Shown piece by piece: positions 1 to 64,000 of a DNA stretch of 64,000 nt (position 1 is the stretch's first letter; each line of letters opens with the position of its first letter). The translations under genes and the position numbers were made by a program. Source of the DNA: Tubulanus polymorphus. Lineage: Eukaryota > Nemertea > Palaeonemertea > Tubulaniformes > Tubulanidae. The stretch is taken from assembly GCF_964204645.1 (NCBI RefSeq), contig NC_134025.1, forward strand, positions 31,712,001 through 31,776,000, given 5' to 3'. The notes below the pieces were generated by a model. That model did no database searches. It was not told the DNA's origin and saw nothing but the letters and a program-made list of their open reading frames with translations.

Positions 1-16403
<16,403 letters not shown>

Positions 16404-16954
16404 GAATAGGTTACTATTAGTTACATACTGTTTGCGTTGTTGCCGTCGTCGCTATAGGAACCGATCTGCGCTGTATCAGGTGCTCTGAAACCTGTGCCAA
16501 ATATTGTTTAACGAATGATTATAATCCAGTCGCGTGGTGGCGCCACCTGTCACGATCGGACGAGTTCGGCCTTTCTACCATTCGGATCGTATGATCACAG
16601 TTGAATTGTTGCCATAGCGATACAGAGTAATGAACTCATCAGCAACAATAGCACGTTTATCAGTGAATCAGTAACTGGGGGGGTGGGGAGTGGGGGGATG
16701 GGGGGGAGAGTGTGAGGGATGATGTGAGTGTATATGTATTAGATACAGTACTGTAAGTCTAGACTATTTTATTGATTTATTCCTCTCAGTCAGACGTACT
16801 CACCACCGCAGTACTCTGTATACCGGTACAATGAGAATTATCTCTAACCGGGTAACGGCTACAGGTATCGCTGGGTAAACCTGTTCTCTACGTCGGGTCG
16901 GGGCTACTGTCTGTGAGAATAGTATCCTAGAATGTGCAGCTATGTATCCATCAG

Positions 16955-17040
16955 AGACAGAGAGAGAGCGAGAGAGAGAGACAGTGAGACAGAGAGAGAC
17001 AGAGAGAGAGACAGAGAGAGAGACAGTGAGAGAGCGCGAG
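16955..17040 (+). repeat. GA-rich low-complexity tract
   Basis: GAGAGACAGAGAGAGACAGT-type purine-rich sequence. Confidence 0.85.
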
Positions 17041-17179
17041 CTCGGTATAAATCAATATCACTGACAACAGAGAGAGGACTCTATTAATTTTCAGTTCTTG
17101 TTTATTGATTATTTATTTATAAAACAGACGTCAATTCAATCATTGCTATAAATAGAACTCAATCCACACCAGAAACTGT

Positions 17180-17716
17180 ATACACCGACATACAGACATA
17201 CAATCATACAGACATACCATCATACACTCATACAGACATACAAACATACACTCATACAGACATACCATCATACACTCATACAGACATACAATCATACAGA
17301 CATACACTCATACAGACATACCATCATACAGACATACCATCATACACTCATACAGACATACAAACATACACTCATACAGACATACCATCATACACTCATA
17401 CAGACATACAATCATACAGACATACAATCATACAGACATACACTCATACAGACATACAATCATACAGACATACCATCATACAGATGTACAATCATACAGA
17501 CATACTGCCATTAAAACATACAGACATACAATCATACAGACATACAATCATACAGACATACAATCATACAGACTTACACTCGTACAGACATACCATCATA
17601 CAGACATACACTCATACAGACTTACACTCGTACAGACATACAATCATACAGACATACTGCCATTAAAACATACAGACATACAAACATACAGACATACACT
17701 CATACAGACATTTTTC
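17180..17716 (+). repeat. CATACAGACATACAATCATA minisatellite
   Basis: 10-bp CATACAGACA / TACAATCATA modules alternate for over 500 bp, with a higher-order pattern (an ACTGCCATTAAAA segment occurs twice). Confidence 0.92.
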
Positions 17717-18325
17717 AGACATTCATAAAGATATTCAGTCATACAACATTGAATGAGGTCTAGTAAGCCTGGTAATGTCCTCATGAGGATATTTAGTTGT
17801 ACAAGGTCTGATTGTTGAGGGTTTTCAATATAAAACGTGTTTGGTTTAAATCTAAATCAATATTTCCTGAATCTTCAAATTACACGTATATACATATAAC
17901 AGCTTGTTTTAATTATATATATTGGATTCCGATAGAAACACTTTAACAGGACCCTGGTTTAGCAGGACCCTCGTTCACCAGTTCACCTAGCCCACACCGG
18001 TGATGACTATTAAGGATACTATTCTCAGAACCCGGATATTTCTAACAATTTAATTTGATTGTATTGTATTGATATCACATGTGGGTTCAATTGTGAAATT
18101 GTAATTCTCTGAATTCAATATTAATTTCATTATTAAACTAATTGTGAATGATTGGTGTTTTAGTTCACTCAGACTCAGACTCAATGGCAGCAGCACCAAA
18201 TATTTTACTGTACTTAAATGTGCTTCGTTTTTATTTCTGTAAAAAGTTTATTTATCAAAATTTTTCTATATATTTTGATAAATAAAATAAGACAATGATT
18301 TAGGGTCATGGACCCGGAGATAATG

Positions 18326-18632
18326 GTGGGGAATACCCCTCAGTGGGGAATACCCCTCAGTGGGGAATACCCATCAGTGGGGATACCCCTCAGTGGGGAT
18401 ATCTTAGCAGGGGATACCCCTCAGTGGGGGATACCCCTCAGTGGGATATGTCTTAGTAGGGGATACCCCTCAGTGGGGATATCTCTTAGTAGGGGCTACC
18501 CCTCAGTGGGATATCTCTTATTAGGAAATACCCCTTAGAGGGGATATCTTAGCAGGGGATACCCCTCAATGGGGATACCCCTCAGTGGGATATCTCCTTG
18601 TTGGGGATACCCCTCAGTGGGGGATACCCCTT
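18326..18632 (+). repeat. GGGGATACCCCTCAGTG minisatellite
   Basis: Degenerate 17-18-bp units with GATATCTCTTAGTAG inserts, about 15 copies. Confidence 0.9.
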
Positions 18633-20059
18633 CATTTCCAGCTTAGAATAGCTTTAGGCTTTTCGTGTTACCTGATATACAAACATCAGGATTAGTTTTC
18701 CCTGTAGACATCCACAGTTAGGATTAGACTTACCGGCTGTAGAGTAAGCTACCCAGCTAACTATGGGTTAGCTATCGGCTAACTCTACAGTAGGTCAGCT
18801 AACTTGAGCTGGCAGCTAACAGTTTGTCTTGTAATTCTTGTTTCTGCAGTCGATGATGATGTGAATTATGTGATATTTATTTTAATTCGAGGGTTTCGGT
18901 GCAATGCATGCATTTTACGCTCAATCGTTTTTTACTTCCAAAAATACGACTGGCTTCATCCTGTGGCAGGTGAGGGTGTCGTGGTATTGTGATATGGTTA
19001 TTTCTTATTTCATTATTTGGCATCAATATATAAATTAAAAGTCTGTCCATTAAGAATAAGGTGCACGCGCTACTATTATCATAATGTATTGTTTTTACAA
19101 ACTCTTTGTATTCAATTGTTATTATACAAGTGTAATTTCTAATTTCTGATTCTCTCTGATGATTCTACTGAAAACTCATTTTTATAAAAATGCAATAAAT
19201 CTGTTATTATTAGTAATTATAATTATTGTTGGTGCCAATTCAGAAAATAAGGCTTCGTATAAATATGATAGATTTGTAACTAATTTTGTTGGCAGAATTC
19301 CGGTTTTATTTTTGTTTGATGAAACAACAACCAGTGAAAGTCTTTTATATTTCATTGACTTCAAAAAAACATTTGACTTAATTTCATATAATGAATCAAA
19401 TGAATTTTGATTGAATTTGATAACTATGTAATATTCTACGGAATCTAGTGTATTTTTGTGTTGATAGGGGTCGCTGTAATCTGTAGTATAATAATGCATG
19501 CTAATGGATGGTGCGTATTGACTAGAATTTAGCTTCTCCTCACCAGGGGGAGCTGTATTCGATGGTTTCTATGTCAGTTGCACTTTATAGCGTAGTCAAG
19601 GTTACAATTAATGAAAATGTTTAGGTGTAGATATAACGAATATGTAAAACATAATGAATTGTTATATTTTGTTAAAATGTGCAAATTGTGTAAATTGTAA
19701 TAATTCATTTGTTTGTAATCACGGTTATGATCCCGTTGCTATGGTAATACTGGATGTCTATTGTTGAATTATGAATTGTCTCTTAACCGATAAGGATCAG
19801 TTATTGTCAACATTCTAAAGGTCATTGAGGGTTTTAGAGGTCACTGAAGGTTTTAGAGGTCAATAAGGGTTTTACTGGTTGATCTATCACAACTAGTTTC
19901 AAGTCCAGTAAAAATCGTATCTACTTAATTAAAAGATGTTCACTCTAACCAATGCGCCCTCTACTGAGCTGTTGATGAATTAACTACTCACTGAGTTGAG
20001 GCTTTTACTCTAGTCATTGGAATCAACAAATGAAAGCCCCCCTTACATAACTACTCAAT

Positions 20060-20168
20060 ACTCCCCTTACACGTTAATTTACATGTCACATGTACATGTT
20101 TATATGTAAATGTACATGTTACTTGTACATGTTTGTATGTAAATGTACATGTTACATGTACATGTTTA
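20060..20168 (+). repeat. ACATGTACATGTTTATATGT tandem/palindromic repeat
   Basis: About 36-bp units rich in the self-complementary ACATGTACATGT, repeated three times. Confidence 0.85.
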
Positions 20169-20394
20169 TTTTTCTACTGTTTGTCAGTCATCATTGATTG
20201 CAACAATTAACAATAGTCTTAATGATGTTAAATGTAATTAATAAATATATCTAATTAATATAATTAAACGTATTGATGTAAAACTAAAACCAGATGCTAC
20301 TATAATTAATGATAATAATAATAATAACAATAATAATAATAATAATATATTTATGTGTTTAAAATTCAGTTTAAATGAACTGAAAGTGTCCGCA

Positions 20395-20625
20395 GTATCA
20401 TTGCTAATAAGCTAGCGACCTGCTAGCTAAAGTCTGCGGTATCATCACTGTAAGCTAGCGACCTGCTAGCTAAAGTCTGCGGTATCGTCGCTGTAAGCTA
20501 GCGACCTGCTAGCTAAAGTCTGCGGTATCGTCACTGTAAGCTAGCGACCTGCTAGCTAAAGTCTGCGGTATCGTCACTGTAAGCTAGCGACCTGCTAGCT
20601 TATCCGCGGTATCATCACTGTAAGC
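20395..20625 (+). repeat. ~60-bp tandem repeat with inverted GCTAGC arms
   Basis: GTAAGCTAGCGACCTGCTAG followed by CTAAAGTCTGCGGTATCGTC repeats about 4.5 times. Each unit can fold GCTAGC against GCTAGC. Confidence 0.88.
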
Positions 20626-21044
20626 TACCTCAAATATAGCTTATATTCTTATCTAATCCAGCTGCATATTCACTGGCTATACAAGTGTAGTTTTAGCTAC
20701 TATAGCTTCAGCTACCTACAGCTTATTGTATCATTGTCGTTGCTTACCAGGGCTCACTTCACTGGTTTATATCTCAGGAGTAATGATTGTTGCTAGGTTA
20801 CCATCTATAGCGTCCAAACATCTGATTTTATGCAAATTAAGCTCCTCCCCTTCAGCTTGACCGTAGTATTATTATTATTATTATTATTCAAGAAGTTTAG
20901 AGTATTATTGGATGATGATGATGATGATAACAATGTGTAATACAATGTGTAATGTCTGTTTATACTGTGAGTATTCAAATAAAATCAATACTCAAACATT
21001 TCTTATACATTTCAATCTTTACTTCTTTTATTTGTCAGCTTTCA

Positions 21045-21300
21045 ATCAGTGATTCGAACCCAGGTCCCCCGTATCAGTGATTCGAACCCAGGTCCTCCGT
21101 ATCAGTGATTCGAACCCAGGTCCTCCGTATCAGTGATTCGAACCCAGGTCCTCCGTATCAGTGATTCGAACCCAGGTCCTCCGTATCAGTGATTCGAACC
21201 CAGGTCCTCCGTATCAGTGATTCGAACCCAGGTCCTCCGTATCAGTGATTCGAACCCAGGTCCTCCGTATCAGTGATTCGAACCCAGGTCCTCCGTATCA
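21045..21300 (+). repeat. 28-bp array carrying reverse B-box-like motifs
   Basis: ATCAGTGATTCGAACCCAGG followed by TCCTCCGT repeats nine times. TGATTCGAACC is a 10/11 match to the reverse complement of the tRNA internal-promoter B box (GGTTCGANTCC). No tRNA fold surrounds it. Confidence 0.9.
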
Positions 21301-21324
21301 GCTGTTCGAACTCCTAGTGCAGGA

Positions 21325-22640
21325 TTACAATAAAACTGCCCCCTAGTGGAGGATTCCGACACTATAACCAAGAGATCTATATATGAAGATCAAAAACTGC
21401 CCCCTAGTGTGGGATTCTGACACTATAACCAGAGATTTATACATGAAGATCAAACACTGCCCCCTAGTGGTAGATTCCGACACTATAACCAAGAGATCTA
21501 TATATGAAGATCAAAAACTGCCCCCTAGTGTGGGATTCTGACACTATAACCAGAGATTTATACATGAAGATCAAACACTACCCCCTAGCGGAGGATTCCG
21601 CCACTATAACCAAGAGATTTATACATGAAGATCAAAAACTGCCCCCTAGCGGAGGATTCCGACACTATAACCAAGAGATTTATACATGAAGATCAAAAAC
21701 TGCCCCCTAGCGGAGGATTCCGACACTATAACTAGAGATTTATACATGAAGATCAAAAACTGCCCCCTAGCGGAGGATTTCGACACTATAACCAAGAGAT
21801 TTATACATGAAGATCAAAAACTGCCCCCTAGCGGAGGATTCCGACACTATAACTAGAGATTTATACATGAAGATCAAAAACTGCCCCCTAGTGTAGGATT
21901 CTGACACTATATCCAGAGATTTATACATGAAGATCAAAACTGCCCCCTAGTGTGGGATTCCGACACTATATCCAGAGATTTATACATGAGATCAAAAACT
22001 GCCCTCTAGTGGAGGATTCCGACACTATAACCCAGAGATTTATACATGAAGATAAAAAACTGCCCTCTAGTGGAGGATTCCGACACTATAACCAAGAGAT
22101 TTATACATGAAGATCAAAACTGCCCCCTAGCGGAGGATTCCGACACTATAACCAAGAGATTTATACATGAAGATCACAAACTGCCCCCTAGCGGAGTATT
22201 CCGATACTATAACCAAGAGATTTATACATGATGATCAAAAACTGCCCCCTAGTGGAGGATTCCGACACTTTAACCAAGAGATTTATACATGATGATCAAA
22301 AACTGCCCCCTAGCGGAGGATTCCGACACTATAACCAAGTGATTTATACATGATGATCAAAAACTGCCCCCTAGTGTGGGATTCCGACACTATAACCAAG
22401 AGATTTATACATGATGATCAAAAACTGCCCCCTAGCGGAGGATTCCGACACTATAACCAAGAGATTTATACATGAAGATCAAAAACTGCCCCCTAGCGGA
22501 GGATTCCGACACTATAACCAAGAGATCTATACATGAAGATCAAAAACTGCCCCCTAGCGGAGGATTCCGACACTATAACCAACAACACTACTCCAGAGAT
22601 TTATACAGTGGCTATAACACTGCCCCCTAGTGTAGGATTC
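21325..22640 (+). repeat. ~61-bp minisatellite with CTCF-core-like motif
   Basis: About 22 units begin CTGCCCCCTAGTGGAGGATT or CTGCCCCCTAGCGGAGGATT and continue CCGACACTATAACCAAGAG, then ATTTATACATGAAGATCAAA. The GCCCCCTAGTGG core is close to the bilaterian CTCF core, GCGCCCCCTRGTGG. Isolated related monomers occur at 22800, 23088, 38498 and 39340-39640. Confidence 0.92.
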
Positions 22641-23103
22641 CAAACTATTCTAGAGATTTACACACTTATAAGAAACGCTGATTCCGTCACAATTCTGAAG
22701 CCATTGCCACATTTCTGGGCCATGAACTGCAGTATTGGGTAATTTTGATTGGGACCCGGACCAGTGATCACCTCATGCTCTCATAGCTTTCCTACACAAC
22801 CATGAGTAATTCCGCCCCCTAGTGGAGGTTATTCACACTATCTAACAAAGGTATTGACACAGAAAGGCGTACGATAGTGAAGGTTTTGCTGATACTGCTG
22901 ATTCAGGGTCCTGGGTTCAAGTTTATAACTGGAGGCGAACTGATGTTACGGGAGTCCTGGGTTCGAATCTGAGAGAATGAAACACCTTTATCTCACAACA
23001 ATCCATTAGTAATTACATAGTGAAATCAGTTTATTTACACAACTACAGCGCCATCTAACGGAAAATTAATCAACATTTTAAAACAACGCCCCCTAGCGAT
23101 GAG

Positions 23104-24155
23104 TCAAGTAACCATAGATCGACCCCATTTCATTCTCATCCAAGTTGAAGGCGCGAAACATCGAACGATGAATCTTCTAGAATAGGGACCTTGAGTTTTA
23201 GGGGGTAAAGCAGCTACCTACAATTAGAATTAACAATCGAGATTATCACACGGGGTAGACTGCCACGCTGCCACTAGGGGGAGCTAGTTTGATCGGGCTC
23301 TTACCTGATGTGTATGTGATCTGGCAGCAGTAGGGGGAGGTATAGCTGCTGGTGAAGGGGGTAGTGGTGATGGATACGGTACTGTAGGACTCTTACTCAT
23401 TCGTGGCGCCGCCCACTTCGCCATATTCGGCCGCTGATTGACATTCAATAACTGTCTATAAACAAAATATAGTGATGTAGATGTAATAGTAGATGTAGAT
23501 GTAACAGTGATGTAGATGTAACAGTAGATGTTGTAGATGTAGATGTAACAGTGATGTTGTAGATGTAGATGTAACATGGTAGAAGTACCTATGTAGACGT
23601 ACCTCTGATACCAGGATTTCGGAGTTGAATTCTCATACTGCGGTTCACATGTATTATTACGAACTGGAGCTATCACTGCTTGATCAAATGTAGGTAAAAA
23701 TATATTATGTCGTCTTTGATCAGCTGCGGTAGCTGCTACAGCCGGTACTAGTAGCTGTCTGGATGAGACACTCAACTCACTCGGCTCCCTAGAAAATAAA
23801 TCATCTTACGAATTAACGAGAAAATAGAAAGAAACTGCTGAATTTGTGTGAACCTCTGATGCGAGAGAGGGCAAGTGCCCCTCTCCCCAGCCGAACTGCC
23901 GGTTGTTACTAGGGTATATGTAAAATGGTGTGGATGTGAGGTTGGTGTTGTCACCTGGCACTAATGAACCCATATCTAGTCCAGATTTCCTGGGTTTCTG
24001 TTTCTGCTGCTGGTGTTTTTGGTAATCTGAATGTAAGTGATGTGGCAGCAGCTTTAGGCTCATATCGGTACTGCAGCTGCTGGTGCTGGTGCTGGTGCAT
24101 CCTCTCTCCTAGTGCTGGTAACCCAGGAGGTCGCTGCTGCTGCTGCTGCTGTCTA
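23104..24155 (-). CDS. Unrecognised Pro/Gln-rich protein, 3' end (four exons; 5' partial)
   Basis: Inferred exons on the minus strand are 24155-23955, 23788-23603, 23455-23305 and 23217-23104 (stop TGA at 23104). All three introns have AG acceptors and GT donors (GTGACA, GTACGT, GTAAGA). Phases agree at every junction and give one 216-residue frame. The protein runs from a poly-Q/HQ stretch, through LTFRLPKTPAAETETQEIW and NIFLPTFDQAVIAPVRNN, to AKWAAPRMSKSPTVPYPSPL, a proline/alanine-rich part and PKTQGPYSRRFIV near the end. I recognise no domain. The first exon opens with a split codon, so earlier exons should lie above 24155; none was found. An alternative start in another frame at 24063 (MSLKLLPH) was considered, but it would force a 21-nt intron. 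Confidence 0.5.
23463..23582 (+). repeat. TGTAGATGTAACAG-type repeat inside an intron
   Basis: Degenerate GATGTAGATGTAACAGTGAT units fill the intron between 23603 and 23455 of the minus-strand unknown gene. Confidence 0.8.
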
Positions 24156-25833
24156 CTGCAATATATATTATATTCAATTATCTATGTTTGACAGCTCCCT
24201 CCCCGCTCCTGTCCGAACCCGCCCCTCCCTGGTCAGACTTTGTCTCCTGAATCAGGTAACAAATAATTCAGATTCAATAAAACTCTCTAAACTTCTCTTG
24301 ACCCAGCTCCTCAAATCTCAGTTTTACCTCAGAGTTCTAGGTTAGTCCACTCTACAGACACTGATCGCTGCGTATGAACTAGAAGACGATCTTTGCGCGA
24401 ACACGTATTATTTTTATTGGAAACAAAGACGTTTTTATTTCTAAAGAAATAGCAGCCCACTTAACACACAACATACTATAACAGTACCGCTATACGAGGT
24501 GGCAGGGGTAATCAGGTTTATTCGAGTTCATGTGAATTTCTTTTGAAATTCAACCAATTAATTCATACCTTCTTCGAAAAAACGGTGTTATTTTATCGTG
24601 GATTATTTAAAAAGAGAAATAAATGTTTGTTTATTTACCTGAAAGTGGGAAATTTAGTTTGTATTCCTGGGAAATTATTTGTGTCGATAGTTTCCCACAT
24701 AATGAGTGAATATACTGAGTGTTTATTGGTGAGGGGTATGCATGCATATATATATAGTGTGTAGTGTAGAAGTGAAGGTTGATCGGTAGAGCTGAAGATT
24801 ATTAATTAAAGAATTCACCAACTGGGTTTTTATTTTCGTGGTCACAACGCGTATAAACTGGGTGTATACATTCAGAGACAATATCGTTAATTCCGTAACC
24901 TACGATTGAATTAGATTGTATTCGGCTTCGTTAAACTCTTTTGTGAAACTATACACCCAGCTAAGACTGTAGCCAATTACTAAGTGTCAGTTGACCACTC
25001 AATCCGGACCCTGGACCCTAGCCGGCCCCTGGAGTATGTCTGTCGGGCACCCTAATCTTCCAATTATCACTAACCACATGATACATATTAAAATGTGGCT
25101 CTTGCGGCCTTTATCAAACGAATTCCATTAAATAAAACGCGTTGAGCTGGAGATTTGAAACAATATTCATCTTGTATTCGCCCGCGCAAAGAAGCGAGGG
25201 AGACAGATCTGTACCGTCTGGTGCTGCCCCTATACATAACGATAGCGGGAAAAACGTGAACTAATATAGCACTCGCTTGCCAGACACTTTTAAGAAGCTG
25301 AGTGGACAAACTATTTACCGATTTGCGGGCCAGCCGGTCTAGCACAGTTGAAGGGCGACCTTTATTGCAGTTTTAAGACCCTACTTTTAATTGATATTCG
25401 GGGCCACAGGTTTCTAGTTGGAATTGGGCGATATCCTCCTAGCGGCATCGCTGCTAATCCAACCTTTTGTCTAACGTTGAACAAACACAAAAATAGTGAA
25501 TTGATTGTAAATAAATATTGGATTTATTATAAATACATAACTGTAACATGAATAGAAAATAAATTATCTTGCACAAAGAGTGTGAATGACTGATTCAAAT
25601 AAATGATCATATAATACTGATTAGTGTCGAATTATCAATAACATATATAATAAAATACTGTTGATTGGGGAGAATCTAGGGGTTGTTTTCAGGGGTCCGG
25701 ACCCCTGCCTTAATACCCTTCTGAGCCGCTTTATTTGATTTAGAAATGCCTGACCGCCACTTCCCTGATTTCTCCTAGAACCCCCTGCCCCCGGGCACTG
25801 CCCCATCCCAGTTGATCGATATTTGTTAGTGTT
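24156..25833. other. Interval between the unknown gene and P450
   Basis: No exon recognised. 24156-25079 is AT-rich unique sequence with weak ORFs. 25080-25345 contains a dispersed repeat (listed separately). 25346-25833 holds the P450 3' flank. Confidence 0.5.
25080..25345 (+). mobile_element. Dispersed repeat family, copy A
   Basis: Contains GTGCTGCCCCTATACATAAC followed by GATAGCGG and GTGAACTA, shared with copy B (38660-39080) and, inverted, copy C (62930-62985). Flanks differ, so the ends are uncertain. Confidence 0.6.
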
Positions 25834-28800
25834 TTATCTCTCAATGAAAGCGAATTTAGAAGTTTGATCTGGAACGAATAACATTTGATACGACTGTTTC
25901 AACGGTTTCTCATTCCTCCATTCAATGCGATATTTCTGAACTAATTTCACCATCAAAATCTGCATATCCTGTTCAGCGAATCTACGACCTGTAAATATAT
26001 ATATAATCAGTTATAGAGGCTCCCTATAACAACAGGGTCGGATCTAAGCACTTGTCCGATTGCCCGGGACAAGTTTATTCTCTTCAGGGCGAGTAGGTTA
26101 TCATTATCACTTGTCCCCCGGGCTGGTGCAATTTTATGTCACAAAGCTTTTTCCCACTCGATACAACGGATGATAGTGCCACCAATCGGACTGCCTCTGT
26201 AGGGCAAGTAGATTTTTGAGGGGGCAAGTGAAATTTCAGATATGCTTGCCCTCGGGCAAGTGGCTTTCATTCCTTAGATTGGATCCTGTAACAGGGTCAG
26301 GAGGAGAATATTAAAACATCATTTTACTGCAAATAATCTTCTCATTCTGATGATTTGTTTCGTAAAACCGAAGCCAGATTAAAGTCTTATAAATGAAGAC
26401 CTGTTTTTAGTGTAAACTTACCGACGCACATTCGAACTCCGTGTCCAAACGGAGTGAGTAGATAAGGATGTATATCGCGAGCCGAGCCTCCACGGAGCCA
26501 TCGCTCTGGGAGAAACTCATCCGCATCTGTGAAATATTCAGCATCACGAAACTGAGCGAAATTATTCAATTCGATGTGAGTCTGAAAATACAGTGAGAGG
26601 CTTAGATTATAGAATCACACAGCGTGTCCTCATAGTGGAACCTCATAGTGGAACCTCATAGTGGAACCTCATAGTGTCCTCATAGCGGAACCTCATTACA
26701 ACGAACTTCAGAAGACCAAAGATGAAATTCTAGGATTGTTATAATTGATAAATTGTTTGATCTGAGGTCGTTATAAAGAGGTTAATTACTTACTCCAGCG
26801 GGCATATGATATCCACCAATCACAGCATCCGATTTCAGAATTCGACTTACTTCGGACCCAACAGGAAAAAATCTGTAAGAAATAAACATAAATATTGAAG
26901 AATAATAGAATTGAATTGATAAATTGCCGGTGTAATATAGAATGAGTTATCACCTGAATGATTCTTTAATACAAGCTTTCAAATACGACATTTCATTGAT
27001 TTTCTGAGGCGTCAATTTCTCTGAACCAAGAACTCGATTTATTTCTGCGTAAAGTTTTTCTTGTTTATCCGGGTTTGTAGCGATGCAGTAAAGCTGCCCA
27101 ACAAACACCGGCACTGTCTGAAATATCAACATCTCATATTGAGACCAGGTGGAGAGAGACAGGGTGAGAGGCTGGGACAAGAGAGGCCCTCTCTCTCAGG
27201 GGACCGGGCTGAGAAAGAAGAGAGAGGCCCTCTCCCTCAAGGGACCGGGCTGAGAAAGAAGAGAGAGGCCCTCTCTCTCAGAGGACCGGGCTGAGAAAGA
27301 AGAGTGGCCCTCTCCCTCAGGGGACCAGGCTGAAAGAAGAGAGGCCCTCTCTCTCAGGGGACCGGGCTGAGAAAGTTGAGAGGACCGGGCTGGGATCTCC
27401 CTCAGGGCACCGGGTCAGAGGCCCCCTCTCTCTCAGGGCACCAGGTGAGAGGCCCCCTCTCTCTCAGGGCACCGGGTGAGAGGCCCCCTCTCTCTCAGGG
27501 CACCGGGTGAGAGAGGCCCCCAGGGGACTGGTTACTTACCGTGCTGAGACCATCTCCAAATAAAGATAAAGCTATCACTGTTACATCTTTATAATCAATC
27601 TCTTCATTCGACAATAAATATCTTAAAAATGCGAATCTTTCTTCTTTTAATTCATCTTTTTCTGCCAATTGTTTCAACGTAGAAACTGCTTCTGACAACC
27701 ATTGACGCCCTTTCCTTCAATTAATCAAATCATTAATCAATCAATTCATGAATGATAGGAGAGTTTTACAATTAATCCACTGAGTATTACAATGTAGGCT
27801 TACTGAGTATTACAATGTAGGCTTACTGAGTATAACTGACTATTACAATGTAGGCTTACTGAGTATAACTGAGTATTACAATGTAGGCTTACTGAGTATA
27901 ACTGAGTATTACAATGTAGGCTTACTGAGTATAAGAGAGTATTACTGACTATTAGTGAGTATTACTGACCCATAAAAGAAATCCTCGACCTGAAGAAGTT
28001 TTCTCCAAGCTGGAGTCGGGAAATATCGATAAAATGGAAGTGAAAAATTCAACTTTCTCGATATTTTGAATAAAGTATCGTTAGCATCGATCATCTTCTG
28101 GAAATCTGAATCACTGGCGGCGTTCAAACAGTTTAACCTCCTCTCAAAACATGTCATAGCAGCAGCTACAATATAATCATACAATACATGTCATAGCAGC
28201 AGCTACAATATAATCATACAATACATGTCATAGCAGCAGCTACAATATAATCATACAATACATGTCATAGCAGCAGCAGGAAGGCGATTGTCTGACGGGG
28301 TACAGGAAGGGGATTGTCTGAGGGGGTGCTGGGAGGGTATTGTCTGAGGGGGTACAGGAAGGGGATTGTCTGAGGGGATGCTGGGAGGGGATTGTCTGAG
28401 GGGGTACAGGAAGGGGATTGTCTGAGGGTGTGCAGGAAGGGGATTGTCTGAGGGGTGCAGGAAGGGGATTTCCTACTTACATTCTAAAGTCCATCTTGAG
28501 AATATATTTTTAATATTTTCCACCTCATTATTTTTATCTCTGATGTTGTGAATGTGTTCGACTAAATCTTCTATTACTTCAAATGAACGATTAAAAAATG
28601 CCGAAATTTCTTTTGGTCTCATCAATAATTTCTGTACAGCGCTTCTCAATCTGTACCATTCTTCTCCATTACTACAATCAAACATCAATAAACATGCGTT
28701 AACAGGTGGCGCTGTCGTCTGTTTAGTGAATCTCGGAGAGAACTAACGTGTTTCCGATGCCTAGCGATAATTCACGTTTCGCTCGATACATCTTCAATGT

Positions 28801-29340
28801 TTCTAACAATGGCGGAATGTGAGGCTGTTTATCTTCAATTTGAAAATAATTCTTATAACATTCAGGATCGAAGATATGAATAACTGTTTTATCAGGTAAA
28901 GTTTCTCGAACGACGGCACCAAACTGTCTCTTATAATCTAACAATGCTTCGTGATACGTCTCTGGTCTCCACTTAGCTGTAATTACAAATATAACAACAA
29001 TCATAGCATCTCAATTCCTCTCCCCCCCGAGCGAGTGTCAACTCTACAGCCCTCCCCCCTCCCCCCTCCCCCCTCCCTCCTATATACAGTCTGATTACTT
29101 ACCAAAGGGTCCTCTAAAATAAAGAGCTGATCCGAAGAGTGGAAATGGTTTCGGTCCTGGTATCTGATCGAATGATTTCACATGAGGACGTGGGGAAAAC
29201 CCGGCGGATGAGGCTGCATCATCGTCGACCACGCCGCTGTTGCTGTAACATGTTGTCGCTATAGAGAAGTTTAATTGTTGTAGTTCTCGGGAGCTACAGT
29301 GTATAGAACCAGTTCTTCTTATAAACAACATTATCAGCAA
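25834..29340 (-). CDS. Mitochondrial-clan cytochrome P450 (CYP10/24/27/44-like)
   Basis: Minus-strand exons are 29340-29103, 28976-28748, 28671-28481, 28165-27970, 27714-27540, 27117-26954, 26872-26794, 26581-26422 and 25988-25834. They sum to 1587 nt, or 528 aa, normal for a P450. The N-terminus is basic with hydroxylated residues (FIRRTGSIHCSSREL), fitting a mitochondrial presequence, then the proline hinge IPGPKPFPLFGS. Other landmarks are W-R-L-R-S (EEWYRLRSAVQKLLMRP), I-helix FGDGLST|T, K-helix E395-SF-R398, LPERW, and the haem loop PFGHGVRMCVGRRFAEQ with thiolate Cys476. The MRP after the C-helix and GRRFAEQ are typical of the mitochondrial clan, which takes electrons from adrenodoxin. 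The substrate cannot be told. It is divergent from the cathepsin gene. Introns 3, 4 and 5 carry arrays starting at their donors. Confidence 0.95.
26632..26700 (+). repeat. CTCATAGTGGAAC short tandem repeat
   Basis: CCTCATAGTGGAA repeats five to six times in P450 intron 7. Confidence 0.8.
27165..27530 (+). repeat. Minisatellite filling P450 intron 5
   Basis: GGCCCTCTCTCTCAGGGGAC followed by CGGGCTGAGAAAGAAGAGA repeats, then a shorter CTCAGGGCACCGGGTGAGAG form. The array stops about 10 nt from the donor at 27539. Confidence 0.92.
27780..27968 (+). repeat. Donor-anchored repeat in P450 intron 4
   Basis: TGAGTATTACAATGTAGGCT followed by TAC repeats about five times. It grades into TACTGACTATTAGTGAGTAT next to the donor, so the donor string GTCAGTAATAC is itself duplicated. 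Confidence 0.88.
28150..28276 (+). repeat. 37-bp repeat duplicating the P450 exon 4 acceptor
   Basis: CATGTCATAGCAGCAGCTAC followed by AATATAATCATACAATA starts at 28150, 28187, 28224 and (partial) 28261. On the minus strand each full unit is a branch/AT tract, TTGTAG and the first 16 exon bases CTGCTGCTATGACATG. The functional acceptor is at 28165; copies sit at 28202 and 28239. Confidence 0.93.
28270..28472 (+). repeat. AGGAAGGGGATTGTCTGAGG minisatellite
   Basis: About eight ~26-bp units fill the rest of P450 intron 3, ending about 8 nt from its donor (28480). Confidence 0.9.
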
Positions 29341-29813
29341 CTGACTGAAATTAAATATGTATCATCAATAAAATATAAATTGAATTGACACTGGTCCTAC
29401 TGACTGGCATGCGAGGGGGGATTTGGATTGTCTGGAATTAATTTTCACCTATTTGGACACTTTGAATCTCTGTCACTGGCTCAACGTCTAACACAAGTCG
29501 GAACTGATGGAAGGAAGGCTCAAGGTTAAGGACTGTTGTATATTTTTGCCATGTGATTAAGAAAGGAAGAGGCGACTTTTGTAACTTGGGTTTTACCCGA
29601 ACGGTGAACTCTAAAACATGGTCTCGGACTCTTATGTGGACGAATATAATTTTTTTCATTTATTTAATAGATAATTATCATCTATAGATAATTATCATCT
29701 ATTATAAATCGGTTTTTAGAGATTTTAATTACTGAAATATTTCGTTCTATATGCGTAAAATCACGTGATAATCCTGTCCGCAATTTAGTGATACCCAGCA
29801 GTAAAACCATCAC
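29341..29813. promoter_or_regulatory. Shared upstream region of divergent P450 and cathepsin F genes
   Basis: The two start codons face away from each other across 473 bp, so both promoters must lie here or overlap. Near 29668-29704 the AT-rich string TAGATAATTATCATCTA is directly repeated and self-complementary. No TATA box or initiator can be assigned with confidence. Confidence 0.5.
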
Positions 29814-32800
29814 ATGATAAACAAAATGGCGGTGACTGCGATGAGATTGTTATTGTTGGGTTTGTGTGGTATATTAGGTGTTTGGGCGACTGGTTCACCC
29901 GAACCTGTCTCTACCAATGATCTCGATGTTGCGAATGTTGCTAAGTTTGCGCTGAATGAAATTGATCAACGAACGAACTCTAATTACCGCTCCAGAGTCA
30001 AACAGATTGTGTCAGCTAAACGACAGGTAGGTGACGACAGTCCTTCTTATTACCGAACGAGATGACGGAGATGACGTAGTTTACCGAGATCAACAGAGAT
30101 GACATGAAATATAACATATTTATTTATTCCTTCTTATCGATTTTAACACATGAAATCATGTTATATCAGTAATCGCTCCATAATTAGTTTGAAATGTCTT
30201 TTCATGGCTCGGTTGGAGTGCAAACAGAATGTGACCTGCTGCAGACCTAACCCCATACACCAATAAGAGTTCTTATTAAATTTGTAAACATAATAATTGT
30301 GAGTTGTATTCTGATTTATTTACAGCTGGTGAATGGATTCAATTGGTTTATCACATTCGACAAAGAGAAAACAAATTGTTTGATCACTGATGATTTGAAA
30401 CTCCTCAAGAACTGTATTCCTAATGGACCTGTAAGTGTTTAAACCCCTCACATACACCTCACATACACCTCATATACCCCTCACATACCCCTCACATACC
30501 CCTCACATACCCCTCACATACACCTCATATACCCCTCACATACCCCTCACATACACCTCACATACACCTCACGTACACATCACATACACCTCACATACAC
30601 ATCACATACACCTCACATACACCCCCACATACCCCTCACATACACCTCACATACCCCTCACGTACCCCTCACATACACCTCACATACACCTCACAGTTTC
30701 TGAGTGTCTATATTTCTATATTTACAGGTCGCTCGCTGTGACATTAAAGTCTATTCCACATTTCACAATGAATACACTTTGAATCAGTATAAATGTAATT
30801 CACCCGGTTCGCTGTTAGGTGGCATTACTGAGGAAGATATTGAAGATCCATTGGTTAAGAAAGCTGCGGAGTTTGCTACCGTTCAGGCGAATAATGCCGT
30901 TAATAGTTTATTCTTTCATAAACTAGTAACAGTTAAATCAGTTACAAAACAGGTAACAATTCATTCAAATATGTTTGAATTACTTTCTATGAATGATGAT
31001 AGAATTGTATCGTATCGTATCGTATCGTATCGTATTGTATTTTATTGTTTTTCAGGTTGTCGCTGGATTGAAATATAAAATCAAATTTACAATCGGTGAA
31101 ACTGAATGTAGGAAAAACAGGAATCAATTGAATCATTGTCCATTGACTAATAATGCTGGGGTAAGAGTTCATGTCACCTCGGGACAGTTATAATACAGTC
31201 ATAGCTTTAGATAAAACACCAGTCTTAGTCCATCTAAGTTCTGCAGCCGATCTAACATGTAAAAACTGATCTTAAGATTTAACTGTTGATAAATATCAAT
31301 ATGAATGTGTATTTGTAGAAAGTTCATGCGATGGATTGCGAAGCAGTTGTTATATTTAAAGCGTGGGAAACTCCTCAATACACAATGGATAAACCGGTCG
31401 AATGTAAAGATGTTGAAGGTGGAATTCAACTTAGAAAGAAGAGAAGTTTAACCGTTAATATGGACCAGGTAATCATTCTAATAATTCATAATGTAAATAT
31501 TCTAATTAATGGAACATCGCGCTAAATATGAATACATGTATTTTAGGAATCGAAAGATGAAATTTCACATAAAATTCTCTTCAAAGATTTCAAGGCTCGA
31601 TATAACAAGGTTTATAAATCTTCTCAAGGTTTGTTTCTAGTTTCAAAAGTTGTTTTTATTTGAGTGATTTTCACTGTTTGATATCGTGTTTGTGTTTGTA
31701 TATGAATAGAGGAAGCAGATCGTTACGCCATCTTTAGGAAGAATATGGAAACAGTTCGTGTATTACAGGCTACAGAGAGGGGTTCAGGCCGATATGGCGC
31801 CACTCAATTTGCCGATTTATCAGGTGATTATCATTCACATGATTTCAGTCTCTTATCAGTTTTAAATGTGCCTCAAACTGATAAGAATCAAGTGTTTTTT
31901 CGAGATAAATCGTTTTAGTACAAATGCACTGATTGTGATTTTAACAGAGGAAGAATTTCGCAAGAATTATTTGAGTCCAGTTTGGAAGAAAGATGACAGT
32001 TTACCCCGAGCTAAAATCCCGAACGCAGCGCCCCCTCCATCATTTGATTGGAGAAAATCTGGTGCGGTAACTGAAGTTAAAAACCAGGTATGAAAACTAA
32101 ACAATACAATGTAACAATTTCTCATAGTGTAATAAATGTGTGAATACAATGTAATGATTATATTGTTGAAGGGATCATGTGGATCTTGTTGGGCGTTTTC
32201 TACGACTGGTAATATTGAAGGTCAATGGTTTATCAAAAAGAAACAGTTGGTTTCACTGTCAGAACAAGAGTTAGTCGATTGTGACAAGGTGGATCAGGGC
32301 TGTGGAGGTGGACTTCCATCTAACGCTTATAAAGAGATCATCCGTCTTGGTGAGTGTGGATAGAGTGTCCTGGAGGGTGGATAGAGTGTCCTTGAGGGTG
32401 GATAGAGTGTCCTGGAGTGTGGATAGAGTGTCCTGATGTGGATAGAGTGTCCTGGAGGGTGGATGGATAGAGTGTCCAGAAGGGTGGATAGAGTGTCCTG
32501 GAGGGTGGATAAAGTGTCCAGGAGGGTGGATAGAATGTCCTGGAGGGTGGATAGAGTATCCTGGAGGGTGGATAGAGTGTCCAGGAGGATGGATAAAGTG
32601 TCCAGAAGGGTGGATGGATAGAGTATCCTGGAGGGTGGATAAAGTGTCCAGAAGGGTGGATAGAGTGTCCAGGAGGATGAATAAAGTGTCCAGGAGGGTG
32701 GATGGATAGAGTGTCCTGGAGGGTGGATGGATAGTGTCCTGAAGTGGATAAAGTGTCCAGGAGGGTGGATAGAGTGTCCTGAAGTGGATAGAGTGTCCAG

Positions 32801-33923
32801 GAGGGTGGATAGAGTGTCCTGAAGTGGATAAAGTGTCCAGGAGGGTGGATAGAGTGTCCTGAAGTGGATAAAGTGTCCAGGAGGGTGGATAGAGTGTCCT
32901 GAAGTGGATAAAGTGTCCAGGAGGGTGGATAGAGTGTCCTGAAGTGGATAGAGTGTCCAGGAGGGTGGATAGAGTGTCCTGAAGTGGATAAAGTGTCCAG
33001 GAGGGTGGATAGAGTGTCCTGAAGTGGATAAAGTGTCCAGGAGGGTGGATAGAGTGTCCTGAAGTGGATAAAGTGTCCAGGAGGGTGGATAGAGTGTCCT
33101 GAAGTGGATAGAGTGTCCAGGAAGGTGGATAGAGTGTCCTGAAGTGGATAAAGTGTCCAGGAGGGTGGATAGAGTGTCCTGGAGTTCAGATTTCGTCATA
33201 TTCATAAATTTATTGCTGTTCCTTTCATTAATGTGTATTTAATGATAAACAGGTGGTTTGGAAGGTGAAAGTGATTATCCTTATCGAGGCAGTAATGATA
33301 AATGTACGTTGGATCGCAGTAAAATCAAAGTGTTTATAAATGGCTCAGTTTCGATATCTAAAGATGAGACAATGATGGCCGCCTGGTTGGCTCAAAACGG
33401 TCCGATATCTATCGGTATCAATGCATTCGCTATGCAGGTAAAATAGGTCGAATTTGTTTCTTTCTCAGATTTCTATTTATCTCTGAAATTATTGAATCTA
33501 ATGTTTGTTTGTTTTGTAGTTTTATTTCGGAGGGATTTCAAATCCATGGAAAGTTTTCTGTAACCCGGCGAAATTAGATCACGGCGTTTTAATTGTGGGA
33601 TACGGCGTCAGTAAGTAAAACTCATTGTTGTAAAACTCATTGCTGTAAAACTCATTGTTGTAAAACTCATTGCTGTAAAACTCATTGTTGTAAAACTCAT
33701 TGCTGTAAAACTCATTGTTGTAAAACTCATTGTTGTAAAACTCATTGTCATTCAACTGATAATTATGTTGTTATTTTCACTATTTGTAGAAGGTACTGAA
33801 CCGTTTTGGATAGTAAAGAACTCTTGGGGTCCGAGCTGGGGTGAACAAGGTTACTATCTGGTGTACAGAGGAGATGGAGCTTGTGGATTGAATACAATGT
33901 GTACATCAGCTGTCGTTAATTAA
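29814..33923 (+). CDS. CTSF-like: Cathepsin F-like cysteine protease with two N-terminal cystatin domains
   Basis: Exons are 29814-30026, 30326-30430, 30728-30952, 31056-31160, 31319-31468, 31547-31628, 31710-31823, 31948-32087, 32172-32349, 33253-33437, 33520-33610 and 33790-33923: 1722 nt, 573 aa. It has a signal peptide ([19 protein letters not shown]), cystatin-like domain 1 with loop QLVNGFNWF, and domain 2 with the classic QVVAGLKYK. An I29 propeptide of cathepsin F type follows ([16 protein letters not shown]). The papain domain has Gln378, Cys384 (GSCGSCWAF), His520 ([11 protein letters not shown]) and Asn540 (IVKNSWG), so the enzyme looks active. Expected role: lysosomal or secreted proteolysis, with cystatin modules as inhibitor or sorting domains. 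Human cathepsin F has one such domain; here there are two. Start is Met1 (29814) or Met5 (29826). Confidence 0.96.
30436..30695 (+). repeat. CCTCACATACAC repeat in cathepsin intron 2
   Basis: 12-bp CCTCACATACCC/CCTCACATACAC units start about 13 nt after the donor GTAAGT at 30431 and fill almost the whole intron. Confidence 0.92.
31004..31040 (+). repeat. CGTATCGTAT repeat near acceptor of cathepsin intron 3
   Basis: Pentameric TCGTA units directly precede the polypyrimidine tract of exon 4. Confidence 0.85.
32350..33185 (+). repeat. GTGGATAGAGTGTCC minisatellite (17/40-bp) in cathepsin intron 9
   Basis: Units GGAGGGTGGATAGAGTGTCC alternate with TGAAGTGGATAAAGTGTCC for 830 bp, starting within a few nt of the donor GTGAGTGTGGATAGAGTGTC. 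The spurious minus-strand ORF across it is a repeat artefact. Confidence 0.93.
33611..33750 (+). repeat. GTAAAACTCATTGTTG 16-bp repeat starting at a donor
   Basis: About nine units begin at the exon 11 donor itself (GTAAGTAAAACTCATTG). The unit's GTAAAA echoes the splice site. Confidence 0.92.
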
Positions 33924-34885
33924 ACAACAGTAATTAACAGTTACTTATAATTAAACAGTAGTAATTAACATTTATAGCAGTAATTAACAGTTACTTATAA
34001 CTGACACGATGTTAATTAAGCAGCAATATTTAACATTTACCGGTACTTGAATTTGCTGAATCAAGTTTAAAGTTCAAATTGAAACAGATTTCAGGGATAC
34101 AAATTTTCGATATATTTTCATATTGATTTTAGAATGTATTGTGTACAGAATGATATTGTATTTGATTAATATATGATTTTACACGCGTGATGTAAACAGA
34201 TTTATGTATATAATTGATATATTTGAAATGATTTGATAATAAATTTCTACTGAAGGTTGCAATAAAAATATTCATCAGTTCTCTGTCATTTAGCTTCCAT
34301 TTGTTCTTGCTTTCCAACTAGTGAAGAGACTCCTAGTTTACTATAGAGAATGTAGACTATTATTTCAACTTCTAATGGTAAAAGCAGAAAAGTGGTGAAA
34401 ATATTCTGCGGGTTCCTCATTAAACACAGATGCCATTGGACAAAATACGGATATTTCCGGGAGACAGTTTATGGATGGCGGTTCGGGTTCTAGTGAATTG
34501 CGGATAGATTTTATATTAAAATCTTTAAGCATTATATTAGTTCTGAAGCCCTTAAAGGCCTGATAAAAAATTGCGTTTCGGGTGAGTGAGGAGCTAAATT
34601 CTGCGATGCCGTACCCGCACATAATCTAGAATAAACGTGAGGCGGCGTAAAAATATTCAATGCCAATGCACATACTCGAGAATGCATAATCAATTCAAAT
34701 TAATTACTTTATTGATGGCAGTGTCGATGCAATAGAAAGGAGATTTCTACAATCAAATATGCTTGAAATAAGTTTTAAGAGAGGATTATTGGAAATAGAA
34801 GATAAAAAGTCCCAATAAAAGAAACAATCCTAGACCAGCTGGTGGCGCCACCAAATACCTCCACACTGAATTCCACACACTAATC
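33924..34885. other. Cathepsin F to CCT8 intergenic region
   Basis: AT-rich. Possible poly(A) signals AATAAA lie near 34240 and 34260 for the cathepsin gene. 34365-34622 has a short minus-strand ORF without family resemblance. The CCT8 promoter should lie at the right end. Confidence 0.5.
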
Positions 34886-37800
34886 ATGGCGTTGCACGTT
34901 CCTCGACCTCCCGGCTTCACTTCTATGCTGAAGGATGGCGCTAAGGTTAGTATTTATTCTTGATCAATCGTGTTTATTTAATAGTTTAAACTGAGATTGT
35001 TCGAATGTGATTTGAGTTGAATTCTGGAAGCTGTAACTGTAAAAACTACTGTCGAAACTAAAACTCTCGTCTCGGAAACATCTAGAAACGCTCACTTGCC
35101 ACAGCTGGCTACTGCTTGACTATGATTAATCCTAATTAGAATGATTTATGGATTCTTATCTAATGGAGGGAGGTCTGCAGTTAGGGAGTACAGGTCCTAC
35201 AGCCACTGGATGAGACTGGGTACTCACTCTGAGTCTGAGTGGTCGGTGGGTTTGTTGATTATTTCCATTAATATCTAACTTAATGAATTTTGTTGTTTAT
35301 TTCAGAGTTTTAAAGGTTTGGAAGAAGCCGTTTACAGAAACATTGAAGCTTGTAAAGAACTCGCCAAAACAACACGTTCAGCTTATGGTCCTAATGGTAT
35401 GTATCGGATTCAAACCCGGGACCTTCTCTCAACTAAACCTCTTACTATAAACTACTTTTCCCCGTTTTATTTCAGGGCAGAATAAAATGGTTATCAATCA
35501 TTTAGAGAAATTATTCGTTACGAATGACGCTGCAACAATACTACGTGAATTAGAGGTTCGTAGTCATGGTGATGATTATAGGTCGGATATATCGGTAATG
35601 ATATTAATAATGATGAAATGTTACATCGTTAGGTCCAGCATCCCGCTGCTAAGATGATAGTTCTAGCCTCTCAGCAGCAGGAACAGGAATGCGGAGATGG
35701 TACGAACTTTGTTCTGGTATTTGCCGGAGCTCTATTAGAACGAGCTGAAGAATTATTAAGGATGGGTTTATCGGTAACTGAAGTCATCGATGGTTACGAA
35801 ATAGCTTGTAAGAAAGCTCTAGAATTCTTAGCAGGTAAATTCACTAACCTAAAAATACCTTCCTCACTTGCCACAGATTGCCTCTGATTATTTCCGACTC
35901 CACGTGACCTTCCGACTCCATGTGACCTTCCTACTCCAACCCATGTGATCAGGGGCAGGCGTTGAATCTACAGTCTGTGCGAGATGATGAATGTGATTGT
36001 TTGTTTTTATAGATTTAGTTGTCGGTAAAGTCGATGATTTGAAGAATAAATCTCTAGTGAAGAAACTGATTAAAACATCAGTGATGAGCAAACAATACGG
36101 GAATGAGGAATTTCTTTCTGATATTCTTGTAGACGCTTGCTGTAAGTAATAAATACTCACTTTATATTGATTCAACTAACATTCGATTGATTGATTGATT
36201 GATTGATTGATTAATTGATTGTATTTGTTTTTCAGTGTCTGCTTTACCTGAGAAAACAATGTTTAATGTTGACCATATCAGAGTGTCGAAGATACTGGTA
36301 AGTTGATCATCCTAACCTCCTCATTTTCCTCCTCCTCTGCTCTGTTTTCCTCCTCTACCCTACCCTCGTTGTAACTCACACAGTAACTGTTGTCTATTGA
36401 TTGTAGGGTTCTGGAATACACAGTAGTTCTATCATTCATGGTATGGTTTTTAAACGACAAGTTGAAGGAAATGTGAATAAAGCTGAACATTGTAAAATAG
36501 CTGTGTTTACGTGCCCTGTAGATACCATACAAACTGAAACGAAGGTACGTATGTCATTTCACATACCTCACATACACTACTCTCACATACACTTTCAGAT
36601 GATTGATATTAAATGGTTTATATTTACAGGGAACTGTTCTTATCAAAACAGCTCAAGAATTGATGGATTTCAGCAAAGGAGAAGAGAATCTTATGGAAGA
36701 GGTAAATAATTACTCAATAGAGGGCAGTACGGTGCTGGTTTATGCGTAGGGGGCAGCACGTGCTATTGATATATTTTATTGTATATATTTTCAGCAAATC
36801 AAATCAATAGCTGATGCTGGTTGTAAAGTGATAGTATCCGGAGGTAAAGTCGGAGAATTAGCTTTACATTACGCCAATAAATATAATCTATTGGTCGTTC
36901 GTCTTCTGTCGAAGTTTGATTTACGGAGATTGTGTAAAGCTATTAGCGCTACACCTCTACCTAGACTTGTGAGTAACCCCTACCTCTAACCTAATCATTA
37001 AAATGATTAAACAGCCTCCATCTCTAAACCTACCCACCCTATTATTGTTTTCAGACAGCGCCGACTGCTGAAGAGGCCGGTCATTGCGATTATGTAGCTA
37101 TAGAAGAAATAGGTGAAACTCCAGTAATTATATTTAAACAAGAGAAAGAAGAGAGCGCTGTATCTACAATAGTTATACGTGGTTCTACTGATAATATCAT
37201 GGATGATATTGAAAGAGCTGTTGATGATGGGGTCAATACATTTAAAACTATCACTAAGGTTTGTAAAGATATCGGACCCCTCTCGAGGGCAGTCTGCTGG
37301 ACATGAGTTACCCGTGACTCCTCGTGGGCAGTCTGCTGGACATGAGTTACCCGTGACTCCTCGTGGGCAGTCTGCTGGACATGAGTTACCTGTGACTCCT
37401 CGTGGGCAGTCTGCTGGACATGAGTTACCCATGACTCCTGGTGGGCAGTCTGCTGGACATGAGTTACCTGTGACTCCTCGTGGGCAGTCTGCTGGACATG
37501 AGTTACCGGTGACTCCTCGTGGGCAGTCTGCTGGACATGAGTTACCCACGACTGGGCAATCAGTGTGAGTTAATGGTTAACTGTATTTATATTTGAAAGG
37601 ATGGCCGATATATTCCCGGTGCTGGAGCGACTGAGATTGAATTAGCTAAACGTATCGCATCATACGGTGAAACCTGCGCAGGTTTAGAACAATACGCGAT
37701 ACAGAAATTCTCCGAGGCTTTCGAAGAAATTCCTAGAGCTTTAGCTGAAAATGCAGGAGTGAAGGTAGGAACCGCGGGTTAAAGTTAAACGCAACCCCCC

Positions 37801-38267
37801 TTAGGGTCTAGTATAAACCAGGTTGATTTGTATTGTTTCAGAGCAATGAACTCGTTTCTAAGATGTATTCCGCTCATCACGAAGGCAACGCAAATATGGG
37901 ATTCGATATTGAGGTATGAGATACTACTACCGTAAACCTTCTATTGAATAGAGCTGTAAATATTCTAATAATATATATGTATTTGCAGGCTGAAGGAACT
38001 GGATTATTAGACGCGGTCAAATCTGATATCCTAGAATTATACATCACCAAATATTGGGGAATTAAATTTGCATCGGCTGCAGCTAATACAGTACTGAGAG
38101 TTGATCAGGTAAAAATAGATACCCTCCCACCACCAACTGAGCACCTTCCCCTGATTTATGATGACATGTTCACCCTCCCCTGGATTGTTTTTGTATTTTA
38201 GATAATCATGGCTAAAGCCGCTGGAGGGCCGAAACCGAAGGAAAACAAGAACTGGGATGATGACTAA
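34886..38267 (+). CDS. CCT8: T-complex protein 1 subunit theta (CCT8)
   Basis: Exons are 34886-34945, 35306-35396, 35476-35555, 35633-35834, 36013-36141, 36236-36297, 36407-36544, 36630-36701, 36795-36968, 37055-37258, 37600-37764, 37842-37913, 37989-38108 and 38202-38267: 1635 nt, 544 aa (human about 548). Group II chaperonin features: GPNG and NDAATIL near residues 48-73, nucleotide-binding GDGTN (98-102), GAGATEIELAK (411 onward). The C-terminus RVDQIIMAKAAGGPKP and NWDDD are diagnostic of the theta subunit. Role: one of eight subunits of the cytosolic TRiC/CCT ring that folds actin, tubulin and many WD-repeat proteins using ATP. The ATPase motifs are intact. Intron 10 carries a 39-bp minisatellite close to its donor. 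Confidence 0.98.
37285..37562 (+). repeat. 39-bp minisatellite in CCT8 intron 10
   Basis: CTCGTGGGCAGTCTGCTGGA followed by CATGAGTTACCCGTGACTC repeats seven times, beginning about 28 nt after the donor at 37259. Confidence 0.93.
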
Positions 38268-38659
38268 ACTAGAGTCTTCATGGTCACAGTGAACGAGCAC
38301 GCCACCTAGCGAACAAATATTGAATTATATTCCAACCATAATGTGCTAATTAGTGTGTTAATTTGATAATTGGTTAATGAATTTTGGTTGCTCTAATATA
38401 AAACAGTGTCTTCATTCTGTGCTTCACTAAAATCTTTTTTTTAGTAAATAAAAATCTTGTCAAAGCAGGAATAATGAGTTTATAGTAGGAATGTAACCCC
38501 CTAGTGGAGGTTTCCAACACTACCCTGAGAGATTTACCATGGCTTGTGGCAAGTCTTTGCGCTACCTTGATTTGTGTATGGTGTGAATATCTTCGGTAAT
38601 AAAATTCAATTTGCTCCGAGTCTTTCTGTGGCATGTGAGTCAACCGTTTTACCGACATT

Positions 38660-39080
38660 CGCTGAGTAAAAAGTTCTATTAAAAGTAGCTCGATAATCGT
38701 TTTAAAAAGCAAATTCCCCTAAAATAAAGTTTTAAATTGATCCAATTGATCGTTTTGAACAAACTATCGGTAGTGATGATTGCAATTTGACTCGATATTC
38801 CTCACATGCCGCAGTAGATCTCAACCGTTCAGTGCTGCCTCTAGGAATAAAAGTTCTATTAAACGTGGCTCAAAAACCGTTTTAAAAAGCAAATTCCCCT
38901 AAAATAAGGTTCTAAAATTGATCCAATTAATCGTTTTGAACAAACAATTGGTAACGACGATTGCTATCGATATTCCTCGCATGCCGCAGTAGAATGCGAG
39001 ATCTCAACCGTTCAGTGCTGCCCCTATGAATAACGATAGCGGAATTTCTGTGAACTAAAATGATAGCGCGTACCGCCGGA
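38660..39080 (+). mobile_element. Dispersed repeat family, copy B (internally duplicated)
   Basis: A ~190-bp segment with AAAAAGCAAATTCCCCTAAA and ATCGTTTTGAACAAAC occurs twice in tandem (about 38665-38840 and 38850-39030). The second copy is followed by GTGCTGCCCCTATGAATAAC and GATAGCGG, shared with copies A and C. Confidence 0.7.
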
Positions 39081-39339
39081 TTGGGGTACAGTGCGGACCA
39101 CGTGACGTTTATTCTGATCAGTCTCTTAAATTCTAGATTTTATTTCCATATTTTTGGGGGGGATTTACGAGTGTAGTTTCAGTGCTAGTCTAGTAGAGTC
39201 TTTCAGTCGCTAATTACATCTACGCTAATGCTTTATTCAATGAAATGTACTCGCATTTGATAAATGCTTTAAAATCTAGTTTCATTCTCAATTCATTTTA
39301 TTCCATTTTAGATTTTTTACACGTCATGATTGAAGATGC

Positions 39340-39690
39340 CCCCTAGTGGAGGATTCCGACACGATTAAACGATAGATTTATGGCGAAAACTGCCCCCTAT
39401 ATTCCATCACGACTACTGAATTTGGATACGAATATTTATTACCCTCAAAAACCATTTCCATGGTGTAAGAGATGTATGATTAAAACTGCCCCCTAGATGT
39501 GGACTCCAAAAACAATGTTACCTAGAGATTTATTCATGTAGATCAATAACGCCCCCTATTGCAGGATTCCAACACTGTAACCATGAGAAATGCATGGGGA
39601 TAAAAAGTACACCTAGCAAGGATTACGACACTACAGGATGATTGAGATTCACAAATTAGAACCGCCCCCTTGTGGTCGAAGCCAATACCA
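39340..39690 (+). repeat. Scattered monomers related to the 61-bp array
   Basis: GCCCCCTAGTGGAGGATTCC, then ACGATAGATTTATGGCG, and further diverged units (GCCCCCTAGATGTGGACTCC; GCCCCCTATTGCAGGATTCC) share the order of motifs seen at 21325-22640, about 17 kb away. Confidence 0.75.
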
Positions 39691-39949
39691 ATCCGAAACG
39701 GAAAAAAAAGAAAAAACAAAGATTGAAACTAACAAAATAATTATCATTTGTTAACAGAATAAATAATACAACAGCCTCACATGCCAGGGACAAATATTGC
39801 ACTGTTCTGCCCCCTATCGGTGAATAAAATAACCACAAACAGCAGATGCTAGCCCTGTTTTTACCCGTTTTGATATCACTTACATTTGATTGTCAGATAT
39901 TTCAAATTTATGTACATAAGATATTAATAGAACTTATAAAACAAATGAA

Positions 39950-40212
39950 GGAAAACTACACTACATTGTATAGAAAACTACACTATACATTGTATAGAAA
40001 ACTACAATACATTGTACGTGTATTAACTACAATACATTGTATGTGTATTAACTACAATACATTGTATGTGTATAAACTACAATACATTGTATGTGTATAA
40101 ACTACAATACATTGTATGTGTATAAACTACAATACATTGTACGTGTATTAACTACAATACATTGTATGTGTATAAACTACAATACATTGTATGTGTATAA
40201 ACTACACTGCTA
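39950..40212 (+). repeat. GTGTATAAACTACAATACAT minisatellite
   Basis: About ten ~25-bp units ending TGTAT lie just downstream of the 7TM-pseudokinase stop codon (40225, minus strand). Confidence 0.9.
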
Positions 40213-40224
40213 TAGTCGTGTAGT

Positions 40225-43200
40225 TTAGACGTTGCTTGTAGGCAGTGATTGTAATAATTTCAGTACTAAATCCTGAGCACTTGGAGGATTCTCCATAAAC
40301 CAACAAACTCTCATCAAATTCAGCATCTGAAACGAAGAATTACGTGGAAAATAAAGACAATTAATTCATAGAAGAATTAAAACTAGTGAGAATATAGATG
40401 ATCAATTCATAGATGAATTAAAGACTTACGTGATAACCGATAATTCCTATTTTACGAGTTTGTTTCATCTCTTCGATCAGACTGAGTATTTTATTTATAT
40501 CACCGCTTAGTAAAGAATCGAACGGAACTTTACTATAAGTGCTGCAGATATATCTACAATAAGCCACGTGATGTCCTGTTATACCGATCTGTCTGTGACC
40601 CCGGTCTGTTTCACAGTACTGAAATATCGGGGAACTATTCAGTACGAATGAATTGTTAATAGATGGCGTTCTAGTCGATTTACTGATAGTTGAAGCCGCT
40701 ATTATCGACTCCTCATCGTCTGAAGTCCATGACGTCACCGCTTTAGAGTTTACCGATATCGTACTGCTGGGACTGGGGCGCCCCCTAGTGACCGGACTAT
40801 TACGCACCTTAGTGACCGGACTGGTACGCCCCCTAGCGCGATTTTCAGTTGTTAATTTAGCTAATAAGACAGCCTGTCTGCCGGCGTTATCCGGATAAAG
40901 TCCAATAGCTTGTAATAAAACATCTTCGTCGCTTTCGTTAACAGGTGTCGCCTGTTGTCTCAATCTGTTCACTTTACCTTGTCTAATAGGTGTCGCTATA
41001 CGTACTGAACTAGTACCAGACCTGGCAGCAGCAGCTGTAGCAGCTGTAGCTGCTCGAGCAGGTGTATTAGATGTAACAGGACTGGTATTTTCACTAGAGT
41101 CATTAACACACCCGCTATCCTCACTGAAATAAGCTGTATCTGACTGCAGTATTTCATCCTCTAATCGATACTGGGTCGTGTCTGGTATATCACAGATATT
41201 AGCTGTAGTCGTTACAAGATGTTTCCTGCTGGTCACCTCAGCACCTGCAGTAGCTGCACCTGACTCATTCTCCTCAGCTGCAGCTGCTAACTCTCTCTCA
41301 GTCTCCTCGCAGATGCTACTTTCCTGTGAGTTCGTTCTACCGTTTTCTGTTGTTACAGATTTTTTATTACGTGAAGTTTCTCTTCGTAAATCAGTGGAGG
41401 CCGCGAATCTCGACAGAGATGAATCCATCGAATGATTCCCAGGACTATTCCTCAAATGTTTCGGATCCATCGTTAAATTCTGACAACTTTGCGATAACGG
41501 TTTTGATTTGTTCGGATACGTGCTTCTGATTGGATTAGAGCGCGCTACGTTGGCTCTGATTGGTCGAACACGGTTGTTATTACCCATGATTCTATCTCTC
41601 AAACTCTTCTGCTGATTCTGATACCTGTCGCGCATATTTTTAGTAAACGCCGAGTTTTTCTGTTTTTGTATAGATTTGTGTTCCTCAGCTGCCAGCTGCA
41701 CCTGTAGCTGCTGCTGCTGCTGCTGTTCCTTACTCTGCCAGGCGTTTTTAACTATTGTCTCATTGTCTGTTATTTCTAACTCTTCTGATAAATCCCACAT
41801 ACTCGCTGTCGCACCACCACCAGCGCCACCTTTACGAACTCGCTGTCTATGCGCCACACTAGTTGTACTAGGAGACGTTTGTTTTGGGGTTGAGCCAGGC
41901 TTGCTGGGGGTTGAGCTAGGCTTGCTGGGGGTTGAGCCAGGCTTGCTGGGGGTTGAGCTAGGCTTACTGGGGGTTGAGCTAGGTTGTCTAGGGGTTGAGC
42001 TAGGTTGTCTAGGGGTTGAGCTAGGTTGTCTAGGAGTAGAACCAGGCTGTCTATGGGTAGAACCAGGCTGTCTATGGTTAGGCTGTCTGGGGGTTGAGAC
42101 AAGCTGTCCAGGGTTAAGGATCATGAGTTGGCCGGGTCTTGGCGTCCCGAGATGCCCAGGGTTGGTTGTAGGCTGTGTGTTCTCTAATTTCATTCCAATC
42201 ATCTCTTGTTCAATCAACTTGTCATCATCATCGATGCTGTTTATTCGCTGTTGAACTTTATTCTCCTCGTCAGCCTCCTCTAATATCGATTGTATGATCG
42301 CCTCTGATTCCGCGTCTATAACAGTACTGTGTACATCCAGTCTACTGACAGCACCGGTTCGGTTAATCTCTGCTGTACTGGGCCGGGAGCGGTCCACGGG
42401 CCCGGGGCCATTCACTGCTGTACTGGGCTGGGAGCGGTCCACGGGCCCGGGGCGATTCACTGCTGTACTGGGCCGGGAGCGGTCCACGGGCCCGGGGCGA
42501 TTCACTGCTAATTCTAACGGCTCACTCCTCGGACTCAGGTTTAATTTCTCACTGAAATCAACAGTTTGTCGTTTTGAAGCCGCTTTTACTTCGTGTACGT
42601 TACTGGGTAGAGTTGGTACCAGATCGGGCTGCTGCCGTTTGGGTTTACTAACTGTAGGTAGCTGCTGCTGCTGCTGCTGCTGGTGCTGGTGCTGGTGCTG
42701 CTGGTGCTGCTGGTGCTGCTGCTGTTGAGTTGTTCTAACACGTTGTTCTGTACTATATCCTGAATCGAGTCGTCTGATCGGTTTGTTGTTACTGCTGTTA
42801 TAATGATGTCCTGCACCACTCGATGACTCGCTCCCGTATGATCGCACTGTATTACTGGAACTAACGCTATCGTGACGCGGTTTCAGAATTTTAATTTTCG
42901 GCGCATTCGATGACGTCACGACCTCGTGACTAGTTTTCTGTTGTTTATTCGACGACGGTTTGCGAGGAAGTTCAAGGTCAGATGAGTAATTATGATGCGA
43001 AATCGAGGCTTGTATGGGTTTACATTTTAAACGTCCTCTATTTTCCTCCTCAGCAGCACGTTTTGCCTCGTCATCGATTTGTGCTACTTCTAAATCGGCT
43101 AATATATCCTCATCAGTTTCATCCTCAGTTTCCTCGCTCGCTGCTGCTGGTAAAGGATGTAAAACTAAAACTCTCGAGTCCTGCGCTGAATTAATTATAT

Positions 43201-46200
43201 CGATTCTTCTCGGCGAATTCGAATTCTGAATCAACGGTTTTGATTGGATAACTTTTATACCAGTCGCTTTCTGATTGGCTCCGGAGTTAAAACTCAGCAT
43301 CTGATTGGCTGCGGCGTTGTAACCCGGCTTCTGATTGGCTGTGACGTTGTAATTCGGATTCTGACTGGCCGAAGCGACGAAACTCTGCTTCTGATTGGTT
43401 AAACTATCAGTATCGCTGTGAGTTAAGGTACTTACAATGGATAACTGTTCGGGTGGAGGTCCTTCAACTGATAACTCACTTACCGCGCTTGCGCAGTTAC
43501 CACGTGTTAAACCGTAACGATAATAAAACAGACACATGATCATTTCTAATAGAACTAATCCGTACGATCTGAGCTCGCCGATAAATAACTCAATACTGAA
43601 TTCATCACAGTTCGAGGAATCGTTTATAACCTGAGAATCTTCAAAATCCGCTAAAACAGCTTTCAATAACATATTCTGTAAAAACAAGAAATAAAATAAA
43701 ACTGAATATCGTGAACATTTAGAGTTCTGAATTTCTGCATGTTGAACTAAGGAACTGTGTGGAACTGAGGAACTGTGGAATTGTGGAACTAACATGTGGA
43801 ACTGAGGAACTGTGGAACTGTAGAACTAACGTGTGGAACTGAGGAACTGTGGAACTGTAGAACTAACGTGTGGAACTGAGGAACTGTGGAACTGTAGAAC
43901 TAACGTGTGGAACTGAGGAACTGTGGAACTGTAGAACTAACGTGTGGAACTGAGGAACTGTGGAACTGTAGAACTAACGTGTGGAACTGAGGAACTGTGG
44001 AACTGTAGAACTAAGGGGCTAGTTGCATTTTCATTTAGACACCGTTAATCGAAATTGAAACATCAAGTAATGCTCAACGTCTGGAAGGGAGAAGGTTCCA
44101 GGGCTGGTTGCATAGTCATGGCTTAGACTTAAACCTAGTCTAAGGCCAACTTAGTTCTATAGCCAATCGTACAACTTAAGATTTTAGACCACTTTTGGAC
44201 TTAAGTCATGACTGTGCAACTGGCCCCTGGACTGTGGAACAGAATTTACACTAGAATAGCTTCCAATCATCCCTAGTTCTACAGCTGTAAGTTTCATTAT
44301 CAATGAAGTGAAACAATATCAACAAACCTCAGTTGATCCAATAAGATAAATGTTTTTGCTCGAAATTCGACCGTGTACGAGATTTAATGATCTTAAATGA
44401 CCGATTCCTTTAGCTACATCAACGGCTAACATGTGTAAACATCCTTCCGTTAGTAGTTTTGGGGGATGTTGAAGCAATTTACGTAAACTTCCGTGATCTA
44501 AAAACGCTCTACAAATCACCCTGAAATATAAAACACAGTAGTCTTATAGATCACTGAATAGTCAACAGACAAAGAGCTGGTCCGACAACATGAGAGAGAG
44601 TGGTCCGGCCGTGGTCCGGCCGCAGACACTACGGGATGCCCTGCTGCCCAAACAACCGCGTCAGGATCGACGATTAGATTAAATAAATTAAATTAACACA
44701 AAAATATATGATTCTGACCCTAATTTACCCTTCAGCAAACTTCCACACCCGAATGTGCACAAGAGTTAGACGAAATACCAGAATTCATAGTGGTTGAATG
44801 AGGGATGTTTATTTCAACACGCTATATACGCGCTCAGATTTCAGGTCCAACTAAAACTGACCCCTAAAATCAATGTTGCCTAAAAACGCATATCACGAGG
44901 TTTACAAGGATACTAGAATCTCTGCTGCTGGAATCAGTCAATGATTGTCGTTTATTTCAGGGAATTTGAAAATGGAAGCGCAATTAATTGCGCTTCAATT
45001 AAACTTGTTTATGTTCAAATTTCATAGAAATGACCTCTTAAAACACATTGTGCCTGAACCACACCTGGCAAGGTGCCCGAGAATGAGTGAGTCACTACAC
45101 CTGACTGGTCACCACACACCCACTAACCCTAAACCTAACTTAAAACATACTTCTTTGGCAATGTTTTTATGTAATTGTTCGTCAGATGATTTCTATTTCT
45201 ATGTATGAATAAAGATACGACCTTTATATAAATCGTTTCTGTTCTAATTGTTCTTACAAAATATGCAAATTGTCCAAATTCAATCTAATTTCCTGGCAAA
45301 TTAATTGAAGTGATACAAAAACCCCTTGTTTGGGGTATTGTAAAGTGAATATAGGGGTCGCTACGCATGACTGGTTATCACATAACAATGGTCAACACAC
45401 TGACAAATCAAAATGGGTTGACCACCAGAACTCTATGGTCTAGTGGTAGACACTCTGGTTTGGCAGGTGAGAGACCCGAGTTCGAGTCTCAGCCCAGCTA
45501 GGGTTAGGGTTACGGAGGATGGAACTAGGGTTAGGGTTACGGGTCACCTAGGGTTTGGCTAGACGTGTTTTCATCATTTTTTACGCTATGATTTCCCCTT
45601 TAAAAAAAATTTTTACAAATATGTATATTTTGAAATAGAGAAAGGTTTCTAACGCTTTAGGATGAGATAGGAAAAGGCTCCAATTATGAGAGAATTAGGT
45701 TTTTGTGTGGCAGAATTTGTCCAAATTCATGGCTAAAAGCTTGTTTATTTTATTAAACTGTAAATTGTTTGGGTTATTCAGGAATTTTAAAAGGTTTTCC
45801 TATCGAGTTGGCTGTTTGTTAAACTTATATATATTTGACTTTGATATGAACTAATTACACAACAACATTTACACACTGGACAGAACTGTACTACATGACT
45901 GTATAAACATGTCAGGTACTCGCAGGTACCCGAGACAGCACCAGGCACCCACAGGTACCAGAGACTGCACCAGGCACCCACAGGTACCCGAGACTGTTCC
46001 AGGTACTCGCAGGTACCCAAGACGGCACCAGGTATCCACAGGTACCAGAGACTGTGCCAGGTATCCACAGGTACCCGAGGCTGTGCCAGGTACTCGCAGG
46101 TACCCGAGAATTCTCTAACCTACCTTGATTTACGATTAATTCCTATTTGTGATTGTGATATGATTCCTGTGTAGTATCGATTCTGATTTGATGACCAGTA

Positions 46201-47452
46201 ATATTTCACGATATTCTCATGCGGGGTTTTAGTAATTAAAGCCGCTGCTTGAACTTCATTTTGCCATCGATCTTTCATATTTACAGGAAACACTTTCATT
46301 ACACCACTCACTACTACACCGTCTATCGGCCATTTCACTTGCATTAATAAAATATCCGTCTACAAATTCAGAAAAAAAGAAGGGAAATGATTGTGAAATA
46401 TCGAATTGAAGAATAAGAAAATAATAATAAAGAAATATCGAAATTAATTTATTATTGATATTTCAGAGAATTGAACTTACTTTAATTTGATTCGGCATCA
46501 CTTTTATATCCTGAATTTCTAGCGGTACAATTGAGACATCTTTATAAATAATATCAGCAGTTTTACTGCGAGAAGAGTTTAATCCTAGTTTACCGCGATC
46601 GCGAAGATAACTGATTAACGGAACTAAAGTATGGATTAACATACATATACCCGATATATACCCGACCGGCCATTTCATCTTATCCTTATCAGTGGTCGAT
46701 CCGTTGAAAAATGCTGACGTCACAAAACACAATATAACGAAGTAAGAAACGACATCGATCAATAACCAGATGATCAACCTCTTTAAAGAGATCCAGTGAT
46801 CATAGAATGTCGTTTCCGGATCAGTATCCAGTCTCAGGTTAAATTTAGGATAGGATTTCGCTAGAATATAAATACATAGCGCTACAGTACTGGTTATACC
46901 TAACCATAGAATAAACAGTTGAAAGAATGAGTATCCCCAGTCGTTCTCTCCGGGTATCCGTAACGGGATACACGAGTATCTGTAAGGTAGTCCAGTATCG
47001 AACATGTCTGTAGCTGCCATGGGTAAAAATGAGATAATTGCGGTAACGGTCCATTCTACTAAAACTATTGTCGTAAAAATACAAACGCAGAATCCACCTC
47101 TAGCCAGTTTACCCAGTTGCCATAGCAACATGGTAACTACGGTAGTGACGTGCATGAATATTGTTGTAGTGAACATGAATAATAATATGAATCCAGCTCC
47201 GCGACACGACGACGAGGTGGAGGAGGAGGAATTATCAGATATATCATCAGCAGATATCACAACTATCAATAATCCGATACTAAATCCGATAGATCCGATA
47301 TCCTGTAGAATATAACTCATCTTTATAACGATTAAAACATCTTTATGTTCCCGAATCGATCTCCATATCATCAATATCAGGTTAGCAACGATCGCTATAG
47401 CAACTAGAATAGATAGAATGTATCCAGCAGCTTGTTCACCGGGTTCGAACAT
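40225..47452 (-). CDS. Seven-transmembrane receptor fused to a TGF-beta-receptor-like pseudokinase
   Basis: Minus-strand exons are 47452-46481, 46359-46124, 44520-44328, 43675-40430 and 40326-40225: 4749 nt, 1582 aa, with every junction in phase. Exon 1 holds seven hydrophobic helices (about residues 9-31, 44-66, 87-115, 122-147, 175-198, 225-250, 263-288) and candidate disulfide cysteines in the first (SSCRGAG) and second (YSCIPL) outer loops. Exons 2-5 encode a kinase fold: VMKVFP (Lys346), WQNEVQAA (Glu359), HENIVKYYW, RAFLDHGSLRKLL, HGRISSKN (452-459), ADFE (476-479), GLVLLEM and final VCWFMENPP. KVFP...WQNE...HENI and LDHGSL resemble activin/TGF-beta type II receptors. HRD has become HGR and DFG is DFE, so catalysis is unlikely. 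About 980 disordered residues sit inside the C-lobe. A non-coding first exon may end at about 48151. Confidence 0.85.
40430..43675 (-). other. Giant exon 4 encoding the kinase-loop insertion
   Basis: This is a 3246-nt stop-free exon (1082 codons). It begins with kinase subdomain VII (LADFEDS) and ends with GIIGYH before the last kinase exon. The interior is low-complexity: NQKPGYN-like repeats, acidic and serine-rich blocks, HQ/poly-Q (42655-42725), NRPGPVDRSRPSTAV x3 (42370-42515) and STPSKPG/STPRQPS heptads (41880-42110). Codon-level repeats stay in frame, which supports coding. Confidence 0.85.
43740..44012 (+). repeat. 37-bp GGAACTGAGGAACTGTGGAA minisatellite in receptor intron 3
   Basis: GGAACTGAGGAACTGTGGAA followed by CTGTAGAACTAACGTGT repeats about seven times, starting about 65 nt from the exon 4 acceptor. 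Confidence 0.92.
44098..44230. mobile_element. MITE-like element with ~24-bp terminal inverted repeats, copy 1
   Basis: Starts CCAGGGCTGGTTGCATAGTC and ends GACTGTGCAACTGGCCCCTG followed by G. The ends are near-perfect inverted repeats. It is 133 bp, non-coding and inside receptor intron 3. Related copies are at 50770-50912 and 60105-60236. Confidence 0.85.
44531..45330. other. Receptor intron 2, unique part
   Basis: AT-rich unique sequence with no exon seen between the exon 3 acceptor (44521) and the SINE-like element. Confidence 0.5.
45420..45560 (+). mobile_element. tRNA-derived SINE-like element with TTAGGG-type tail, copy 1
   Basis: Contains an A-box-like TGGTCTAGTGGTAGAC and, about 40 nt later, a B-box-like GAGTTCGAGTCTC. 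The tail is CTAGGGTTAGGGTTAC repeated twice. A second copy is at 57160-57300 with the same head (GAACTCTATGGTYTAGTGGT). It does not fold as a functional tRNA. It lies in receptor intron 2. Confidence 0.75.
45905..46110 (+). repeat. ~21/42-bp CAGGTACCCGAGAC minisatellite
   Basis: CAGGTACCCGAGACTGCACC-type units with CAGGCACCCA spacers occur about nine times, ending about 14 nt from the donor of receptor exon 2. Confidence 0.9.
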
Positions 47453-49715
47453 CGTACACCCCTCTACACGACCACTCTTAGTTACATATCTACAAATACA
47501 ACGACGATACTCTTAGCGAGCAATTCGATCTGATTGGTTGAATAGTTACCTCTTAATGAGATTTATGAATAGTGAGTTGATTAAAGTGTAATAAAATTAG
47601 AATTAAATTGATTGTTTGGGGGGGGGGGTAGTCCGGGGGTAGTCCGGGGGATTAACTTTAATCGCTACTACAAGTTTAATCATGCAGGAACCGTAGTCAA
47701 TTTATACACAAAATTAACTTCCGGTTATAGAAAATTGTCAAATGGAATGAAATTCATTTTGAACAATGAATTCATAGAAGCTTCAGTTATAAACTAAACT
47801 TTAAATCAAACTATAAACTTAACTTAAATTATAAACTAAACTTAAATTATAAACTTAACTTAAACTTAACTAAACTTCAACTCAACTAAACTAAGCTCAA
47901 CTAAACTCAATAAACAAAGCCTGCGCATGATTTAAAAGGATTTTTGCATCAAATATAAATAGTTAAATTCAGCTGATTTATTGTTGTTAAACTTGTTGTT
48001 TATTCACTTGCCGATTTGAAATTCATTATAGATTATATTTGATGTAATTGCGAGGCAGACGTGGAACTATAATCACAAACTGTGGAACCGTATCAAACAC
48101 TTATAACTCACGACTGTGAAAGTGTCTTTGAAGATGAAATGAAATTTACCTTTTTAATTAAGAATAAAATTCGGCGCAGTAGTTATTGACGGACGGGATG
48201 AGTCTCGCGTACTGCGGCTCTCACTGTGAGTGTAATTAACCCGACAGTATAATATCTATGTGTACACACAGTTTAACCTAAGTTGTATGTACTTTACCTG
48301 TGTATAAGACATTAGTTCTATTACTTTCACGCTCCATATAACTTATATACTAATAAATACCCGTGATTTTAAACAATTAGAAATAATCCCTTAAAATATT
48401 CCAAGAATATTCATTTACCGAGGTATTCTAACGTCGATCAACAATTTACATTACTCCAAGGTTATGCGGAACATAGTCATTGTTCTAACCGTTAGTACTC
48501 TGGTAACACGGAACCATCCGTTCATATTCAATCTGAGATTTTTCTATCAGATTTGTTTTGTTTACTTTTGTAAATCAAGATCTTAAAACAGATTTAATAA
48601 TCCCGGCCTACTCTGGATCCGACCTCACGGAGATGTCCCGCTGCTAGGGTACCTGGTTTCTAACACCCCGATCGCGGAGCAGTCCTAACTCTTACCAGGG
48701 TTCGGGTTCACGCCCCCTCAGAATATAACTGGGTCTACTCAGTGATTTCCGTATCTGGATTCGAACCTGGTACGCCCTTGTTCATCCTCAATTCAACATC
48801 CGGCGTTGACCATGAATTTATTATCGGGTTCGAACCTGGGACTCCCGTTCCATTATCTCTTCAAATTTGTCACTAGCGTCAGTCAAACAACCGGGTTCGA
48901 ACCAGGGACCTACATTTCTAATCGATGGTACATGTTATACTTCATTTCCGATAGATGGCGCTTGTGAAATAAAGTGCAGCACTAATCTTGGATATAGTAG
49001 ATTCAAGAAATTTGATAGTTCGACGAAATTCCAATAGATGGCGAACACGTAGGAAATTAACGAGTCGAATAAAAAATAGAACAATAAAACATTGGTTTTT
49101 ATTGTGGTATTATTAGACTCAGGGATTGTTTCATCGTACAGATCAATCTCCATCCATCCTCGTAAAGGTCTCGGTGTGCTTGTATTGGGATTTCTACTCT
49201 TTCTTATACATATGTCTCCCTCTAGTGGTGAGTCCCAGCCCTACAACTTGTGTCCCTCTCTTTTTACTGGTGCCCAGACAATCCGCTTCAGAGTCTTAAA
49301 CCCAAACATTAAAACAAAACATAAAACAAAGAATTAAATCACGCAGTTTTTTATTGAAAAATAATTCTATAAGATAAATATTATTTCACTGTACAAACAA
49401 TGTTTAACACTGAACATGATGGACTGTGGGGTTGTTACCGTGTGGAACGACGGCTAGGTACTAGGGTCTGATCTATATCCCCGGGCCTCCCTCTCCCTTC
49501 CCTCCCTCTCCCTTCCCTCACTCTCCCTTCCCCTGCCCTCCGGCCTCAGTTCCTTCCCCTGCCCTCCGGCCTCACTTCCTTCCCCTGCCCTCCGGCCTCA
49601 CTCCCTTCCCCATTACCTTGTGAACTTAATTACTGATGAAATGTATTTACAACACAATCACAGAATAACAGCACCAAATACAGACAGTAGAGACCCCTAG
49701 TGAGCAGTATCTACA
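47453..49715. other. Receptor 5' region and BTBD9 3' flank
   Basis: No protein exon recognised. On the minus strand AAAAAG|GTAAAT at about 48151 could be the donor of a non-coding first exon joining an acceptor TTTGTAG at 47490, 37 nt before the receptor ATG. 48690-48912 contains four GGTTCGAACC-type B-box relics. 49485-49610 is C/T-rich. Confidence 0.45.
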
Positions 49716-52700
49716 CTATATATCCTTTACATTATCTAACGAACCAATAGATGGCGTTAGTAGTGTTTGTTTATATTGATTCAATGCTTCTTGGTCTGCC
49801 GGGCATTCGAAATGAACACAATGGAAAACCTGTAATTTAAAACACAACAATCAATTCAGTTATATACACAGACACAGATAAACAATAGCTCGTTAGTTAA
49901 TTACCTCGTTAGCAGTATTGTGCGTTCCAATTAATTTTACAAATGCCACGGGCCGTTTCGGAAACGTTAGGATTTCCCAAGATCTGAAAAGTTTAATAAA
50001 CAAATAAATTGATATCAGTTTTCATCGGCTCTCTCCCATAAACACCCAGTGTCCCTCCCTCTAGTCTGGCCCCGCCCCCCCCCCCTGGCCCCCTGGCCCC
50101 CACCTCTCTCTCCTGTAAGGCTTACCTACAGTTTTCACGTTTAGCTACTGTTTCCCAGTTTTGTTGATTCACTGAAACTTCTATATTGTAACTATACCTT
50201 CGGTCATCGCAGTCCCATAGCAACAATCTGTTACAACAATATAATACACATAGCAACAATGGATGACAGCAGTCGCTATAGAAACGGAATAACGTCGTAC
50301 AAACCTCATAGAATCTAACATGTACGGCTGAGCTAACTGTATAATAATACATCCACTACCTAACTGATGACATGTATATCCACTATCCCAGTCATAGTTC
50401 TTAGTATGACCATTAATGAGAGCATTACGACATCTACTGACACCTTCTAATACACACGCACTGCAGTCTAATGTAGCTACATTCTTACTGGGTACTAAAA
50501 CATATAAACACACTGATAATACACGTCATATACCGGTCTCTTAGAATAGAGTTTAACAGTTGGATGATACAGTAGACTCTGTTTGTAGAACCATGTTTTA
50601 ACTTACCGATAATTCCATTGTCTAAAACAAATGTTGAATAAGTGAAATAACATTCAAATGCGATCGCGTGGAAAACTCTGTTGACAGTGTTGTGAGTCCC
50701 GACAATACGAAAATACCTACAAATATATAAAACAATAACTGAGCCCTGGCGAGTGAGTAAAACTGAGCCCCTGGGGCCGGTTCCATAGTCGAGATTTAAG
50801 TCCAAAAGTCACAAATCTTAAGACTGGTCTTAAGCTGTTAGATTAGCTATAGAACTAAGAGAGCCTTAGACTGGTCTTAAGTCTAAGCCATGACTATGGA
50901 ATTTGCCCCTGGTGAGTGAGTAAAAACTAAGCCCTGGGAAGTGATTAAGCCATCTTTATTTTGTAAGTCCCAAGTTGTATTTCTAATTCAATTTACTAAG
51001 CATAATTCATTATCATATTGATCACCACAAATATAATGAGGAGTTCTAGCTGTATTTATACTTACTTTGCGACGTGAATGAGTAGAACTGAGCCCTGGCG
51101 AGTGAGTTATACTTACTTTGCGACGTGAGTGAGTAGAACTGAGCCCTGGCGAGTGAGTTATACTTACTTTGCGACGCGAATGAGTAGAACTGAGCCCTGG
51201 CGAGTGAGTTATACTTACTTTGCGACGCGAGTGAGTAGAACTGAGCCCTGGCGAGTGAGTTATACTTACTTTGCGACGCGAGTGAGTAGAACTGAGCCCT
51301 GGCGAGTGAGTTATACTTACTTTGCGACGCGAGTGAGTAGAACTGAGCCCTGGCGAGTGAGTTATACTTACTTTGCGACGCGAGTGAGTAGAACTGAGCC
51401 CTGGCGAGTGAGTTATACTTACTTTGCGACGCGAATGAGTAGAACTGAGCCCTGGCGAGTGAGTTATACTTACTTTGCGACGCGAGTGAGTAGAACTGAG
51501 CCCTGGCGAGTGAGTTATACTTACTTTGCGACGCGAGTGAGTAGAACTGAGCCCTGGCGAGTGAGTTATACTTACTTTGCGACGCGAATGAGTAGAACTG
51601 AGCCCTGGCGAATGAGTTATACTTACTTTGCAACGCGAGTGAGTAGAACTGAGCCCTGGCGAGTGAGTTATACTTATTTTGCGACGCGAGTGAGTAGAAC
51701 TGAGCCCTGGCGAGTGAGTTATACTTACTTTGCGACGCGAGTTGGAAAGTGTAATTTTTGCCAGGATCGACAGAAATATTTGGAATGATCGACGATGCAA
51801 ACCCAGTCTTTATTATCCATAGAACATTCAATATAATACGAGTAAGATCTGTAAAATATAAAACGCGTTCATCTAATTATTTCCTTTCAAATGAGTTAAA
51901 TTCCCGGATCCAGTTGCACCGGGTGTAGGTTAACACTCAATGAGACTACTCACTGACCTCTGATCTCTATCCCACAATAACAATCTGATAGTGTTTATAA
52001 TATGTGGCTCCTTTAACTGAACGACTATTCCAGGATTAGCGCAAGATTCATCGATTAAATGTCGACTAAATCCCCGATCTAAATCATACGTCGTAACATC
52101 CTCGTCTAACAATGCAGATTTAATCTCACCGTGGATGACTTCAGCTCCGTGACGACTTGTGGCGACATTCTCATCACTTACTGTAAATACAACAATAAAC
52201 ATCTCACTGATCCTCTTAAACCTCCCTCATCCCCTCCCCTTCCCCTTCATCCCCTCCCCCTCCCCTTCATCCCCTCCCCCTCCCCTTTATCCCCTCCCCC
52301 TCTTCATCCCCTCCCCTCCCCTTCAGCTCCTCCTCCTCTCGTGTCTCGATTCTCCCTGGAACCCCTGTATCTCCAGATTCTCCCTGGAACCCCTGTATCT
52401 CCAGATTCTCCCTGGAACCCCTGTATCTCCAGATTCTCCCTGGAACCCCTGAATCTCCAGATTCTCCCTGGAACCCCTGTATCTCCAAATTCTCCCCGGA
52501 ACCCCTGTATCTCCAGATTCTCCCTGGAACCCCTGTATCTCCAGATTCTCCCTGGAACCCCTGTATCTCCAGATTCTCCCTGGAACCCCTGAATCTCCAG
52601 ATTCTCCCTGGAACCCCTGTATCTCCAGATTCTCCCCGGAGCCCCTATATCTCCAGATTCTCCCCGGAACCCCTGTATCTCCAGATTCTCCCTGAAACCC

Positions 52701-54791
52701 CTGTATCTCCAGATTCTCCCTGGAACCCCTGTATCTCCAGATTCTCCCTGGAACCCCTGTATCTCCAGATTCTCCCTGGAACCCCTGAATCTCCAGATTC
52801 TCCCTGGAACCCCTGTATCTCCAGATTCTCCCTGGAACCCCTGTATCTCCAGATTCTCTCTGGAACCTACCTAAGATGCCTCTATAACTGAGTTCCATAT
52901 TTTTACATTTAGTTTTAGTTTGTATTGCATCTAGTAATGCGTCCGGTGAGACTAAAGTCGTCGGTCGAACTTTAGTAAGAATCTCGTCTAAATCCATCAG
53001 AGGTAAGCGTACACATTGAATAACTCGATCGCGCGGTAACTCGGGATTATTATCAGCCCAGTTACAAACAGCTGTGAATATATCATTCTCATTCGCATAA
53101 AACGAATCACGACGCACGATTTCATACAACGCATTCTGAAATATACAATATAGATGGAGCCACCGGTATCATAAACACTGTCCAACAGTTCCAGGCTGCA
53201 GTTGCTCAATAGTTTGTTAGTGATGAATGCAATTTCTTTTGTCGCTATATGACATTTATCTACAAGTAACTTTAATGCATTTTTGAGCAACTGCAGTTAA
53301 TACAGCCCGGACTCTGACTGAGGGAGGAGGGGAGGGGGTGTAACAGCCCGGACTGTGACTGAGGGAGGAGGGGAGGGGGTGTAACAGCCCGGACTGTGAT
53401 TGAGAGAGGAGGGGAGGGGGTGTAACAGCCCGGACTGTGATTGAGGGAGGAGGGGAGGGGGTGTAACAGCCCGGACTGTGACTGAGGGAGGAGGGGGTGT
53501 AACAGCCCGGACTGTGACTGAGGGAGGAGGGGAGGGGGTGTAACAGCCCGGACTGTGACTGAGGGAGGAAGGGAGGGGGTGTAACAGCCCGGACTGTGAT
53601 TGAGGGAGGAGGGGAGGGGGTGTAACAGCCCGGACTGTGATTGAGGGAGGAGGGGGTGTAACAGATAGAATATAACTAACCTCTGTTAATGAAATGAAGC
53701 CATCTGATTGGATGATATGTTTAGCGTTAGAATCGATATGTTTTAAACATGTTGCCGATAGTGAATTCAGATTGTATAGATTCGCTATATTATAAATCAT
53801 ACAAATATTTCTCAGATTTAAATTAGCTTTTAAATATTCTGAGATCGATGTTTCTAAATCTAGAAATCCGTACTGATGAACCAGATCTAAAACATCTAGA
53901 AGATTCTCTTCCTATAAAATATAAAACGATATTTATTTAATAAAACAGAGATTTCACGACAGTTTTAACCGAGATATTTCTATTACCTTCATGTTCGCCA
54001 GTTTTATTCTTCCTGTATAAATATATTTGAGTAATAATTGGAATGCAGTTGAAGAAGGAACTTGTAATTCTATTTCACGACAAGTCGGAGCTGATTCTTT
54101 TAAACCTCCGTAAAGTAGAGCCCTGAAAATATCATCAAATTTAAAACAGTTTCTCCATTTGTTATGACTAGAGTTTGAAGAATTCATTAAATCAAACAGT
54201 GACCGGGTGCTTGGTTAGGATAAGGGTCAGTGACCCGGTGCTTGGTTAGGATAAGGGTCAGTGACCCGGTGCTTGGTTAGGATAAGGGTCAGTGACCCGG
54301 TGCTTGGTTAGGATAAGGGTCAGTGACCCGGTGCTTGGTTAGGATAAGGGTCAGTGACCCGGTGCTTGGTTAGGGTTAGGGTCAGTGACCGGGTGCTTGG
54401 TTAGGATAAGGGTCAGTGACCCGGTGCTTGGTTAGGGTTAGGGTCAGTGACCGGGTGCTTGGTTAGGATAAGGGTCAGTGACCCGGCGCTTGGTTAGGGT
54501 TAGGGTCAGTGACCGGGTGCTTGGTTAGGATAAGGGTCAGTGACCCGGTGCTTGGTTAGGATAAGGGTCAGTGACCGGCGCCTCTTGTTACCTGAAATAT
54601 TCAGATCTTGCGGCTAAAACAACTCTATGAACCGGGAATCGAGTTTGTTCTACTTTCAATACGAGATCGCTGTACTCTGTAGATTCTAATAAATTACTGA
54701 AATCTTCAGATAGATTCATCACATGATCGATAGAATCAACTCCAGCAGCTCCAGCTCCAGCTGATATTACTCCAGTTGAATTGTTACTCAT
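49716..54791 (-). CDS. BTBD9: BTB/POZ domain-containing protein 9 (BTBD9)
   Basis: Minus-strand exons are 54791-54592, 54122-53987, 53911-53681, 53135-52871, 52180-51958, 51848-51729, 50716-50607, 50494-50305, 50227-50126, 49983-49905 and 49829-49716: 1770 nt, 589 aa (human 612). Order: BTB domain (YSDLVLKVEQTRFPVHRVVL, ARSEYFRALLYGG, LLLKYIYTGRI), BACK domain (LDLVHQYGFLDLETSISEYL; DSNAKHIIQSDGFISL), then two discoidin-like modules. Each module has a LLLWDxDxRxYSY core, an IVGTHNT/LIGTHNT motif and a final FxCVHFEC or FHAIAFEC strand. Expected role: cullin-3 substrate adaptor; in flies and vertebrates linked to iron/dopamine biology and sleep. Four introns (1, 3, 4, 6) hold donor-anchored minisatellites. 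In intron 6 the repeat includes the exon end. Confidence 0.96.
50770..50912. mobile_element. MITE-like element, copy 2
   Basis: Ends CCTGGGGCCGGTTCCATAGT and GACTATGGAATTTGCCCCTG are inverted repeats. The interior shares ACTGGTCTTAAG and GATTAGCTATAGAACTAAGA with copy 1. It lies in BTBD9 intron 6. Confidence 0.82.
51062..51728 (+). repeat. 51-bp repeat made from the BTBD9 exon 6 end and donor
   Basis: GCGACGCGAGTGAGTAGAAC followed by TGAGCCCTGGCGAGTGAGTT and ATACTTACTTT recurs at 51069, 51120 and so on to 51732 (13 exact 51-bp steps). The last copy is the real exon end. On the minus strand every unit reads ACTCGCGTCGCAAA|GTAAGT, that is 14 bases of exon plus a consensus donor. Confidence 0.95.
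52205..52330 (+). repeat. CCCCTTCATCCCCTCC pyrimidine-rich tract
   Basis: C/T-rich low-complexity DNA in BTBD9 intron 4, adjoining the 28-bp array. Confidence 0.85.
52340..52866 (+). repeat. 28-bp minisatellite in BTBD9 intron 4
   Basis: ATTCTCCCTGGAACCCCTGT followed by ATCTCCAG repeats about 19 times, up to 4 nt from the exon 4 donor (GTAGGTTCCAGAGAGAATC on the minus strand). Confidence 0.93.
53296..53662 (+). repeat. ~41-bp minisatellite in BTBD9 intron 3
   Basis: TAACAGCCCGGACTGTGACT followed by GAGGGAGGAGGGGAGGGGGTG repeats about nine times and ends about 18 nt from the exon 3 donor. Confidence 0.92.
54200..54578 (+). repeat. 31-bp minisatellite in BTBD9 intron 1
   Basis: GTGACCCGGTGCTTGGTTAG followed by GATAAGGGTCA repeats about 12 times and ends about 13 nt from the exon 1 donor. 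Confidence 0.93.
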
Positions 54792-55092
54792 TCTATAAAG
54801 AAACAAATACATCACATAACAGTCTCACATCCCCACCGGGGGGGGGGGGGGGGGGGAGGTGGTTGAGGACAGAGGGAGTCACGTGCGGGAACCCAGTAGT
54901 GACGACGCTACCCTAAACCTGAATGACTGATGGAGAGAGCCCATGAGCTATGTTATGTGATGTGGATAACTGTCAAATATCGGAATGGATGTTGTTGTTG
55001 GCGACGACTAGCCTAATCCTAGCTTGGGACTTGTTGGGTATCCTCAATCCTCTATCTACAATTGTAAAGTAGAATGCTTACTTTAAACGGAT

Positions 55093-55808
55093 ACTTTCAC
55101 TCTCTCTCTCTCTTGCTGTTCTCTCTCTCTCTTGCTGTTCTCTCTCTCTCTCTCTCTTGCTGTTCTCTCTCTCTCTCTCTTGCTGTTCTCTCTCTCTTGC
55201 TGTTCTCTCTCTCTTGCTGTTCTCTCTCTCTTGCTGTTCTCTCTCTCTTGCTGTTCTCTCTCTCTCTCTCTTGCTGTTCTCTCTCTCTCTCTCTCTTGCT
55301 GTTCTCTCTCTCTTGCTGTTCTCTCTCTCTCTCTCTTGCTGTTCTCTCTCTCTTGCTGTTCTCTCTCTCTCTCTCTTGCTGTTCTCTCTCTCTTGCTGTT
55401 CTCTCTCTCTCTTGCTGTTCTCTCTCTCTCTCTCTCTTGCTGTTCTCTCTCTCTTGCTGTTCTCTCTCTCTCTCTCTTGCTGTTCTCTCTCTCTTGCTGT
55501 TCTCTCTCTCTCTCTCTTGCTGTTCTCTCTCTCTTGCTGTTCTCTCTCTCTTGCTGTTCTCTCTCTCTTGCTGTTCTCTCTCTCTCTCTCTCTTGCTGTT
55601 CTCTCTCTCTTGCTGTTCTCTCTCTCTTGCTGTTCTCTCTCTCTCTCTCTCTCTCTTGCTGTTCTCTCTCTCTTGCTGTTCTCTCTCTATTGCTGTTCTC
55701 TCTCTCTCTTGCTGTTCTCTCTCTCTTGCTGTTCTCTCTCTCTTGCTGTTCTCTCTCTCTTGCTGTTCTCTCTCTCTCTCTCTCTCTTGCTGTTCTCTCT
55801 CTCTTGCT

Positions 55809-55853
<45 letters not shown>

Positions 55854-56035
55854 CTGTTCTCTCTCTCTTGCTGTTCTCTCTCTCTTGCTGTTCTCTCTCT
55901 CTCTTGCTGTTCTCTCTCTCTTGCTGTACTCTCTCTCTTGCTGTTCTCTCTCTCTTGCTGTTCTCTCTCTCTCTCTCTTGCTGTTCTCTCTCTCTTGCTG
56001 TTCTCTCTCTCTTGCTGTTCTCTCTCTCTCTTGCT

Positions 56036-56092
<57 letters not shown>

Positions 56093-56262
56093 CTGTTCTC
56101 TCTCTCTTGCTGTTCTCTCTCTCTTGCTGTTCTCTCTCTCTCTTGCTGTTCTCTCTCTCTTGCTGTTCTCTCTCTCTTGCTGTTCTCTCTCTCTCTTGCT
56201 GTTCTCTCTCTCTCTCTTGCTGTTCTCTCTCTCTTGCTGTTCTCTCTCTCTTGTTGTTCTCT
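55093..56262 (+). repeat. 1.17-kb TTGCTGTTCTCTCTCTC array
   Basis: 17-bp units TTGCTGTTCTCTCTCTC with (TC)n expansions of varying length. Long open frames on both strands (LSLLLF and EREQQ) arise only from periodicity. Confidence 0.95.
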
Positions 56263-57159
56263 GTTTTTTCTCACATTTTTCACAACTCAACAAGAGATGT
56301 CAACATCGATTCTCGAGTTGTTGCGGCCGGTCCGTTGAGAGTATTAACTGCCCTCCTAGCAGGCAATTCTTTACGTTTTATTTTCACGATTTCATGCAGA
56401 TAAAATGATATCATGATCGAATAAATGCATATAAAAATGATGTATGGTGTAAATTATTTGAAAGTATCAAAATTAATTAATATTTTGGTCGGTATACTTT
56501 GGTAAATATTGCGTGCTTGGTACGGACTTATTTCTAACCACCAATGGCTGGTTTGCTATGTATAAACACAAAACGATTTACACAGTGTGAATCTCGGGTC
56601 GCGGGTCGGGTACCGGATACTACCGGGCGTGGACTCAGATACGACTCAAGAACAATGATCACATATTGATGAAATAGACGTTAGATATGTCGGTGGTCAA
56701 CTGGGTCTGAAGTAAAGAGATCGGTTCCGGTCGGTCGGGAGCGCGGCCCAGTAACTGTGTCACGGGCACACACCAAGGGCCCAAACGCTGGGACCAGCAG
56801 GTCGCAGTATAATTCTGGCTATGAGCATTTTTCTGCATACATACATAAGATGATATTTATATTGTTGATTGCAATGGAATTCATTTGTGTCACATAAAGA
56901 AATGTTTCAAAATCAATTGCATTCAATTAATTTTCCCCTGGGGACCTAAGTCTACTGAACCCTGGCACACTTGGTGATTCTAACGGGCAAGGAAGCCCAG
57001 TCAGATTCCCAGAATGCATAGAAAAACTCAAACATCCTCTTCCAGGTCAGGAAAATCGCTCTTCTATCAACAGTAATTATGCACCATTGTGATGGGTGCC
57101 ACGCCTGATTGGTCACCAGTCACCCATACTGACCAGACAAACTTACAAACCTGGGCAGT

Positions 57160-57300
57160 CACCAGAACTCTATGGTTTAGTGGTAGACACTCTGGCTTTG
57201 CACTTGAGAGACCCGAGTTCGAGTCTCAGCCGAGCTAGGGTTAGGGTTATTGTGGAGCTAGGGTTAGGGTTACTAATCTCCTAGGGTTAGGGTTATGCTG
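57160..57300 (+). mobile_element. tRNA-derived SINE-like element, copy 2
   Basis: GAACTCTATGGTTTAGTGGT, AGACACTCTGGCTTTGC and GACCCGAGTTCGAGTCTCAG match copy 1 at 45420. The tail has three CTAGGGTTAGGGTTA units. Confidence 0.75.
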
Positions 57301-58003
57301 CTGATACCAATGTTAATATTTTTATCTATTTTATAAGTAATTGAAACATCTTAAATTACAGGACCAGAATCCAAGTTGTATGTTAGTTTATATTGATGTT
57401 AATTATGTAATTTTGAAGGCGATTTTGTGAAATATCACGTTCAGATATGTGAGATTTGTGAGATAACGACTAAACTGTCAATATATCATCATTCTTACTC
57501 CGGATATGAGTTTATTTTAAATCTGATAAAAATTGCTGTTATTTGCGCTAAAAATTGAATCGCATTCAAATATTTAAACTCTGTCATCCATCATAGTCAT
57601 CAGCTCCCTCACATAGGCAGACAGACAGACAGGCGGGCTGTCAGGGCAGGCAGGTAGGTGGGCAGGTAAACAGACAGGCTAGTGGGCAGCAGTCAGACAG
57701 ACAAGCGATTGGATGGACAGCAGGCAGCGGGAAACAAGGCAGGCTATAAGGATACCGGCAACCCAACGACCAATATCAAACTTAATACTATGATAGGTGG
57801 TGTGACGTCAGAGGTGTCTGATTTTCAGAAAACTTTATCAGTGACAGAAATGAATGAAGTTTTTTAATCAAATCAAACAATTTCAAACAAACAGAGAATT
57901 TTTTAAAATCCGGTGTGAATTAAAAACAGATTTCATTTTCCCAAACAATTCATCGGTGTCTATTTAAACAGAATATTCTAATCGTCTGCTCCTACCTGTT
58001 ACC

Positions 58004-59011
58004 ATGACGGCGGTACCGGTAATTACTCGGGTGATATTAATTGTTTTAACGGTTATTATTCATTACTCGAGCTGTTCTGGTAAGATAGTTTTACTCCCGC
58101 TGATAAATCATAAAACTAATATTCAAATTAAGGGCTTATCACGTGATCATTAACTTTTTAGAGCGTCAAACAATCAAAATTCATGACGTCACAAAACGCG
58201 ATATTTCGGGATCGGCGTCGGAATTACACCCGGAAACGTTAGCGTTTAGACTGGAGTTTCCAGCAGCCGATGATGCTGTATTGTTGCACTTGATTCGTCG
58301 TGATTCAGTGAATTCTAAAGCTCCAGTTTTTGTTACTGATAAGGGTAAAATACATCGAATCAATGTCACCAGAAGGGTAAGCCTGACCCATAAATAGATT
58401 CTTCAAATAACTAATTGTTATATATGATTTGACGTTGATTCTATTCCATTGTTGCAGAATTCAGAGACGTATCAATCAATGGATAGACGTGCCGCTGTTA
58501 CCGTGACGACCAAATCATTGTCTAACGGTCGCGTTTATAGAAGTCTCGTAAGTATCACGTGACTATGCGCATCACGTGCGCTATATAATGATTCCGGGGG
58601 AGTATTTAAATACGGGAGTATATTTTAGGCGGGGATTATGGATTTACACGGCGATGGAACGGAATATTTAATAGAAGTGTCTGAAGAGAATAAAAAGAGA
58701 GAAATCCAAGATGGCGGCGTTACTCATTACGTCACAAAACGTCTCGTTAAATCAGTCGCTTTTGAAGGTAATTAACATATGATTAACATATAATTAACAT
58801 ATCAAACTAATAAAATTCGTTTACCTAATTATTAAATACTCTTTTTAGACGATGAGCTGGTCGGCATGGTAACGAAAACATCGTCTGTACAAAAACGGGC
58901 ACCTGTTAAATATGGCGTCGAACTTTTAGCTGTTATTGATTTTTCCACATTTACTTAGTATGTAAATTAGTGAGTAATTATCTACCAATAGAAACAATTC
59001 ATTAATTCGAG

Positions 59012-59045
<34 letters not shown>

Positions 59046-61612
59046 TTCAGCTGGAAAGGTGACATGGCTAAAATAACGGAATATTTCGCGCAAGTTGTAA
59101 ACGGTGTAAGTATTAGTGTAAGGGTCGAGAACGCGAAATGAGAAACAATGTTTCAAGCCTGAATTCTGTTATAGATTGATATGTTGTATGGAAACATCAA
59201 TCCACGTGATCTATCTATATATGTGAGGTTAGCAGGATTCTACATCGCGCGGGTAAATATCATCTCATCATCATCCGTCTCATCATCATCATCCGTATCA
59301 TCATCATCCGTCTCAACATCATCATCCGTCTCAACATCATCATCCGTCTCAACATCAATCGATTCATTTAATAAAAATCAGAAATTATTTCACGATGTTT
59401 CTAGTCAGCTGGTGATTCTAAATGGACTGATGGTTCCCCGAGTCGACAGAGATCGAAACCCAGGGATATCGTGGATGCCCAGAAAGCCTTAGATGACCTG
59501 GTGAACTGGGCCGGCAAACAAACAGGTTTACCTAATAAAGATCATACCATGTTATTCACCGTGTAAGTGCATTATGAATTATTTACTATTTATCGTGTAT
59601 GATGATTGATTATTATTATTATTATTAAGATAATTATTTTCATATTTGTATAGAATGGATATCCATCATAACGGCCAGCTTGGCACTGCAGGTAAATATT
59701 ACACAATACTCGAGATCCGGTGTGGAATTATCCGAGGCCCCTGGATCGGCCCCTGCTGATGGCATCAGCTCGACTGAGGGTGCCGAGTCTAAGGATACCA
59801 TCCAGCAGGCAGATCCCTGCCGATGAAGGATGGTGTGGTGTACATTTCATCTGTTAGTTCAATGATGAACACTAGGGGTCGCTGGCCGTCTTTATATTTA
59901 TTGATTTATCCTAATATAGGTTTAGCGTATACTGGAGCTATCTGCGAAAGACAAGCCGGATCTGTAGTAGAATCACACGGTGGTTTCAGTTCTATAACAA
60001 CTGGTGCTCATGAGTTAGGACATAGGTACTAAACACTCCCCAAAACCCAAACCCACCCCCTCCAATGCGCCACCTTTCGCCAGTTAAACGTGCTGAACAA
60101 TGAACCAGGGCCAAGTTGCAAAATCGTGACTTAAAACTGATCTGAAATCTGAAGTTGTTAGATTGACAATAGAATTAAGATGGTGTTAGACAACACGTGG
60201 TCCTAAATCTAATCCATAACCGAGCAACTGGTTCGTAGATAGTAGATCTGAGTGACGTCACTCAATATATTTCGGCTTTCCGTTCCTCGGTTCTGTTTCA
60301 AATCGCTCTCAATTTCATATTTCAAATTCACACGTTTTTCTTTACATTTGATGATAATTGATAATGATAGTTTGGGTTCCGGTCACGACGGAGTAGGAAA
60401 TAACTGTCAACCTTCAGCGCAGAATATAATGTCGGCTTCAGGGGGAAGAGTAGATGATCAAACTAAAATCAACCCCTATCATTTCTCTTCCTGCTCCATT
60501 CAACAATTCAAAAATCACATCAATTCATTGGGAGGAAGGTAAGAGACATCAATTACATCAATTAGACATGATTTATGAATAGATAATTGATGTAATATCG
60601 ATGTAACTTCAGGAATTGTTTAAAGAATGTGGCAACTCACACGAAATCAATCGATTTCAAAAAGAAGACATCAGAAATGCCCGGACAATTATACGACCCG
60701 GATACTCAGTGTAAACAGATATATGGTCCGGATTCGGGATATTGCGCGGTGAGTAGCGCCACCTATAGGTCAATCACACATACCACACACTCAACTCTGC
60801 AGTGATTTGATTTATTTTGTTTTCAGAGTAAATTGAATGAGATGTGTTATCATCTGTGGTGCACGTCACCAGGAGGAGGATGTACGACTAAATATAACGC
60901 GGCTGCCGCTGGTTCTTCCTGTGGTAATCAGAAGGTTCGTCGCTATGACGTCACTGCGGGTGCAGAGCTTTATTTCTGAGATCCCTCAAATTATCGAATG
61001 AATTTGTATATGATATATTTCAGTGGTGCGTGAAGGGAAGCTGTGTAAAGGATAGCAAAGCACCAAAAATGGATGGTAATTTGGGATGATCGATGGTATA
61101 CTGTAGTATCGACCTTTGTGTAACTGTATGTGATGTATTTGTTGTAATTATAGAGTCGTGTATGTTCGGTGATTCTAAAACAGTGAATATAAACGGTGTC
61201 GGAACCGTTCAATGCGCTTCATTTATCAAAAATGACCCGACTCATTGTTACAGTGACGGAATTAGACAAGCTTGTTGTGGTTCATGTGGTAAATTAGCGA
61301 ATAAATCGAACCCAGGTAAATAGATCATCAACTATTCCTCTTCCTAGCCGCTGCCGCTGCCGCTGCCGCTGCCGCTGCCGCTGCTGCTGCCGCTGCCGCT
61401 GCTGCTGCTGTTACTCTGAGTTTATATGTTCAATTTTGTAGCGTGTATGTGGGGAGATAAAGCGAAAGGATGCACCAAAAATGCATGTCGTGTTCCTAGT
61501 AATATCCCAGTAAGTATAATCTACATCGTTAGTCCCGGGTTCGAATCCATCGCGATATTCACCTGCACTTATATCTGTCTATTTTCAGTTGTGCTGTCAA
61601 ACCTGTGCCTAA
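58004..61612 (+). CDS. ADAM/ADAMTS-like secreted zinc metalloprotease (M12B, mig-17-like)
   Basis: Exons are 58004-58079, 58162-58376, 58458-58547, 58629-58767, 58849-58957, 59051-59105, 59175-59252, 59405-59562, 59654-59691, 59920-60025, 60371-60538, 60613-60748, 60827-60934, 61024-61075, 61154-61315, 61442-61509 and 61589-61612: 1782 nt, 593 aa. Domains: signal peptide (VILIVLTVIIHYSSCS), prodomain, basic KR at 189-190 before the catalytic domain (YGVELLAVIDFS), zinc site HELGHSLGSGHDG (His350, Glu351, His354, His360) split by an intron, Met-turn NIMSAS, then an ADAMTS-type cysteine-rich segment (SSCGNQKWCVKGSCV) and two short Cys modules (QACCGSCG; LCCQTCA). No TSP1 repeat or transmembrane segment is seen, so it is probably extracellular. 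Possible poly(A) signal AATAAA overlaps the stop. Confidence 0.93.
59258..59352 (+). repeat. TCATCATCATCCGTC repeat in protease intron 7
   Basis: ATCATCATCCGTCTCAACAT-type units begin a few nt after the donor GTAAAT at 59253. Confidence 0.9.
60105..60236. mobile_element. MITE-like element, copy 3
   Basis: CCAGGGCCAAGTTGCAAAAT at the left and CCGAGCAACTGGTTCG at the right are imperfect inverted repeats. The interior resembles copies 1 and 2. It lies in protease intron 10. Confidence 0.72.
61345..61412 (+). repeat. (GCTGCC)n repeat in protease intron 15
   Basis: About ten GCCGCT/GCTGCT hexamer-like units. Confidence 0.9.
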
Positions 61613-61685
61613 TAAAATCACTTGTTAACTGCAAAACAGTAAATAAATATTTAATAAAGCGCTCGGTTTTATGAGTTTTAATCGT

Positions 61686-62598
61686 CGACGAGTTGAGGAG
61701 AGGGAGTTGTGAAGGAGTCGAGTTGAGGAGAGGGAGTTGTGAAGGAATCGAGTTGAGGAGAGGGAGTTGTGAAGGAGTCGAGTTGAGGAGAGGGAGTTGT
61801 GAAGGAATCGAGTTGAGGAGAGGGAGTTGTGAAGGAATCGAGTTGAGGAGAGGGAGTTGTGAAGGAGTCGAGTTGAGGAGAGGGAGTTGTGAAGGAGTCG
61901 AGTTGAGGAGAGGGAGTTGTGAAGGAGTCGAGTTGAGGAGAGGGAGTTGTGAAGGAATCGAGTTGAGGAGAGGGAGTTGTGAAGGAGTCGAGTTGAGGAG
62001 AGGGAGTTGTGAAGGAGTCGAGTTGAGGAGAGGGAGTTGTGAAGGAGTCGAGTTGAGGAGAGGGAGTTGTGAAGGAATCGAGTTGAGGAGAGGGAGTTGT
62101 GAAGGAGTCGAGTTGAGGAGAGGGAGTTGTGAAGGAGTCGAGTTGAGGAGAGGGAGTTGTGAAGGAATCGAGTTGAGGAGAGGGAGTTGTGAAGGAATCG
62201 AGTTGAGGAGAGGGAGTTGTGAAGGAGTCGAGTTGAGGAGAGGGAGTTGTGAAGGAGTCGAGTTGAGGAGAGGGAGTTGTGAAGGAGTCGAGTTGAGGAG
62301 AGGGAGTTGTGAAGGAGTCGAGTTGAGGAGAGGGAGTTGTGAAGGAGTCGAGTTGAGGAGAGGGAGTTGTGAAGGAGTCGAGTTGAGGAGAGGGAGTTGT
62401 GAAGGAGTCGAGTTGAGGAGAGGGAGTTGTGAAGGAATCGAGTTGAGGAGAGGGAGTTGTGAAGGAGTCGAGTTGAGGAGAGGGAGTTGTGAAGGAGTCG
62501 AGTTGAGGAGAGGGAGTTGTGAAGGAGTCGAGTTGAGGAGAGGGAGTTGTGAAGGAGTCGAGTTGAGGAGAGGGAGTTGTGAAGGAGTCGAGTTGAGC
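61686..62598 (+). repeat. 30-bp minisatellite, about 30 copies
   Basis: GAGTTGAGGAGAGGGAGTTG followed by TGAAGGAGTC keeps an exact 30-bp period. Most variation is a single G/A (GGAGTCG or GGAATCG). Stop-free frames of about 310-340 codons on both strands are periodicity artefacts. Confidence 0.96.
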
Positions 62599-62929
62599 AG
62601 ACGTGTGGCGAAGAGTCGACATGCGCCGAATAAATCGTCACGTGGTTGTGAAGTGTTGGTATTATCGACTGTTTTTGAATTAGTTTGAAATGTAGAATCG
62701 TATCGGAGAGATCTGTATTTCTATCGGGAGGGACCGGAAGTGTATGTATTCTTCTTGTAAATCATGTGATCATTGAACATTATACATAACTTAATTAACC
62801 CAGAGATGAAGAAACATCGCTAGGATTTTTAGAAAAAAATACAACTTATCATAAATTATCAGGACACGTATAAACAAAAACAATTTACAATTGGCAATAA
62901 ATATGCGCCATTATTCTAGTTCGCAGAAA

Positions 62930-62985
62930 TTCCGCTATCGTTATTCATAGGGGCAGCACCGAACGGTTAAGATCTAACACTGGTG
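62930..62985 (-). mobile_element. Dispersed repeat family, copy C (short)
   Basis: Read on the minus strand it gives ACCGTTCGGTGCTGCCCCTA then TGAATAACGATAGCGG, nearly identical to copy B. Confidence 0.7.
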
Positions 62986-63042
62986 GACGGTCCGGTGGAT
63001 GTTGCCAATCCGTAATGTTCCGGTCCGTGGTCCGAATCCAAT

Positions 63043-63075
63043 ATGTCAGCGCCCATGGAAGAAAATAAACAATAA
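63043..63075 (+). promoter_or_regulatory. Upstream ORF overlapping the SUPT3H start (TAATG)
   Basis: ATGTCAGCGCCCATGGAAGA continues to a TAA at 63073-63075 whose last A is the first base of the proposed start ATG. This would be a 10-codon uORF, if the transcript starts upstream of it. Confidence 0.4.
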
Positions 63076-63797
63076 TGGAATCGGATAGTTTGATGTCAGG
63101 TGCTGTGGTTAAAGTATCACCACACGCGTGGTTTGCATTAGAAATACAACAAATGATGTATGTTTACTGAGACTGGTAGGGTTAGGGACTCGTCACCCCC
63201 CCCCCCCCCAGTGACACGAGCCCCTGTATGTGGTGGCCACTGCCTGATATTTTGTTGTATTAATTGTAGGCACGGTTTTGGAGATGTGCGGAAACCACTT
63301 CATGAAACTGCAGTTCTTATAGAAGAGATAACTCATCAACATATACAATCAGCTGTGAGTTGAATCCCCCACCGTACTCCCCCTCCCCTCCCCCACGGTA
63401 CTCCCCCTCCCCTCCCCCACGGTACTCCCCTCCCCCTGCTGTACTATGTATTGTGTTCAATAGGTATTGAAGGTAGCTGATGTAGCTGCTATGAGAAACG
63501 CTCGTTCGATCAGTCTGGAAGATTTCCTATTTTTATTGCGTAAAGACAAAGTGAAATTAAGACGTTTAATTCGTTACATGTCGCTGAAAGATCTGAAAAT
63601 GACAAAAACAGAGGATGAAGATTCCGAAGCTACAGGTATCCACACTGATCCACACCGATCCACTCTGATCCACCTCGTAATGATTTATCTCATTGACTGG
63701 TATTATTGAATATATATTTTAGGAGTAGAATTAAAAGGTCATCCGCGAAAACGTAAAAAAATCTGTCAAGATTTCCTCAGTACTATCGACCATACAG
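63075..63797 (+). CDS. SUPT3H: Transcription initiation protein SPT3 homolog (SUPT3H), 3' partial
   Basis: Exons are 63075-63157, 63270-63354, 63464-63635 and 63723-63797, then a donor GTTAGT; the gene runs off the right edge. The 138 visible residues include ALEIQQMMHGFGDVRKPLHE, TAVLIEEITHQHI, RNARSISLEDFLFLLRKDK, KLRRLIRYMSLKDLK and KRKKICQDFLSTIDHTG. These are the histone-fold N-terminus and the following conserved block of Spt3/SUPT3H (family knowledge: EIQQMMFGFGD.R.PLHETA; E.LLFLMRKDK.KLRRL). Role: SAGA-complex subunit that helps TBP loading at promoters. Start: first ATG of this frame, preceded by a short uORF. Donors of exons 2 and 4 are followed at once by tandem repeats. Confidence 0.93.
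63370..63432 (+). repeat. CCCACGGTACTCCCCCTCCC repeat in SUPT3H intron 2
   Basis: Three ~32-bp units start about 12 nt after the donor GTGAGT. Confidence 0.85.
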
Positions 63798-63804
63798 GTT
63801 AGTA

Positions 63805-64000
63805 TAGGGGAGAGGCCGCAGTGAGGGGGGAGAGGCCGGTGTGGGTGTGGGGGCAGGGGAGAGAGGCTGGTGTGGGGGTGGGGAGAGGCTGGTGTGGGGG
63901 TAGGGAGGAGAGGCCGGTGTGGGGGGTGGGGGAAGGGGGAGAGGCTGGTGTGGGGGTAGGGAGGAGAGGCCGGTGTGGGGGGTGGGGGCAGGGAGGAGAG
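63805..64000 (+). repeat. GAGAGGCTGGTGTGGGGGTA minisatellite at a SUPT3H donor
   Basis: 25-34-bp purine-rich units begin about 8 nt after the exon 4 donor (63798) and run to the window edge. Confidence 0.92.

Follow-up and report, generated by a model that had tools for sequence, protein, structure and literature searches.

A predicted lophotrochozoan gene joins a GPCR-like seven-helix domain to a pseudokinase

GPCR-TK and GPCR-TKL/K fusions have been described in choanoflagellates, the latter in acanthoecids only, and animal GPCR-TKs in sponges only. Such fusions are inferred to have arisen repeatedly, and to its authors' knowledge no GPCR-kinase fusion has been functionally characterised (PMC12716839). 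GPCR-TKL bigrams occur in oomycetes and Amoebozoa, and the study describing them calls such bigrams rare or nonexistent in metazoans (PMC5784254). A further study deals with allosteric activation by a receptor kinase (PMC11259431). A preliminary description of the present locus had placed 7TM-TKL fusions mainly in oomycetes, amoebae and choanoflagellates, a range that agrees with PMC12716839 and PMC5784254 once the sponge GPCR-TKs are added. Among the titles and abstract openings surveyed in the open-licence PMC literature, we found no bilaterian 7TM-kinase fusion.

The locus analyzed here lies on the minus strand of a 64-kb stretch of DNA from Tubulanus polymorphus (the window, to which all positions refer). 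As in the choanoflagellate and sponge GPCR-TK(L) proteins, its gene model places a 7TM domain at the N terminus and a TK/TKL-type kinase domain C-terminal to it. It differs from the fusions of PMC12716839 in being lophotrochozoan, in having a predicted pseudokinase as its kinase-like domain and in a C-lobe split by 971 residues. The order of 7TM and TKL domains is likewise that of the oomycete and Amoebozoa GPCR-TKLs. Among the 17 GPCR-TKLs of P. infestans, eight carry a DEP domain (PMC5784254), whereas Pfam scans of the exons described here gave no Activin_recp, GS or DEP match.

Five minus-strand exons (47452..40225) with GT-AG borders yield a predicted open frame of 1,582 residues, and the junction phases across the four predicted introns are 0/0, 2/2, 0/0 and 0/0. 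Exon 1 (46481..47452; 324 open codons, residues 1-324) ends with AAA before the donor GTAAGT and, judged by hydropathy and a low-confidence structural model, encodes a short N terminus, a seven-helix domain and a cytoplasmic tail of ~40 residues. Intron 1 (46360..46480, 121 bp) separates it from exon 2 (46124..46359; phase 0 in, phase 2 out), which encodes the kinase N-lobe with KVFP (including Lys346), WQNE and HENI. Exon 3 (44328..44520) contributes the hinge, HGSL, alphaE and a remnant of the catalytic loop. Exon 4 (40430..43675; 1,082 open codons) comprises DFE, a short activation segment without APE, alphaF (GLVLLEM), a long insert and the start of alphaG, and exon 5 (40225..40326) encodes alphaH-alphaI (MRVCWFMENPP) followed by the stop codon TAA. 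The features on which the preliminary description was built, a 324-codon exon ending at a GT donor, four further exons in matching phase and the words KVFP, WQNE, HENI, HGSL, GLVLLEM and CWFMENPP, were all recovered, including coordinates, GT-AG borders and phases. Its proposal of an animal gene uniting a 7TM domain with a pseudokinase was borne out as a gene model by the exons, their phases and the Pfam kinase match.

The ORF holding exon 1 comprises 349 codons, compared with 191 for the longest among 500 first-order Markov copies. In codon scoring of exons 1, 2, 3 and 5, which lay outside the training set, the assigned frame beat the other two forward frames; one reverse-strand frame of exon 1 scored slightly above the assigned one. 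When exon 4 was scored after training on the other four exons, the assigned frame was best in all ten full blocks, the eleventh being an uninformative 6-base end piece. By approximate splice weight tables, none of the borders is weaker than the donor of exon 3 (GAG before GTTTGT), which falls in the top 8.5% of GTs. An Rfam scan of the window gave no match at the gathering score, and COX1 did not turn up in the assembly.

Where the 7TM part meets the kinase part (46481/46359), the donor ranks in the top 0.43% of the 7,948 GTs and the acceptor in the top 0.24% of the 8,713 AGs on both strands of the window. The donor scores 9.44, compared with 5.39 for the next-best GT in the exon 1 ORF, and the acceptor is the sole AG scoring at least 4 between 46480 and 46100. 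At a density of 0.27 per kb and strand, chance would place ~0.005 equally good in-phase donors within the final 60 bp of this ORF. Judged solely by splice signals and distance, the 7TM domain and the pseudokinase look like one polypeptide.

The same region also holds signals of another kind. Unspliced, the exon 1 frame would reach a stop at 46465-46463, the sixth codon past the donor; an AATAAA starts at 46453, about ten bases beyond this stop, within an intron of 21% GC; and exon 2 contains an in-frame ATG 15 bases in, at 46344. Because of the stop and AATAAA past the donor and the ATG in exon 2, the locus might consist of two tandem genes, operon-like or merely adjacent: an intronless GPCR gene ending IKVSSIL-stop at 46463, and a separate pseudokinase gene whose mRNA would start at about the acceptor 46361 and be translated from ATG 46344 (MQVKWPIDG...). 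The succession of stop, AATAAA, ~100 bp of AT-rich sequence, acceptor and in-frame ATG is the layout of a junction between trans-spliced genes of an operon. Exon 2 can, moreover, provide a beta1-like strand by itself, and of the 149 matches to class A GPCRs in the genome, most lie in frames without an internal stop, indicating that intronless GPCRs are common there. We nevertheless consider two genes unlikely. The strong in-phase donor would become a coincidence at the ~0.005 expected, and translation from ATG 46344 would truncate DILLMQVK, the beta1-like strand. AATAAA was found in 15.7% of 2,000 Markov copies of intron 1, so its presence carries little weight. In addition, trans-splicing is reported absent from the annelid D. 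gyrociliatus, as from other annelids (PMC7854359); among lophotrochozoans, spliced-leader trans-splicing is listed for rotifers and flatworms, with undecided mollusc candidates (PMC3795323).

A kinase gene could also start in an upstream exon beyond 47452 and skip exon 1, or exon 1 could serve as one of several first exons, with fused and unfused forms side by side. Exon 2, with its phase-0 acceptor, could be joined to any phase-0 donor. The exon 1 donor is best explained by its use, and we consider this reading highly improbable. Kinase strand beta1 was also sought in the exon 1 tail as a proof of fusion and rejected: shuffled tails equalled the score for five of six references, and for the sixth, 6.5% of the shuffles reached it.

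The seven-helix region covers 46601..47443 of the minus strand (residues 4-284). A hydropathy scan gave nine overlapping stretches in these residues, which we read as seven helices, the first starting at about residue 4-10; two weaker hydrophobic stretches (327-345 and 497-517) lie in the kinase part. A single-sequence AlphaFold2 model contains seven long helices and one short helix (255-260), with a mean pLDDT of 49 and a pTM of 0.30. Hydropathy and this low-confidence model thus concur with the seven hydrophobic helices described before. The charged loops RSIREHK, LGKLAR, AKSYPK and RDRGK fall on the predicted inside. By class A numbering, N24, D51, C83, W134, P144, C161 and Y195 sit at class A-like positions, and the class A features found are the seven helices, predicted with a low-confidence model, Cys3.25 and the ECL2 Cys. 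Exon 1 has no D/ERY (Met occupies the expected R3.50 position), no NPxxY (helix 7 has LVPLISY) and no CWxP in helix 6.

Neither a Pfam scan of exon 1 (no 7TM match, 7tm_1 included; DUF2567 at E 1.6 only) nor a PDB search gave a match. Pairwise comparison with 12 unselected class A exons of the same genome gave z values of 4.9-5.5 for three and below 2 for nine; against a profile of 13 own-genome class A GPCRs, exon 1 ranked 12th of 301 (exon 1 plus 300 shuffled copies) at E 3.5. The best other place for exon 1 in the genome (E 0.62) is an exon, L006, that by eye we take to be an LGR/RXFP-like class A GPCR. It aligned with exon 1 across helices 2-5 with a score of 94 versus a block-shuffled mean of 37.7, its z being biased upward because L006 was chosen as the best match, and it has the class A ERY that exon 1 lacks. 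From its sequence, the 7TM domain appears GPCR-like, with several class A positions.

The kinase exons matched Pfam PK_Tyr_Ser-Thr (PF07714) at E 1.4e-9, the match running over exons 2-3, and the ORF around exon 3 alone did so at E 6e-8. PF00069 reached E 2.2e-6, below its cut-off, and NCBIfam gave weak kinase-like matches only. In place of HRDxKxxN, the domain has HGRISSKN (44352..44375, minus strand), in which Arg replaces the catalytic Asp and Asn459 is kept; the HRD site thus reads HGR (452-454), and the DFG site reads DFE (477-479). The glycine loop and APE are missing as well, whereas Lys in beta3, Asn in the catalytic loop and Asp in DFG are retained. With the HRD Asp and DFG Gly also gone, the domain is, by its predicted sequence, a pseudokinase that has lost catalytic residues, as had been claimed. 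Receptor guanylyl cyclases and similar receptors likewise place a kinase-like domain without phosphotransfer of its own behind a membrane sensor, which there has one helix; their output comes from a cyclase or from an active partner kinase, whereas no such output domain is present here.

The domain had been called TGF-beta type II receptor-like. STKRs have a single transmembrane helix, a cysteine-rich ectodomain and catalytic HRD and DFG; against this single helix and ligand ectodomain stand the seven predicted helices of the present model. In a pairwise ranking of 35 own-genome kinase sequences (the five STKRs that were assembled and 30 of the 109 PF07714 places, which include many exon fragments, L052 being the same gene as L032), ACVR2 came first (z 9.7) and a ROR-like RTK, L036, second (z 8.4); BMPR2 (z 4.6) and three type I receptors (z 0.5-2.7) lay lower. 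ACVR2 (L031), named for its resemblance to human ACVR2A, has the words K[IV]FP, W..E, HEN/HDN, GSL, SKN and GLVL.E and a phase-0 intron near alphaH in common with the pseudokinase, but its HRD/DFG are active where the latter has HGR/DFE. The last intron has the same phase as that STKR intron but lies four codons off, and was therefore not counted as homologous. At least five TGF-beta receptor-type kinases are encoded separately in the genome.

The best PDB matches of the kinase part were LRRK2 and RET, and TGF-beta receptors appeared neither in 35 PDB rows nor among the best 60 of 290 or the best 60 of 319. For the C-lobe (end of exon 4 plus exon 5), the best PDB match was EGFR, a weak match collinear with alphaG-alphaI across the last intron, for which EGFR had been picked on the strength of the earlier PDB match. 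The EGFR-type rows (best stretch 243-303) had whole-chain E values of 0.023-0.043, with no single stretch passing E 1, and none of the 35 own-genome kinase sequences exceeded z 2.4 with the C-lobe. At the sequence level, the C-lobe looks RTK-like. The earlier assignment holds for the N-lobe words KVFP, W..E, HENI and SKN and for the top rank of ACVR2 among the 35; the closeness of the RTK, the PDB matches, the EGFR-like C-lobe and the missing HRD/DFG speak against it.

What the preliminary description had missed is that the C-lobe is split, in the predicted protein, by a low-complexity insert of 971 residues (40577..43489, minus strand; residues 530-1500) between alphaF and alphaG. P, S, T, Q, N, E, D, K, R, G and A make up 78% of the insert versus 53% of the kinase part, and exon 4 contains tandem repeats with periods of 21/63 and 45 bp, all multiples of three. 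Inside exon 4 lies a strong in-phase donor (GCG before GTAAGT, 43478..43486, minus strand, GT at 43483; score 9.59, phase 0). If this candidate donor were joined to exon 5, the product would stay in frame and lose both the insert and alphaG. The C terminus, SNV, resembles a class I PDZ ligand.

Protein-database searches with the full-length protein (region of residues 1-550), exon 1 alone and the 613-residue insert-free form revealed no relative at E 0.001, 1 or 10. Two of them scored only the 7,999 and 8,000 candidates with the most words in common, and the remaining one 1,743. This is weak evidence of rarity, the animal coverage of the database being uncertain. In the genome, the kinase part is single copy (four candidates scored), as is exon 1 (three candidates scored), whose other matches are weak (E 0.62 and 5.68). 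The genome also has one ordered Hox cluster with genes of the Post2, Lox2/Lox4 and Lox5 types, in agreement with the presumed lophotrochozoan origin of the DNA. Degenerate catalytic motifs, a single copy and the lack of relatives would suit a decaying or mispredicted locus without a functional product. Against this stand an open frame of 1,582 codons, codon usage that favours the assigned frame, and insert repeats whose periods are all multiples of three, and we regard such a locus as extremely improbable.

We consider it probable that the locus is a single gene for a membrane receptor of 1,582 residues, consisting of a GPCR-like 7TM domain, a ~40-residue tail and, inside the cell, a pseudokinase with a 971-residue disordered loop. 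Gene model, predicted helices, catalytic loss and insert are read from the sequence; the missing orthologue, the missing Pfam and PDB matches of exon 1 and the weak exon 3 donor argue against a single receptor. A joint transcript, the direction of signalling and the partners are inferred. The short N terminus would lie outside, and most likely a ligand, or a change in the membrane, acting on the helices would move helices 6-7 and the short tail, which in turn would alter the state of the attached pseudokinase. Presumably without the usual phosphotransfer chemistry but with the three retained residues (Lys, Asn and Asp) in place, the latter may act as a nucleotide-sensitive switch or as partner of an active kinase. 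The disordered loop and the PDZ-like C-terminal end may gather effectors, and G-protein coupling could be bypassed or supplemented.

On balance, we lean towards regarding this gene as the first bilaterian GPCR-kinase fusion, as far as our searches show: a 7TM sensor hard-wired to a TK/TKL-type pseudokinase, whose C-lobe is interrupted by a disordered effector platform of 971 residues that alternative splicing may remove, and which arose independently of the fusions in choanoflagellates, sponges, oomycetes and Amoebozoa. If so, the repeated fusion of 7TM and kinase domains would reach the animals in which GPCR signalling is fullest, and the receptor would be a naturally occurring case in which to ask whether allosteric control of a kinase fold by a 7TM domain can do without a G protein.

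Reading of the minus strand yielded a predicted five-exon gene between 47452 and 40225, with GT-AG borders and matching phases at all junctions. Exon 1 (46481-47452, minus strand, 324 codons) encodes the seven-helix part. Exons 2 (46124-46359), 3 (44328-44520), 4 (40430-43675) and 5 (40225-40326, ending with a stop codon), placed on the same strand by frame and phase, encode the kinase part. The joined exons translate into 1,582 residues followed by a stop. The open frame of exon 1 comprises 349 codons, compared with at most 191 in 500 Markov copies of that frame. With the codon usage of exon 4 as training set, the assigned frame was the best forward frame in exons 1, 2, 3 and 5, although one reverse frame of exon 1 scored slightly above it (-0.131 vs -0.179). 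A model trained on exons 1, 2, 3 and 5 preferred the assigned frame in 10 of 10 full blocks of exon 4. Internal tandem repeats of exon 4 have periods of 21/63 and 45 bp, in contrast to base periods of 29, 37 and 25 for the arrays of introns 2 and 3 and of the region downstream of the gene (score ≥150 throughout), a difference that translation of exon 4 would predict. The study covers one genome.

Minisatellites occupy much of the window (63 entries, some overlapping). A 51-bp unit at 9927-12723 (54.8 copies, 98% match) is spanned by open frames of approximately 960 codons in three frames; near-perfect arrays of 51 bp (51056-51742, 13.5 copies) and 30 bp (61689-62601, 30.4 copies) were also found. 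Two exon-sized minus-strand ORFs at 52323-53911 carry BACK-domain halves of a BTB-BACK type gene and run on into minisatellites within the same open frame. A plus-strand ORF at 12933-13652 has at its end a C2H2 zinc finger that narrowly missed the Pfam cut-off (E 2e-4) and resembles the first finger of KLF/SP proteins. A 61-bp array (AAAACTGCCCCCTAGCGGAGG...) lies at 21332-22582, and its AGGGGGC-bearing word recurs by eye, dispersed, at 38500-39900 downstream of the gene.

The 7TM and kinase parts meet at intron 1, between 46481 and 46359. Scored with approximate weight tables against both strands of the window, the exon 1 donor (AAA/GTAAGT) is among the best 0.43% of 7,948 GTs and the exon 2 acceptor among the best 0.24% of 8,713 AGs. 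Within the exon 1 ORF, the donor scored 9.44 vs 5.39 for the next best, and from the window density only ~0.005 donors of this quality and of fitting phase would be expected over the final 60 bp of that ORF. The fitting phase across 121 bp was likewise counted for one gene. Alternatively, a 7TM gene could end past the donor and a separate pseudokinase gene start at the in-frame ATG at 46344, 15 bases into exon 2. Reading past the donor indeed gives VSSIL and a stop, with AATAAA about ten bases beyond, but this hexamer is present in 15.7% of 2,000 Markov copies of the intron (21% GC). A test did not support the exon 1 tail as the source of kinase strand β1, an origin that would have been strong proof of fusion; exon 2 has its own β1-like strand.

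An anatomy of stop, AATAAA, acceptor and ATG would also be produced by spliced-leader operons. The genome contains an ordered cluster of ten Hox genes, all on the plus strand (C6:5318231-5634753). By their signatures, they read in order Post2, two Lox2/Lox4-type genes, Antp, Lox5, Scr, Dfd, Hox3, pb and lab. The Post2-, Lox2/Lox4- and Lox5-like homeodomains therefore mark the genome as lophotrochozoan, and it is not obviously that of a rotifer or flatworm. Among lophotrochozoans, the available passages of one source place trans-splicing in rotifers and in flatworms and mention mollusc candidates as undecided (PMC3795323), and those of another describe D. gyrociliatus, an annelid, as having none, "similar to other annelids" (PMC7854359).

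A hydropathy scan of the predicted product revealed nine overlapping stretches within residues 4-284, read as seven helices, and two further, weaker stretches inside the kinase part. The single-sequence AlphaFold2 model contains, at low confidence, a short helix besides seven long ones. Loop charges suggest an outer N terminus and an inner tail. N24, D51, C83, W134, P144, C161 and Y195 occupy class A GPCR landmark positions; D/ERY, CWxP and NPxxY are absent. The sole Pfam match of exon 1 was DUF2567 (E 1.6), and the PDB sequence search returned no match. Its best other place in the genome is an LGR/RXFP-like class A exon (E 0.62); direct alignment scored 94 vs 37.7 ± 7.0 for block-shuffled controls (0/500 reached 94), a signal overstated because the exon was picked as best match. 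Against 12 other class A exons of this genome, z was 4.9-5.5 in three and <2 in nine, and a profile of 13 own class A sequences placed exon 1 only 12th when it was ranked together with 300 shuffled copies of itself. We call exon 1 GPCR-like, as in the preliminary description, rather than a member of class A.

Exons 2-4 match Pfam PK_Tyr_Ser-Thr (E 1.4e-9). In the PDB search, the end of exon 4 and exon 5 were collinear with αG-αI of EGFR, a weak match (whole-chain E 0.023-0.043) in which no single stretch passed E 1 alone. We therefore read the domain as split after αF by an insert of 971 residues (530-1500), 78% of them disorder-promoting. This C-lobe piece reached z 6.0 against EGFR, which was selected because of the PDB match, and at most 2.4 against 35 own-genome kinase sequences. 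A strong in-phase donor at 43483 within exon 4, joined to exon 5, could drop the insert in frame, with loss of αG as well. The β3 Lys (346), catalytic-loop Asn (459) and DFG Asp (477) are kept, while HRD is replaced by HGR and DFG by DFE, with neither glycine loop nor APE present. By its sequence, the kinase part is a pseudokinase, as initially proposed, and might still bind nucleotide.

The genome encodes at least five TGF-β receptor-type kinases (L031-L035), named by their resemblance to human proteins: an ACVR2-like kinase, a BMPR2-like kinase and three of type I. Three of these genes were read on both sides of a phase-0 intron, which in all three lies 13 residues ahead of the αH CW. The comparison set comprised these five and 30 of 109 PF07714 places, many of them exon fragments and one (L052) belonging to a gene already counted in the five. 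Against this set, the kinase part scored best with ACVR2 (z 9.7), followed by a ROR-like RTK (8.4), a fragment (6.4) and BMPR2 (4.6); scores with the type I receptors were 2.7, 1.0 and 0.5. Among eight reference kinases, the values were 12.1 for ACVR2A, 10.5 for SRC, 8.6 for TGFBR2, 7.0 for EGFR and 6.1 for ABL1, and, at the lower end, 4.5 for BRAF, 4.0 for TGFBR1 and 1.8 for BMPR2. In PDB searches LRRK2 and RET ranked first, and no TGF-β receptor was among the matches listed (35 in one search, the best 60 of 290 and the best 60 of 319 in others). In these mixed rankings, the N-lobe tends towards type II receptors and the C-lobe towards RTKs. The initial assignment as TGF-β type II receptor-like is partly supported, by the N-lobe words KVFP, W..E, HENI and SKN and the leading ACVR2 score, but the ROR-like RTK is close, the PDB ranking favors other kinases and the C-lobe looks RTK-like. 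We did not file the gene as a TGF-β receptor because a single helix, an ectodomain and the catalytic motifs were all lacking.

The accessible parts of two studies report GPCR-TKL/K proteins in acanthoecid choanoflagellates and GPCR-TK in choanoflagellates and sponges, not in other metazoan lineages, with functions called unknown (PMC12716839), and GPCR-TKLs in oomycetes and Amoebozoa, with bigrams described as rare or nonexistent in metazoans (PMC5784254). This agrees with the initial expectation of fusions mainly in oomycetes, amoebae and choanoflagellates, and extends it to sponges. Among the titles and abstracts listed in searches of open-licence PMC, no bilaterian 7TM-kinase fusion appeared. 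We thus report the arrangement as a probable variant of the known GPCR-kinase fusions: like the choanoflagellate and sponge GPCR-TK and the acanthoecid GPCR-TKL/K, the predicted product would combine 7TM and kinase, but in a lophotrochozoan and with a pseudokinase. Judging from this anatomy and from receptors with kinase-homology domains, a ligand or membrane change would shift the helices, and the short tail would relay this shift to the pseudokinase. The latter may then switch a partner kinase or scaffold, for which docking sites would lie in the disordered loop and at the PDZ-like C terminus.
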